A stretch of 34,936 bases of DNA, from positions 1 through 34,936 of IMG/VR virus record IMGVR_UViG_3300032308_000302. One strand, written 5' to 3'. Both the position numbers and the translations under genes were made by a program. This DNA is from a virus. Shown piece after piece: positions 1 through 34,936 of the stretch. The notes beneath the pieces were generated by a model, which worked only from the letters and a program-made list of their open reading frames with translations, ran no database searches and was not told where the DNA came from. The number at the start of each line of letters is the position of its first letter. Position 1 is the first letter of the stretch.

Positions 1-832
1 CAGATACGGTCACAGTCACAGGAGCCACACCCAAGGTGTAGGTCAAACCTGTTGGTGTACCTGCGGTAGTCACAACCGCTGCGCCTGCCGTTGTGGTCAG
101 AGTCGCAGAAGTCGCCGTTACAGCGGTCAGAACGTAGGTCGTTGGGTCTGTGTAACCAGTGATGCTACCCGTGCCACCGAAAGTGCCAGAGATAGTCAAA
201 CGCTGACCATTAACCAAACCAGCTTGCGAAGCAAAAGTGATTTGACCACCAGTACCAGCAATAACAACGGTAGACAAAGTGGCAACAGCGGCAGTTGCAG
301 TCGTTACCCGAACACCGCGAGGCACATCAAGAGATAAAGCAGAAGTACCACCGGCTGTAGTGACTGACCTTACATTAGTTCCAGCCGTTAAGGTCAATGT
401 ACCAGCGACGGTCGGAGTTTGTGCGGCGGCAATGTTGTTTGCAACAGCAGCTTGAGGAACCACATCCCACACATAGATGCGACCCACAGGGCCAACACCA
501 AGACTCATTGGGGACGGATTGTCGAAGGGCTCTAAGTCATGCAAAGTCAACGCAACAGTATTTGCGATGTTGATTGCTTGATTAAGAATATAAGTACCAG
601 CGCCACCAGTACCAGTGCCAAAGGCAGAGATAAAAGTACCGTCGGTTACGCCAGCACCGTCAACAAACATACCAACCACGATTGGAGCACCAAAGCCCAC
701 AGAAGTGATTGTCAAAGTTGTGGAAGAAACGCCACCCGTACCACCAATTGCGGTAGTAGAGTAATTGCGTAAACCCGTGCCCATGTATGTCTGGGCAGAA
801 CCTAGAAACAGGTCATCTGAAAACTGAGGCAT
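1..832 (-). CDS. Virion-associated protein downstream of capsid gene (partial, 3' end outside window)
   Basis: An open frame runs from an ATG at 832 to the left edge without a stop, giving 277 visible codons. The start MPQFSDDLFL is preceded by AAGGAG six bases upstream, so it is well supported. The product is rich in Gly, Thr, Ala and Val, with short beta-type repeats such as TGGAGTYILNQ and TISGTFGGTGSITGY. In its middle lies SLGVGPVGRIYVWDVVP. Composition and position directly after the capsid gene suggest a structural protein (decoration, fibre or tail-associated), but I cannot name the family. A hairpin at 869-891 separates it from the capsid gene, so it is probably expressed at a lower level or separately. 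Confidence 0.8.
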   Translation of the reverse strand, partial: MPQFSDDLFLGSAQTYMGTGLRNYSTTAIGGTGGVSSTTLTITSVGFGAPIVVGMFVDGAGVTDGTFISAFGTGTGGAGTYILNQAINIANTVALTLHDLEPFDNPSPMSLGVGPVGRIYVWDVVPQAAVANNIAAAQTPTVAGTLTLTAGTNVRSVTTAGGTSALSLDVPRGVRVTTATAAVATLSTVVIAGTGGQITFASQAGLVNGQRLTISGTFGGTGSITGYTDPTTYVLTAVTATSATLTTTAGAAVVTTAGTPTGLTYTLGVAPVTVTVS

Positions 833-868
833 CGTCTTCTCCTTGAAAAGCTTGACGAATTACAAAAT

Positions 869-891
869 GGGGTGGAGTTCAACTCCACCCC
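869..891 (-). terminator. Hairpin terminator after the major capsid gene
   Basis: A perfect 23-bp palindrome centred on 880, with core TGGAGTTSAACTCCA, lies 8 bp after the capsid stop codon. On the minus strand it is followed by ATTTTGTA, a weak U-tract, so it probably terminates only part of the transcripts. The same core recurs after the HNH gene at 17455-17469. Confidence 0.6.
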
Positions 892-898
892 CCACTTC

Positions 899-1813
899 TT
901 AAACGCCCGGTGTACCGAAAGCGCAACGAGGATCGGTAAAGCCGATGTCGTAACGCTCGGTCGCCTTGTAGCGCATTGTGTCTGTTTCGAAGTCACCTTC
1001 CATGGTCTTCTCCAGACGACGACGCATCAGCAGCTTGAATCCTTCTGGTGCATCAGTCTGAACCCACCATGCGGTGCTCGAAGTCAGACGCGACAGAACT
1101 GCAGCGCCTTCGTCCAGCAAGCCAATCGATTTGATTGGGTTGATGTCGTTGTTAGCGCCACCGGTACGCAGAACCGACTTCAGCAGAACTTCAGCTTGGA
1201 AGATGTTGCCCGGAGCCACGATCAGTTGACGTGGGACCAAACGAATCTTCTTGCCGTTGTTGTCCACCGCTTGACGAATCTGGATCAGCATCTGTTCCAG
1301 AGAAGTCTGCGACAGAACAGCAGCAGTCGTCAGTTGGTTGCTGAAAGTGCCGTTCACGATTGGGTGAGCCGTGCTAACCAGCGACACGCCATCACCACCC
1401 GGGAAGGCAGCGTTGAAGGCTGTGTTCAACACGTTTGCTGCCAACAGTTCTTTGGTTTCAACCAGAGACTGTGCCAGATGGCGTGCATACACTTGACCGA
1501 TACGGATGTGGTCGCCGTCTTCCACCAACACTTTGGTCAAGGCAAATGCCAGACCATATACCCGGTACAGGTAACGCTTGAGGAAGAGCACGCCACCTTG
1601 CTGATAGGTCACCGGAGTGCCATCAGGCAATTGAGGCGCTGCGCCGAAACCGTATAGGACCGGCTCTTCATGGTAGTTACGAGGAATGCCGTCTTCTTCA
1701 CGGAACACGCGGCTCCATTCGTCGGCACGTTGATCATAGACTCCGTCGAAGCATTCGTTGAGGATAGGTTCAACGATCGAACGGAAGTCCGTACTTCTCA
1801 TTGGTGCGGCCAT
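899..1813 (-). CDS. Major capsid protein
   Basis: 304 residues. The start is supported by AAGGAG seven bases upstream. The protein has the size and texture of an HK97-fold capsid subunit: a helical N-terminus, a long central helix region (YLYRVYGLAFALTKVLVEDG), an STAHPIVNG segment near residue 168, and a C-terminal stretch with LLMRRRLEKTMEGDFETDTMRYKATERYD, which resembles the late strand-and-helix part of Mu gpT-like capsids. It has no scaffold-like N-terminal extension. It lies next to a decoration-type gene, a scaffold-like gene and the portal, as expected for a capsid gene, and is followed by a terminator hairpin. The family assignment is by pattern; the capsid role is strongly supported by context. 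Confidence 0.78.
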   Translation of the reverse strand: MAAPMRSTDFRSIVEPILNECFDGVYDQRADEWSRVFREEDGIPRNYHEEPVLYGFGAAPQLPDGTPVTYQQGGVLFLKRYLYRVYGLAFALTKVLVEDGDHIRIGQVYARHLAQSLVETKELLAANVLNTAFNAAFPGGDGVSLVSTAHPIVNGTFSNQLTTAAVLSQTSLEQMLIQIRQAVDNNGKKIRLVPRQLIVAPGNIFQAEVLLKSVLRTGGANNDINPIKSIGLLDEGAAVLSRLTSSTAWWVQTDAPEGFKLLMRRRLEKTMEGDFETDTMRYKATERYDIGFTDPRCAFGTPGV

Positions 1814-1831
1814 GTCTTACTCCTTGGCTAG

Positions 1832-2428
1832 TTAGGCAATCGCGGTGACAGCACCGAAGAATTGCGAGTTAGCACATACGACGCGCACGATAGTGAATGC
1901 GTCGCCCCAGTCGTTGCCCGGATAAGGAGCAATGTCAACAACACGCATTTGACCTTGGTTGCCATTGCCAACTGCGCTGGCGCTGTTCAGTGTGCACTGA
2001 GACAGACCAGTAACAGTCGAGCCGGCGGTCAAATTGTTGAAGTTGTACTCGTTACCAATCGTGGTCTGAGCCATCGAGCCGTCAGCCTGAATTTCATAAA
2101 CGATGTTTTGATCGTTGTAGAAATAGGCAACGCACGAACCTGCGGTGTACGCAGTGTTGGCAGGCCAAGTATTGGAAACGCGTGCACGGCCAGTGGTATC
2201 AGTAAACTGAACACCAGCAAAAGCACCTACCCAAGCGCCAGTAGTGGCCGCTGGGACAATAGTGCCAAGAGTACCGCCGATGGCGGTGGTTTGATATCGG
2301 ACAGGCTGACCTTTGAAAATGTCAGTGTTGTAGCCCGAAGGAATACCGCCAGCAAGCGCCTGTGCGCGGTCCAGACCAGAGGGATGGAACGCAGGACGCA
2401 GGCCGAACGGAGCAGAGGTTGCACTCAT
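1832..2428 (-). CDS. Probable head decoration or minor capsid protein
   Basis: 198 residues with a strong AAGGAG site before the ATG. The N-terminus (MSATSAPFGLRPAFHPSG) and the repeated short Gly/Thr/Ala beta-type segments resemble small proteins encoded just upstream of capsid genes in many podovirus-like phages. No enzymatic motif is visible. The ACTGAYTAGSCVAYFYND-type centre and the C-terminal WGDAFTIVRVVCANSQFFG look like a compact beta fold. It sits 18 bp before the capsid start, so the two are probably made together. A capsid-stabilising role is inferred from position and composition only. Confidence 0.6.
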   Translation of the reverse strand: MSATSAPFGLRPAFHPSGLDRAQALAGGIPSGYNTDIFKGQPVRYQTTAIGGTLGTIVPAATTGAWVGAFAGVQFTDTTGRARVSNTWPANTAYTAGSCVAYFYNDQNIVYEIQADGSMAQTTIGNEYNFNNLTAGSTVTGLSQCTLNSASAVGNGNQGQMRVVDIAPYPGNDWGDAFTIVRVVCANSQFFGAVTAIA

Positions 2429-2441
2429 GTTAACTCCTTAG

Positions 2442-2987
2442 TTACCCTGCAAATACAGGGGTTCGGTTTGGTTGCGATTCAATAGAGCCAATACCTTCGC
2501 CTTCGACTTGCAACAACGATTTGCCATGACTGTCGCGCTGACCTTGGAGATTTTCCACTTGGACACGAATCTTCTCAGCTTCTTCACGCGGCTTCTCGTG
2601 ATGCTGATAGAGCATGACCTCTTGGTAAATATCCATGGGAAGTTTGAACAGGAGCATCTCGTTACAAGAGATGTAGCCAACATGTTCTCCCGACTTCACG
2701 CGATAGTCTTCATAGCCGGGTAACTCGTCCGCTTTCACGGGAACGTACCCAAGGCGCATCCGCTTATCGATGCTATCGTAGCTGTTGGTTGTTGAAAGCC
2801 AGCAAAGATGCCACCCGTCAATGTCGGGCAGTTTTGGCAATGCTGATTGCGTCCATTCCTCGCTCCACATCCTGCGACGTTCCTGCGTAGAAATGAACTT
2901 TTCTTCCGGAGCCATATGGCCTGCTTCCCCGTTAGTACGGTCTTGGCGACCACCGGTTCCGAGAGATTTTTTGAGACGTGATTCCAT
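2442..2987 (-). CDS. Conserved-type phage head-module protein, function unknown
   Basis: 181 residues, not recognised. The N-terminus is basic and glycine-rich (MESRLKKSLGTGGRQDR). The middle is mixed alpha/beta and holds many Trp and Tyr (WSEEWTQSALPKLPDIDGWHLCW). The C-terminal third is a charged helix, QEVMLYQHHEKPREEAEKIR, likely a coiled coil. The ribosome site is weak (GGGGAAA). It lies between the scaffold-like and decoration-type genes, so a role in head assembly is plausible, but no domain supports it. Confidence 0.7.
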   Translation of the reverse strand: MESRLKKSLGTGGRQDRTNGEAGHMAPEEKFISTQERRRMWSEEWTQSALPKLPDIDGWHLCWLSTTNSYDSIDKRMRLGYVPVKADELPGYEDYRVKSGEHVGYISCNEMLLFKLPMDIYQEVMLYQHHEKPREEAEKIRVQVENLQGQRDSHGKSLLQVEGEGIGSIESQPNRTPVFAG

Positions 2988-3004
2988 GGTGTTTTCCCCT
3001 TAGA

Positions 3005-4003
3005 TTAGTTGCGGACGCCGTTCGCACGGTCGTAAGCGATGAACTGTTTGATCATTCGTGCTTTGCGCTCTGGATTGTCCCAAGCACCGACTTCTTTCAT
3101 TGCCTTCACCCGATCGGGCGAAAGAATAAACTGGGAGCGGTTAGTGCCCCCATAAGCTGCCGATGCTTCTCGTCCTGAGCTTCCCACAACATTCCTTGGT
3201 CGTCTGACACCACGGGATTCGTCGTCATTAGAGTCATTGTAGCGGTGTGGTAGTTCTTTTTGCAAACGGGCATCCAACTCGTCCCAGTAGTCGTCCTCCT
3301 CTGGGTCCCAACCCTGTGCGCTCAGTAACTCGTCCATCTTCTTAGCGACCCGGCTGTCAGGATCGCTCGACTGCGGGTTGTACCAAGAATTACGACGCAT
3401 CCACTGAGTGGCCAATCTCGCGACACGCTCATTTTGCTCCGGTGCCGGGGCCTGCTGGCGATTTTGGCTTAACTCACGATCTGCCTGATTGCGCAGTTGG
3501 GTGAGATTTTTAACTTCCTCTTGGACATTCTGCAAAAGCATGGTCGCCTCGACCACCGTCTGCCCATCTTGGTTCTGACTTGCCTCCGCCAGCTTCATTT
3601 TGGCGTACTCAAGCCTGACTTGAGCGTCCTCAATGCTCTTATCAATGCGAGTTAGCTGCTCGGCCTTGGTATTGCGCTTCAACTGAGCAATATCGCGCTT
3701 CATTTCCTCGTTTTCGCGCTGGAGTTGCACGAGTCGAGCGTCTTTTTCCTGATTTGTCTTGCGAATCAGGTCCTTTTTGGCCCGGCGACGGTTCCGTTTA
3801 GCCTGTCGAAGCTCTTCGTTGTCGTTCGGGTCGTCAGAATCTTCATCTTGAGCCACACCACCACTGTTTTTTGCCTGCAAATCACTGGGATCGCCCTCTT
3901 GAACGTCATCTAGCAGCATGTTTTCAGGCAAATCGACCATAGCGGAGCCGTCTTGCGCCTCCATCACGGCGATGTCGTCGTTTTTTTCGTTTGGATCAGC
4001 CAT
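3005..4003 (-). CDS. Probable scaffolding protein
   Basis: 332 residues, highly charged. An acidic N-terminus of about 75 residues is followed by a basic helix (RQAKRNRRRAKKDLIRK) and a long heptad-rich coiled coil at about residues 80-190. An acidic linker and a basic C-terminal helix-turn segment (SPDRVKAMKEVGAWDNPERKARMIKQFI) follow. This layout, and a position between portal and capsid genes, is typical of phage scaffolding proteins, whose C-terminus binds the coat. Residues 18-26 (DGSAMVDLP) repeat a motif that occurs twice in the portal N-terminus. AAGGGG precedes the start. The role is inferred from architecture and context, not from a family match. Confidence 0.65.
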   Translation of the reverse strand: MADPNEKNDDIAVMEAQDGSAMVDLPENMLLDDVQEGDPSDLQAKNSGGVAQDEDSDDPNDNEELRQAKRNRRRAKKDLIRKTNQEKDARLVQLQRENEEMKRDIAQLKRNTKAEQLTRIDKSIEDAQVRLEYAKMKLAEASQNQDGQTVVEATMLLQNVQEEVKNLTQLRNQADRELSQNRQQAPAPEQNERVARLATQWMRRNSWYNPQSSDPDSRVAKKMDELLSAQGWDPEEDDYWDELDARLQKELPHRYNDSNDDESRGVRRPRNVVGSSGREASAAYGGTNRSQFILSPDRVKAMKEVGAWDNPERKARMIKQFIAYDRANGVRN

Positions 4004-4013
4004 TTTCTACCCC

Positions 4014-4475
4014 TTAAACGTAAGCTTTGAAAGAAAGTGGGTTGCCTGTGACCTTGGCGATCAGTTCGTGATCGTTCAGAGTCATAAAAAGCACCGGGTC
4101 TTCAATGTCGTCATCACCGGGAACACGAATTTCCCAGCGATCGCCACCCCATTTGGGCACTCGAACGTAATCTCCGACCTCAGCCCATGTGCCTTCCGCC
4201 CACGGCTCCATCGTGTCTCGGTTCTTAAATGCCAAAGGGCCTAGCGCCACGACCTTGCCGATCATGTTTTGCCACTTCTCAGTCTCTTTGGTTTCTTCCA
4301 CAAGGATGATTCCAGCACTCGTAGCCTTCTTCTTGATGCGGCGTAACTGAATGATCACGCGCCCACCAAAAGGTCTCATGCCGGGTTTGACGTTCGGGAA
4401 TGCCCAAACCATTTCTTGGGGATCAGGGATATCGTCTGGTGCCTCAAATGCGACGATTTTTTTTGCTTCACTCAC
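4014..4475 (-). CDS. GroES-like co-chaperonin
   Basis: 153 residues from a GTG start, chosen because TAAGGAG lies seven bases upstream; an upstream ATG at 4529 has no ribosome site. After about 33 residues of extension comes a Cpn10-type core: RPFGGRVIIQLRRI (34-47), a mobile-loop region KKKATSAGIILVEETKE (48-64), GKVVALGPLAF, a GDYVRVPKWGG turn, and a C-terminal LFMTLNDHELIAKV strand like the GroES end. Phage co-chaperonins such as T4 Gp31 replace GroES on the host GroEL chamber so that the large capsid protein can fold. Location among the head genes supports the same job here. Binding to GroEL through the mobile loop is inferred. Confidence 0.8.
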   Translation of the reverse strand: MSEAKKIVAFEAPDDIPDPQEMVWAFPNVKPGMRPFGGRVIIQLRRIKKKATSAGIILVEETKETEKWQNMIGKVVALGPLAFKNRDTMEPWAEGTWAEVGDYVRVPKWGGDRWEIRVPGDDDIEDPVLFMTLNDHELIAKVTGNPLSFKAYV

Positions 4476-4540
4476 AGCTTTCTCCTTAACGCCATATCTC
4501 AGGCGCATATGTCGCGCTTTGCAGCGCATTAATGAGCTAG

Positions 4541-4720
4541 TCAGTCTTGATTTCGCTCCTCGTCCAGCATGCTGTCGATGATGTCCAAGACGGCCTGCAT
4601 GCCTTGGTGCTCACCAACCATCCGCTGGTATGCCTCCCAAGTCACAGGCATCCCTACTGCTAGGGAAACCTGCAACTCAGACTGGCGGACTTTGATCCGA
4701 TGGATCACTTGGTCAATCAT
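4541..4720 (-). CDS. Small conserved-type phage protein (59 aa)
   Basis: The frame from the ATG at 4720 encodes MIDQVIHRIKVRQSELQVSL and ends in an acidic helix DIIDSMLDEERNQD. AAGAAG precedes the start. The start overlaps the stop of the upstream gene in an ATGA, which supports coupled translation. It is almost entirely helical, with no cysteine or catalytic motif. Function unknown; an accessory of the head or portal module by position. Confidence 0.75.
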   Translation of the reverse strand: MIDQVIHRIKVRQSELQVSLAVGMPVTWEAYQRMVGEHQGMQAVLDIIDSMLDEERNQD

Positions 4721-4887
4721 TTCTTCTTCTTAACGTGAGACAAACCGCCAGCAGGCTTACCAGTGTTTTTGGTAGGCATCGGTTGGCCTTTAGCTTTGAG
4801 CGAGGTGCCGTCCAGTTTTGCGCCCATCGCTAGGCGTGCGTGGTAACGGACATCTTCGCCCATCTGTTCCTTGTCAGATGTCGACAT
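4717..4887 (-). CDS. Small basic phage protein (56 aa)
   Basis: Starts MSTSDKEQMGEDVRYHARLA and ends in a lysine-rich tail (SHVKKKK). GGAGGAG precedes the ATG. It overlaps the next gene by ATGA and the portal stop lies 2 bp before its ATG, so it belongs to a translationally linked portal-chaperonin operon. The basic tail could bind nucleic acid or the portal's acidic surface; this is speculation. No family recognised. Confidence 0.7.
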   Translation of the reverse strand: MSTSDKEQMGEDVRYHARLAMGAKLDGTSLKAKGQPMPTKNTGKPAGGLSHVKKKK

Positions 4888-4888
4888 T

Positions 4889-7366
4889 TCAGACTCCTCC
4901 TATGGGTGGTGTGGGAGCAGCATTGTCTGCTGCCATGGGTTCAGGAGCGCCCATTTCGGGAGCTTCTGGGGCTGCTGCCTGAGCCGTCTGTTGGATCGCC
5001 TCGTGCGTCAGCTTTGCGTTCTCGATGGCAATCTTTGTCTGATTGTCAACGATGTGCTCTTGCATATCCTTGGCCAGCTTCTCCTTGGCCAGTTGGACAT
5101 CAGCCTGATCTTTCTGCGCCTTGCGCTGAGTTTCAGCCATGCTGGTTTCTTTGACCACCTGTGCGTCAGGCGGCAGCATAGGCGTCTGTGCCTTGCGCTG
5201 ATTCGCCATTTGAATCAAGGCTTGGAACGCCGGTGCGAACTCCGCAAACACATCTTGCGTGTCCATCATGACGTGCGCACCCACCGCCGTGTACATCTTG
5301 TCGATGGTCGGGGTCAGGTGAGGATCGCTGTAGTTGTCCACCGGCTTGCCTGTTGACTGCTCTACATAACCGTTCGAGCGGTTCAGATACCACAGCATCA
5401 TGTGCTGCTTGACGTGCTCGATCAGGTTGTTCAGGTAGCTCGGGTCGGCAAATGGCGACTGGCCAAAGAATGGATTCATCGCGAACTGCAGGTGATCCTG
5501 AATGTGCGCGATATGGTCCTGTACAAGGTATGCATACGCAGGCTGGCCAATCAGCATCGCGGCGTTTTCTTCCGTCGACGTGCGCTGCTCTGGTGCCGGG
5601 GTGTCTTTCATCAGTTCATTAATGTTTGGCACCTTCATCTGCTTCAGGACCCGAGCCAGCACTGCGCTCATGTTGAACTGGTCTGGATGTTTGTCCGCCA
5701 ACGCCAGCACGGCCTGCATCTGAGCCATGCGCTGCGTCTCAGAGAAGATGTGCGGATCGCTGACCGGCACCACGTCGGTGTTCTTGGCAAAGTCCTCGCG
5801 GCTGATCTCGAGATCAGCGATGATGTCCGACTTCTGCATGTCGTCGAAGTACCAGCGATTCAACCGGCACAACACCTTCAACACACGCGCCTGCGAATCG
5901 TGCAGGCGGGCATGAATTGCCGAGAACACCGCGGCACCCTGCTCAATCAGCGCCTGCGTTGTGCCCACTGGAGCGTTTGAAGTCACGTCAGCGATTTTCT
6001 CTTCGCTTGTAGTCACCACGCCCTTAGCAGCGTTATCCAGCCAGCCTAGCAGTTCCATCAGCACTGGCGACGGCGGATTGAACGGCATTGGCATAGCGAT
6101 CTGACGGATGTCGTTTACCCCCGGAGCGCCTTCAATCTCAACGATCTGCGTGACATCAACCTGCTGGCTCTGACCGCTGATCTTTGCTCCTTTGAGCTTG
6201 AGCATAGTCGCAGCATTATTGATATGGGCAGAGTCAAGCAGAGCACGCAGAGAGCCAGTAAGAGCCGCGCTGAGACCTCCAATGAGGTGAGGAAGACCAA
6301 TCGCATATGCGCCCCTCCATGGAATAAATTTGAACTCCACGACCCAGTCCAGCTTGGTCATGGTCTCGTCCGACTCTTCCCAGTTCCGATACAGCCCGAC
6401 CACCTCTTGGTCTAACTCATCGATCATCAGGATGTACGGTGCACTCTTGCCCTTGGTCTCTTTGTCGTCTTCGAGCTCGAGCCATGTGTAGATGTGGTAA
6501 ACCTTGCGCAGGCCGTCTTTGTTGTTCTCGTACTGCTTACCCTCAACTTTGTTGTTCGCCTTCTCTACCTTGTTTTGCTCAAGGCTCATCGTGGCTTTGA
6601 CATAGCTAATGTCGCGGTACATGCCTGAACGAATCCGACGCTCGAACTCGTAGCTCGTAATCTCGTGCACCTCAGCGGCACGCTGCGCGGTATAGAAGTT
6701 TGTCGCAGCGAACGGCAAGATCACCCGGTCGATCGGCAGGAACTCCACTACGGGCCGTCTTTTCTCTTCGTCAAACCACAGCTTGAAGTACTGCGACCCG
6801 CCCAACGGCAACTGCGTCAGCATCTGCTCTTGCTCGTCGCGGAACTCTTCGATCTGCTCAGTAATCTGCCAGTTCAAGAAATCACGCTTGCGCTCGGACG
6901 TGTCTGACTTCAAATCAGTCATCTTGCCTAAGACCTTCGTCTTGACGGGGCCGTCCGGTGGGAACAATTCCTTAATCGCTCGAGCCGCAAAGTCAACGCA
7001 GCCCTCAGCCATCGCTGGGTGCACTACCTTGCTGGCACCCATGAACGTCGCGCCACCCGGAGCATCGTTGCCCATGCCGGTACGACGAATGCCCTCTTCG
7101 TACTGCTTATCGCGCAGGCTGCGGGCCTCCTTGTCCGACTCGAGCAAATCCAAGTAACGCGTCGAGATATCAGACAGCGCACCCGCATCAATAACATCGG
7201 CAAGGTTGTCGTAGAAGTCTGGATTGAACTCAGGGCCATCATCTAGGTTGATGACGGCTGACCCATCGGGCAGTTCTTCCGACTCAATATCGGGCAGGTC
7301 AACGACAGCAGAGCCGTCGTCCTGTTCTTCGATCGGGTATTCGTCTTGGTTCATCTCATCCATCAT
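4889..7366 (-). CDS. Portal protein (P22-like type)
   Basis: 825 residues, the usual size for large podovirus portals. It forms the dodecameric ring at one capsid vertex through which DNA enters and leaves. The N-terminus carries two copies of an acidic motif (DGSAVVDLP 17-25, DGSAVINLD 34-42). The core contains GASKVVHPAMAEGCVDFAARAIKELFPPDGPVK, FDEEKRRPVVEFLPIDRVILP and PAPEQRTS, as seen in P22-type portals. SALTGSLRALLDSAHINNAATMLK marks the stem helix region and VGTTQALIEQGAAVFSAIHARLHDSQARVLK the long wing helix. The C-terminus (from about residue 700) is a Gln/Ala-rich coiled coil like the P22 barrel. Its ATG overlaps the stop of the giant upstream gene. Confidence 0.88.
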   Translation of the reverse strand: MMDEMNQDEYPIEEQDDGSAVVDLPDIESEELPDGSAVINLDDGPEFNPDFYDNLADVIDAGALSDISTRYLDLLESDKEARSLRDKQYEEGIRRTGMGNDAPGGATFMGASKVVHPAMAEGCVDFAARAIKELFPPDGPVKTKVLGKMTDLKSDTSERKRDFLNWQITEQIEEFRDEQEQMLTQLPLGGSQYFKLWFDEEKRRPVVEFLPIDRVILPFAATNFYTAQRAAEVHEITSYEFERRIRSGMYRDISYVKATMSLEQNKVEKANNKVEGKQYENNKDGLRKVYHIYTWLELEDDKETKGKSAPYILMIDELDQEVVGLYRNWEESDETMTKLDWVVEFKFIPWRGAYAIGLPHLIGGLSAALTGSLRALLDSAHINNAATMLKLKGAKISGQSQQVDVTQIVEIEGAPGVNDIRQIAMPMPFNPPSPVLMELLGWLDNAAKGVVTTSEEKIADVTSNAPVGTTQALIEQGAAVFSAIHARLHDSQARVLKVLCRLNRWYFDDMQKSDIIADLEISREDFAKNTDVVPVSDPHIFSETQRMAQMQAVLALADKHPDQFNMSAVLARVLKQMKVPNINELMKDTPAPEQRTSTEENAAMLIGQPAYAYLVQDHIAHIQDHLQFAMNPFFGQSPFADPSYLNNLIEHVKQHMMLWYLNRSNGYVEQSTGKPVDNYSDPHLTPTIDKMYTAVGAHVMMDTQDVFAEFAPAFQALIQMANQRKAQTPMLPPDAQVVKETSMAETQRKAQKDQADVQLAKEKLAKDMQEHIVDNQTKIAIENAKLTHEAIQQTAQAAAPEAPEMGAPEPMAADNAAPTPPIGGV

Positions 7367-10300
7367 TTAGCCCTTTTGGTCATCATTTCATGACGCATCG
7401 TGTCGATGTCTTTGTGCATCACCACGGCCTTCTTGCCCGCGGGTTTGCTTTCCTTGCGGTCCTCATCCTCACCCAAGCGCTTCGCCAAGTGACGCTGCGC
7501 TGCTAAGTTCTGCTCAGGGAACGCATGGTAATCGTCTTCCTCAAACCCATGGTGACGAGTCACGGCACCACCGCTGGCCAAGAACTTCAGTGGCTGCGGT
7601 GCTGCGTATTCGCGACCGCGGGCTTTCTCTTGATCTTCTGGACGATCGATCTCGTACTCGCCTTTGTTCTGCTGCGCGTGCTTGATGTGCGCTTCGCTCA
7701 CGTTGTGCGTAAACGAAGTCTCGTGCCCAAGGTTGCTCGTCGACTCGGTCGGGGTCGTCATCAGGATGTGGCCTGCTTCCTTGCCGTTCTTTGTCTTGAA
7801 ACGCTTCTTAGGCAAGAAATCGGTGTCCTTGAACCGCGAATCCGTCGGGATCATGTGATCTACAGTTCTCGTCTCACCGGTTTCTTTGTCCTTCTTGCGC
7901 TCTGGGACGTTGACTAACCGTGGATGCAGGATGTGCTGCTTCTGGTAGTCGTAACGGCGACCGTTAACAGTCGTGTGGCCATAGTGAGCTTTGTCCGGGC
8001 TCGTAGGCTTGCCATCCGGCCCGTAGTGCCCCTCTTCACCTTCATCCTTCTCATCAGCCGACAACTCGTGCTGCTCACGCCCCGTCGACCAATACTTCGC
8101 ATGGGTGATGTACTTCTCCATGCTCTTAGCCAGTGGCGATCCACGCTTCACGTCTGTGACCATGTACGAGCCCTTCGGTGGCGTCTTGTTGCCCTGCTCG
8201 TTCCTAAAGTCGTCACCGCTAGCGCTCGTGGCCGTGATCGTGTTACGCACACGCTGCTTGTCACGTCCAATGTTCTCGCTCACCTCGCGACCGTGCTTGA
8301 CCTTCGGGCCGACGTTCGAGTGCGTGACGTGGTAACCGTTCTCTGGGTCGTGCAGTTCGTTCGTCTTGCCATACGAGTTGGCAACGATGCCGGGCTTGCC
8401 CTCAGCCTTGCGCTGCTCGTTCAAGTGACGAATGACATGGCGCGATGACACGTCAGTCTCATCAACCACGTTCGGACGGAATAGCGTGCGCTCATCGTTT
8501 TTGTCTGCTTTCTTTGCAGCATCGCGAAGTGAGCTAGTGTGAGCCAGTATCCAGTCACGCGTCATCGCCGGGTCGTGCTTGGCTTGCTCATGACATGCCC
8601 GGCGTACTGCTGCGTGGACATACTGCGACTCGGCGTTGGGCGCAAAGCATGTGCCGCGACTCGTATCAATAATGCCCTTTGCATCTTTACCGCCACCGCA
8701 GCCTTCGGTCTGTCCCGGGCAAGTGTTGATGATGTGGTGCTTCTCATTCTCGCCGTGGCCGCTCGTGTACAGCGCATGGCCTGCAACGCCCTTCGATGCG
8801 TAGCCAACGTGCGCCCGGCCTTCCTCGTCATGCTCATGGCGAACCGTGTCGAGCTTCTCACTCTCGTCCAGCGTGTTCGATGACTTGCCGATGTGCTTGG
8901 CTGCACGCAGACGTGCTGTTGCTTCCTTTTCCGCTGCTAATTGTTCTTTGAGCGGCTTTTTGAAATGATCTTCCAACGTCTGTTTGTGAATCGCACCCAT
9001 CTTGCCGATCGATAGTGGTTCACGATTTTCAGGGCCATACACGTCGGCACGCGCTTTGTTGATCTCTTTCATCCCAGCGACAGTGACTAGCTTGCCGGTC
9101 TTTTTTGATATCCAGCTACGGCCATGCCACATGTGATGCGGCACCACGATGCCAGTCACGCCACCGGGGCCTTCCGCCTTGATCGTCATGCGCTTCGACG
9201 AGGCTGGCACCTCTTCACCGTCTTCATCCACTTGCGGCTTGGCAGCGCGTTTGGGTTTTTTCTCAGCCAATTCCTGCTTCATCTCGTCAACTGTCTTGGC
9301 CGATCCGCCCTTAGCCATCGCAGGCATCTTCGTAGGCTGCATCGCATTCAGCGCCCGACCCTGCGGCAGCATGCTCAGGATGTTGCTAGGCGGCTGCGGC
9401 AGCGGACCCGACGGTGGGAACGCGTTCGGCCCCGGTGGGTTGCCAAAGCCAGTCGGCATCGGGCTCGGCTGCGCTCCCGGCATCTGACCCTCTGGCCCAC
9501 CCTGTGGCGGCTGACCCGGCACGCCCGGCTGACCCGGCGCTGTCCCGGGTAACGCTGGCATCATCTGCTGACCGGGCACCTCGTGGCTCATGTCCACACC
9601 ACCAGCGTGCATCACACCAGCCCGTAGATTCGGCGGCATGTAGACCTTGCGATCCATCTCGGTCGCCTCGTTCACGCCGACGTTCTTTAGCGCAATTGGG
9701 CTCTGCTGCATCAGCGCCATTCTCATCTCAGCCAGTGTTGGCATAGCTTCTCCTTGATTTACATTCCCGCCAGACGCCTTGTGAACGATACCGCCGTACT
9801 CATAAGACTGGCCTTTCTTAACCGCCTCTACCATGCTCGGCACGATGTCGATGTAGTGCACAAGGTCGCCGTTCGCTAGTTGCGTCTGGCCGATCTTGCC
9901 ACCGTGCTGCTTGGCATATTTGTCGAGGAAGTTCTTGTACACGTTGTCGTACCAGTGTTCCATGCCCTTGCGCTGGTCTTCAGTGTATCGCTTGGTCTGC
10001 GTCTCGCCCGTCGCTAGATACAGGCGCTTCATGCCAGTGTCCGCGGCCTCTTTAATCGCACGTTTCAACCCAAGTTGATGCCAATTGTCTTTAAACGGCG
10101 CTTCGGGCACGCCCTCTTGCACTTGCTGCAAATACGAAGACCTGAAGTTCCGATAATCGTCCGGGGATAGGTTTTCCCACTCGTCACGGGTCAGATTGAA
10201 GTACTCACGCATGCCGTCTTCAGTGACCTTCAAATTCTTGCCGTAGCCGATCTTCGCGCCGTCTTGATGCCAGTCCGACTGCAACTCATCGATGAGCAAA

Positions 10301-11736
10301 CCACGCTTGCCATCTCTGTCGCCATGGTCCGCCACGCGCAGGTGGAACAGCACGTTGGGCTGCGCTCCATGGTGCATCTCATTCATGAAGTTCTTGCCCG
10401 ATTCGTTCTTCGGTAGCACGACGCGAATCTCGCGGTAGTTGTCACCGCCCGGGGTGTTGTACTCAGGATGCACATCGGGGCCGAACATCGCCGGTTGCGC
10501 CAACGACAGTCTCTCCTTCGCACCTTCAAGACTTTTCTCCATTGATGCCAGCTTGCGCTTGTACTCGTGCATCATCGGGCTATCTGGCGCGGTGTAAATT
10601 AAACGCTCGATGTTGTCGCGCATCTGCTGGATGCCGCTTTTGTAGTAGCTCACGCTCTGCTCGAGCCCGCTGGCTGTGTTGCTGTACTCCGAGTCCTCTT
10701 CATAAGGTCGACGTACTGTCTCGCGCAACGGTATGCGGTTCTTCTGTACGCGCTGGACGATATCCTCTTGATTCACGCTCGGCTGCGTCGCCAGATCATC
10801 AAGCCCAAGTTCCGCCAGCCGCTGATCATTCACGCCCGGCGTCTTCTTCAGGTCAGAGATAAACGCATTGCCTGCGCCACGCTTGCGGTTCAGACTGAGC
10901 GCCGCCTTCTCGACCGGGTTGAAGAATCCCACCTTGTTCACGTCAGGCTGGCCACCGGTCGCTAGTGCCAGCTTCATCTCGGCCAACGATGGCGTGCCAC
11001 CACTCGCCTTGCGCTGCGGATAGTTCACATGCTCTTCGGCCATCCACTCTTCAGGGCCAACCGAGCCGCCGCCTGCGAATCCGAATTCCTTTTTCTTGAA
11101 CGGCTGCTCTCGCGGCAGATCAGACAGGCCCGCAGCGTTGTTGATGCGCTCGACCTCTTTGTCAGTCAGCACGCGGTTTACCTTCATCGACCCGCCAATC
11201 AGCCAGTTGCCCGTCATGTTCGGGTTCGTTTTGTACCGGTAGTGCCCGCCGTGCGGTATCTGGTCAGTGATGTGCGCCTTGACAGGCACCAGCTTGCCCT
11301 GCGCGTTCGTGCCGCGCTTGTTCGCCTCTGTCTGCCAGTCCACGTCATCGGGCATCTCGACTTCGGCCCATGCATGGTTCGCAGGCCGGCGGTCCGGGGC
11401 CGTCAGGCTCGAGTCCGACTTCTCACCGATGTGCGTCGCGATCGGTAGGTCGCCAGCATGCCAGCCGGGACGGTAGGCCAGCGACCCGATCTTCGACTTG
11501 ACCTTGCCATCCTTCATCTCGCCTTCTTTGGCGTCGACCCACTTGCCCATCTCAACAGGCGTGTTCGCGTCAACGAACAGGGGAAACAGTTTGCCGGGGT
11601 GATCTTTGTGAACGCGGAAAAGTTTGTACGCCTTGACGGTCTTGGTAGGCTCTTTGACCTTGCCGCCCTTAGCCGCGTGCACAGGCGTGCCGGACATTAG
11701 CTCATGACGCATCTGGTCTATCGATATATCGTTCAT
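7363..11736 (-). CDS. Giant multidomain protein between TerL and portal
   Basis: 1,457 residues from the ATG at 11736 (GGAG 12 bases upstream); a TTG at 11760 would give 1,465, and the numbers here use that longer form. Visible modules: (1) 40-205, YKLFRV...GKLFPLFVD...LAYRPGWHAGD...YRYKTNPNM; (2) 433-640, NYREIRVVLP...LLIDELQSDWHQDGAKIGYG...PFKDNWHQLGLKRAI...TGETQTKRY, a domain type seen in large phage and plasmid 'polyvalent' proteins; (3) a Pro/Gly-rich linker 727-800; (4) 855-1180, with CPGQTEGCGGG at 1014-1024, then C1038 and C1056, and LFRPNVVDETD and NSYGKTNELHDP, a possible metal-binding domain. Five copies of a ten-residue motif (13-22, 258-267, 675-684, 823-832, 1451-1460) and several A-x-G-G tags sit at module edges. 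I cannot assign an activity. Position suggests a virion or injected protein. Confidence 0.8.
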   Translation of the reverse strand: MNDISIDQMRHELMSGTPVHAAKGGKVKEPTKTVKAYKLFRVHKDHPGKLFPLFVDANTPVEMGKWVDAKEGEMKDGKVKSKIGSLAYRPGWHAGDLPIATHIGEKSDSSLTAPDRRPANHAWAEVEMPDDVDWQTEANKRGTNAQGKLVPVKAHITDQIPHGGHYRYKTNPNMTGNWLIGGSMKVNRVLTDKEVERINNAAGLSDLPREQPFKKKEFGFAGGGSVGPEEWMAEEHVNYPQRKASGGTPSLAEMKLALATGGQPDVNKVGFFNPVEKAALSLNRKRGAGNAFISDLKKTPGVNDQRLAELGLDDLATQPSVNQEDIVQRVQKNRIPLRETVRRPYEEDSEYSNTASGLEQSVSYYKSGIQQMRDNIERLIYTAPDSPMMHEYKRKLASMEKSLEGAKERLSLAQPAMFGPDVHPEYNTPGGDNYREIRVVLPKNESGKNFMNEMHHGAQPNVLFHLRVADHGDRDGKRGLLIDELQSDWHQDGAKIGYGKNLKVTEDGMREYFNLTRDEWENLSPDDYRNFRSSYLQQVQEGVPEAPFKDNWHQLGLKRAIKEAADTGMKRLYLATGETQTKRYTEDQRKGMEHWYDNVYKNFLDKYAKQHGGKIGQTQLANGDLVHYIDIVPSMVEAVKKGQSYEYGGIVHKASGGNVNQGEAMPTLAEMRMALMQQSPIALKNVGVNEATEMDRKVYMPPNLRAGVMHAGGVDMSHEVPGQQMMPALPGTAPGQPGVPGQPPQGGPEGQMPGAQPSPMPTGFGNPPGPNAFPPSGPLPQPPSNILSMLPQGRALNAMQPTKMPAMAKGGSAKTVDEMKQELAEKKPKRAAKPQVDEDGEEVPASSKRMTIKAEGPGGVTGIVVPHHMWHGRSWISKKTGKLVTVAGMKEINKARADVYGPENREPLSIGKMGAIHKQTLEDHFKKPLKEQLAAEKEATARLRAAKHIGKSSNTLDESEKLDTVRHEHDEEGRAHVGYASKGVAGHALYTSGHGENEKHHIINTCPGQTEGCGGGKDAKGIIDTSRGTCFAPNAESQYVHAAVRRACHEQAKHDPAMTRDWILAHTSSLRDAAKKADKNDERTLFRPNVVDETDVSSRHVIRHLNEQRKAEGKPGIVANSYGKTNELHDPENGYHVTHSNVGPKVKHGREVSENIGRDKQRVRNTITATSASGDDFRNEQGNKTPPKGSYMVTDVKRGSPLAKSMEKYITHAKYWSTGREQHELSADEKDEGEEGHYGPDGKPTSPDKAHYGHTTVNGRRYDYQKQHILHPRLVNVPERKKDKETGETRTVDHMIPTDSRFKDTDFLPKKRFKTKNGKEAGHILMTTPTESTSNLGHETSFTHNVSEAHIKHAQQNKGEYEIDRPEDQEKARGREYAAPQPLKFLASGGAVTRHHGFEEDDYHAFPEQNLAAQRHLAKRLGEDEDRKESKPAGKKAVVMHKDIDTMRHEMMTKRAK

Positions 11737-11819
11737 CGCCGCATTATGCTCCGAGGTCAATGGGTCGGTCTACCGGGCAGTCTGGGCACCGACCGTCGCC
11801 CTGACATACTCCCAACTGG

Positions 11820-12008
11820 TCACAACTCTTCTTGAGCTTTGCGCCACCGCACCCAGTCTCTGAGCATCTGCACGGCCTGCTGCTCCCAGATTTCGCCACC
11901 GGGCACGGCGACGACTTCGAATCGATTCCGGCACATCGTGGTCCTGACTCCGTCGTGATGGACGACTCGCTTGTAATCTTCTTCCTTATCATCCATCTCG
12001 ATCCTCAT
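11820..12008 (-). CDS. Small phage protein coupled to terL (62 aa)
   Basis: MRIEMDDKEEDYKRVVHHDG begins at an ATG that overlaps the terL stop (ATGA). The rest has the alternating pattern of a small alpha/beta protein (FEVVAVPGGEIWEQQAVQMLRDWVRW). The competing frame over the same bases (82 codons, 11744-11992) is Ser- and Cys-rich and looks like a shadow, except possibly its last 26 residues. Function unknown. Confidence 0.65.
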   Translation of the reverse strand: MRIEMDDKEEDYKRVVHHDGVRTTMCRNRFEVVAVPGGEIWEQQAVQMLRDWVRWRKAQEEL

Positions 12009-13456
12009 GCTGAGTACGGGTTCTCGCGGCTGCGCTGGTTGTATATCTCTGCGTCGGTAATGTCTTCCTGATCCAAGTCTTCCCGCGGCGGCGCATCGAT
12101 GCTAATCCACCCGGCGTCGCGCAAATACCGCAGGCCCTGACTGATGCAGTCGACGTACTCGTCGTGCGTCGTGTTCGGGAACGAGCATATCTGGCTCACC
12201 ATGCCCTCAGCCCAGTCCCGGACGAACCCGGCTCGCTTGCCGCTCTCAGGCACCCAGACGCGCCCGGCTTTGATGATGTTGGCCACGATCGATAGGCGCT
12301 GCGTCTTGTCCGCCTTCCCGGGGTTGTAGGCGTGCACCGGGATGTGCGCCCGCTGCAAGTCCTGAATCAGGCTGATGCCGGCGCTCTTGTCTTCCACCAG
12401 GACCATGTCGACCAGCTTGCGGGCCTTGCCCTCGCCGTACACCGTCTCGTACTCGTTGATCACCTTGGGGCGCAGGTCGGGGTACTGCAGATGCTCGTTC
12501 CAGCAGTCCAGCACCATCACCGACATGCCGCCATCAAGCGGCTTGAAAACTCCGAGCGTGATGCAGCCACTTGGGTCGTTGTAGGTCTTGTCGCTCGTCG
12601 CGCAGTCGTAGCTCTGGAGAACGAATTCCAGCTTCGGGAAGCTTTTGTGATTCGGCCACAGACGGAACCATTCTCTTTTGACAATGCCGCCCTCTTCCGG
12701 GTCGATGATCTCAGCGTGTATCTCTTGGCGACCGAGATCGCTCCCCTCGTACTGAAGGATTTGCTTCTGGAACGACGCGGCCAGATTGCCGACGTTGACA
12801 TAGGTCGACGCCTTCGTGATCACCACGTCGTCGTTCTCGCGCCCGATCAACTCGATGATTAAGGGCTTGGGCTTCGGGGTGGTCGAGACGATGATCTTGG
12901 TGCGGAAGTCCGGGTACTTATCCTCCGGCAGCTTCAGACGCACCGCGAACTGGATCATATCCCACGAGTCTTGCAAGTAATCCCACGCGGCCAACTCATC
13001 AAGCCACGCGCCGTGCCACTGGCCACCGCGGAAGCGCTCGGGCTCCGATGCCGGGATGCCTTTGATGAACGACCCGTTGATCAGCTTCAACTCGTGCAGG
13101 CTCTTGTTGTAGTCGGCGATCAGTTCCTGCGGAATGACATTGAGCAAGCCGCTATCGCCTTCAAACATGGTCCCACGAACGTCACCGCTCGTCGGGCCGC
13201 TACAGAGCCAGCGCGTGCCCGGATATTCCCACGCCCATGCACCCAAGTTTTCAGCAGACGCCCGAGTCTTGCCTGCGCCCCGCCCCGCAAGCATTAAGAA
13301 AATCGACCACCAGTCACCCGGCGGCTCGATCTGGTGCTTGTATGCCTTCTGTAGCCAGTTTAGCTGCCAGTTGATTGCGGCCTGCTGCGCAGCCGGCAGG
13401 CGCGAGAACTCACGCTCGAGATCGGGGTCGTCTAGTACTTGATCGATGGCGCCCAT
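12005..13456 (-). CDS. terL: Terminase large subunit
   Basis: 483 residues. TerL cuts concatemeric DNA and pumps it into the prohead at the portal. The ATPase domain shows Walker A AGRGAGKT (57-64), Walker B GAWLDE (149-154) and a coupling segment STTPKP (191-196). The RNase H-like nuclease follows, with probable metal ligands D284 (in QSYDCATSD), E355 (in LVEDKSAG) and D432/D436 (in HDEYVDCISQG). No clear ribosome site precedes the ATG. The 56-bp gap to terS contains a 23-bp palindrome. The length and full set of motifs indicate an intact, active enzyme. Confidence 0.93.
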   Translation of the reverse strand: MGAIDQVLDDPDLEREFSRLPAAQQAAINWQLNWLQKAYKHQIEPPGDWWSIFLMLAGRGAGKTRASAENLGAWAWEYPGTRWLCSGPTSGDVRGTMFEGDSGLLNVIPQELIADYNKSLHELKLINGSFIKGIPASEPERFRGGQWHGAWLDELAAWDYLQDSWDMIQFAVRLKLPEDKYPDFRTKIIVSTTPKPKPLIIELIGRENDDVVITKASTYVNVGNLAASFQKQILQYEGSDLGRQEIHAEIIDPEEGGIVKREWFRLWPNHKSFPKLEFVLQSYDCATSDKTYNDPSGCITLGVFKPLDGGMSVMVLDCWNEHLQYPDLRPKVINEYETVYGEGKARKLVDMVLVEDKSAGISLIQDLQRAHIPVHAYNPGKADKTQRLSIVANIIKAGRVWVPESGKRAGFVRDWAEGMVSQICSFPNTTHDEYVDCISQGLRYLRDAGWISIDAPPREDLDQEDITDAEIYNQRSRENPYSA

Positions 13457-13478
13457 GTTTGTCTGGTCGTTAATATGT

Positions 13479-13501
13479 TGATACTAATCCGATTAGTATC
13501 A
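13479..13501. promoter_or_regulatory. 23-bp palindrome between terS and terL (possible ParB/HTH or pac site)
   Basis: A perfect odd-centred palindrome with inner 17-mer TACTAATCSGATTAGTA, centre at 13490. It lies 11 bp after the terS stop and 22 bp before the terL start. The identical 17-mer (opposite orientation) occurs in the ParB-like gene at 24611-24627, and I found no third full copy in the window. There is no U-tract, so a terminator is unlikely. Candidate roles are a partition/ParB site, an operator or a packaging site. Confidence 0.6.
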
Positions 13502-13512
13502 GAGTTTTAACA

Positions 13513-13878
13513 TTACTCTGACTGCCGCTGAAGCTTCAGGTTCTTCAGTAGTTCGCCAAACACGTTGACGTGCACGTCGACCTCGAGCGGGCTGTCCTTG
13601 TCGCCGGCCAACTCGGTCCTCGCAAGCTTCGGGATGTGGTACTCCACCACGCTCTGGAACATGTCGAACGCCTTAGCCGGGTTCGGCTGCACGACGTACT
13701 TCTCTTCGCCAGTTTCAGGGTCAATTGTCTTGACGCCCTCTGCGACCTTGTCGAGCCACTCAGTGAGCCTGTGAGCGTTTCCGTCAACGAACTGTGCTAT
13801 GGCCTGCCGCGCATCAGATGTCGCCTTGTTGGGGCTTCCTGATGGCCTGCCGGGGCCTTTCTTCGGGAGGTTGCTCAT
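13513..13878 (-). CDS. Terminase small subunit-like protein
   Basis: 121 residues with GGAGGGG before the ATG. The N-terminus KKGPGRPSGSPNKAT is the AT-hook-like GRPxGSxNK motif seen at the start of many phage small terminases. A helical domain follows (ARQAIAQFVDGNAHRLTEWLDKVAEG), then AFDMFQSVVEYHIPKLARTEL and a charged tail. TerS recognises the packaging site and loads TerL, and position directly upstream of terL fits. Assignment rests on the motif and synteny; a general DNA-binding protein is the alternative. Confidence 0.72.
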   Translation of the reverse strand: MSNLPKKGPGRPSGSPNKATSDARQAIAQFVDGNAHRLTEWLDKVAEGVKTIDPETGEEKYVVQPNPAKAFDMFQSVVEYHIPKLARTELAGDKDSPLEVDVHVNVFGELLKNLKLQRQSE

Positions 13879-13916
13879 AACCCCCTCCGAATATTCTCAG
13901 TTTGTTTATTTTGGTT

Positions 13917-13932
13917 GTTAGTGGTTACTAAC
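13917..13932. repeat. Short inverted repeat upstream of terS
   Basis: GTTAGT-GGTT-ACTAAC, 6-bp arms with a 4-nt loop, lies 39 bp upstream of the terS start. It may be part of an operator or an RNA hairpin in the terS leader. Nothing more can be said. Confidence 0.4.
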
Positions 13933-13944
13933 GTATGTGATGAC

Positions 13945-14009
13945 ATATCCCAGTCCTCCGTCGCGCAGTCTTTTCAGCGCAAGCGGAGTGTACAGCGTGA
14001 CTGGGATAT
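13945..14009. repeat. 65-bp multi-part inverted repeat upstream of terS
   Basis: Outer 11-bp perfect arms ATATCCCAGTC (13945-13955) and GACTGGGATAT (13999-14009) enclose CTCCG (13956-13960) with CGGAG (13984-13988) and an inner GCGC pair (13963-13966, 13977-13980). As RNA on either strand this makes a three-tier stem with one asymmetric internal loop. There is no U-tract after it. It occupies most of the gap between the 70-aa gene and terS, which holds no ORF. A structured leader, a small RNA or a packaging signal is possible. Confidence 0.6.
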
Positions 14010-14019
14010 TTGTGAAGGG

Positions 14020-14232
14020 TCAAGCTTGCCAACCTTCTAAGCGGTGGTTCTTTGTTGCCCACTGAAGAGCTTCAATGAGCTTGGGGTAGCCATCCATTGG
14101 GATGTGCTCTGGGTCTTTGTCGCTCGAGATCAGGACTACGCTTACACCGTTTAGCAGCGCTTCGTTGTGTGCGTCGATCCACCATTGTGGGGCGTCGGCC
14201 TTACTCTGCTTCTGTTTGTGGTTAGGGCTCAT
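14020..14232 (-). CDS. Small phage protein (70 aa), function unknown
   Basis: MSPNHKQKQSKADAPQWWID begins a short polar N-terminus, followed by a compact segment NGVSVVLISSDKDPEHIPMDGYPKLIEALQWA. GAGAAAAG precedes the ATG. It overlaps the next gene upstream by 11 bp in another frame, as usual in this gene cluster. No motif is recognised. It is the last gene of the early-type cluster before the structured gap at 13879-14019. Confidence 0.65.
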   Translation of the reverse strand: MSPNHKQKQSKADAPQWWIDAHNEALLNGVSVVLISSDKDPEHIPMDGYPKLIEALQWATKNHRLEGWQA

Positions 14233-14470
14233 CTTTTCTCGCCTCCATCATCGCGTCGGCCATGCGGTATGCGCCTTCAGCGTAGTACATCAGTTCGTAT
14301 TCGATCGCCACTGGATCGTCATCCGACAGCATCGCTTGCATCGGCTTATGGTTCCATGCTTGGCTGGTCAGCATGGCTTGCATAGCCTTAGCCGCGAAGT
14401 AATCGCGCAAGTCCATCCCATTGTTGTAGTCAATTGGATTGGTTATTGGAAATGCCTTTTGGTTACTCAT
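14222..14470 (-). CDS. Conserved-type phage protein (82 aa)
   Basis: The sequence has the pattern MDLRDYFAAKAMQAML ... AYRMADAMMEAR, which I recognise as a frequent small phage and prophage protein of unknown function. TAAGGAG six bases before the ATG supports the start. The MDLRDYFAAKAMQ core begins at residue 19, so residues 1-18 are an N-terminal extension. Predicted fully helical; probably cytoplasmic. Confidence 0.75.
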   Translation of the reverse strand: MSNQKAFPITNPIDYNNGMDLRDYFAAKAMQAMLTSQAWNHKPMQAMLSDDDPVAIEYELMYYAEGAYRMADAMMEARKDEP

Positions 14471-14699
14471 GATCGCTCCTTAATATTCTGTGCTCGGCCC
14501 ATGTGCGCCAAGCTTTCATTTCGCTGTTCTCTTGCTTTAGGCGATCTATCTCGCCCTTCTGGTGGTTCATGATGCTGGTTGCCCGTTCAATCCAGTCCAC
14601 GACCGCTGTAGGCATCGCGTACTGCTGTTCCGGGGCCATCGGCGCGATAGTGGGCACCTTCTTGGCCGCGGGCTTCTTAGTGGTTTTCTTCGTCGCCAT
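14463..14699 (-). CDS. Small basic coiled-coil protein (78 aa)
   Basis: The start at 14699 is chosen because AGGGAG lies just upstream; a start at 14747 would add 16 residues without a ribosome site. The N-terminus is Lys/Thr/Ala-rich (MATKKTTKKPAAKKVPT), resembling histone-H1-like or DNA-binding tails. The C-terminal half is a heptad helix (WIERATSIMNHQKGEIDRLKQ). It could bind DNA as a small nucleoid-type protein, but this is inferred from composition only. Confidence 0.65.
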   Translation of the reverse strand: MATKKTTKKPAAKKVPTIAPMAPEQQYAMPTAVVDWIERATSIMNHQKGEIDRLKQENSEMKAWRTWAEHRILRSDHE

Positions 14700-14709
14700 G
14701 TCGTCTCCC

Positions 14710-14904
14710 TTAATCCTTTCTGGCCAGAATGTCCTGCAGCCCTTCAATCAGTGCCGCGGCTTGGCCTTGGGTCAACTTGCAACTGGCGTGGCCACCGTGG
14801 AAATGTAAGCCAAGAAAAACATTTTGATCGCAGTCGCTCAACATGATTGTGCGGTACTCGTCGCATGTGTCGATACGGATGTGTAGGTCTTCAGTCGTTT
14901 TCAT
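14710..14904 (-). CDS. Small phage protein (64 aa)
   Basis: MKTTEDLHIRIDTCDEYRTI is preceded by GGGAG. The protein looks like a small beta-sheet domain (IMLSDCDQNVFLGLHFHGGHASCKL) followed by one helix (TQGQAAALIEGLQDILA). Two Cys and two His are present but not in a clear zinc motif. Function unknown. Confidence 0.7.
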   Translation of the reverse strand: MKTTEDLHIRIDTCDEYRTIMLSDCDQNVFLGLHFHGGHASCKLTQGQAAALIEGLQDILARKD

Positions 14905-14929
14905 AATTTCTCCCTTGTGTGGTTTTAAT

Positions 14930-14945
14930 CGGGGCCGAAGCCCCG
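14930..14945. terminator. Hairpin with UUCG tetraloop between small genes
   Basis: The 6-bp GC stem reads GGGGC-UUCG-GCCCC on the minus strand, a very stable tetraloop, just after the stop at 14952. It is followed there by GATTAAAA, a poor U-tract, so it may act as an mRNA 3'-end protector or attenuator. In the plus direction it is followed by GTTTTCTT and could terminate antisense transcription. Confidence 0.5.
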
Positions 14946-14951
14946 GTTTTC

Positions 14952-15329
14952 TTACGCGTTGCGATCTGCGAATGCACGCTGCATCTCGATACCCTGAGCC
15001 TGATACTCCTCAGAGCCGTAAGCTGGATCAACCTCGACCCAATACGCCCAATCAACGCCCTTACCAGCAGCGAGAGCGGCGTTTACACGAGCCGCCAGAC
15101 GCTCGACCTTGGCTGTCGCTTCTTCGCGCATATCAGGAAAATAGGACTCGCCAGTCTCTTCGCAAACCAGCATCTCGGTGGTGCGAAACGTAGCAACGTG
15201 ACGGAAACGGGTGCCACGGGCGTTCTCGATCAGAACGTAAAATGCTTCAGCGATAAAGCTATCACCATCGCTGGTGCGACCTGCGTCGAACAAGTCAGAA
15301 ACTGAGAAGGCGGTGTAAGTTGCGTTCAT
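14952..15329 (-). CDS. Conserved-type phage protein (125 aa), first gene after promoter A
   Basis: MNATYTAFSVSDLFDAGRTS is preceded by GGAGATAAAC. The protein is mixed alpha/beta with an RHVATFRTTEMLVCEETGESYFPDMREEATAKVERL centre. No family recognised with certainty. It is the first gene after the promoter and 5' stem-loop at 15348-15399, so it heads a transcript that runs toward the small genes at 14.0-14.9 kb. An early role such as host takeover is possible but unproven. Confidence 0.7.
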   Translation of the reverse strand: MNATYTAFSVSDLFDAGRTSDGDSFIAEAFYVLIENARGTRFRHVATFRTTEMLVCEETGESYFPDMREEATAKVERLAARVNAALAAGKGVDWAYWVEVDPAYGSEEYQAQGIEMQRAFADRNA

Positions 15330-15347
15330 GTTTATCTCCGGTTAAAC

Positions 15348-15361
15348 CCGCTCTGTTGCGG
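15348..15361 (-). promoter_or_regulatory. 5'-terminal stem-loop A
   Basis: On the minus strand CCGC-AACAGA-GCGG begins exactly 7 nt after the -10 of promoter A, so it should form the first bases of the transcript. Equivalent stem-loops at 17366, 20490 and 25486 keep the 4-bp stem and 6-nt loop while changing the paired bases. Confidence 0.65.
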
Positions 15362-15368
15362 TAGGCGA

Positions 15369-15399
15369 ATTCTAACACGGAGTTAGATTCTAGAGTCAA
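15369..15399 (-). promoter_or_regulatory. Promoter A with TCTAAC-N5-GTTAGA operator
   Basis: The minus strand reads TTGACT, 19 nt, then TAGAAT as part of an extended TGTTAGAAT. The dyad TCTAAC-ACGGA-GTTAGA (15371-15387) overlaps the -10, as expected of a repressor-controlled promoter. The transcript would enter the 125-aa gene. Confidence 0.65.
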
Positions 15400-15408
15400 C
15401 ATCTTTTT

Positions 15409-15732
15409 TCAATGTTTTGTTGGCTTGTCAGGATAGCAAGTCATCACGCCGCCCTGTGCCTTGTCGATCGCCTTCCATGCTGCCATCTCAGCCTCGCCGT
15501 CTTTTATCTTTTCGACAAGCGTAGTGGTGATAGCCTCGACAATCAGCGTGCGGCCTGCCGGGTGCATCATCAGCATGGCCTTGGCCAGCAAACTGGTGCC
15601 AAGGTTGATCATCACGCTGCCAACCCCATCCTCCCCAAGGTCGTCGTGAAGCCGGTATAGGCGCTCGTTGACCATCCCTTCCATCTCGAATGAAGCGTCG
15701 ACAATCGCCTGTATTTTTTCTTTCTTGTTCAT
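15409..15732 (-). CDS. Small helical phage protein (107 aa)
   Basis: MNKKEKIQAIVDASFEMEGM starts a mostly helical protein with a hydrophobic middle (VMINLGTSLLAKAMLMMHPAGRTLIVEAITTTLVEKI) that is not clearly membrane spanning. The ribosome site is weak (GGGATAAC). It ends 10 bp before the -35 of promoter A with no terminator between, so read-through into the next unit is likely. Function unknown. Confidence 0.65.
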   Translation of the reverse strand: MNKKEKIQAIVDASFEMEGMVNERLYRLHDDLGEDGVGSVMINLGTSLLAKAMLMMHPAGRTLIVEAITTTLVEKIKDGEAEMAAWKAIDKAQGGVMTCYPDKPTKH

Positions 15733-15742
15733 TTGTTATCCC

Positions 15743-15835
15743 TCACATTGGGTGCCAGACATACATTTCAAAGATCACCGCGACCACGCCAATGATCGCG
15801 ACTATGAACAGATCGATCAGTTCCCAGTCGTCCAT
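15743..15835 (-). CDS. Membrane micro-protein (30 aa)
   Basis: A 30-codon frame (MDDWELIDLFIVAIIGVVAV, ending EMYVWHPM) with AGAGG before the ATG and an ATGA overlap with the gene upstream. Residues 8-25 form one hydrophobic segment, so it is a single-pass inner-membrane peptide, with the acidic N-terminus probably exposed. Role unknown; a lysis regulator or a superinfection or stress factor are possibilities. Confidence 0.6.
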   Translation of the reverse strand: MDDWELIDLFIVAIIGVVAVIFEMYVWHPM

Positions 15836-16122
15836 CACTGCCTCTGGCTCGGTATGCGGTTCAGAATGGCCTCTGCGGCGTCTTTGAGGGCCGTTGCTAC
15901 CTCACCCTCATCCTCTTCCGCGGAAAGCGCCTTGACGACGTCTGCGCAGGCCTCACGCTCGATCAGGATTGCCCGCTTCGTGGTCTCGATCGCTACCGTC
16001 ATGATCTCGGCCTTGGCGATCGTCACCGCGTCGTCGAACTCCTGCTGCGTGAATAGCTGGACCGCGCCGCTGCCGCTTAGAATCTGCCGCGCAAGTCCGC
16101 TCAGTTCTTTTTTCTCAGTCAT
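15835..16122 (-). CDS. Small helical phage protein (95 aa)
   Basis: The start at 16122 (MTEKKELSGLARQILSGSGA) has AGAGGATC upstream and an ATGA overlap with the preceding gene; longer in-frame starts run into an Arg-rich shadow sequence. The product is a long helix pair with ETTKRAILIEREACADVVKAL, a pattern common in small phage proteins of unknown role. No catalytic motif visible. Confidence 0.7.
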   Translation of the reverse strand: MTEKKELSGLARQILSGSGAVQLFTQQEFDDAVTIAKAEIMTVAIETTKRAILIEREACADVVKALSAEEDEGEVATALKDAAEAILNRIPSQRQ

Positions 16123-16325
16123 TTGATCCTCTGCACTTTGGCCTGTCTCATCACGTTCTCGTACTCTTGGCGCTCGGCCACCGTCAGGTGCCGCATCGGT
16201 AGCTCTTGGTAATACTTCCACTTCGCCCTGATGGAAGGCATCTCGCTCGGCGGCACCCAGCCCATGTGACGCCACTTGATCGTGACATCAGTCCCTGATG
16301 GTGTCCATACATATTCTGTGCTCAT
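16119..16325 (-). CDS. Small phage protein (68 aa)
   Basis: MSTEYVWTPSGTDVTIKWRH begins after a strong AAGGAGG site; the ATG at 16361 lacks a comparable site. The first 35 residues are beta-rich with several Trp, followed by a basic helical half (RHLTVAERQEYENVMRQAKVQRIK). Function unknown. It is linked to its neighbour by an ATGA overlap. Confidence 0.68.
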   Translation of the reverse strand: MSTEYVWTPSGTDVTIKWRHMGWVPPSEMPSIRAKWKYYQELPMRHLTVAERQEYENVMRQAKVQRIK

Positions 16326-16335
16326 GTCATCCTCC

Positions 16336-16590
16336 TTAAATGCGGTATACGCCAAGTTCACCCGGGTTGATCCACTCTGAGAACAGCCCGTACTTTCTCA
16401 GCACTTCGTCGATCTTCGGGTTGACGCCGAAGTTCCAGTCCTCGCGCATGTACTGGTAGTAGTCGCACCACTGGTCGGATTCTGACTCTTCTGCGCTGAT
16501 CTGGAAACGGCCATCCATGTCGTCGCGGACGTAGACTGGCACGCCAAGTTTTTTAAGGGCCTCGTAGGCATAGCGAAATTCACGTTTCAT
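16336..16590 (-). CDS. Small acidic phage protein (84 aa)
   Basis: MKREFRYAYEALKKLGVPVY opens a small alpha/beta protein rich in Tyr, Trp and Asp (SESDQWCDYYQYMREDWNFG). AGGAG precedes the ATG and directly follows a GC-rich hairpin (16605-16622). A small fold binding another protein is plausible, but no family is recognised. Confidence 0.7.
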   Translation of the reverse strand: MKREFRYAYEALKKLGVPVYVRDDMDGRFQISAEESESDQWCDYYQYMREDWNFGVNPKIDEVLRKYGLFSEWINPGELGVYRI

Positions 16591-16604
16591 GTCGGTCTCC
16601 TGAA

Positions 16605-16622
16605 GGCCGGGTTTCCCCGGCC
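16605..16622 (-). terminator. GC hairpin next to the ribosome site of the 84-aa gene
   Basis: GGCCGGG-loop-CCCGGCC, 7 bp with a 4-nt loop, lies 7 bp after the upstream stop. There is no U-tract; the next bases are TTCAGGAG, the ribosome site. It is more likely an mRNA stabiliser or attenuator than a true terminator. Confidence 0.45.
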
Positions 16623-16629
16623 AGATAAA

Positions 16630-17016
16630 TTAGAAGCTGTAGTCGTGGTACTTGTCGCGCTCACCCAATAGCAAGTGGCAACCGCCTGCCTTGACGATAC
16701 GGTTAGTCTCAGGGTTGATGTACGAGTAAACCCACTTACCCTTTTTGTTCTTGCGGAAGATGCGTGTCATGCCTTGCTCGTTGCGAACGAACTCATACTG
16801 CTGAGACTCGCTCATGCCGTTGCTGTCCGTCCGAATGAAGTCATCGTCCTGAACCACGATGTACCGCTTTTTCATGTTGACCTCGATCACAGTCGCCGGG
16901 CTGCGGTCAGACCAGTACAGCACCGTCGCAGCCATGCCGACGTGGGGCTCCGGGCCGAAGCCCGAGTTAGCCATAACGTGATTGATCAAGCTGCCAGTTT
17001 CGGTTCCTAATTTCAT
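16630..17016 (-). CDS. Conserved-type phage protein (128 aa)
   Basis: The start at 17016 (MKLGTETGSLINHVMANSGF) follows AGGAGGCGATC; the longer frame upstream overlaps the 105-aa gene and is a shadow. The protein is beta-rich, with GMAATVLYWSDRSPATVIEV, KKRYIVVQDDDFIRTD and KGKWVYSYINPETNRIVKAGGCHLLLGERDKYHDYSF. This suggests a small barrel fold and is of a type often seen in phage early regions. Function unknown. Confidence 0.75.
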   Translation of the reverse strand: MKLGTETGSLINHVMANSGFGPEPHVGMAATVLYWSDRSPATVIEVNMKKRYIVVQDDDFIRTDSNGMSESQQYEFVRNEQGMTRIFRKNKKGKWVYSYINPETNRIVKAGGCHLLLGERDKYHDYSF

Positions 17017-17029
17017 GATCGCCTCCTGA

Positions 17030-17347
17030 TTAAACGGTTGGGGACACTTTGATGACTGCCACGGCGTCGCCGCGGAAGCTGTCGAGTTGCTCTTCCGTGA
17101 TGCCGAAGGCCTTGCACAGTGCTTCCATGTCGACCGAGCCCTTGCGCTGCTCGATGGTGACGCGTACACCGTATTTCTCGCCGCGGAACTTGCCTTCGCC
17201 GTACTGGTTGGCGATGCCGTCCTTGAGGGTCTTGCACTTGGCGGTGAGGTCTTTGACCTGACGGTCAAGAACTGCGAGGGTGTCGATGTCGCTAGTCAGC
17301 GACTCAACGGTGGCGAGGGCTTGGATGGTGGCTTGAACTTCGGTCAT
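17030..17347 (-). CDS. Coiled-coil phage protein (105 aa), first gene after promoter B
   Basis: MTEVQATIQALATVESLTSD leads into a coiled coil (VLDRQVKDLTAKCKTLKDGIANQYGEGKFRGEKYGVRVTIEQRKG) and a short helical end (MEALCKAFGITEEQLDSF). The GKFRGEKYGVRV turn followed by VDMEAL is typical of small phage proteins near recombination genes. TTAGGAG precedes the ATG. It heads the transcript from promoter B. Confidence 0.72.
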   Translation of the reverse strand: MTEVQATIQALATVESLTSDIDTLAVLDRQVKDLTAKCKTLKDGIANQYGEGKFRGEKYGVRVTIEQRKGSVDMEALCKAFGITEEQLDSFRGDAVAVIKVSPTV

Positions 17348-17365
17348 GTCTGTCTCCTAATAAAC

Positions 17366-17379
17366 CTGCAACGTTGCAG
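17366..17379 (-). promoter_or_regulatory. 5'-terminal stem-loop B
   Basis: CTGC-AACGTT-GCAG begins exactly 7 nt after the -10 of promoter B on the minus strand. Here the loop itself is palindromic, so the 14-mer is a perfect palindrome. The stem pairs differ from element A while the size and AAC loop start are kept. Confidence 0.65.
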
Positions 17380-17386
17380 TGAACGA

Positions 17387-17417
17387 ATTCTAACACAGAG
17401 TTAGATTCTGTCTGCAA
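17387..17417 (-). promoter_or_regulatory. Promoter B with TCTAAC-N5-GTTAGA operator
   Basis: The minus strand reads TTGCAG, 19 nt, TAGAAT (extended TGTTAGAAT). The dyad TCTAAC-ACAGA-GTTAGA lies at 17389-17405. Geometry matches promoter A exactly. It drives the 105-aa gene and those after it. Confidence 0.65.
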
Positions 17418-17454
17418 GCTTTTTTTATGTTGTATTTTTGCGACAGCTACAAAG

Positions 17455-17469
17455 TGGAGTTGAACTCCA
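17455..17469 (-). terminator. Hairpin terminator after the HNH gene
   Basis: TGGAGTTSAACTCCA (15-bp odd palindrome) lies 10 bp after the HNH stop. On the minus strand it is followed by CTTTGTA; on the plus strand by GTTTTC. It is the same core as the capsid terminator at 869-891. Confidence 0.55.
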
Positions 17470-17478
17470 GTTTTCAAA

Positions 17479-17751
17479 CTATTTGTTAGATAAATGCTTG
17501 AAAACGTGCTTGATTGTTATATTTAAGGCATCGTTTTCGTCCATCTTCGCGATGGCCCACGCTCGTTTGTTGCCGTGCCAGCCCATCATCGAGCCCTGAT
17601 GGCAGGATTTACACAGAGCCACCACGGTGTAGTGATTGCCTTGTTTGATGTGGTGGGCGTCCGAGGGGCCGGGCTGGCCACAAACAGAGCACGGCTGCTC
17701 TTTGACCAAATGCACCCAGTCCCGCTCGACCGCGGTCAACTTACCGTTCAC
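17479..17751 (-). CDS. Ref-like HNH nuclease
   Basis: 90 residues starting at a GTG that overlaps the upstream stop. Zinc and catalytic pattern: C21-x2-C24 (PCSVCGQPGPSDAHH), H33/H34, H40, then LCKSCHQGS with C47, C50 and H51, and MGWHG. This spacing and the AHHI...HYTVVALCKSCH...GWHG wording match the phage P1 Ref family, a RecA-dependent HNH nuclease that cuts within RecA-made D-loops. Such genes sit with recombination functions, as RuvC, exonuclease and SSB do here. Dependence on host RecA is inferred from the family. Confidence 0.8.
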   Translation of the reverse strand: MNGKLTAVERDWVHLVKEQPCSVCGQPGPSDAHHIKQGNHYTVVALCKSCHQGSMMGWHGNKRAWAIAKMDENDALNITIKHVFKHLSNK

Positions 17752-18089
17752 ATTACCGCCCGGTCCATGACGCGATTAGACGCCTCCGTAGAGCGCCAGC
17801 AGTCGATTCTGGCCTGCGCTGAGACCAAACCCCACCGAAGGGTTTCCTCGGCCTCTACAGCGGCCTGTAGGCCCTTTAGGACCTCCACATAGGCATGATC
17901 AGAGTACGCCTCCACCTCAGCCGCTGCAGCGGTCTTAGCGCGTCCCTGAGCCATGGCTTCCTTCATCAGCATAGCCTTCTGGCTTTTGCGGTATTCCTCG
18001 AGGTAAACCCGGTGAGCTTTAGCCTCTGCGTAAAGCTTTCCGTGGGTGTACAAGTAGTCGACAGCGTCGTTGATATCTTTTTGGCTCAT
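17748..18089 (-). CDS. Helical phage protein upstream of the HNH gene (113 aa)
   Basis: MSQKDINDAVDYLYTHGKLY starts a wholly helical protein with a coiled-coil centre (AKAHRVYLEEYRKSQKAMLMKEAM) and an Ala/Glu-rich second half (VLKGLQAAVEAEETLRWGLVSAQARIDCWRS). I have seen this arrangement as a conserved small protein in phage recombination clusters, but its function is unknown. It is linked to both neighbours by ATGA/GTGA overlaps. Confidence 0.72.
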   Translation of the reverse strand: MSQKDINDAVDYLYTHGKLYAEAKAHRVYLEEYRKSQKAMLMKEAMAQGRAKTAAAAEVEAYSDHAYVEVLKGLQAAVEAEETLRWGLVSAQARIDCWRSTEASNRVMDRAVM

Positions 18090-18256
18090 ATCTTTAAAAA
18101 TTCAATCTCGTCTAGTTGCTCTTGCGTTAGATAACTCTCGATCGTGAAAAATTTATCCCCACACTCTTGGCATTTGCGCTTTCGGATAACGTAATTGTCG
18201 ATGTGTCTGGAGTCATAAATTTTTAAGTCGTTGCTCTCACATTCTGGGCAGTTCAT
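18086..18256 (-). CDS. NrdR-type zinc-ribbon micro-protein (56 aa)
   Basis: MNCPECESNDLKIYDSRHID, then YVIRKRKCQECGDKFFTIES, has the four cysteines (C3, C6, C29, C32) and the R-K-R-C-x2-C-G-x-x-F-x-T-x-E pattern of the NrdR N-terminal zinc ribbon. The ATP-cone domain of NrdR is absent. A free ribbon could bind DNA as a small regulator or interfere with host NrdR control of ribonucleotide reductase; both are inference. ATGA overlaps link it to the genes on both sides. Confidence 0.75.
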   Translation of the reverse strand: MNCPECESNDLKIYDSRHIDNYVIRKRKCQECGDKFFTIESYLTQEQLDEIEFLKI

Positions 18257-18453
18257 CCTGTTTTTGCCTTTTGTTGCGACGTGTTTCGATAAATGCTTAC
18301 GGATTTATGTTGTAGGCACGGGCTGCATATCCAACGCTTCATCTTGCCAAAGTGCCGGTACACGCCACCGGTTTCAACGCGGTCGGATTGGCACGACGTG
18401 CAGAATCGGCGCTTGATGTGCGTGTCAGGGTGTAGCTCGATAGTCTCTGTCAT
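18253..18453 (-). CDS. Small zinc-binding protein (66 aa)
   Basis: MTETIELHPDTHIKRRFCTS, then CQSDRVETGGVYRHFGKMKRWICSPC. Cysteine pairs C18/C21 and C43/C46 form a plausible zinc knuckle around a basic loop, followed by a basic tail. Such phage zinc proteins commonly bind nucleic acid. No exact family recognised. Confidence 0.7.
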   Translation of the reverse strand: MTETIELHPDTHIKRRFCTSCQSDRVETGGVYRHFGKMKRWICSPCLQHKSVSIYRNTSQQKAKTG

Positions 18454-18608
18454 GGGTTTTTCTCCTGCATCGTGCGGCGCTCGGCTTCCATTTCACGCAA
18501 GTCCATGGCTACGTCAGCTACTCCATGCCAGTCGGCACGAGCAATCATTACCTGTAGGTAATCAATCAAAATATTTCGTTGCGTTTCTTGATTAGAATAA
18601 TCTTTCAT
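18450..18608 (-). CDS. Small helical phage protein (52 aa)
   Basis: MKDYSNQETQRNILIDYLQV, then MIARADWHGVADVAMDLREM and a charged end. GGAGAAGAACAC precedes the ATG, the same leader as before the next gene upstream (19192). This short sequence is a recurrent phage protein type of unknown function. It overlaps the zinc protein gene by ATGA. Confidence 0.75.
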   Translation of the reverse strand: MKDYSNQETQRNILIDYLQVMIARADWHGVADVAMDLREMEAERRTMQEKNP

Positions 18609-19192
18609 GTGTTCTTCTCCTTTAGTTTGGCTTCAATTGCGCGTAAACCGCTTAACATTTCTTCTCTAGCGAAATGGTGAATTTTCTTTAAGTCTTCACT
18701 CATGTTGCTGTACGCAGAATCTGGAATGCGGTTTGGCGCATAGGTATCCAGCATTTCCTGATCCGTCAGCCCCTGCCATTCTTTCTTTTTGTACAGAGGC
18801 GTGACAGACAGCCCAGCTTTTGTAGCCGCTTCAATTCTGCCAACCTCTAACACTGGGTCAAGTATCCAAACATCACCATCTTCATTTACAACTTCTACCC
18901 AAGAATGCTGCATAAAAGTTAGTTTAATTCCGTTATCTTGAGTCATTGCCACTACACTTCCTGCCTCCCATTCAAAACTTTTTTTTGCTGACTCAGTCAT
19001 GGCATACCCCTTTTTGTGGATAGTAGAAACGGACTGCAACGAATACACATCATGCAACGCCCGCAAATCAGAACAAAACTTCTCTCGCTCTGCTGCTGCG
19101 ACTAGCTTAGCGAACTTAAACCACTCGGCTGGGACAATAATGTTTGGGCATCCCGCTTCATAGGCCAACCGAACAACTTCGCTGCGCTTCAT
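18605..19192 (-). CDS. Phage protein with possible transglutaminase-like patch (195 aa)
   Basis: The start at 19192 (MKRSEVVRLAYEAGCPNIIV) has GGAGAAGAACAC upstream; a longer start at 19282 lies in the membrane micro-protein gene. The N-terminal 70 residues (RLAYEAG...FKFAKLVAAAEREKF) and C-terminal 60 (LTDQEMLDTYAPNRIPDSAY...AREEMLSGLRAIEAKLKEK) are common in phage small proteins. Between them lies HSWVEVVNEDGDVWILDP, which resembles the His-Asp part of transglutaminase-like folds, but I see no convincing catalytic cysteine before it. Probably a mosaic protein; activity uncertain. Confidence 0.7.
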   Translation of the reverse strand: MKRSEVVRLAYEAGCPNIIVPAEWFKFAKLVAAAEREKFCSDLRALHDVYSLQSVSTIHKKGYAMTESAKKSFEWEAGSVVAMTQDNGIKLTFMQHSWVEVVNEDGDVWILDPVLEVGRIEAATKAGLSVTPLYKKKEWQGLTDQEMLDTYAPNRIPDSAYSNMSEDLKKIHHFAREEMLSGLRAIEAKLKEKNT

Positions 19193-19203
19193 GTGTTCTT
19201 CTC

Positions 19204-19302
19204 CTATAAATAAAGGAATGCAATCACCGCCAGTGCAGCGCCTGCGATTGCTCCCATGATTGCGCAGATAATCAGAATCCATTCAGTCGCATTTAGGTTC
19301 AT
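19204..19302 (-). CDS. Membrane micro-protein (32 aa)
   Basis: MNLNATEWILIICAIMGAIA, then GAALAVIAFLYL: one long hydrophobic helix of about 24 residues with small residues (GAIAGAAL) that favour helix packing. GAGG precedes the ATG, which overlaps the RuvC stop. A single-pass membrane peptide; a holin-like role is possible because no classical holin is seen in this window. Confidence 0.6.
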   Translation of the reverse strand: MNLNATEWILIICAIMGAIAGAALAVIAFLYL

Positions 19303-19748
19303 GTCCCATACCTCGCTATCAATGCAGCATCGGCATACGCTTGGCCTTTACCCTTGCTATCGAGTTCGTGCCACCATGGCCACAGTTGAATCGCCCGGGT
19401 TCTTGCAGCGTCCTTGTCCTGCCCGATCAGCCCTGCAGCCTTCTTCCATGCCTGCGGTGTCACTAGCGTGTGAGGAAACAACAGAGCACCAATGACGCCC
19501 ATCACTGTACCGGTAGAGTGCCCAAAGTTAAACATCGACGAAACACCCTGCCCGGGCATCGCACCGACCAGTTCAACGTACACATGGTCAGGCTTCGATG
19601 CAGCCATAAAGTCCGCCAGTGCAGATGCATTCACTCGAGACGCCGAGCCCACCTTCACTGACGGCATCAGCATCCACTCGATCGGCTTGCCGTCTTCCAG
19701 CATCACGATTGCGCCAGAGACGCCCGGGTCAATCCCGATCACTCTCAT
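19299..19748 (-). CDS. RuvC-like Holliday junction resolvase
   Basis: 149 residues, RNase H-like fold. MRVIGIDPGVSGAIV carries D7, the first catalytic Asp. VYVELV gives E59. The C-terminal helix AYADAALIARYG holds D140, like the DA...A end of RuvC. GHSTGTVMGVIGAL matches the helix before it. It resolves four-way junctions in recombining or replicating phage DNA, clearing branches before packaging. It is slightly shorter than host RuvC. GGAG lies before the ATG, which overlaps the upstream stop. Confidence 0.85.
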   Translation of the reverse strand: MRVIGIDPGVSGAIVMLEDGKPIEWMLMPSVKVGSASRVNASALADFMAASKPDHVYVELVGAMPGQGVSSMFNFGHSTGTVMGVIGALLFPHTLVTPQAWKKAAGLIGQDKDAARTRAIQLWPWWHELDSKGKGQAYADAALIARYGT

Positions 19749-19987
19749 GCCATCTCCTGCGGATAAGTCAGTTCCTCGAGACGACTCATCTCGTCATGGA
19801 AGTTTCTCTTCAACGCATTTAACGCGACCATAGAATGGCCGCTACGCCCGTGGTACAGCACCACGATAAGATCGCATACAGGCATGTTGTCGATCTCAGC
19901 GTAGGAATAACTTTCGATCGCCGTCGGGTCGAGCTTTGACTTCTCTTCCTGAAACAACCATCCTGCGAATAAATGTGCCGTGTTCAT
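19745..19987 (-). CDS. Small phage protein (80 aa)
   Basis: MNTAHLFAGWLFQEEKSKLD, then SYSYAEIDNMPVCDLIVVLYHGRSGHSMVALNALKRNF. AAGGAAAAAA before the ATG is a usable ribosome site. Small alpha/beta protein, unknown function, linked by ATGA overlaps to RuvC and to the Cys protein upstream. Confidence 0.68.
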   Translation of the reverse strand: MNTAHLFAGWLFQEEKSKLDPTAIESYSYAEIDNMPVCDLIVVLYHGRSGHSMVALNALKRNFHDEMSRLEELTYPQEMA

Positions 19988-20259
19988 TTTTTTCCTTTCA
20001 ACTTAAATTTGTTACAGCGCTGCAGCATGAACCGCAACTGGGACGTAGGACGCCCATGCTTGTCAAGAATCGCGGTACACTTTTTGTCCTTGTAGTACTC
20101 GCACTCGAAACAGACCCTGCGGTCGTCCCAGCCTTCCATGTCACGGATAAACATTTGGTCTGCGAGATCGTAGGCTTCATCTTTGGTGAGACCCTCTTTG
20201 ATGAAGGTCTCACGCCGGCGATGAAATCGATCAAGGTGATCAACGAGTGCCGGGTCCAT
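19984..20259 (-). CDS. Small four-cysteine phage protein (91 aa)
   Basis: MDPALVDHLDRFHRRRETFI starts at 20259, where a TGATG overlap with the upstream gene supports the ATG. The middle, IRDMEGWDDRRVCFECEYYKDKKC, has a C-x2-C and a nearby C, followed near the end by LQRCNKF. Four cysteines could bind zinc or an iron-sulphur cluster. The pattern is common in phage genes next to DNA-repair functions; role unknown. Confidence 0.7.
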   Translation of the reverse strand: MDPALVDHLDRFHRRRETFIKEGLTKDEAYDLADQMFIRDMEGWDDRRVCFECEYYKDKKCTAILDKHGRPTSQLRFMLQRCNKFKLKGKK

Positions 20260-20474
20260 CAATCCGTTTCCACAGGATAGTTGATCTCGATGTACCGCAG
20301 CCAGTTAAAAACATCACTGGTGGCGATCAGGTCGCCACGGCTGCCGTCCGACTGAATCGGGTCAAACTTCGACGACAGCAGGTATTCGCGGAATTCTTGC
20401 ACGCGCTCTGCGCGGCTGATCTGCTGGTGCTTCAGGTCTGCTACTTCAGTCTCTAGCTTGTGAATGTAGTTCAT
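20259..20474 (-). CDS. Small phage protein (71 aa), first gene after promoter C
   Basis: MNYIHKLETEVADLKHQQIS starts a coiled coil, followed by FREYLLSSKFDPIQSDGSRGDLIATSDVFNWLRYIE. AGGAG precedes the ATG. It is the first gene after promoter C and its 5' stem-loop, and heads the unit that includes RuvC. A widespread small phage protein type; function unknown. Confidence 0.72.
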   Translation of the reverse strand: MNYIHKLETEVADLKHQQISRAERVQEFREYLLSSKFDPIQSDGSRGDLIATSDVFNWLRYIEINYPVETD

Positions 20475-20489
20475 GGGACTCTCCTCAAA

Positions 20490-20503
20490 CCACGACGTTG
20501 TGG
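20490..20503 (-). promoter_or_regulatory. 5'-terminal stem-loop C
   Basis: CCAC-AACGTC-GTGG begins exactly 7 nt after the -10 of promoter C on the minus strand. Compared with elements A and B, paired stem bases have changed together while stem and loop length are unchanged. Confidence 0.65.
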
Positions 20504-20510
20504 CAAAGAG

Positions 20511-20541
20511 AGTCTAACAGAGAATTAGATTGTGCTGTCAA
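20511..20541 (-). promoter_or_regulatory. Promoter C with TCTAAC-type operator
   Basis: The minus strand reads TTGACA, 19 nt, TAGACT (extended TGTTAGACT). The dyad is TCTAAC-AGAGA-ATTAGA at 20513-20529. The consensus -35 makes this one of the best promoter candidates in the window. It drives the 71-aa gene through to RuvC. Confidence 0.65.
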
Positions 20542-20761
20542 CTATTTTGATGGTCGATGTATCCCGGTCGATCACCATCTCACCTTCGCACACGATGTTC
20601 CAGTCCTCCGATGCCTTCTCTTTTTCACTCCGGCTCGGGACGTTGATCTCGACATGCTTGGCGAGATACTCTTTCTTTTCTGCAAACACCCGCCAAGCAT
20701 GCTCTTCCGTGCCCCGTCCGGGCTGGCCCCGGGATTTGTTGAACCGTATACGGAATTTCAT
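20525..20761 (-). CDS. Small basic phage protein (78 aa)
   Basis: MKFRIRFNKSRGQPGRGTEE, then HAWRVFAEKKEYLAKHVEINVPS and a beta-rich end (IVCEGEMVIDRDTSTIKIVDSTI). Its 3' end overlaps the dyad and -35 of promoter C, so transcription from upstream must pass through that control region. ATGA overlap with the oxygenase gene. Function unknown. Confidence 0.68.
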   Translation of the reverse strand: MKFRIRFNKSRGQPGRGTEEHAWRVFAEKKEYLAKHVEINVPSRSEKEKASEDWNIVCEGEMVIDRDTSTIKIVDSTI

Positions 20762-21381
20762 ATTATTTCAGGCCCTTCAGTCTGAGTTGGGTTCACCGCC
20801 ACCGATAGGTTCATATGCACAAACCGGCACGGGTCCCGGCTCAGGTTTTTGGTCAATGAATGCGGTAGCCACGCGTTGGTAAAGATCAGCGTCCCGGGCT
20901 CCGGGCTAAACAAAATCTGGTGGGACGCCGAGGTGATCTCGGTCGACTCTTCCTCGGGCAAATTGGTGATCACCTTCGCCGCCCGGGGATCGTGAATCGC
21001 AAACTTGCAGCCGTCCTTGGGAACATCCAAAAAGTAGAACGCGCTGATCTGGGCACCGCGGCCATGGATGTGCGTTTCCATCGACGACATCATCCCATGT
21101 TCCTGCGTCCACATTTCCGAAAAGTAGGTCACAAGGTCCTTCATCGCGTAACCCTGCGAATGGAGGATATTCCACGCGGTCTGAGAGACGTACTGAGAGA
21201 AGTTTTGAACGTCCGGCTCATGGCTGTAGTTCGCCGTCATGCTGATGTAGCTGGGCTCCTGATGCTCCCGAGCCGCCTCCAGATACCGATCTGACACCTT
21301 CCGCACCGGCTCTAAAAACTCTTCTTTCTTGACCATGTACACCGGGCAAGCAAAGTAGTGGGTCTCGTTCAGCGGATCCAT
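20758..21381 (-). CDS. 2OG-Fe(II) oxygenase (2OG-FeII_Oxy_5-like)
   Basis: 207 residues. ETHIHGRGAQISAFYFLDVPKDGCKFAIHDPRA, then EPGTLIFTNAWLPHSLTKNLSRDPCRFVHMNLSV, match the double-stranded beta-helix core of this family: proximal His at 104/106, the dPR strand (131-133), distal H174, and R186 for 2-oxoglutarate. These enzymes hydroxylate proteins or nucleic acids using iron, oxygen and 2-oxoglutarate, and are frequent in cyanophages and environmental phages, where the substrate is unknown. GGGAGG precedes the ATG. It has its own promoter (D). It may modify a phage or host protein. Confidence 0.8.
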   Translation of the reverse strand: MDPLNETHYFACPVYMVKKEEFLEPVRKVSDRYLEAAREHQEPSYISMTANYSHEPDVQNFSQYVSQTAWNILHSQGYAMKDLVTYFSEMWTQEHGMMSSMETHIHGRGAQISAFYFLDVPKDGCKFAIHDPRAAKVITNLPEEESTEITSASHQILFSPEPGTLIFTNAWLPHSLTKNLSRDPCRFVHMNLSVAVNPTQTEGPEII

Positions 21382-21404
21382 TCATCCTCCCTGTTGATCT
21401 TAAA

Positions 21405-21434
21405 AGTCTAACACTTAGTTATTGTTTTTGACAA
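21405..21434 (-). promoter_or_regulatory. Promoter D for the oxygenase gene
   Basis: The minus strand reads TTGTCA, 18 nt, TAGACT (extended TGTTAGACT). The left dyad arm TCTAAC (21407-21412) is kept but the other arm is degenerate (GTTATT). The -35 abuts the U-tract of the terminator at 21433-21455. No 5' stem-loop follows. Confidence 0.5.
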
Positions 21435-21455
21435 AAAAAAAGGCCGCCCGGGCCT
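21433..21455 (-). terminator. Strong intrinsic terminator ending the structured RNA region
   Basis: On the minus strand AGGCC-cgggc-GGCCT is followed by nine uridines. This is a textbook Rho-independent terminator. No credible gene lies within the 480 bp upstream of it, so it probably ends a non-coding transcript, or the primase transcript after a long untranslated tail. Confidence 0.85.
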
Positions 21456-21715
21456 CTTACTACTCTTTACTTAATTTCACCCAAAGACCCCCCCTACCCC
21501 ACGGAAGGGTAAGGAAGGAGGAAGGTTTCACCCCACATAAAGTGGATCGTCATGCTACGGATTGGATACCGTATGCCCCCGGACTTGACGATGCGACCAG
21601 TCCCACGGATTTTTTAGGATCTGCCCCCGCTCACTAACTTCGTGGCTTACCGTGTAGCGGTTTCCTTCCGAGCAGCCCCACTTGCGGCCCCTACTATCGT
21701 GCGGAGTACGGTCAC
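21456..21715 (-). ncRNA. Candidate structured RNA 2 (pseudoknotted)
   Basis: No convincing ORF lies here. On the minus strand a 7-bp stem AUCGUCA (21586-21592) with UGACGAU (21546-21552) encloses a 5-bp hairpin UACGG/CCGUA (21569-21573, 21556-21560). GGACU (21599-21603) pairs with AGUCC (21581-21585) inside the same loop, making an H-type pseudoknot. Further hairpins: ACCG/CGGU near 21655, CCAC/GUGG near 21540 and UACCC/GGGUA near 21505. The phrase UGGGGUGAAA occurs twice. I see no match to tmRNA, RNase P RNA or group I introns. Its own promoter is not clear, so it may be read through from RNA 1. Confidence 0.5.
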
Positions 21716-21717
21716 CG

Positions 21718-21828
21718 GAAAAGAAAAACCCTCAAGGCTTGGCTCTCCGTGTGTCAGGCACGTCCCCACTGAAGGGGTGAGAACCAAAGCTTGAGGGCTT
21801 CGGTGTTTGTCGCCGCCTGACACAGTGA
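21718..21828 (-). ncRNA. Candidate small RNA 1 with 10-bp pseudoknot
   Basis: The predicted transcript is about 110 nt. Stem A pairs UGUGUCAGGC (21815-21824) with GCCUGACACA (21750-21759), 10 of 10. Stem B pairs CCCUCAAG (21790-21797) with CUUGAGGG (21729-21736) and continues with CUUUGG/CCAAG and CUC/GAG. Hairpin C is CCCC/GGGG (21774-21777, 21764-21767). The order A-B-C-C'-A'-B' is a pseudoknot around a hairpin. Five uridines, C, then UUUU follow stem B, forming an intrinsic terminator at about 21720. A promoter lies just upstream (21836-21864). No family recognised. Confidence 0.65.
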
Positions 21829-21835
21829 CGGGCGC

Positions 21836-21864
21836 AGTGTAAGGCAGGAAAAAATTCTTTGCAA
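21836..21864 (-). promoter_or_regulatory. Predicted sigma70 promoter of small RNA 1
   Basis: The minus strand has TTGCAA (21859-21864), a 17-nt spacer, and TACACT (21836-21841). Spacing is optimal, with 4 of 6 matches in each hexamer. The start would be near 21828, directly before stem A of the RNA. Confidence 0.55.
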
Positions 21865-21931
21865 GCAAATCATGCTGGGTGTGCAGACCGGCCCGGCGCT
21901 CGGTCCATTTAACTGCTGCACTCAGTGGAGA
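21865..21931. other. Non-coding tail after the primase gene
   Basis: Between the primase stop and the small-RNA promoter no gene is seen. On the minus strand GUGCA...GACCG pairs with CGGUC-UGCAC to give a 10-bp bulged hairpin (roughly 21877-21916). It may close the primase transcript, but no U-tract follows directly. Confidence 0.4.
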
Positions 21932-22804
21932 TCAACAGTATACCGCTGCTTCGCTCCGGCATTTCATGATCTTTGACACCACCTCAAACAATCCCTTTTC
22001 GAAGTGCAGATCGTTCGCGTCCCAGCCCACCTGCTCAGCCATCACCCACGGCAAGCCAGTCTGCGTCGCCGCCTTCTCACCGGCTTTTGACTCGTCGTTA
22101 TCAGCAAAGATTAGCCGCTTGCCGGGTATCTGATCGGCCACCTGAATCAGGTTCGTGGCGCTAAACGTCACCACCACCGCTGCCGGGTTCCCAATGCTAC
22201 GCAGAGCGTTGCGCACACTCAGCCCGGTGGCATAGCCCTCGACTAGCCACGTCTCTTCGGTGTTGCGGTTTCCTAGATATAGAACTGCGTTTTTCGCCTG
22301 CATGCCGTAAAGCATCTTCTTTTCGTACTTCCGAGCTTGCGGGTCCCAGTAAATCGACTGGTAACCCTGCAGTTTGTTGGTCCGCACGTTGCGCATCGGG
22401 ATCAGCAGCTTGTCCTCGAGCACCAGCCCCTTTTCCTCCGGGAAGCCCTTGATCTTCAGGTAGATGTGCTCAGACAGCTTTGCAGCCCTCAAGGTGGCTT
22501 CTGCCTGCACGCAGGCCTGTTGATACCGCTTCTCTTGATCGGAGGCCGTAGCGGCCCGTTTAGAGGCCCACAGGCGCTTTTCTTCGTCAGTCCATGGTTT
22601 GGCATTCTTGTCTTGCCACCAGATCACCCTAGCCTCTCCTGACCAGTCCATGACCCACCCACGTTCACCGTTCCAAAAATAGGCACCGTTGCCAGACCGC
22701 GGCTTGTCCACCGTGCCGCAGCGCCTGATCTTGTCCGACGGGTATAGCCGACTCGGGTCGATCTCAACACCGTTCGCCCGGGCAAAGTAGATGAACTCCA
22801 TCAT
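21932..22804 (-). CDS. TOPRIM primase-like protein
   Basis: 290 residues. An N-terminal zinc-free domain with GAYFWNGERGWVMDW (40-54) is followed by a helical linker and a P4/DnaG-type TOPRIM domain: WLVEGYATGLSVRNAL with E189, LIFADNDESKAGEK with D235/N236/D237, and WDANDLH (261-267), which corresponds to the conserved DxND. TOPRIM primases make RNA primers for replication. There is no fused helicase; a separate SF2 helicase gene lies immediately upstream with an ATGA overlap, suggesting they act together. The N-terminal CHC2 zinc finger of DnaG is not visible, so template recognition may differ. Confidence 0.85.
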   Translation of the reverse strand: MMEFIYFARANGVEIDPSRLYPSDKIRRCGTVDKPRSGNGAYFWNGERGWVMDWSGEARVIWWQDKNAKPWTDEEKRLWASKRAATASDQEKRYQQACVQAEATLRAAKLSEHIYLKIKGFPEEKGLVLEDKLLIPMRNVRTNKLQGYQSIYWDPQARKYEKKMLYGMQAKNAVLYLGNRNTEETWLVEGYATGLSVRNALRSIGNPAAVVVTFSATNLIQVADQIPGKRLIFADNDESKAGEKAATQTGLPWVMAEQVGWDANDLHFEKGLFEVVSKIMKCRSEAAVYC

Positions 22805-24321
22805 TTCATCCCCTTTTTATACGCAATGTTCATCTGCCTGATTTTGTTGTAGACGTTCTTGGTAATCTCGACGTTCGGCGCAGAGCTAAACTTCCACTTG
22901 GTTTCCTGTCCGGTGATCTGCCGGAATAAATGCCACGCCCGGCCTGACTGCGTGTCAGGCTTACTATGATACCGGGCATAGGTACAGACCTGATTCCACA
23001 AATGCTCGGCGTTGTCTGCAAGCTTTTTCTTGTTCTTCCCCTCACCGATAAAAATCTCCGACATCTGGCCCGGGACAGCCACGCTCACTTGCTTGGACAA
23101 CCTCTCAAAGCCACAGGCCATGCAGCGCTTGTGGAAAGGTTTGTAGCCACACTTCGGGCAACCCTTGACCTCGTGCTCTTCCTGCGTGCGAATCTTCTTA
23201 TCCAGCTTGTCGCCGTCATCCAGCTTCTCTAGCCCGTTGAAGTAAATGTCGCTGAAGTCTTCGAAGAATCGAACGATGTTCCCAGAGAAGTCCAGCAGGC
23301 GGCAGTCTGTCTTCCCAGTCTCAGGCGATGATCGTAAGCCGCGGCCCCACATCTGAATCGCCGTCGACAGACTCTTGCGCAAAGGCCGGGCATCACACAC
23401 GCAACCCACGTCAGGCACGTCAAAACCCTTGGCCAGCGCTTCTACGCTGATCAGAATCTTCAGGTGACTATCCGGCTTGCGGTACTCGTCCAGCAGTAGC
23501 TGGCGCTCTTTGTCGGTGGTCTCGCTGGTAAACATCGCAGCCATGACGCCCGAGTCAATGAACTGCCTGCAGAGTGCCTCGCAGTGCTTGATCGTCGCAC
23601 CGAAGATGATGGTCTTGCGGTTGTCGCCATAGCGGTGCCAGTCAGCCACCACATCCCCAACAATTTGCAATTCGCGCTCTTCCGCCGCCTTGTCAGTCCA
23701 CTCGCCGCCCTTGGTCTCAGCGCCTTCCATGTCCGGCTTACGGCAGGAAAAGATGCGCATCGGCACCAGCACGCCGTTCTGTGTGAGATCGTGCATCGTG
23801 GTGGCGTTCACCAGATTCGTGAATATCTTGCCGAGCCCCGCGGTAAATGGAGTCGCTGACAGGCCGATTACCGTCGCATCAGTCTCTTTGGCAAAGTCTG
23901 TCCATGCCTTGTAGGTGGTGTGCGCTTCATCGACCACCAGCACGTCTACCTGTGGCCAGAACTGCCGCTTGGCGATCGTCTGCACAGACGCAATTTGAAA
24001 CAACTCCTCGGGACGCCGGCGCCAGTGGTTGGCCTGAATAATCCCGTGCTGGGACATCCCATAACGGTCAGCCACGTCGGACGTTTGGTTGATCAGCGTC
24101 GTGCGGTCACACAGGAAGACGGCACGCTTACCGCGCTGGACTGCTTCGTTGCAGACACGCAGGCCGAGATAGGTCTTCCCGGCCCCGGTCGGAGCCATAA
24201 GGATTTGGTTCTTATGACCCTGCCGAAAGCCCTGACGCAAGGCCTCGTGTGCCGCAACCTGAAAGTCACGCGGTGGTGGAAATCCATCATTACGCTCACT
24301 TGGCGCTAGGACTGCATTCAT
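22801..24321 (-). CDS. SF2 DEAD/DEAH-box helicase with zinc ribbon
   Basis: 506 residues. Motif I APTGAGKT (43-50), Ia FLCDRTTLINQ, II VVDEAH (129-134), III SATPF (155-159), IV/V in the second RecA domain (ISVEALAKGFDVPDVGCV), VI QMWGRGLRS. A C-terminal zinc ribbon follows (GCPKCGYKP...CMACGF, about 395-415). The layout is like the UvsW/RecG-XPB-like phage helicases that remodel forks and recombination intermediates. It lies between the ParB-like and primase genes and overlaps both by ATGA, so the three are co-expressed. It is likely the replication or recombination helicase of this phage. Confidence 0.9.
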   Translation of the reverse strand: MNAVLAPSERNDGFPPPRDFQVAAHEALRQGFRQGHKNQILMAPTGAGKTYLGLRVCNEAVQRGKRAVFLCDRTTLINQTSDVADRYGMSQHGIIQANHWRRRPEELFQIASVQTIAKRQFWPQVDVLVVDEAHTTYKAWTDFAKETDATVIGLSATPFTAGLGKIFTNLVNATTMHDLTQNGVLVPMRIFSCRKPDMEGAETKGGEWTDKAAEERELQIVGDVVADWHRYGDNRKTIIFGATIKHCEALCRQFIDSGVMAAMFTSETTDKERQLLLDEYRKPDSHLKILISVEALAKGFDVPDVGCVCDARPLRKSLSTAIQMWGRGLRSSPETGKTDCRLLDFSGNIVRFFEDFSDIYFNGLEKLDDGDKLDKKIRTQEEHEVKGCPKCGYKPFHKRCMACGFERLSKQVSVAVPGQMSEIFIGEGKNKKKLADNAEHLWNQVCTYARYHSKPDTQSGRAWHLFRQITGQETKWKFSSAPNVEITKNVYNKIRQMNIAYKKGMK

Positions 24322-25130
24322 TTTTTACCTCTCAACTTGTCGTTTTCGTTTTGCAACTTTTTGACCATCTTGACCGCTTCGTTCCGCTCGTTCATCAGAC
24401 CATTGATTCGGACTGATAGCTGGGCGTTCAGGACGTTCAAACGCTTAATTTCCTGATGAGCAGTAGCTAAGGCATCGTCGGACTCCAAAAGCTTGTGCAT
24501 AACCTCCTGATCCGCCTGTAAAGCCAGTTGTGCCTCCATGATTTCATCCTCATCTGGCACGGCGCCATCTTGAGGATTTGGCTCTGGGGCAGTCGGTGTT
24601 ATCACTTCGGTACTAATCGGATTAGTAGTTGCCTCTTCTGCAATTGCTTCTTGAGCCACCTTCTCAGCGTGTTTTATGCGGTTTTTGTTTTGTGCTTCTT
24701 TCTTGCTTTGATCGCGCATAGCGGCCACAAAAGGCTGAGACACATCGCAAATTTTGGCAATCTCGTAGTTAGACTTATTTTTCGTTAAAACATGCTCGAA
24801 AGCCGCTAGAACGACATTACGTTTGTCTTCGTTCGTCCGGGGTTTCCCGTGACGGCCGTTGACACCAAAAGACAGAACCTGCGCCTCCTCGAGCGTCCCG
24901 GGTTTATAGTCAATGTCAATCTCTTTGATATTTAGCAGCTTGTAGGCGTGATACCGGTGAAACCCATCGACCAGCCAGTATGTCGCCCCATCAAATACCG
25001 TAAACATTCGTGGGAACTCATCCCCTTCTTTCATGCACTCGAGGTAGGAATACATCAGCTTCTGATCAATCACCAAGCGGCCTTGGGTGCCGCCATCAAT
25101 CCGAATGTCATCAAGTTTTACTTTTCTCAT
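24318..25130 (-). CDS. ParB-like DNA-binding protein
   Basis: 270 residues. The ParB/Srx N-terminal fold is seen in LDDIRID...MFTVFDGATYWLVDGFHRYHAYK, with DGFHRYHA at 55-62 in place of the GxxRxxA nucleotide-binding motif. NGRHGKPRTNEDKRNVV and a helix-turn-helix follow (SNYEIAKICDVSQPFVAAMRD, 120-140). After an acidic linker (160-200) comes a coiled coil (NVLNAQLSVRINGLMNERNEAVKMVKKLQNENDK). ParB proteins bind parS and spread on DNA; phage versions may also be regulators. There is no ParA next to it. The linker codons for residues 168-174 contain a 17-bp palindrome that recurs between terS and terL. Confidence 0.8.
   Translation of the reverse strand: MRKVKLDDIRIDGGTQGRLVIDQKLMYSYLECMKEGDEFPRMFTVFDGATYWLVDGFHRYHAYKLLNIKEIDIDYKPGTLEEAQVLSFGVNGRHGKPRTNEDKRNVVLAAFEHVLTKNKSNYEIAKICDVSQPFVAAMRDQSKKEAQNKNRIKHAEKVAQEAIAEEATTNPISTEVITPTAPEPNPQDGAVPDEDEIMEAQLALQADQEVMHKLLESDDALATAHQEIKRLNVLNAQLSVRINGLMNERNEAVKMVKKLQNENDKLRGKK
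24611..24627. promoter_or_regulatory. 17-bp palindrome inside the ParB-like gene
   Basis: TACTAATCSGATTAGTA, centre at 24619, in the region coding for the acidic linker. It is identical, in opposite orientation, to the centre of the terS-terL palindrome at 13479-13501. Carriage inside the gene of its possible binding protein suggests autoregulation or a centromere-like site. Confidence 0.6.
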
Positions 25131-25145
25131 TATTTTCTCCGCAGA

Positions 25146-25346
25146 TTATTTAAAGATGTCTGGACGTAAGACTTTTGCTGATACCTGTCCTTGTGTCTCC
25201 TTTTCTATTTTCCTCGCCAACTCCGGTGACGGACGACGTGCTTTGCGAATTAACAGCCCCAACCATGTCGGAGTAATCCCCAGCTTCTGAGACATGATGC
25301 TTTTTGACCCATAAGGCTGCTGTTTAAAGTATTGCCTTAGATTCAT
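25146..25346 (-). CDS. Small Cro/YdaS-like helix-turn-helix regulator (66 aa)
   Basis: MNLRQYFKQQPYGSKSIMSQ, then KLGITPTWLGLLIRKARRPSPELARKIEKETQG. The helix-turn-helix spans about residues 15-40, with LGITPTWLGLLI as turn and recognition helix; the EL-A-x-x-IE-x-x-T-x-G ending is typical of Cro/YdaS-type proteins. It is transcribed away from the SSB-like gene across a 178-bp divergent control region that carries the TCTAAC-type dyad. It is the best candidate for the protein that binds all five dyads. AAAGGA precedes the ATG. Confidence 0.78.
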   Translation of the reverse strand: MNLRQYFKQQPYGSKSIMSQKLGITPTWLGLLIRKARRPSPELARKIEKETQGQVSAKVLRPDIFK

Positions 25347-25445
25347 ACGTTTCCTTTCTGTAGGGTGGGCTACTCGCTGCCTCCATCTACCCTTGACGAC
25401 TTAGTTAAAAGTCATAGATGGCATCCGCTTTCGCCCATGGAAAAT

Positions 25446-25464
25446 AGTCTAACACAGGATTAGA
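25446..25464 (-). promoter_or_regulatory. Operator E and minus-strand promoter of the HTH gene
   Basis: TCTAAC-ACAGG-ATTAGA (25448-25464) overlaps a minus-strand extended -10 TGTTAGACT; no good -35 is visible. The dyad is also just upstream of the plus-strand -10 at 25473-25478, so one bound protein could control both directions. Confidence 0.55.
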
Positions 25465-25469
25465 TTCCA

Positions 25470-25478
25470 TGTTATATT
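25470..25478 (+). promoter_or_regulatory. Plus-strand promoter E of the SSB/exonuclease operon
   Basis: Extended -10 TGTTATATT (TATATT at 25473-25478) with no clear -35; the TCTAAC dyad lies where the -35 should be. The transcript starts about 25486 with a stem-loop and reaches the SSB-like gene at 25525. Confidence 0.55.
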
Positions 25479-25485
25479 CTTTGTA

Positions 25486-25499
25486 CGGCAGAGTTGCCG
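25486..25499 (+). promoter_or_regulatory. 5'-terminal stem-loop E
   Basis: CGGC-AGAGTT-GCCG starts exactly 7 nt after the plus-strand -10, the same spacing, stem and loop size as elements A-C. Its loop in this transcript is NNNGTT, the complement of the AACNNN loops of the other three. Confidence 0.6.
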
Positions 25500-25524
25500 G
25501 GACACAGTTTTCACAGGAGAAATT

Positions 25525-26157
25525 ATGAGCTTTTACGTTGAAGATAAAGGTGGTGAGTTTGAGCGTTGCCCACCCGGAATGCACCTAGCTCGTTGCTATC
25601 GCATTGTTGATTTGGGAACACAGAAGTCCGAGTACATGGGGCAGGCTAAGTTCCTGCACAAAATCCAGCTTTCTTGGGAAATCCACGGCAGCGACGACAA
25701 TGGCCAGCCGCTGAAAATGAACGATGGTCGACCCTTTGCCATTTTCAAAAACTACACCCTAAGCTGGAGTGAGAAAGCTAACCTGCGACTCGACCTGCAG
25801 TCGTGGCGTGGCAAACCGTTCTCGCAGGAAGAGATGCGCAAGTTTGATCTCAATAAGATTTTAGGCCAGTGGTGCATGCTTAACGTGATCGAGCGCGAAG
25901 GCCAGAACGGCAAAACCTACGCCAACATCAATGGCGTCACCCCGGTGCCTAGCGTGATCAAGCAAAACGGGTTGCCAGAAGGCGTGAACAAACTCGAGGT
26001 GTTCAACCTCAAAGAGCCCGACATGGCAATCTTCGAGGGTTTTTCAGAGCACCTGAAGACCAAGATCACCAGCAGCCCGGAGTGGGCAAAGATCGCTAAC
26101 AAGCCATCGGTGCAGACGTTCTCTGACGAACCGCACGAAGACCCGATCCCATTTTGA
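25525..26157 (+). CDS. SSB-like single-stranded DNA-binding protein
   Basis: 210 residues with AGGAG six bases before the ATG. The first 140 residues have an OB-fold-like run of strands (LARCYRIVDLGTQ, FLHKIQLSWEIHG, RPFAIFKNYTLSWS, GQWCMLNVIEREGQNGKTYANINGVTPV). The C-terminus ends in DEPHEDPIPF, an acidic tip like the DDDIPF tail that lets bacterial SSB recruit partner enzymes. It is the first gene of the plus-strand operon and is followed by a recombination exonuclease, as in many phage recombination modules. Binding to host proteins through the tip is inferred. Confidence 0.8.
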   Translation: MSFYVEDKGGEFERCPPGMHLARCYRIVDLGTQKSEYMGQAKFLHKIQLSWEIHGSDDNGQPLKMNDGRPFAIFKNYTLSWSEKANLRLDLQSWRGKPFSQEEMRKFDLNKILGQWCMLNVIEREGQNGKTYANINGVTPVPSVIKQNGLPEGVNKLEVFNLKEPDMAIFEGFSEHLKTKITSSPEWAKIANKPSVQTFSDEPHEDPIPF

Positions 26158-26165
26158 GGTAGACC

Positions 26166-26969
26166 ATGACTACAATCATTGCTCGATCTGCTGAATCAGT
26201 GCACTGGTATCGCCAAGACGGCGGTCCTCAGTACACCGTGAAAGCAAAAGACGGCTCAGACCGTCCTACGACGCTCAGGGACGCCAGAAAAATGAATCTG
26301 GTGCCCAGTGTCACCACCATCCTAAAAATCGCCGCAAAGCCCGGTTTAGAGCAATGGAAGCTGGAGCAAATGCTTCTGTCTGCCCTGACTCTACCCAAGG
26401 CCCCGGACGAGCCCGAGAAGACGTATATCGCCCGGATTGTTGCCGACTCCAAAGAGACAGGTAAAGCAGCAGCCGAAGCCGGTACGCGTATCCACGAGTC
26501 AATCGAATCGTGGTTCAGCGGCGTCAAGGACGTCGAGCACAAGGAAACCGCGATAGCGTTCGAGCAGGCGATCTCGGAGCACTTCAAGACCGACAGCAGT
26601 CAACAGTGGCTCGTCGAGCGATCGTTTGCCGACCCCATGGGGTTTGGTGGAAAGGTCGACATGTACGCCGGCCCTAGCCTGACAGTTCCTCTAGGGATCG
26701 TCATCGATACCAAGTCAAAAGACTTTGGCCCCGACGATAAGGTCGACGTGTATGACGAACACTTGATGCAGCTTGCCGCCTACCGCTATGGTCTTGGCGT
26801 CCCGTTTGCACGCTGCGCAAACGTCTTTGTATCGCGCACGCACCCCGGGCTCGTCAAGGTGATCGAATGGACTGAGCACGATCTACAGAACGGGTGGGAG
26901 ATGTTCCAGTGTCTTCTGAAGTTCTGGCAACTCAAAAATCAATTTAACAATGAGGTGAAACATGTCTGA
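26166..26969 (+). CDS. PD-(D/E)XK exonuclease (RecB/Cas4-like)
   Basis: 267 residues. Motifs: GTRIHESIESW with H110, VERSF with E151, GFGGKVDMYA with D165, IVIDTKSKD with D181 and K183, and YDEHLMQLAAYRYGL with Q202. These are the H, (E), D, D-x-K and QxxxY elements of RecB-type nucleases found in phage recombination systems. With the SSB-like protein before it, this suggests a 5'-end-resecting recombinase pair; a strand-annealing protein is not visible here. Nine bases separate it from the SSB-like stop. Confidence 0.83.
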   Translation: MTTIIARSAESVHWYRQDGGPQYTVKAKDGSDRPTTLRDARKMNLVPSVTTILKIAAKPGLEQWKLEQMLLSALTLPKAPDEPEKTYIARIVADSKETGKAAAEAGTRIHESIESWFSGVKDVEHKETAIAFEQAISEHFKTDSSQQWLVERSFADPMGFGGKVDMYAGPSLTVPLGIVIDTKSKDFGPDDKVDVYDEHLMQLAAYRYGLGVPFARCANVFVSRTHPGLVKVIEWTEHDLQNGWEMFQCLLKFWQLKNQFNNEVKHV

Positions 26970-27198
26970 AATTAAACCGCTGATTCTGACCCAGCAAGAG
27001 GTCAACGAAGCTTTTATCAACGCCAATCTGGAAGAGGATTACAACTTCCTTCAGGACGACTTGATGAAGCTTGCAGAAGCTTTTATCAACACCGCCAAGC
27101 CGAAGCTGGCCAAGATGGAACGCGACGAGTGCATCGAGGTCGCCCGTAGCGTCAACCACTTGGTAGCGGAGCGCATCGAGCAAGTGCGAGGCAAATAA
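26962..27198 (+). CDS. Small helical protein downstream of the exonuclease (78 aa)
   Basis: MSEIKPLILTQQEVNEAFIN, then two similar helical segments (EAFINANLEEDYNFLQDDL and EAFINTAKPKLAKMERDEC) that suggest an internal duplication built on EAFIN. The start overlaps the exonuclease stop by 8 bp, with a GAGGTG site. Function unknown; expression is linked with the recombination genes. Confidence 0.7.
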   Translation: MSEIKPLILTQQEVNEAFINANLEEDYNFLQDDLMKLAEAFINTAKPKLAKMERDECIEVARSVNHLVAERIEQVRGK

Positions 27199-27260
27199 TG
27201 TGGTTCATGGTCTTTTTGCTCTTGAAGGCAATCATCATCATTACATTGCTCTCAAGATAA
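27198..27260 (+). CDS. Hydrophobic micro-peptide (20 aa)
   Basis: MWFMVFLLLKAIIIITLLSR starts at an ATG that overlaps the upstream stop (TAATG). Nearly all residues are hydrophobic with a single central Lys, so it is a membrane peptide or a toxin-like peptide. It is the last possible gene of the plus-strand operon, before the terminator. Whether it is translated is uncertain. Confidence 0.45.
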   Translation: MWFMVFLLLKAIIIITLLSR

Positions 27261-27264
27261 AAAA

Positions 27265-27283
27265 CCCCCGCACTAGGCGGGGG
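27265..27283 (-). terminator. Intrinsic terminator for the minus-strand virion genes
   Basis: CCCCCGC-ctagt-GCGGGGG is followed on the minus strand by six uridines. It stops transcripts of the 27.3-34.9 kb virion block before they run into the convergent plus-strand operon. In the plus direction there is no U-tract, so it would only be a hairpin at the end of the operon. Confidence 0.8.
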
Positions 27284-27315
27284 CAAGGGAGCGACTGAAA
27301 GTCACTGCGAAGAAA

Positions 27316-28647
27316 CTAAGGCCCGGTGTAATTTCCCATCGGGTCAAACATGGATTCGTATAGCTTATATTCCTCTGGATGTTTCTGTAGACGCTTTAGG
27401 CGATCACTTGCCATCAAGTACAAGGGTGCTGCGCCGGCTGCTGCAGGCAACGCACCCATCGATGGTAAAAACATCGACGCAAGACCAGCAAGACCACCTG
27501 TACCACTGATGGTGGCACCAGTCTTGTCACCACCATAATAACGATTGTAAACATCAGCCGCTGTAGCTCCAGTGCCTAACCCGGCCAACGCACCACCTAC
27601 CGGGTATTTCAACAGGGCACCAGCGTACCTCGCTGCTGTTGGAAAACGTGATGACGGTTTAGCAGATGCTGGCTTTGGTTCCGGCGGAGGTGGTGGTGTC
27701 TTGGCTCCGATCTCGGGACCGAGAATCACACCGCCGCGAATCTCTCCACCAGCAAACGGACCGCCTTTTGGACCCACCGCTTCAGCCAATTGCTTACCAA
27801 GGTCTAACGACTGCTTGTTCATCTGAGCATTTGGAACGTCGACGCCCGTCAAAGCTCTTTGCCATTTTTCGCCACCGTAAGTCTTTGGCTCACCTAACGT
27901 GGGCTCAAGCCGTCCTGTTGATGACATTCTTGCAGGCGTTTCACCAAAAATAGGCTCTGAACGTCTTGAAAGCGCTTCCTGCAACTGGTTAAAGGCGTCG
28001 ATCTTGGCTTTGAGGGTTGCGTATGCTGTACCAGAACCAGCGCCCAAACCAGCCCCTGCAATCGCAGACATTGGGACTGACAGTTCACGCTTCTTCGGTT
28101 CTTCTTTACGTTCTGCCACCTTCGCCAAAGGCTTACCCTCACTCGGAACGTCTGGCACTTTGGCTTCTTCAGTTTTTGCAGGCTCCTCTGCGGGTGGCTC
28201 TTCCTTGGCACCAGCAAAATTAACCTGTGGCAGCTTCCCACCAGAAAAATCGGCGATCTTCAAAACGTGATCCAAAGTTTCATCTGGAAGGTCTTGCTCA
28301 TTACCAGTCTTCAGAAACTTGGTGCCGGGGCCTGCGTTGTACCCCATCAGCACCTTGTACGGATCGTTACCGATGTTTTTGTTTTGGGTCAATTGCTTGA
28401 TCAGCTTGATACCGCCACGAATATTTTGATCGACATCGTTGGGATCGACATCCAGCCCTTTTGCTGTGTTTGGCAACAACTGCATGACACCGATCGCACC
28501 CTTCTTTGATATGGCTTTTGGATTAAATCCACTTTCCTGCATGACCATAGCAAGCACAAAGTCAGGGTTGATGCCCTGACGTTGCGCCTCAGCAGCAACT
28601 TTTTCTGCTATGGCTAACTGATCATCACTAAGCTTGGAAAAATCCAT
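27316..28647 (-). CDS. Lytic transglycosylase-containing virion (ejection) protein
   Basis: 443 residues. The N-terminal SLT domain (about 9-150) has the catalytic E38 in MQESGFNPKAISKKGAIGVMQLLPNTA and YNAGPG at 103-108. It cleaves peptidoglycan glycan strands. An acidic Pro/Glu linker (about 150-195) follows, then Gly/Ala-rich hydrophobic segments (SAIAGAGLGAGSGTAYA; YPVGGALAGLGTGATAADVY; GLAGLASMFLPSMGALPAAAG) that could enter membranes. This matches ejection proteins such as T7 gp16-type transglycosylases, which open a path for DNA through the cell wall. It could also serve lysis, but clustering with internal-virion genes favours entry. Confidence 0.83.
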   Translation of the reverse strand: MDFSKLSDDQLAIAEKVAAEAQRQGINPDFVLAMVMQESGFNPKAISKKGAIGVMQLLPNTAKGLDVDPNDVDQNIRGGIKLIKQLTQNKNIGNDPYKVLMGYNAGPGTKFLKTGNEQDLPDETLDHVLKIADFSGGKLPQVNFAGAKEEPPAEEPAKTEEAKVPDVPSEGKPLAKVAERKEEPKKRELSVPMSAIAGAGLGAGSGTAYATLKAKIDAFNQLQEALSRRSEPIFGETPARMSSTGRLEPTLGEPKTYGGEKWQRALTGVDVPNAQMNKQSLDLGKQLAEAVGPKGGPFAGGEIRGGVILGPEIGAKTPPPPPEPKPASAKPSSRFPTAARYAGALLKYPVGGALAGLGTGATAADVYNRYYGGDKTGATISGTGGLAGLASMFLPSMGALPAAAGAAPLYLMASDRLKRLQKHPEEYKLYESMFDPMGNYTGP

Positions 28648-28655
28648 ATGTCATC

Positions 28656-30131
28656 TCACGGTTGTGAAGGGCGTCGACGTTCTCTTTCTTTTCTCAATCG
28701 ATCAAGCAATGTGCCGCCACCCTCGGGTTTGGCTGCAGCCTTCGGCTCTGCTCCCGGCACTGGTGCTGTCGTTACAGAATCAGGCGGGAATGGTGTTCGT
28801 TTCTCTTCCGGGAAAAACCACGACGGCGTTGTCTCAAGCGCATTCTGAGATGCCAACTGTTGGCGCAGGCTACGAGTTTGGTTTCTGAATTTACGCAGTT
28901 CGCCAGTGTCCATTAAATCAGCATCAGTCAGCCCTTTTTGGCGACGCAAATGATGCATCTCAATGTCTCGATAGGCATTCAATCCAAGTTGGTCGATGAT
29001 CCCAACAAAACCAGCTTGTGAATTCATCAGACTAGGCGAACGCTGAGAATTCAACAAACTCGCGGCATCAGTCGGATTATTCAGAGTGCCGCGCAGTCGT
29101 GTTTCAACCTCAGCAATACCTTTGACAAGCTTGTCAAATTTGGCTTTTGTAGCCTCGTCGACATTACTTAGTTCTGCCAACTTTGTAGCCACAAGACCTT
29201 TAACGGCATTATTCGTATTGCCGGGATTTTCTTCCATGAAAGCACGAAGCTGTGAAAACAAATCACCATCGCGGAACAAAGCAAAAACTGGCTTTAGACT
29301 TGGATCAGTCGCCAGTGTACGAAGGCTTACAAGCTCGTCGAGTACATCATGAGAACGCTCGGCGTTCATCGCAGAAACCTGACCTTCTTTCATGCCTTGC
29401 TGAAGCTGTTCATACCCAGCCTTGGCGATCGCTTCTTGGCGCTGCGGGAAAGTCATTCCATTCCAAGACGCAGGACTAATGCCCTTGGGACGACCGTTGT
29501 TTACTTGATCGATGTAGTCCTTTTGCTTCTCTTCCGGGATTGCAATCCCTTTGTAAGTCGGATCGGTAATGATCAAAGAAGGGTTCTTTTGCAAAGCTTC
29601 TTGCAGTTCGAGACCAAATTCAGTTTCTGCACGGCGTTCCACCGATAAAGCAATCCGCTTTTCAATCGATTTGGCAATTGGCGACTCAGTGTCAAGCGCA
29701 AGAATCTTACGAAGTTCGTCTGGGTCATTTTTCTTTTGAGCATCGTATTCAGTGATTGCACGCTCTTGCGCAGTTCTTTGAGCCAAACCATATCGACCTG
29801 CCGCCACCTCAGCACGCATCCGGGCAATCGTCGGAGCAATCGCACGCTGGGCTTCAACGTCTTCTCCCATGGCTTCAGAGGCAGAACCAAGAGACGCAAG
29901 AAAGCCACCCAGTTGTGGTTTGGCAAAACCTGCTGCGATTTTGAACCAGTTTGGCTTTGAGTAACGCTCTTCCAGCGCTTTTATTAAATCTTCGTTCGCC
30001 TGTAGTGCCGATTCGTGAGCCTGCTTAATTTCAGGAATTTCCATCCCAGCAGGGTTGAGCGTTTTGACATCAAAGGGAGGCTTGATATCAAACGCTGGTG
30101 GCATTACCTTTTCAATTGGTCTATCAGCCAT
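28656..30131 (-). CDS. Internal virion / ejection-type protein (491 aa)
   Basis: The protein is almost wholly helical. Coiled coils occur at about residues 35-60 and 135-175. A small hydrophobic segment (WFKIAAGFAKPQLGGFLASLGSASEAMG, about 62-90) resembles the membrane-active region of podovirus internal proteins. The middle (AFMEENPGNTNNAVKGLVATKLAELSNVDEATKAKFDKL) is a regular helix bundle and the C-terminus is basic (LLDRLRKERERRRPSQP). AAAGG precedes the start. It lies next to the transglycosylase and other large virion genes. Function inferred from order and texture; no family is certain. Confidence 0.65.
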   Translation of the reverse strand: MADRPIEKVMPPAFDIKPPFDVKTLNPAGMEIPEIKQAHESALQANEDLIKALEERYSKPNWFKIAAGFAKPQLGGFLASLGSASEAMGEDVEAQRAIAPTIARMRAEVAAGRYGLAQRTAQERAITEYDAQKKNDPDELRKILALDTESPIAKSIEKRIALSVERRAETEFGLELQEALQKNPSLIITDPTYKGIAIPEEKQKDYIDQVNNGRPKGISPASWNGMTFPQRQEAIAKAGYEQLQQGMKEGQVSAMNAERSHDVLDELVSLRTLATDPSLKPVFALFRDGDLFSQLRAFMEENPGNTNNAVKGLVATKLAELSNVDEATKAKFDKLVKGIAEVETRLRGTLNNPTDAASLLNSQRSPSLMNSQAGFVGIIDQLGLNAYRDIEMHHLRRQKGLTDADLMDTGELRKFRNQTRSLRQQLASQNALETTPSWFFPEEKRTPFPPDSVTTAPVPGAEPKAAAKPEGGGTLLDRLRKERERRRPSQP

Positions 30132-30134
30132 GGG

Positions 30135-31409
30135 TCAACCTTTCTTGTAAGGCAAAGCGCCTCGTGAACGAGTGGAATAGCAACCCATACCACCGGCAGT
30201 AACATTCCCACCCCGAGCATACATAGACGAGCAGCAGGAGCAGCAGCCCGATCCAATAGCCGGTGTAGCACTAATCAATCCGCCATTCGCAGCGTACACA
30301 TCTCCGCCTGTTGGAAAATCGCCAATATCAAAGATGTTTCCAGCACCACTGCCACCTTTTCCAAATATGTTGCCGATGCCTTTGAATATGTTTTGTACGC
30401 CGCTACTAAACTCTGGAAACTTTTCCATAGCGCCGAGAGCGCCAGAACCTATCGCACCTAGTGCAGAGAATGGCGACATGCACAGTGTCGTCTTGACGCT
30501 GGTCGGAACCTGATAACCCTGTAGTAGGCTAGATAGCGTCTGTAGCTTGGCCAGCGGATAGTTCTGCTCGTTCTGAAGAATGGATTGTTGTTGACCACCC
30601 AGCGTTGCCAGCGCGTTGATGCACGCCAGATTCGCTGCCGCAGCCTGCTGACCCAGCGTACCCATCGCTTGACCTGCTGCAGTACGCGCCTGCGCTTCTC
30701 TCGCCGCCGCGCAACCTGCTGTCTGAGCCGCAGTGAGGTTTGCCAAGTTCTGCGCCTTCTGCGCTTCTGCAACCTGCTGTGCCAAATTACCCAACGCCTG
30801 CTGTTTTGTCTGCGCAGCACCTAGTGCCTGACCGTAGCCGGTGTTCAGCATCTGCGCGATCTGAGAGTTCAAATCCTGCTGTGCTTGCTGCTGAACCTGA
30901 CCCAACACTTGAGCACCACGCTGCGACCCGAACTGCCCTGAGCCCACTGCAGCCGCGGTAGCCATTGGCGACAGATTCTGACGAATGTTGCGCTGGGCGA
31001 TGTCCGACATCGACTGCACTGCGCTCTTGATGTACGGGCTCATGTAAGTGCTGGCCACGCAACCTAAGTTCAGCCCGGCTGCTTGGCAGATCATCGGTCT
31101 TGCCGCACACAGAGGGCTGGCGCTTGTGCCTGCCTGCAAGTAGGGTGTGGCCGCACCAGCAATGTTCTGCCCGGCAGCTTGTCCTACATACTGCTGGCCT
31201 GTTTGGAATGTTGGCTGATACTGCCCAAAGTTTTGGCAAGCTTTCTGGAATGCCTGCGTTTGAAGCGGCTGGGCTCCTATGAACTGTGCCTGACACGCTG
31301 CTGTCTTACCTTGACTCGCAAGGTTAGTCAAATAGTCCGTATAAAACGATGGCGCTTCTGTGGCCTTCGTTTGGGATGATTGCAGCGCATCTGAAAGTAA
31401 GCTTGGCAT
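30135..31409 (-). CDS. Ala/Gln-rich internal virion-type protein with many cysteines (424 aa)
   Basis: Long Ala/Gln/Gly-rich helices (for example GQVQQQAQQDLNSQIAQMLNTG and AEAQKAQNLANLTAAQTAG) form the core, like podovirus internal core proteins that line the DNA-ejection channel. Cysteines are unusually common for such a protein: single C residues near 38, 57, 100-116, 230, 262 and 307, then GSGCCSCCSSMYARGG near the C-terminus. Tags YAANGG and YARGG appear in the last 60 residues. The start has AGAGGT upstream. Cysteines could form disulphides after virion maturation; this is inference. Confidence 0.68.
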   Translation of the reverse strand: MPSLLSDALQSSQTKATEAPSFYTDYLTNLASQGKTAACQAQFIGAQPLQTQAFQKACQNFGQYQPTFQTGQQYVGQAAGQNIAGAATPYLQAGTSASPLCAARPMICQAAGLNLGCVASTYMSPYIKSAVQSMSDIAQRNIRQNLSPMATAAAVGSGQFGSQRGAQVLGQVQQQAQQDLNSQIAQMLNTGYGQALGAAQTKQQALGNLAQQVAEAQKAQNLANLTAAQTAGCAAAREAQARTAAGQAMGTLGQQAAAANLACINALATLGGQQQSILQNEQNYPLAKLQTLSSLLQGYQVPTSVKTTLCMSPFSALGAIGSGALGAMEKFPEFSSGVQNIFKGIGNIFGKGGSGAGNIFDIGDFPTGGDVYAANGGLISATPAIGSGCCSCCSSMYARGGNVTAGGMGCYSTRSRGALPYKKG

Positions 31410-31411
31410 TG

Positions 31412-34400
31412 TTAACCTCTCGTTTTACCGATATAGGCCAATGGTGACTTGGCCTTTGGTGGAATTTTGTCTAGTGGAGCCGCACGTTTGTGAGCCCGTA
31501 ATTTTTCGCGCAACCCGTCCAAAATCTCCGCACCACGCTTATTGTCGCCTCCTCCGAGCGCCGTGACAAATGCTGCCGGGAAAACATATTCCCCGTCAGC
31601 GATCTTAGCTGGGACGACCTTACCGTCTGCCACATCTTTGTGTGGGACTTGAGTCCTGAATCCGTCCAGAACCTTGCGCCCAGCCTTGCTGGAGCCGTCA
31701 CCAAGCGATGAGACTGTCTCTGCGTCCATGACGTAGTCGCCATCGTGCAGCATGGCCGGGATGTCGTCAGACTGCCCAGTACCACCACCGTCCGCATAGT
31801 AGCCAGTCAAGCCAGTGATGAACTCAGGGTTGTGGCCATCAGGAGCCGCCTTTTCGTATTTCTGAGGCAAACCGCCGGAGGCCATGCCGCCGATATTCCC
31901 TTGGCAGGATATATTCTGCAAGATTTGACGTAGTTCCAATGGTGTAATCACATTTTTCTTCTTTGTTCCGGCTGTTTGCAAAATGTCTGCTGATTTGCAG
32001 TCGTAAAATTTCGGAGCGTCCTTGCAGATATCATAAATATTCTGCAATTCGACACTCGCCCCATCAGCAAAAGCTAACCCGCCCTGTGCGTAGTTTATTG
32101 GCTTCAGAACAGCAGCGCCTAGTGGGCCAGTCTGAGGACCTCCTCGGGTATTGAGTAAGACAGCCATTGTGTCTAACCAGTCTTGGTCGATGCCGCAGAT
32201 ACATACATCAGGCGATTGTTTTTTCTTCTCCTTTTTCTTGCCGCCTCCGCCGCCGCCTCCGCCTCCACCACCACCGACTACAGTATCGCACCCAAGAATT
32301 GATCCGATTACAGCGCCGATTGCAGTACCAATAGCCGTACCCGGGCCTACTCCGGGTCCTGCCCCGGGCCCTGCCCCGGGCCCTGCTCCGGGCCCTGCTC
32401 CGGGTCCTGCTCCCGGTCCTGCTCCGGGTCCTGCCCCCGGTCCTGCTCCCGGCCCTGCTCCCGGCCCTGCTCCGGGTCCTGCCCCCGGTCCTGCTCCCGG
32501 TCCTGCTCCCGGCCCTGCTCCGGGTCCCGGTCCCAATGCTTCTCCGCCTGCATCACCAACCTTAACGCCTGCGCCTGTCTCAGCACCCGCGCTGCTGCCA
32601 ACTTTAGAACCAAGCGGATATGGCCCTTCCGTCCCAGTCGCGCCGGGATAGGTCATGCCAAGCCCACCAGAAGCGCCCGGACCGATAGTCAGTGGGCCAG
32701 TTCCTGATGCAAGTACGATGTCTGCATTGCTGCACGCTTCTGTACTACCACCACCCGGAAGAGCACCAGAGCCAGCTTTGCCTCCGCCACCGCCAGCGTC
32801 ACCACCGCCACCGGTTAAGCCACCTCCACCTCCACCGCCACCACCTCCCCCTCCACCACCTCCGCCGCCCCCGGCACCGCCGGTTGCGCCTTGGTCGCGA
32901 ATTCTGTTTAGATCAAAATTTACAGCCTGCTCGAGGTTAGAACCCTTCGTATCTGCTTTGGCAGTGTCAGCTTCAACTTTAGACTTCTCAAATTTATCTT
33001 CCTTGTCTTCGGTCGGCTCAACTTTAACCTTGGTTTTTTCTACTTCTTTATCGGCGTCCTCGACAAACTTCTTTGCTTCTTCGACTTCGTGCTTGTAATA
33101 TTTTTTTACGATCTCAGCAGGGTCTACCTGATAAGATCGGGCGGCCATGTCGATAGCACGGGCTTTGCTGATCGCCTTGTCAGCCTTCTCGTTTCTTTCG
33201 TCTCTTTGCCACGTTTCAATTTCGCCCAAATCGACTAATCGATCATTCTCTTGCTTATAGGCTTTAAGTTCTGCTTCAATTGCAGCCGGCGGCTTACCAA
33301 AATCGGTCGCAATGATGGTCCAAGCGTTTGGATCGGGCGGTTTGTCAGAAAAACCACTTGCTCCTCCACCGAGCAGTGACTTGTACGGTGAATTAGGGTC
33401 TGGAGTTCCGATACCAAACAGTGAGCGAATCTCTAATTCTCGCTTCGGTGTACCAATGGTATTGTCCAAAATGCTTAATGGGGACTGATTGCGACCTTTT
33501 AAATCAATGCTGCCATTAATAGTAATGGTTCCATCGGCGTTAGTAACTATTTCAGGTTCATTTACTGTAGGTAGATTGCCAGTACCGCCAAATTCAATGC
33601 GCAAATTTCCCTTGTCGTCGTAATATGCTTTCAGACCGCTTGGGTCAATACCTTCATTTTTTAATTCGTTTTCAAGTTTTTTCATGTCAAGTCCGGCAAG
33701 TGCAGGACCAACTTGCTTGCCCACTCCGGGAGTCACACCTTCTGAGAACGCTTCTTCAATTTGCTTGTAGCGGTTGTTTGAAAAGATGTCTTCAATACCC
33801 TGACGGGTGTCGCCCATGTCAGCGATAAGATTTTTTGCTACATCGTCACCGCCAATAAGGCTGCGAGTTACCGAGTCTGCAGCATTGGCTGCATATATCG
33901 TCGCCTTGTCAAAATCCGCTTTCTTTAAGTCTTTTGAGAAGTCGCCGACTAACTGCTTGGCTTTAGTACCTGCGAAATTCGCAGCTAGAGTCTGGGCAAA
34001 AACTTGAAGGGCATCTTGCCGACCAATCAACGCCGCATTTATACCGCCGGCAAGTGAGCCCGATATGATGTTGGACACCTGCTCGGATGTCATCCCAGCG
34101 GCTTGTGCTAGTTGTCCGATACGAGTAGCACCCAAGACTTCATCGCCAGAACCAAGAATATTTGCAGCCACTGTCGGTGCGTAGTAGCCCGCCGCGCCAC
34201 CCACGCCTTGCGTGATCGCACCTTTGATGGGGTCGGCTCCAACTAGCGCGGCAGATGCAGCACCATAGATCGCATTACCGACTATAGCGGCACTGGCACC
34301 CTTCAAGCTTAGTGCTTGACCAATCGCAGTGCCAACGGTCGGGAACATGAATGAGATGATCGCGGGGACAAATGCCAACAACCCCGGGTCTTTGTTCACC

Positions 34401-34936
34401 ATCTCTGCATTGAAGTAACTTGGATCGCCCGTTGGCACTAACTTATCGTTGTATGCACGGTAGAGCACCGACGCGTGGTTACCAGTCACATCGTCACGTT
34501 TAATCGCCGCATCAGCCTTACCCGTTCCTGCGGCTCCCGTCACACGATAAAAGTCTTTTGTGGCCGAAGACAGAGCATCGTACAAAGCATCTTGATCTAA
34601 TACTTGCTCCGTGACTTGCTGCCCCAAACCGGATTGCCTAGTGACCGACCTTTTAAAATCATCGACATTCAGACCTACGTTCTTTGCAAGGCCTTCCATG
34701 TCGCCTTCATAAATAAAACCCTGACCGTATCGACCGGGAAGCTTATTTACTCCGAATGCAGCAGGACCTTGCGCGTATGCCGAGTTCGACGACGCAGTGT
34801 CCCATCCGATGTTGTTATCAGCGCCCTTTTGGTCACCAGTGACGACAGTATTCGCACCCTGTGCGAGGTTGTCTTTCAGAATGTTGTCAACTAACCCGCG
34901 ATTCAAGATCGGCATACCATTGATGCTGCCGTACTG
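31412..34936 (-). CDS. Large low-complexity virion protein (partial, 5' end outside window)
   Basis: The open frame reaches the right edge (QYGSINGMPILNRG...). The ATG at 34915 has no ribosome site, so at least 1,174 residues of a longer protein are seen. Residues below are counted from that ATG. Hydrophobic Gly/Ala segments at about 180-250 (LLAFVPAIISFMFPTVGTAIG) may insert into membranes. A charged coiled coil follows (about 600-665), then a poly-Gly tract (about 678-700), 14 GPGA-type units (about 794-857), and a second poly-Gly with Lys (about 880). The C-terminus carries YAxGG tags and two related MLxDGDYVMDAxxV / IADGEYVFPAAFV modules, each followed by GxxxLDGxR. Similar endings occur in tail and tape-measure-type proteins. 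Probably a tail or ejection protein. Confidence 0.78.
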   Translation of the reverse strand, partial: QYGSINGMPILNRGLVDNILKDNLAQGANTVVTGDQKGADNNIGWDTASSNSAYAQGPAAFGVNKLPGRYGQGFIYEGDMEGLAKNVGLNVDDFKRSVTRQSGLGQQVTEQVLDQDALYDALSSATKDFYRVTGAAGTGKADAAIKRDDVTGNHASVLYRAYNDKLVPTGDPSYFNAEMVNKDPGLLAFVPAIISFMFPTVGTAIGQALSLKGASAAIVGNAIYGAASAALVGADPIKGAITQGVGGAAGYYAPTVAANILGSGDEVLGATRIGQLAQAAGMTSEQVSNIISGSLAGGINAALIGRQDALQVFAQTLAANFAGTKAKQLVGDFSKDLKKADFDKATIYAANAADSVTRSLIGGDDVAKNLIADMGDTRQGIEDIFSNNRYKQIEEAFSEGVTPGVGKQVGPALAGLDMKKLENELKNEGIDPSGLKAYYDDKGNLRIEFGGTGNLPTVNEPEIVTNADGTITINGSIDLKGRNQSPLSILDNTIGTPKRELEIRSLFGIGTPDPNSPYKSLLGGGASGFSDKPPDPNAWTIIATDFGKPPAAIEAELKAYKQENDRLVDLGEIETWQRDERNEKADKAISKARAIDMAARSYQVDPAEIVKKYYKHEVEEAKKFVEDADKEVEKTKVKVEPTEDKEDKFEKSKVEADTAKADTKGSNLEQAVNFDLNRIRDQGATGGAGGGGGGGGGGGGGGGGGGLTGGGGDAGGGGGKAGSGALPGGGSTEACSNADIVLASGTGPLTIGPGASGGLGMTYPGATGTEGPYPLGSKVGSSAGAETGAGVKVGDAGGEALGPGPGAGPGAGPGAGPGAGPGAGPGAGPGAGPGAGPGAGPGAGPGAGPGAGPGAGPGAGPGVGPGTAIGTAIGAVIGSILGCDTVVGGGGGGGGGGGGKKKEKKKQSPDVCICGIDQDWLDTMAVLLNTRGGPQTGPLGAAVLKPINYAQGGLAFADGASVELQNIYDICKDAPKFYDCKSADILQTAGTKKKNVITPLELRQILQNISCQGNIGGMASGGLPQKYEKAAPDGHNPEFITGLTGYYADGGGTGQSDDIPAMLHDGDYVMDAETVSSLGDGSSKAGRKVLDGFRTQVPHKDVADGKVVPAKIADGEYVFPAAFVTALGGGDNKRGAEILDGLREKLRAHKRAAPLDKIPPKAKSPLAYIGKTRG
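32346..32532. repeat. 12-bp tandem repeat coding for GPGA units
   Basis: Fourteen near-identical 12-bp units (cctgctccgggt type) plus flanking variants. Units 6-9 and 10-13 share the same order of variants, so a 48-bp block was duplicated after the 12-bp expansion. The opposite strand stays open as a Pro/Ala ORF only because of the repeat. Confidence 0.9.
32814..32880. repeat. Poly-glycine coding tract (GGN/CCN repeat)
   Basis: About 20 consecutive glycine codons on the minus strand, in mixed synonymous codons (ccacctccaccgcca type). A shorter tract of 12 Gly codons lies at about 32240-32275. They separate the coiled coil and GPGA parts of the large virion protein and probably act as flexible hinges. 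Confidence 0.8.

Follow-up and report, generated by a model that had tools for sequence, protein, structure and literature searches.

The window, by which we mean the whole 34,936-nucleotide stretch analysed here (IMG/VR record IMGVR_UViG_3300032308_000302), is a 34.9-kb virus of the tailed-phage type with portal, terminase, ParB-like, helicase, primase, resolvase and 2OG-oxygenase genes. On its minus strand, between the primase gene (21932–22804) and the oxygenase gene (20758–21381), lies a locus with the order promoter – RNA1 – terminator 1 – RNA2 – terminator 2, followed by the 2OG-Fe(II) oxygenase gene. The features of the locus are as follows:

21836–21864, minus strand: RNA1 promoter (−35 box TTGCAA at 21859–21864, 17-nt spacer, −10 box TACACT at 21836–21841)
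21719–21829, minus strand: RNA1, a knotted terminator RNA of ~110 nt, its 5′ end placed from the promoter
21823–21829, minus strand: F5, the RNA1 5′ end (GUCACUG), which can pair with F3
21815–21824, minus strand: A5, the 5′ strand of helix A, in the loop of the 5′ hairpin E (TGTGTCAGGC)
21779–21797, minus strand: B5, the 5′ side of the terminator stem (outer part 21790–21797, mismatch, inner part 21779–21787)
21764–21778, minus strand: hairpin C inside stem B (CCCC UUCAGU GGGG; 21774–21777 pairs with 21764–21767)
21750–21759, minus strand: A3, the 3′ strand of helix A (GCCTGACACA), 2 nt from B3
21729–21747, minus strand: B3, the 3′ side of the terminator stem (inner part 21739–21747, outer part 21729–21736)
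21719–21728, minus strand: U-run of the intrinsic terminator (U5CU4; UUUUUCUUUU)
21711–21717, minus strand: F3 (CGGUGAC), directly after the U-run and present only in read-through transcripts
21476–21710, minus strand: RNA2 type 1, a structured non-coding RNA with an H-type pseudoknot (loop strand ~21587–21593 with 21546–21552)
21433–21458, minus strand: terminator 2, after RNA2, from a terminator scan (also delimited as 21438–21458)
21405–21434: a new promoter past RNA2, from a scan of the window

Helix A, with 10/10 perfect pairs (21815–21824 with 21750–21759), interlocks as a pseudoknot with stem B, a two-part stem of ~20 bp whose outer (21790–21797/21729–21736) and inner (21779–21787/21739–21747) halves are separated mid-way by a C·C mismatch (21789/21737). 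Furthermore, the 5′ end of RNA1 has a 7-bp match just beyond the U-run (F5/F3, 21823–21829 with 21711–21717). The fold energy of RNA1 has a z-score of −4.1 against 200 shuffles, and a search for the knot-plus-terminator layout returned one match in the real window and none in 2.8 Mb of dinucleotide-shuffled window. An initial annotation of this DNA had described the promoter, knot, stem, hairpin and U-run, and each is present at the position it gave; it had missed the 5′ hairpin around A5, the 7-bp F match and RNA2 at 21476–21710. Its view of a non-coding, pseudoknotted RNA is borne out both by the layout, which beats the shuffles, and by the alignment of relatives, in which the indels are not multiples of three, so that the 73-aa ORF overlapping RNA1 is not conserved coding sequence. 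Its remark that the resemblance to HDV-like ribozymes is superficial holds as well. While the nested helix order does recall P1–P2–P3, a self-cleaving ribozyme of this kind is hardly conceivable: helices A and B have the wrong lengths, a terminator stem ending in a U-run stands in place of P2, no catalytic core is conserved across the subfamilies described below, and the HDV-type covariance models of Rfam found no match in the window.

The RNA1 promoter matches the sigma-70 consensus at 8/12 positions in the window and is absent from the promoter-scan list, but its boxes, to which the initial annotation had assigned the RNA, are kept in close relatives (TTGCAT/A ... TACACT or TATTAT), and in more distant relatives TTGACA/TATAAT-like boxes occupy the same place. 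The spacer between the boxes is often palindromic and differs among phages (L033, L045, L058, L026), examples being ACACGTC..GACGTGT and ACAAGCA..TGCTTGT; a search for these palindromes as a repeated operator found no further copies within the loci of 12 relatives. In several relatives, tRNA genes or clusters lie immediately upstream of RNA1 (L093 8152–8727, L073 10348–10869, L075 and L012); the window has none there. We also considered a replication origin or primer RNA at this locus and rejected the idea, as the cumulative GC skew of Manatee Spring phage MW202545 has no extreme there.

Since the sequence of the family changes fast, direct searches for RNA1 relatives were unsuccessful, both with blastn in phages and with nhmmer and blastn in 90 loci. 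Relatives were instead obtained through synteny with the neighbouring primase gene, a structure descriptor and short conserved patterns: in loci with a homologous primase or helicase, an RNA built to the same plan lies downstream of primase. The family so assembled comprises more than 110 distinct sequences among IMG/VR phages of the Burkholderiales type, and its carriers form a group of freshwater phages. Manatee Spring phage MW202545, Acidovorax phage AP1 and prophages of Comamonas and Variovorax are the relatives that could be named or placed, and therefore the hosts are probably Burkholderiales; RNA1 itself was not detected in AP1 or in the Comamonas and Variovorax prophages. A covariance model built from subgroup G1 only (model R1) matches subgroups G2 (E down to 4e-11) and G3 (1e-4). 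On the window, R1 gives a full-length match of 28.8 bits (E 2e-4), to be read against the 24–30 bits that the antisense of true members also attains and the inclusion of the first bases of RNA2 in the model. A search with R1 at reduced sensitivity, run without a positive control, gave no match in 251 Comamonadaceae genomes, and we know of no host copy. No Rfam family has the RNA1 layout, as judged by scans of the window and relatives, in agreement with the initial annotation, which knew of none; literature searches found no published description, and this strongly conserved family is apparently unreported.

Comparison of the relatives supports the predicted structure. All share a fixed plan: a 5′ hairpin E with A5 in its loop, the terminator stem B, A3 abutting B3, and the U-run; the terminator and U-run are kept across all of the sequence-divergent subfamilies. 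In subgroup G1 (40 distinct sequences), 91.5% of the positions in helices A, B, C and D are paired and 19/36 pairs have changed on both sides, exceeding all 500 shuffles and lying far above slid registers; for helix A alone, both sides have changed in 5/8 pairs. Column counts for E and F on the sequence alignment came out non-significant, probably because the alignment breaks there, and a swap test was then done per sequence, pairing each strand with its own or with another sequence's partner: this yielded z-scores of −10.8 for A5/A3 and −10.2 for E5/E3. For helix F the swap test across relatives gave −3.6, with a column count not above shuffles, and some members of the family have a weak F or none. 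The subgroup of the window (12 sequences) was collected by patterns inside B, which makes helix A the only independent test there; helix A is 100% paired, in six fully compensated versions (GUGUCAGGC, GUGUCGGGC, GUGACGGCA, GUGUGCGCA, GUGCGGGCA and GUAUGGGCA), while stem B is nearly invariant. Compensating rather than random changes in homologues had been proposed as a test by the initial annotation, and it is compensating changes that we find in helix A of the window subgroup and in G1.

Over 110 members, stem B has a median total of 21–23 bp, with 11–12 outer pairs, a mismatch and 8–10 inner pairs. The mismatch is highly regular: 1×1 in 52/52 sequences of G1 and in 10/10 of the window group, and 2×2 in 41/45 of G2. 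In G1, G2 and the window group, a median of 0–2 nt separates A3 from B3, and E is linked to B through a median of 2.5–9 nt. Helix A measures 7–11 bp in the family, a range into which the window (10 bp, gap of 2 nt) fits, as it does with its terminator stem carrying the mid-stem mismatch, its U-run and the RNA2 that follows directly. In hairpin C, loop and length vary and pairing is mostly kept (81%). The E loop is variable in sequence and mostly taken up by helix A, and highly conserved unpaired residues common to all subfamilies, which could mark a ligand site, were not found. In most relatives RNA1 lies immediately downstream of the primase gene. This position would suit a plain terminator or insulator that stops transcription of the primase operon or from upstream, the knot merely stabilising it, but we regard that role as quite improbable: RNA1 comes with a separate promoter ahead of the knot, RNA2 would be cut off too, and a 22-bp stem with a covarying pseudoknot of 7–11 bp far exceeds what termination needs.

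RNA2 is a conserved structured RNA in its own right. On an alignment of the window with 37 relatives, 27 pairs of RNA2 type 1 were tested on 28 sequences: 96.6% of the cells were paired, and 17/27 pairs had changed on both sides; fold-energy z-scores did not separate RNA2 from controls, whereas covariation did. Type 1 is present in at least 120 viral contigs (L002–L250 and the window), and long insertions of peripheral stems occur in some of them (L005, L013 and L033, for example). The RNA2 of the window has no Rfam match, the gathering score of Betaproteobacteria-1 included. As a rule, RNA2 begins ~10–20 nt after the U-run, and in the window the distance is below 20 nt. This is too short for a separate promoter, and transcription of RNA2 most likely relies on polymerase that starts at the RNA1 promoter and passes terminator 1. 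A selection made on RNA1 only gave 44 contigs, of which 43 have an RNA2 directly behind it; the 44th is cut by the contig end. The 43 RNA2s comprise 24 type-1-like RNAs, nine of type 2, four of type 4 (L132 by visual assignment), three of type 7 and three of type 3. Conversely, the descriptor finds RNA1 in 77/84 distinct upstream regions of type 1, and four more were recognised by eye. In all, at least five unrelated types of RNA2 follow RNA1.

Type 2 in the relatives is Betaproteobacteria-1 of Rfam (RF02932, 86–101 bits), a family that reportedly goes back to Weinberg 2017. It is a type of downstream partner and not RNA1, and the RNA2 of the window differs from it. Behind the phage primase gene of L008, L010, L044 and L093, this RNA appears ~100 nt longer than the Rfam model. 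The large structured RNAs behind RNA1 also include type 3 (L011, L028, L029, L068, L112), type 4 (L035, L045, L132), type 5 (L265, L272, L275) and type 7 (L127, L136); by eye, these four types are unrelated to one another. None of those scanned has an Rfam match even at a loose threshold, so that an RNase P-like or other known identity was dismissed. Some loci have additions next to RNA2: an extra hairpin (GGGACTAGG..GGGTTAGCGCC..GTGAGCAGTCCTAGTTC) between RNA1 and RNA2 in L026, L144, L186, L191 and L243, a small ORF starting with MLSQKLFLPMSN in the same place in L268 and L269, and an int-alpA RNA (RF02996), barely over threshold, directly after RNA2 type 1 in L185 (3397–3470).

The adjacency of RNA1 and RNA2 (43/44 and 77/84) speaks for a cis-acting leader or attenuator, and a generic leader would fit an element that stands before five or more unrelated types of RNA2. 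In Acidovorax phage AP1 and in the Variovorax prophage, primase is followed directly by type-2-like RNA2 with no RNA1 between them, and RNA1 therefore seems to be an added control element, or front end. We propose, at about even confidence and from sequence comparison, that RNA1 attenuates transcription in cis, as the 5′ leader that gates RNA2 within a non-coding transcription unit of the phage. RNA1 represents a new RNA family, and its most likely role is that of attenuator of a non-coding partner RNA. The 'self-contained small-RNA gene' of the initial annotation stands as regards its promoter, knot and terminator, which are real, and not as regards its independence, as RNA2 comes directly after it in 43/44 contigs. 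An action on the host or on packaging, which that annotation had also suggested, is unsupported.

How might such an attenuator work? During transcription hairpin E and helix A would fold first and brace the inner half of stem B. With a short or absent linker between E and the outer end of B, this brace would hinder or delay closure of outer B, and the polymerase would read on into RNA2. Were a protein, a second RNA or an altered transcription rate to make the E loop or A3 unavailable, outer B could close and only the ~110-nt RNA1 would be made. In read-through transcripts F3 could recapture the 5′ arm, locking the outcome. The steric part of this scheme is an argument from lengths: given the short linkers, E and A appear compatible with inner B and not easily with the whole 21–23 bp, and the fixed mid-stem mismatch may mark the boundary between inner and outer B. 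In the window, helix A and outer B have near-equal energies (−17.3 and −16.4 kcal/mol, respectively), and would therefore suit a switch. The knot might instead aid termination.

Two other readings of the tandem arrangement have to be weighed against attenuation. The first is a free-standing trans-acting small RNA of ~110 nt, in which the knot serves stability or the binding of a protein or target and RNA2 is adjacent because both belong to a shared RNA island. We consider this a distinctly weaker candidate, albeit a serious one. It agrees with the separate promoter and terminator, the compact stable fold and the presence here of phage RNA islands with tRNA clusters. However, RNA1 never occurs away from RNA2 in the searched sets, RNA2 would be left without a promoter about 10–20 nt from the U-run, and helix A uses up most of the variable E loop, hence no conserved single-stranded seed remains. 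The second, less probable still, is that RNA1 forms the 5′ domain of one long RNA composed of RNA1 and RNA2 and closed by F, with B and the U-run protecting or marking a processing site. While F complementarity in many relatives, the strict adjacency and the pairing of RNA1-like elements with several RNA2 types are consistent with such a molecule, the U-run after a GC-rich stem is found in all subfamilies and would be needless for processing, F is weak or absent in part of the family, and both AP1 and the Variovorax prophage have an RNA2 with no RNA1 before it. It counts against attenuation that processing might set RNA2 free and that RNA1 might have a trans role in addition.

Terminator-based leader RNAs are a known kind, and terminator attenuators normally gate protein genes; what is unusual in RNA1 is the knot, the controlled target and the exchange of partner RNAs. 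The guanidine-IV riboswitch (GGAM-1) resembles RNA1 in that a pseudoknot or kissing contact includes the intrinsic terminator stem. It is an experimentally demonstrated ON switch, its kissing hairpins include the terminator stem, and steric exclusion of the outer pairs has been proposed for it (PMC7736828). The guanidine-IV riboswitch contains nucleotides that are highly conserved and lies ahead of protein-coding genes such as sugE, whereas RNA1 has no unpaired core common to all subfamilies, stands before non-coding RNA and was found only in phages here. The Rfam scan of the window returned no riboswitch family over threshold, inclusion of a guanidine-IV model in Rfam 15 being unconfirmed. 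In type III toxin-antitoxin systems, ToxI is a pseudoknotted RNA with a terminator between the RNA and the downstream gene. RNA1 is similarly a pseudoknotted RNA with a terminator ahead of what follows, but what follows is a structured RNA, and the locus in the window has neither tandem repeats nor a toxin gene directly downstream (ToxI pseudoknots are mentioned in PMC12373285). As to RNA2, ROOL and GOLLD are large ornate phage and prophage RNAs of unknown function near tRNA islands (PMC12286853). The setting of RNA2 is comparable in some relatives; RNA2 is, however, much smaller (~220–400 nt), matches neither Rfam family and has RNA1 in front. With RNA1, orphan phage RNAs, Betaproteobacteria-1 among them, gain an operon context and a putative control element, and the family offers dozens of natural variants for studying how termination is governed by a pseudoknot within a terminator stem.

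In 11/11 relatives, a further knotted terminator RNA stands immediately upstream of the parB ribosome-binding site and ATG (a gene of 259–275 aa), at L025 3584–3675, L073 6080–6175, L032 3180–3274, L068 337–427 and in seven others. Its plan consists of a promoter, an E hairpin with a UUGGCGG loop, a pseudoknot from this loop to CCGCCAA, a long terminator stem and a U-run that leads into the ribosome-binding site and start codon. Of its pairs, 24/35 have changed on both sides and 96% are paired, and a second interlock is also present; where scanned, it has no Rfam match. We regard the parB leader as a candidate leader attenuator or riboswitch, and, as it sits at the classical place of an attenuator, it supports a cis role for RNA1 by analogy. 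More tentatively than for attenuation itself, we suggest that these phages gate exchangeable large non-coding RNAs with a self-acting RNA switch as their standard front end, made of hairpin loop, pseudoknot and terminator and perhaps flipped by segment F after the terminator. A related switch would gate the parB-helicase-primase operon, and the whole would amount to RNA controlling RNA genes in a modular 'RNA cassette'.

Finally, two further motifs recur in these genomes. The RNA-like motif GAAAGCGGATGCC-stem-GCAGCGAGTAG occurs at 25370–25432 (minus strand) of the window, within the leader region ahead of parB, and recurs just upstream of RNA1 in L267, L265, L275 and L268. A hairpin of the form CCAACACGCATGGGGATTG ... 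AGTCCCCAGCCGTGTTGG, with variable inserts and sometimes doubled, is found downstream of primase in L015, L027, L033, L045 and L047.
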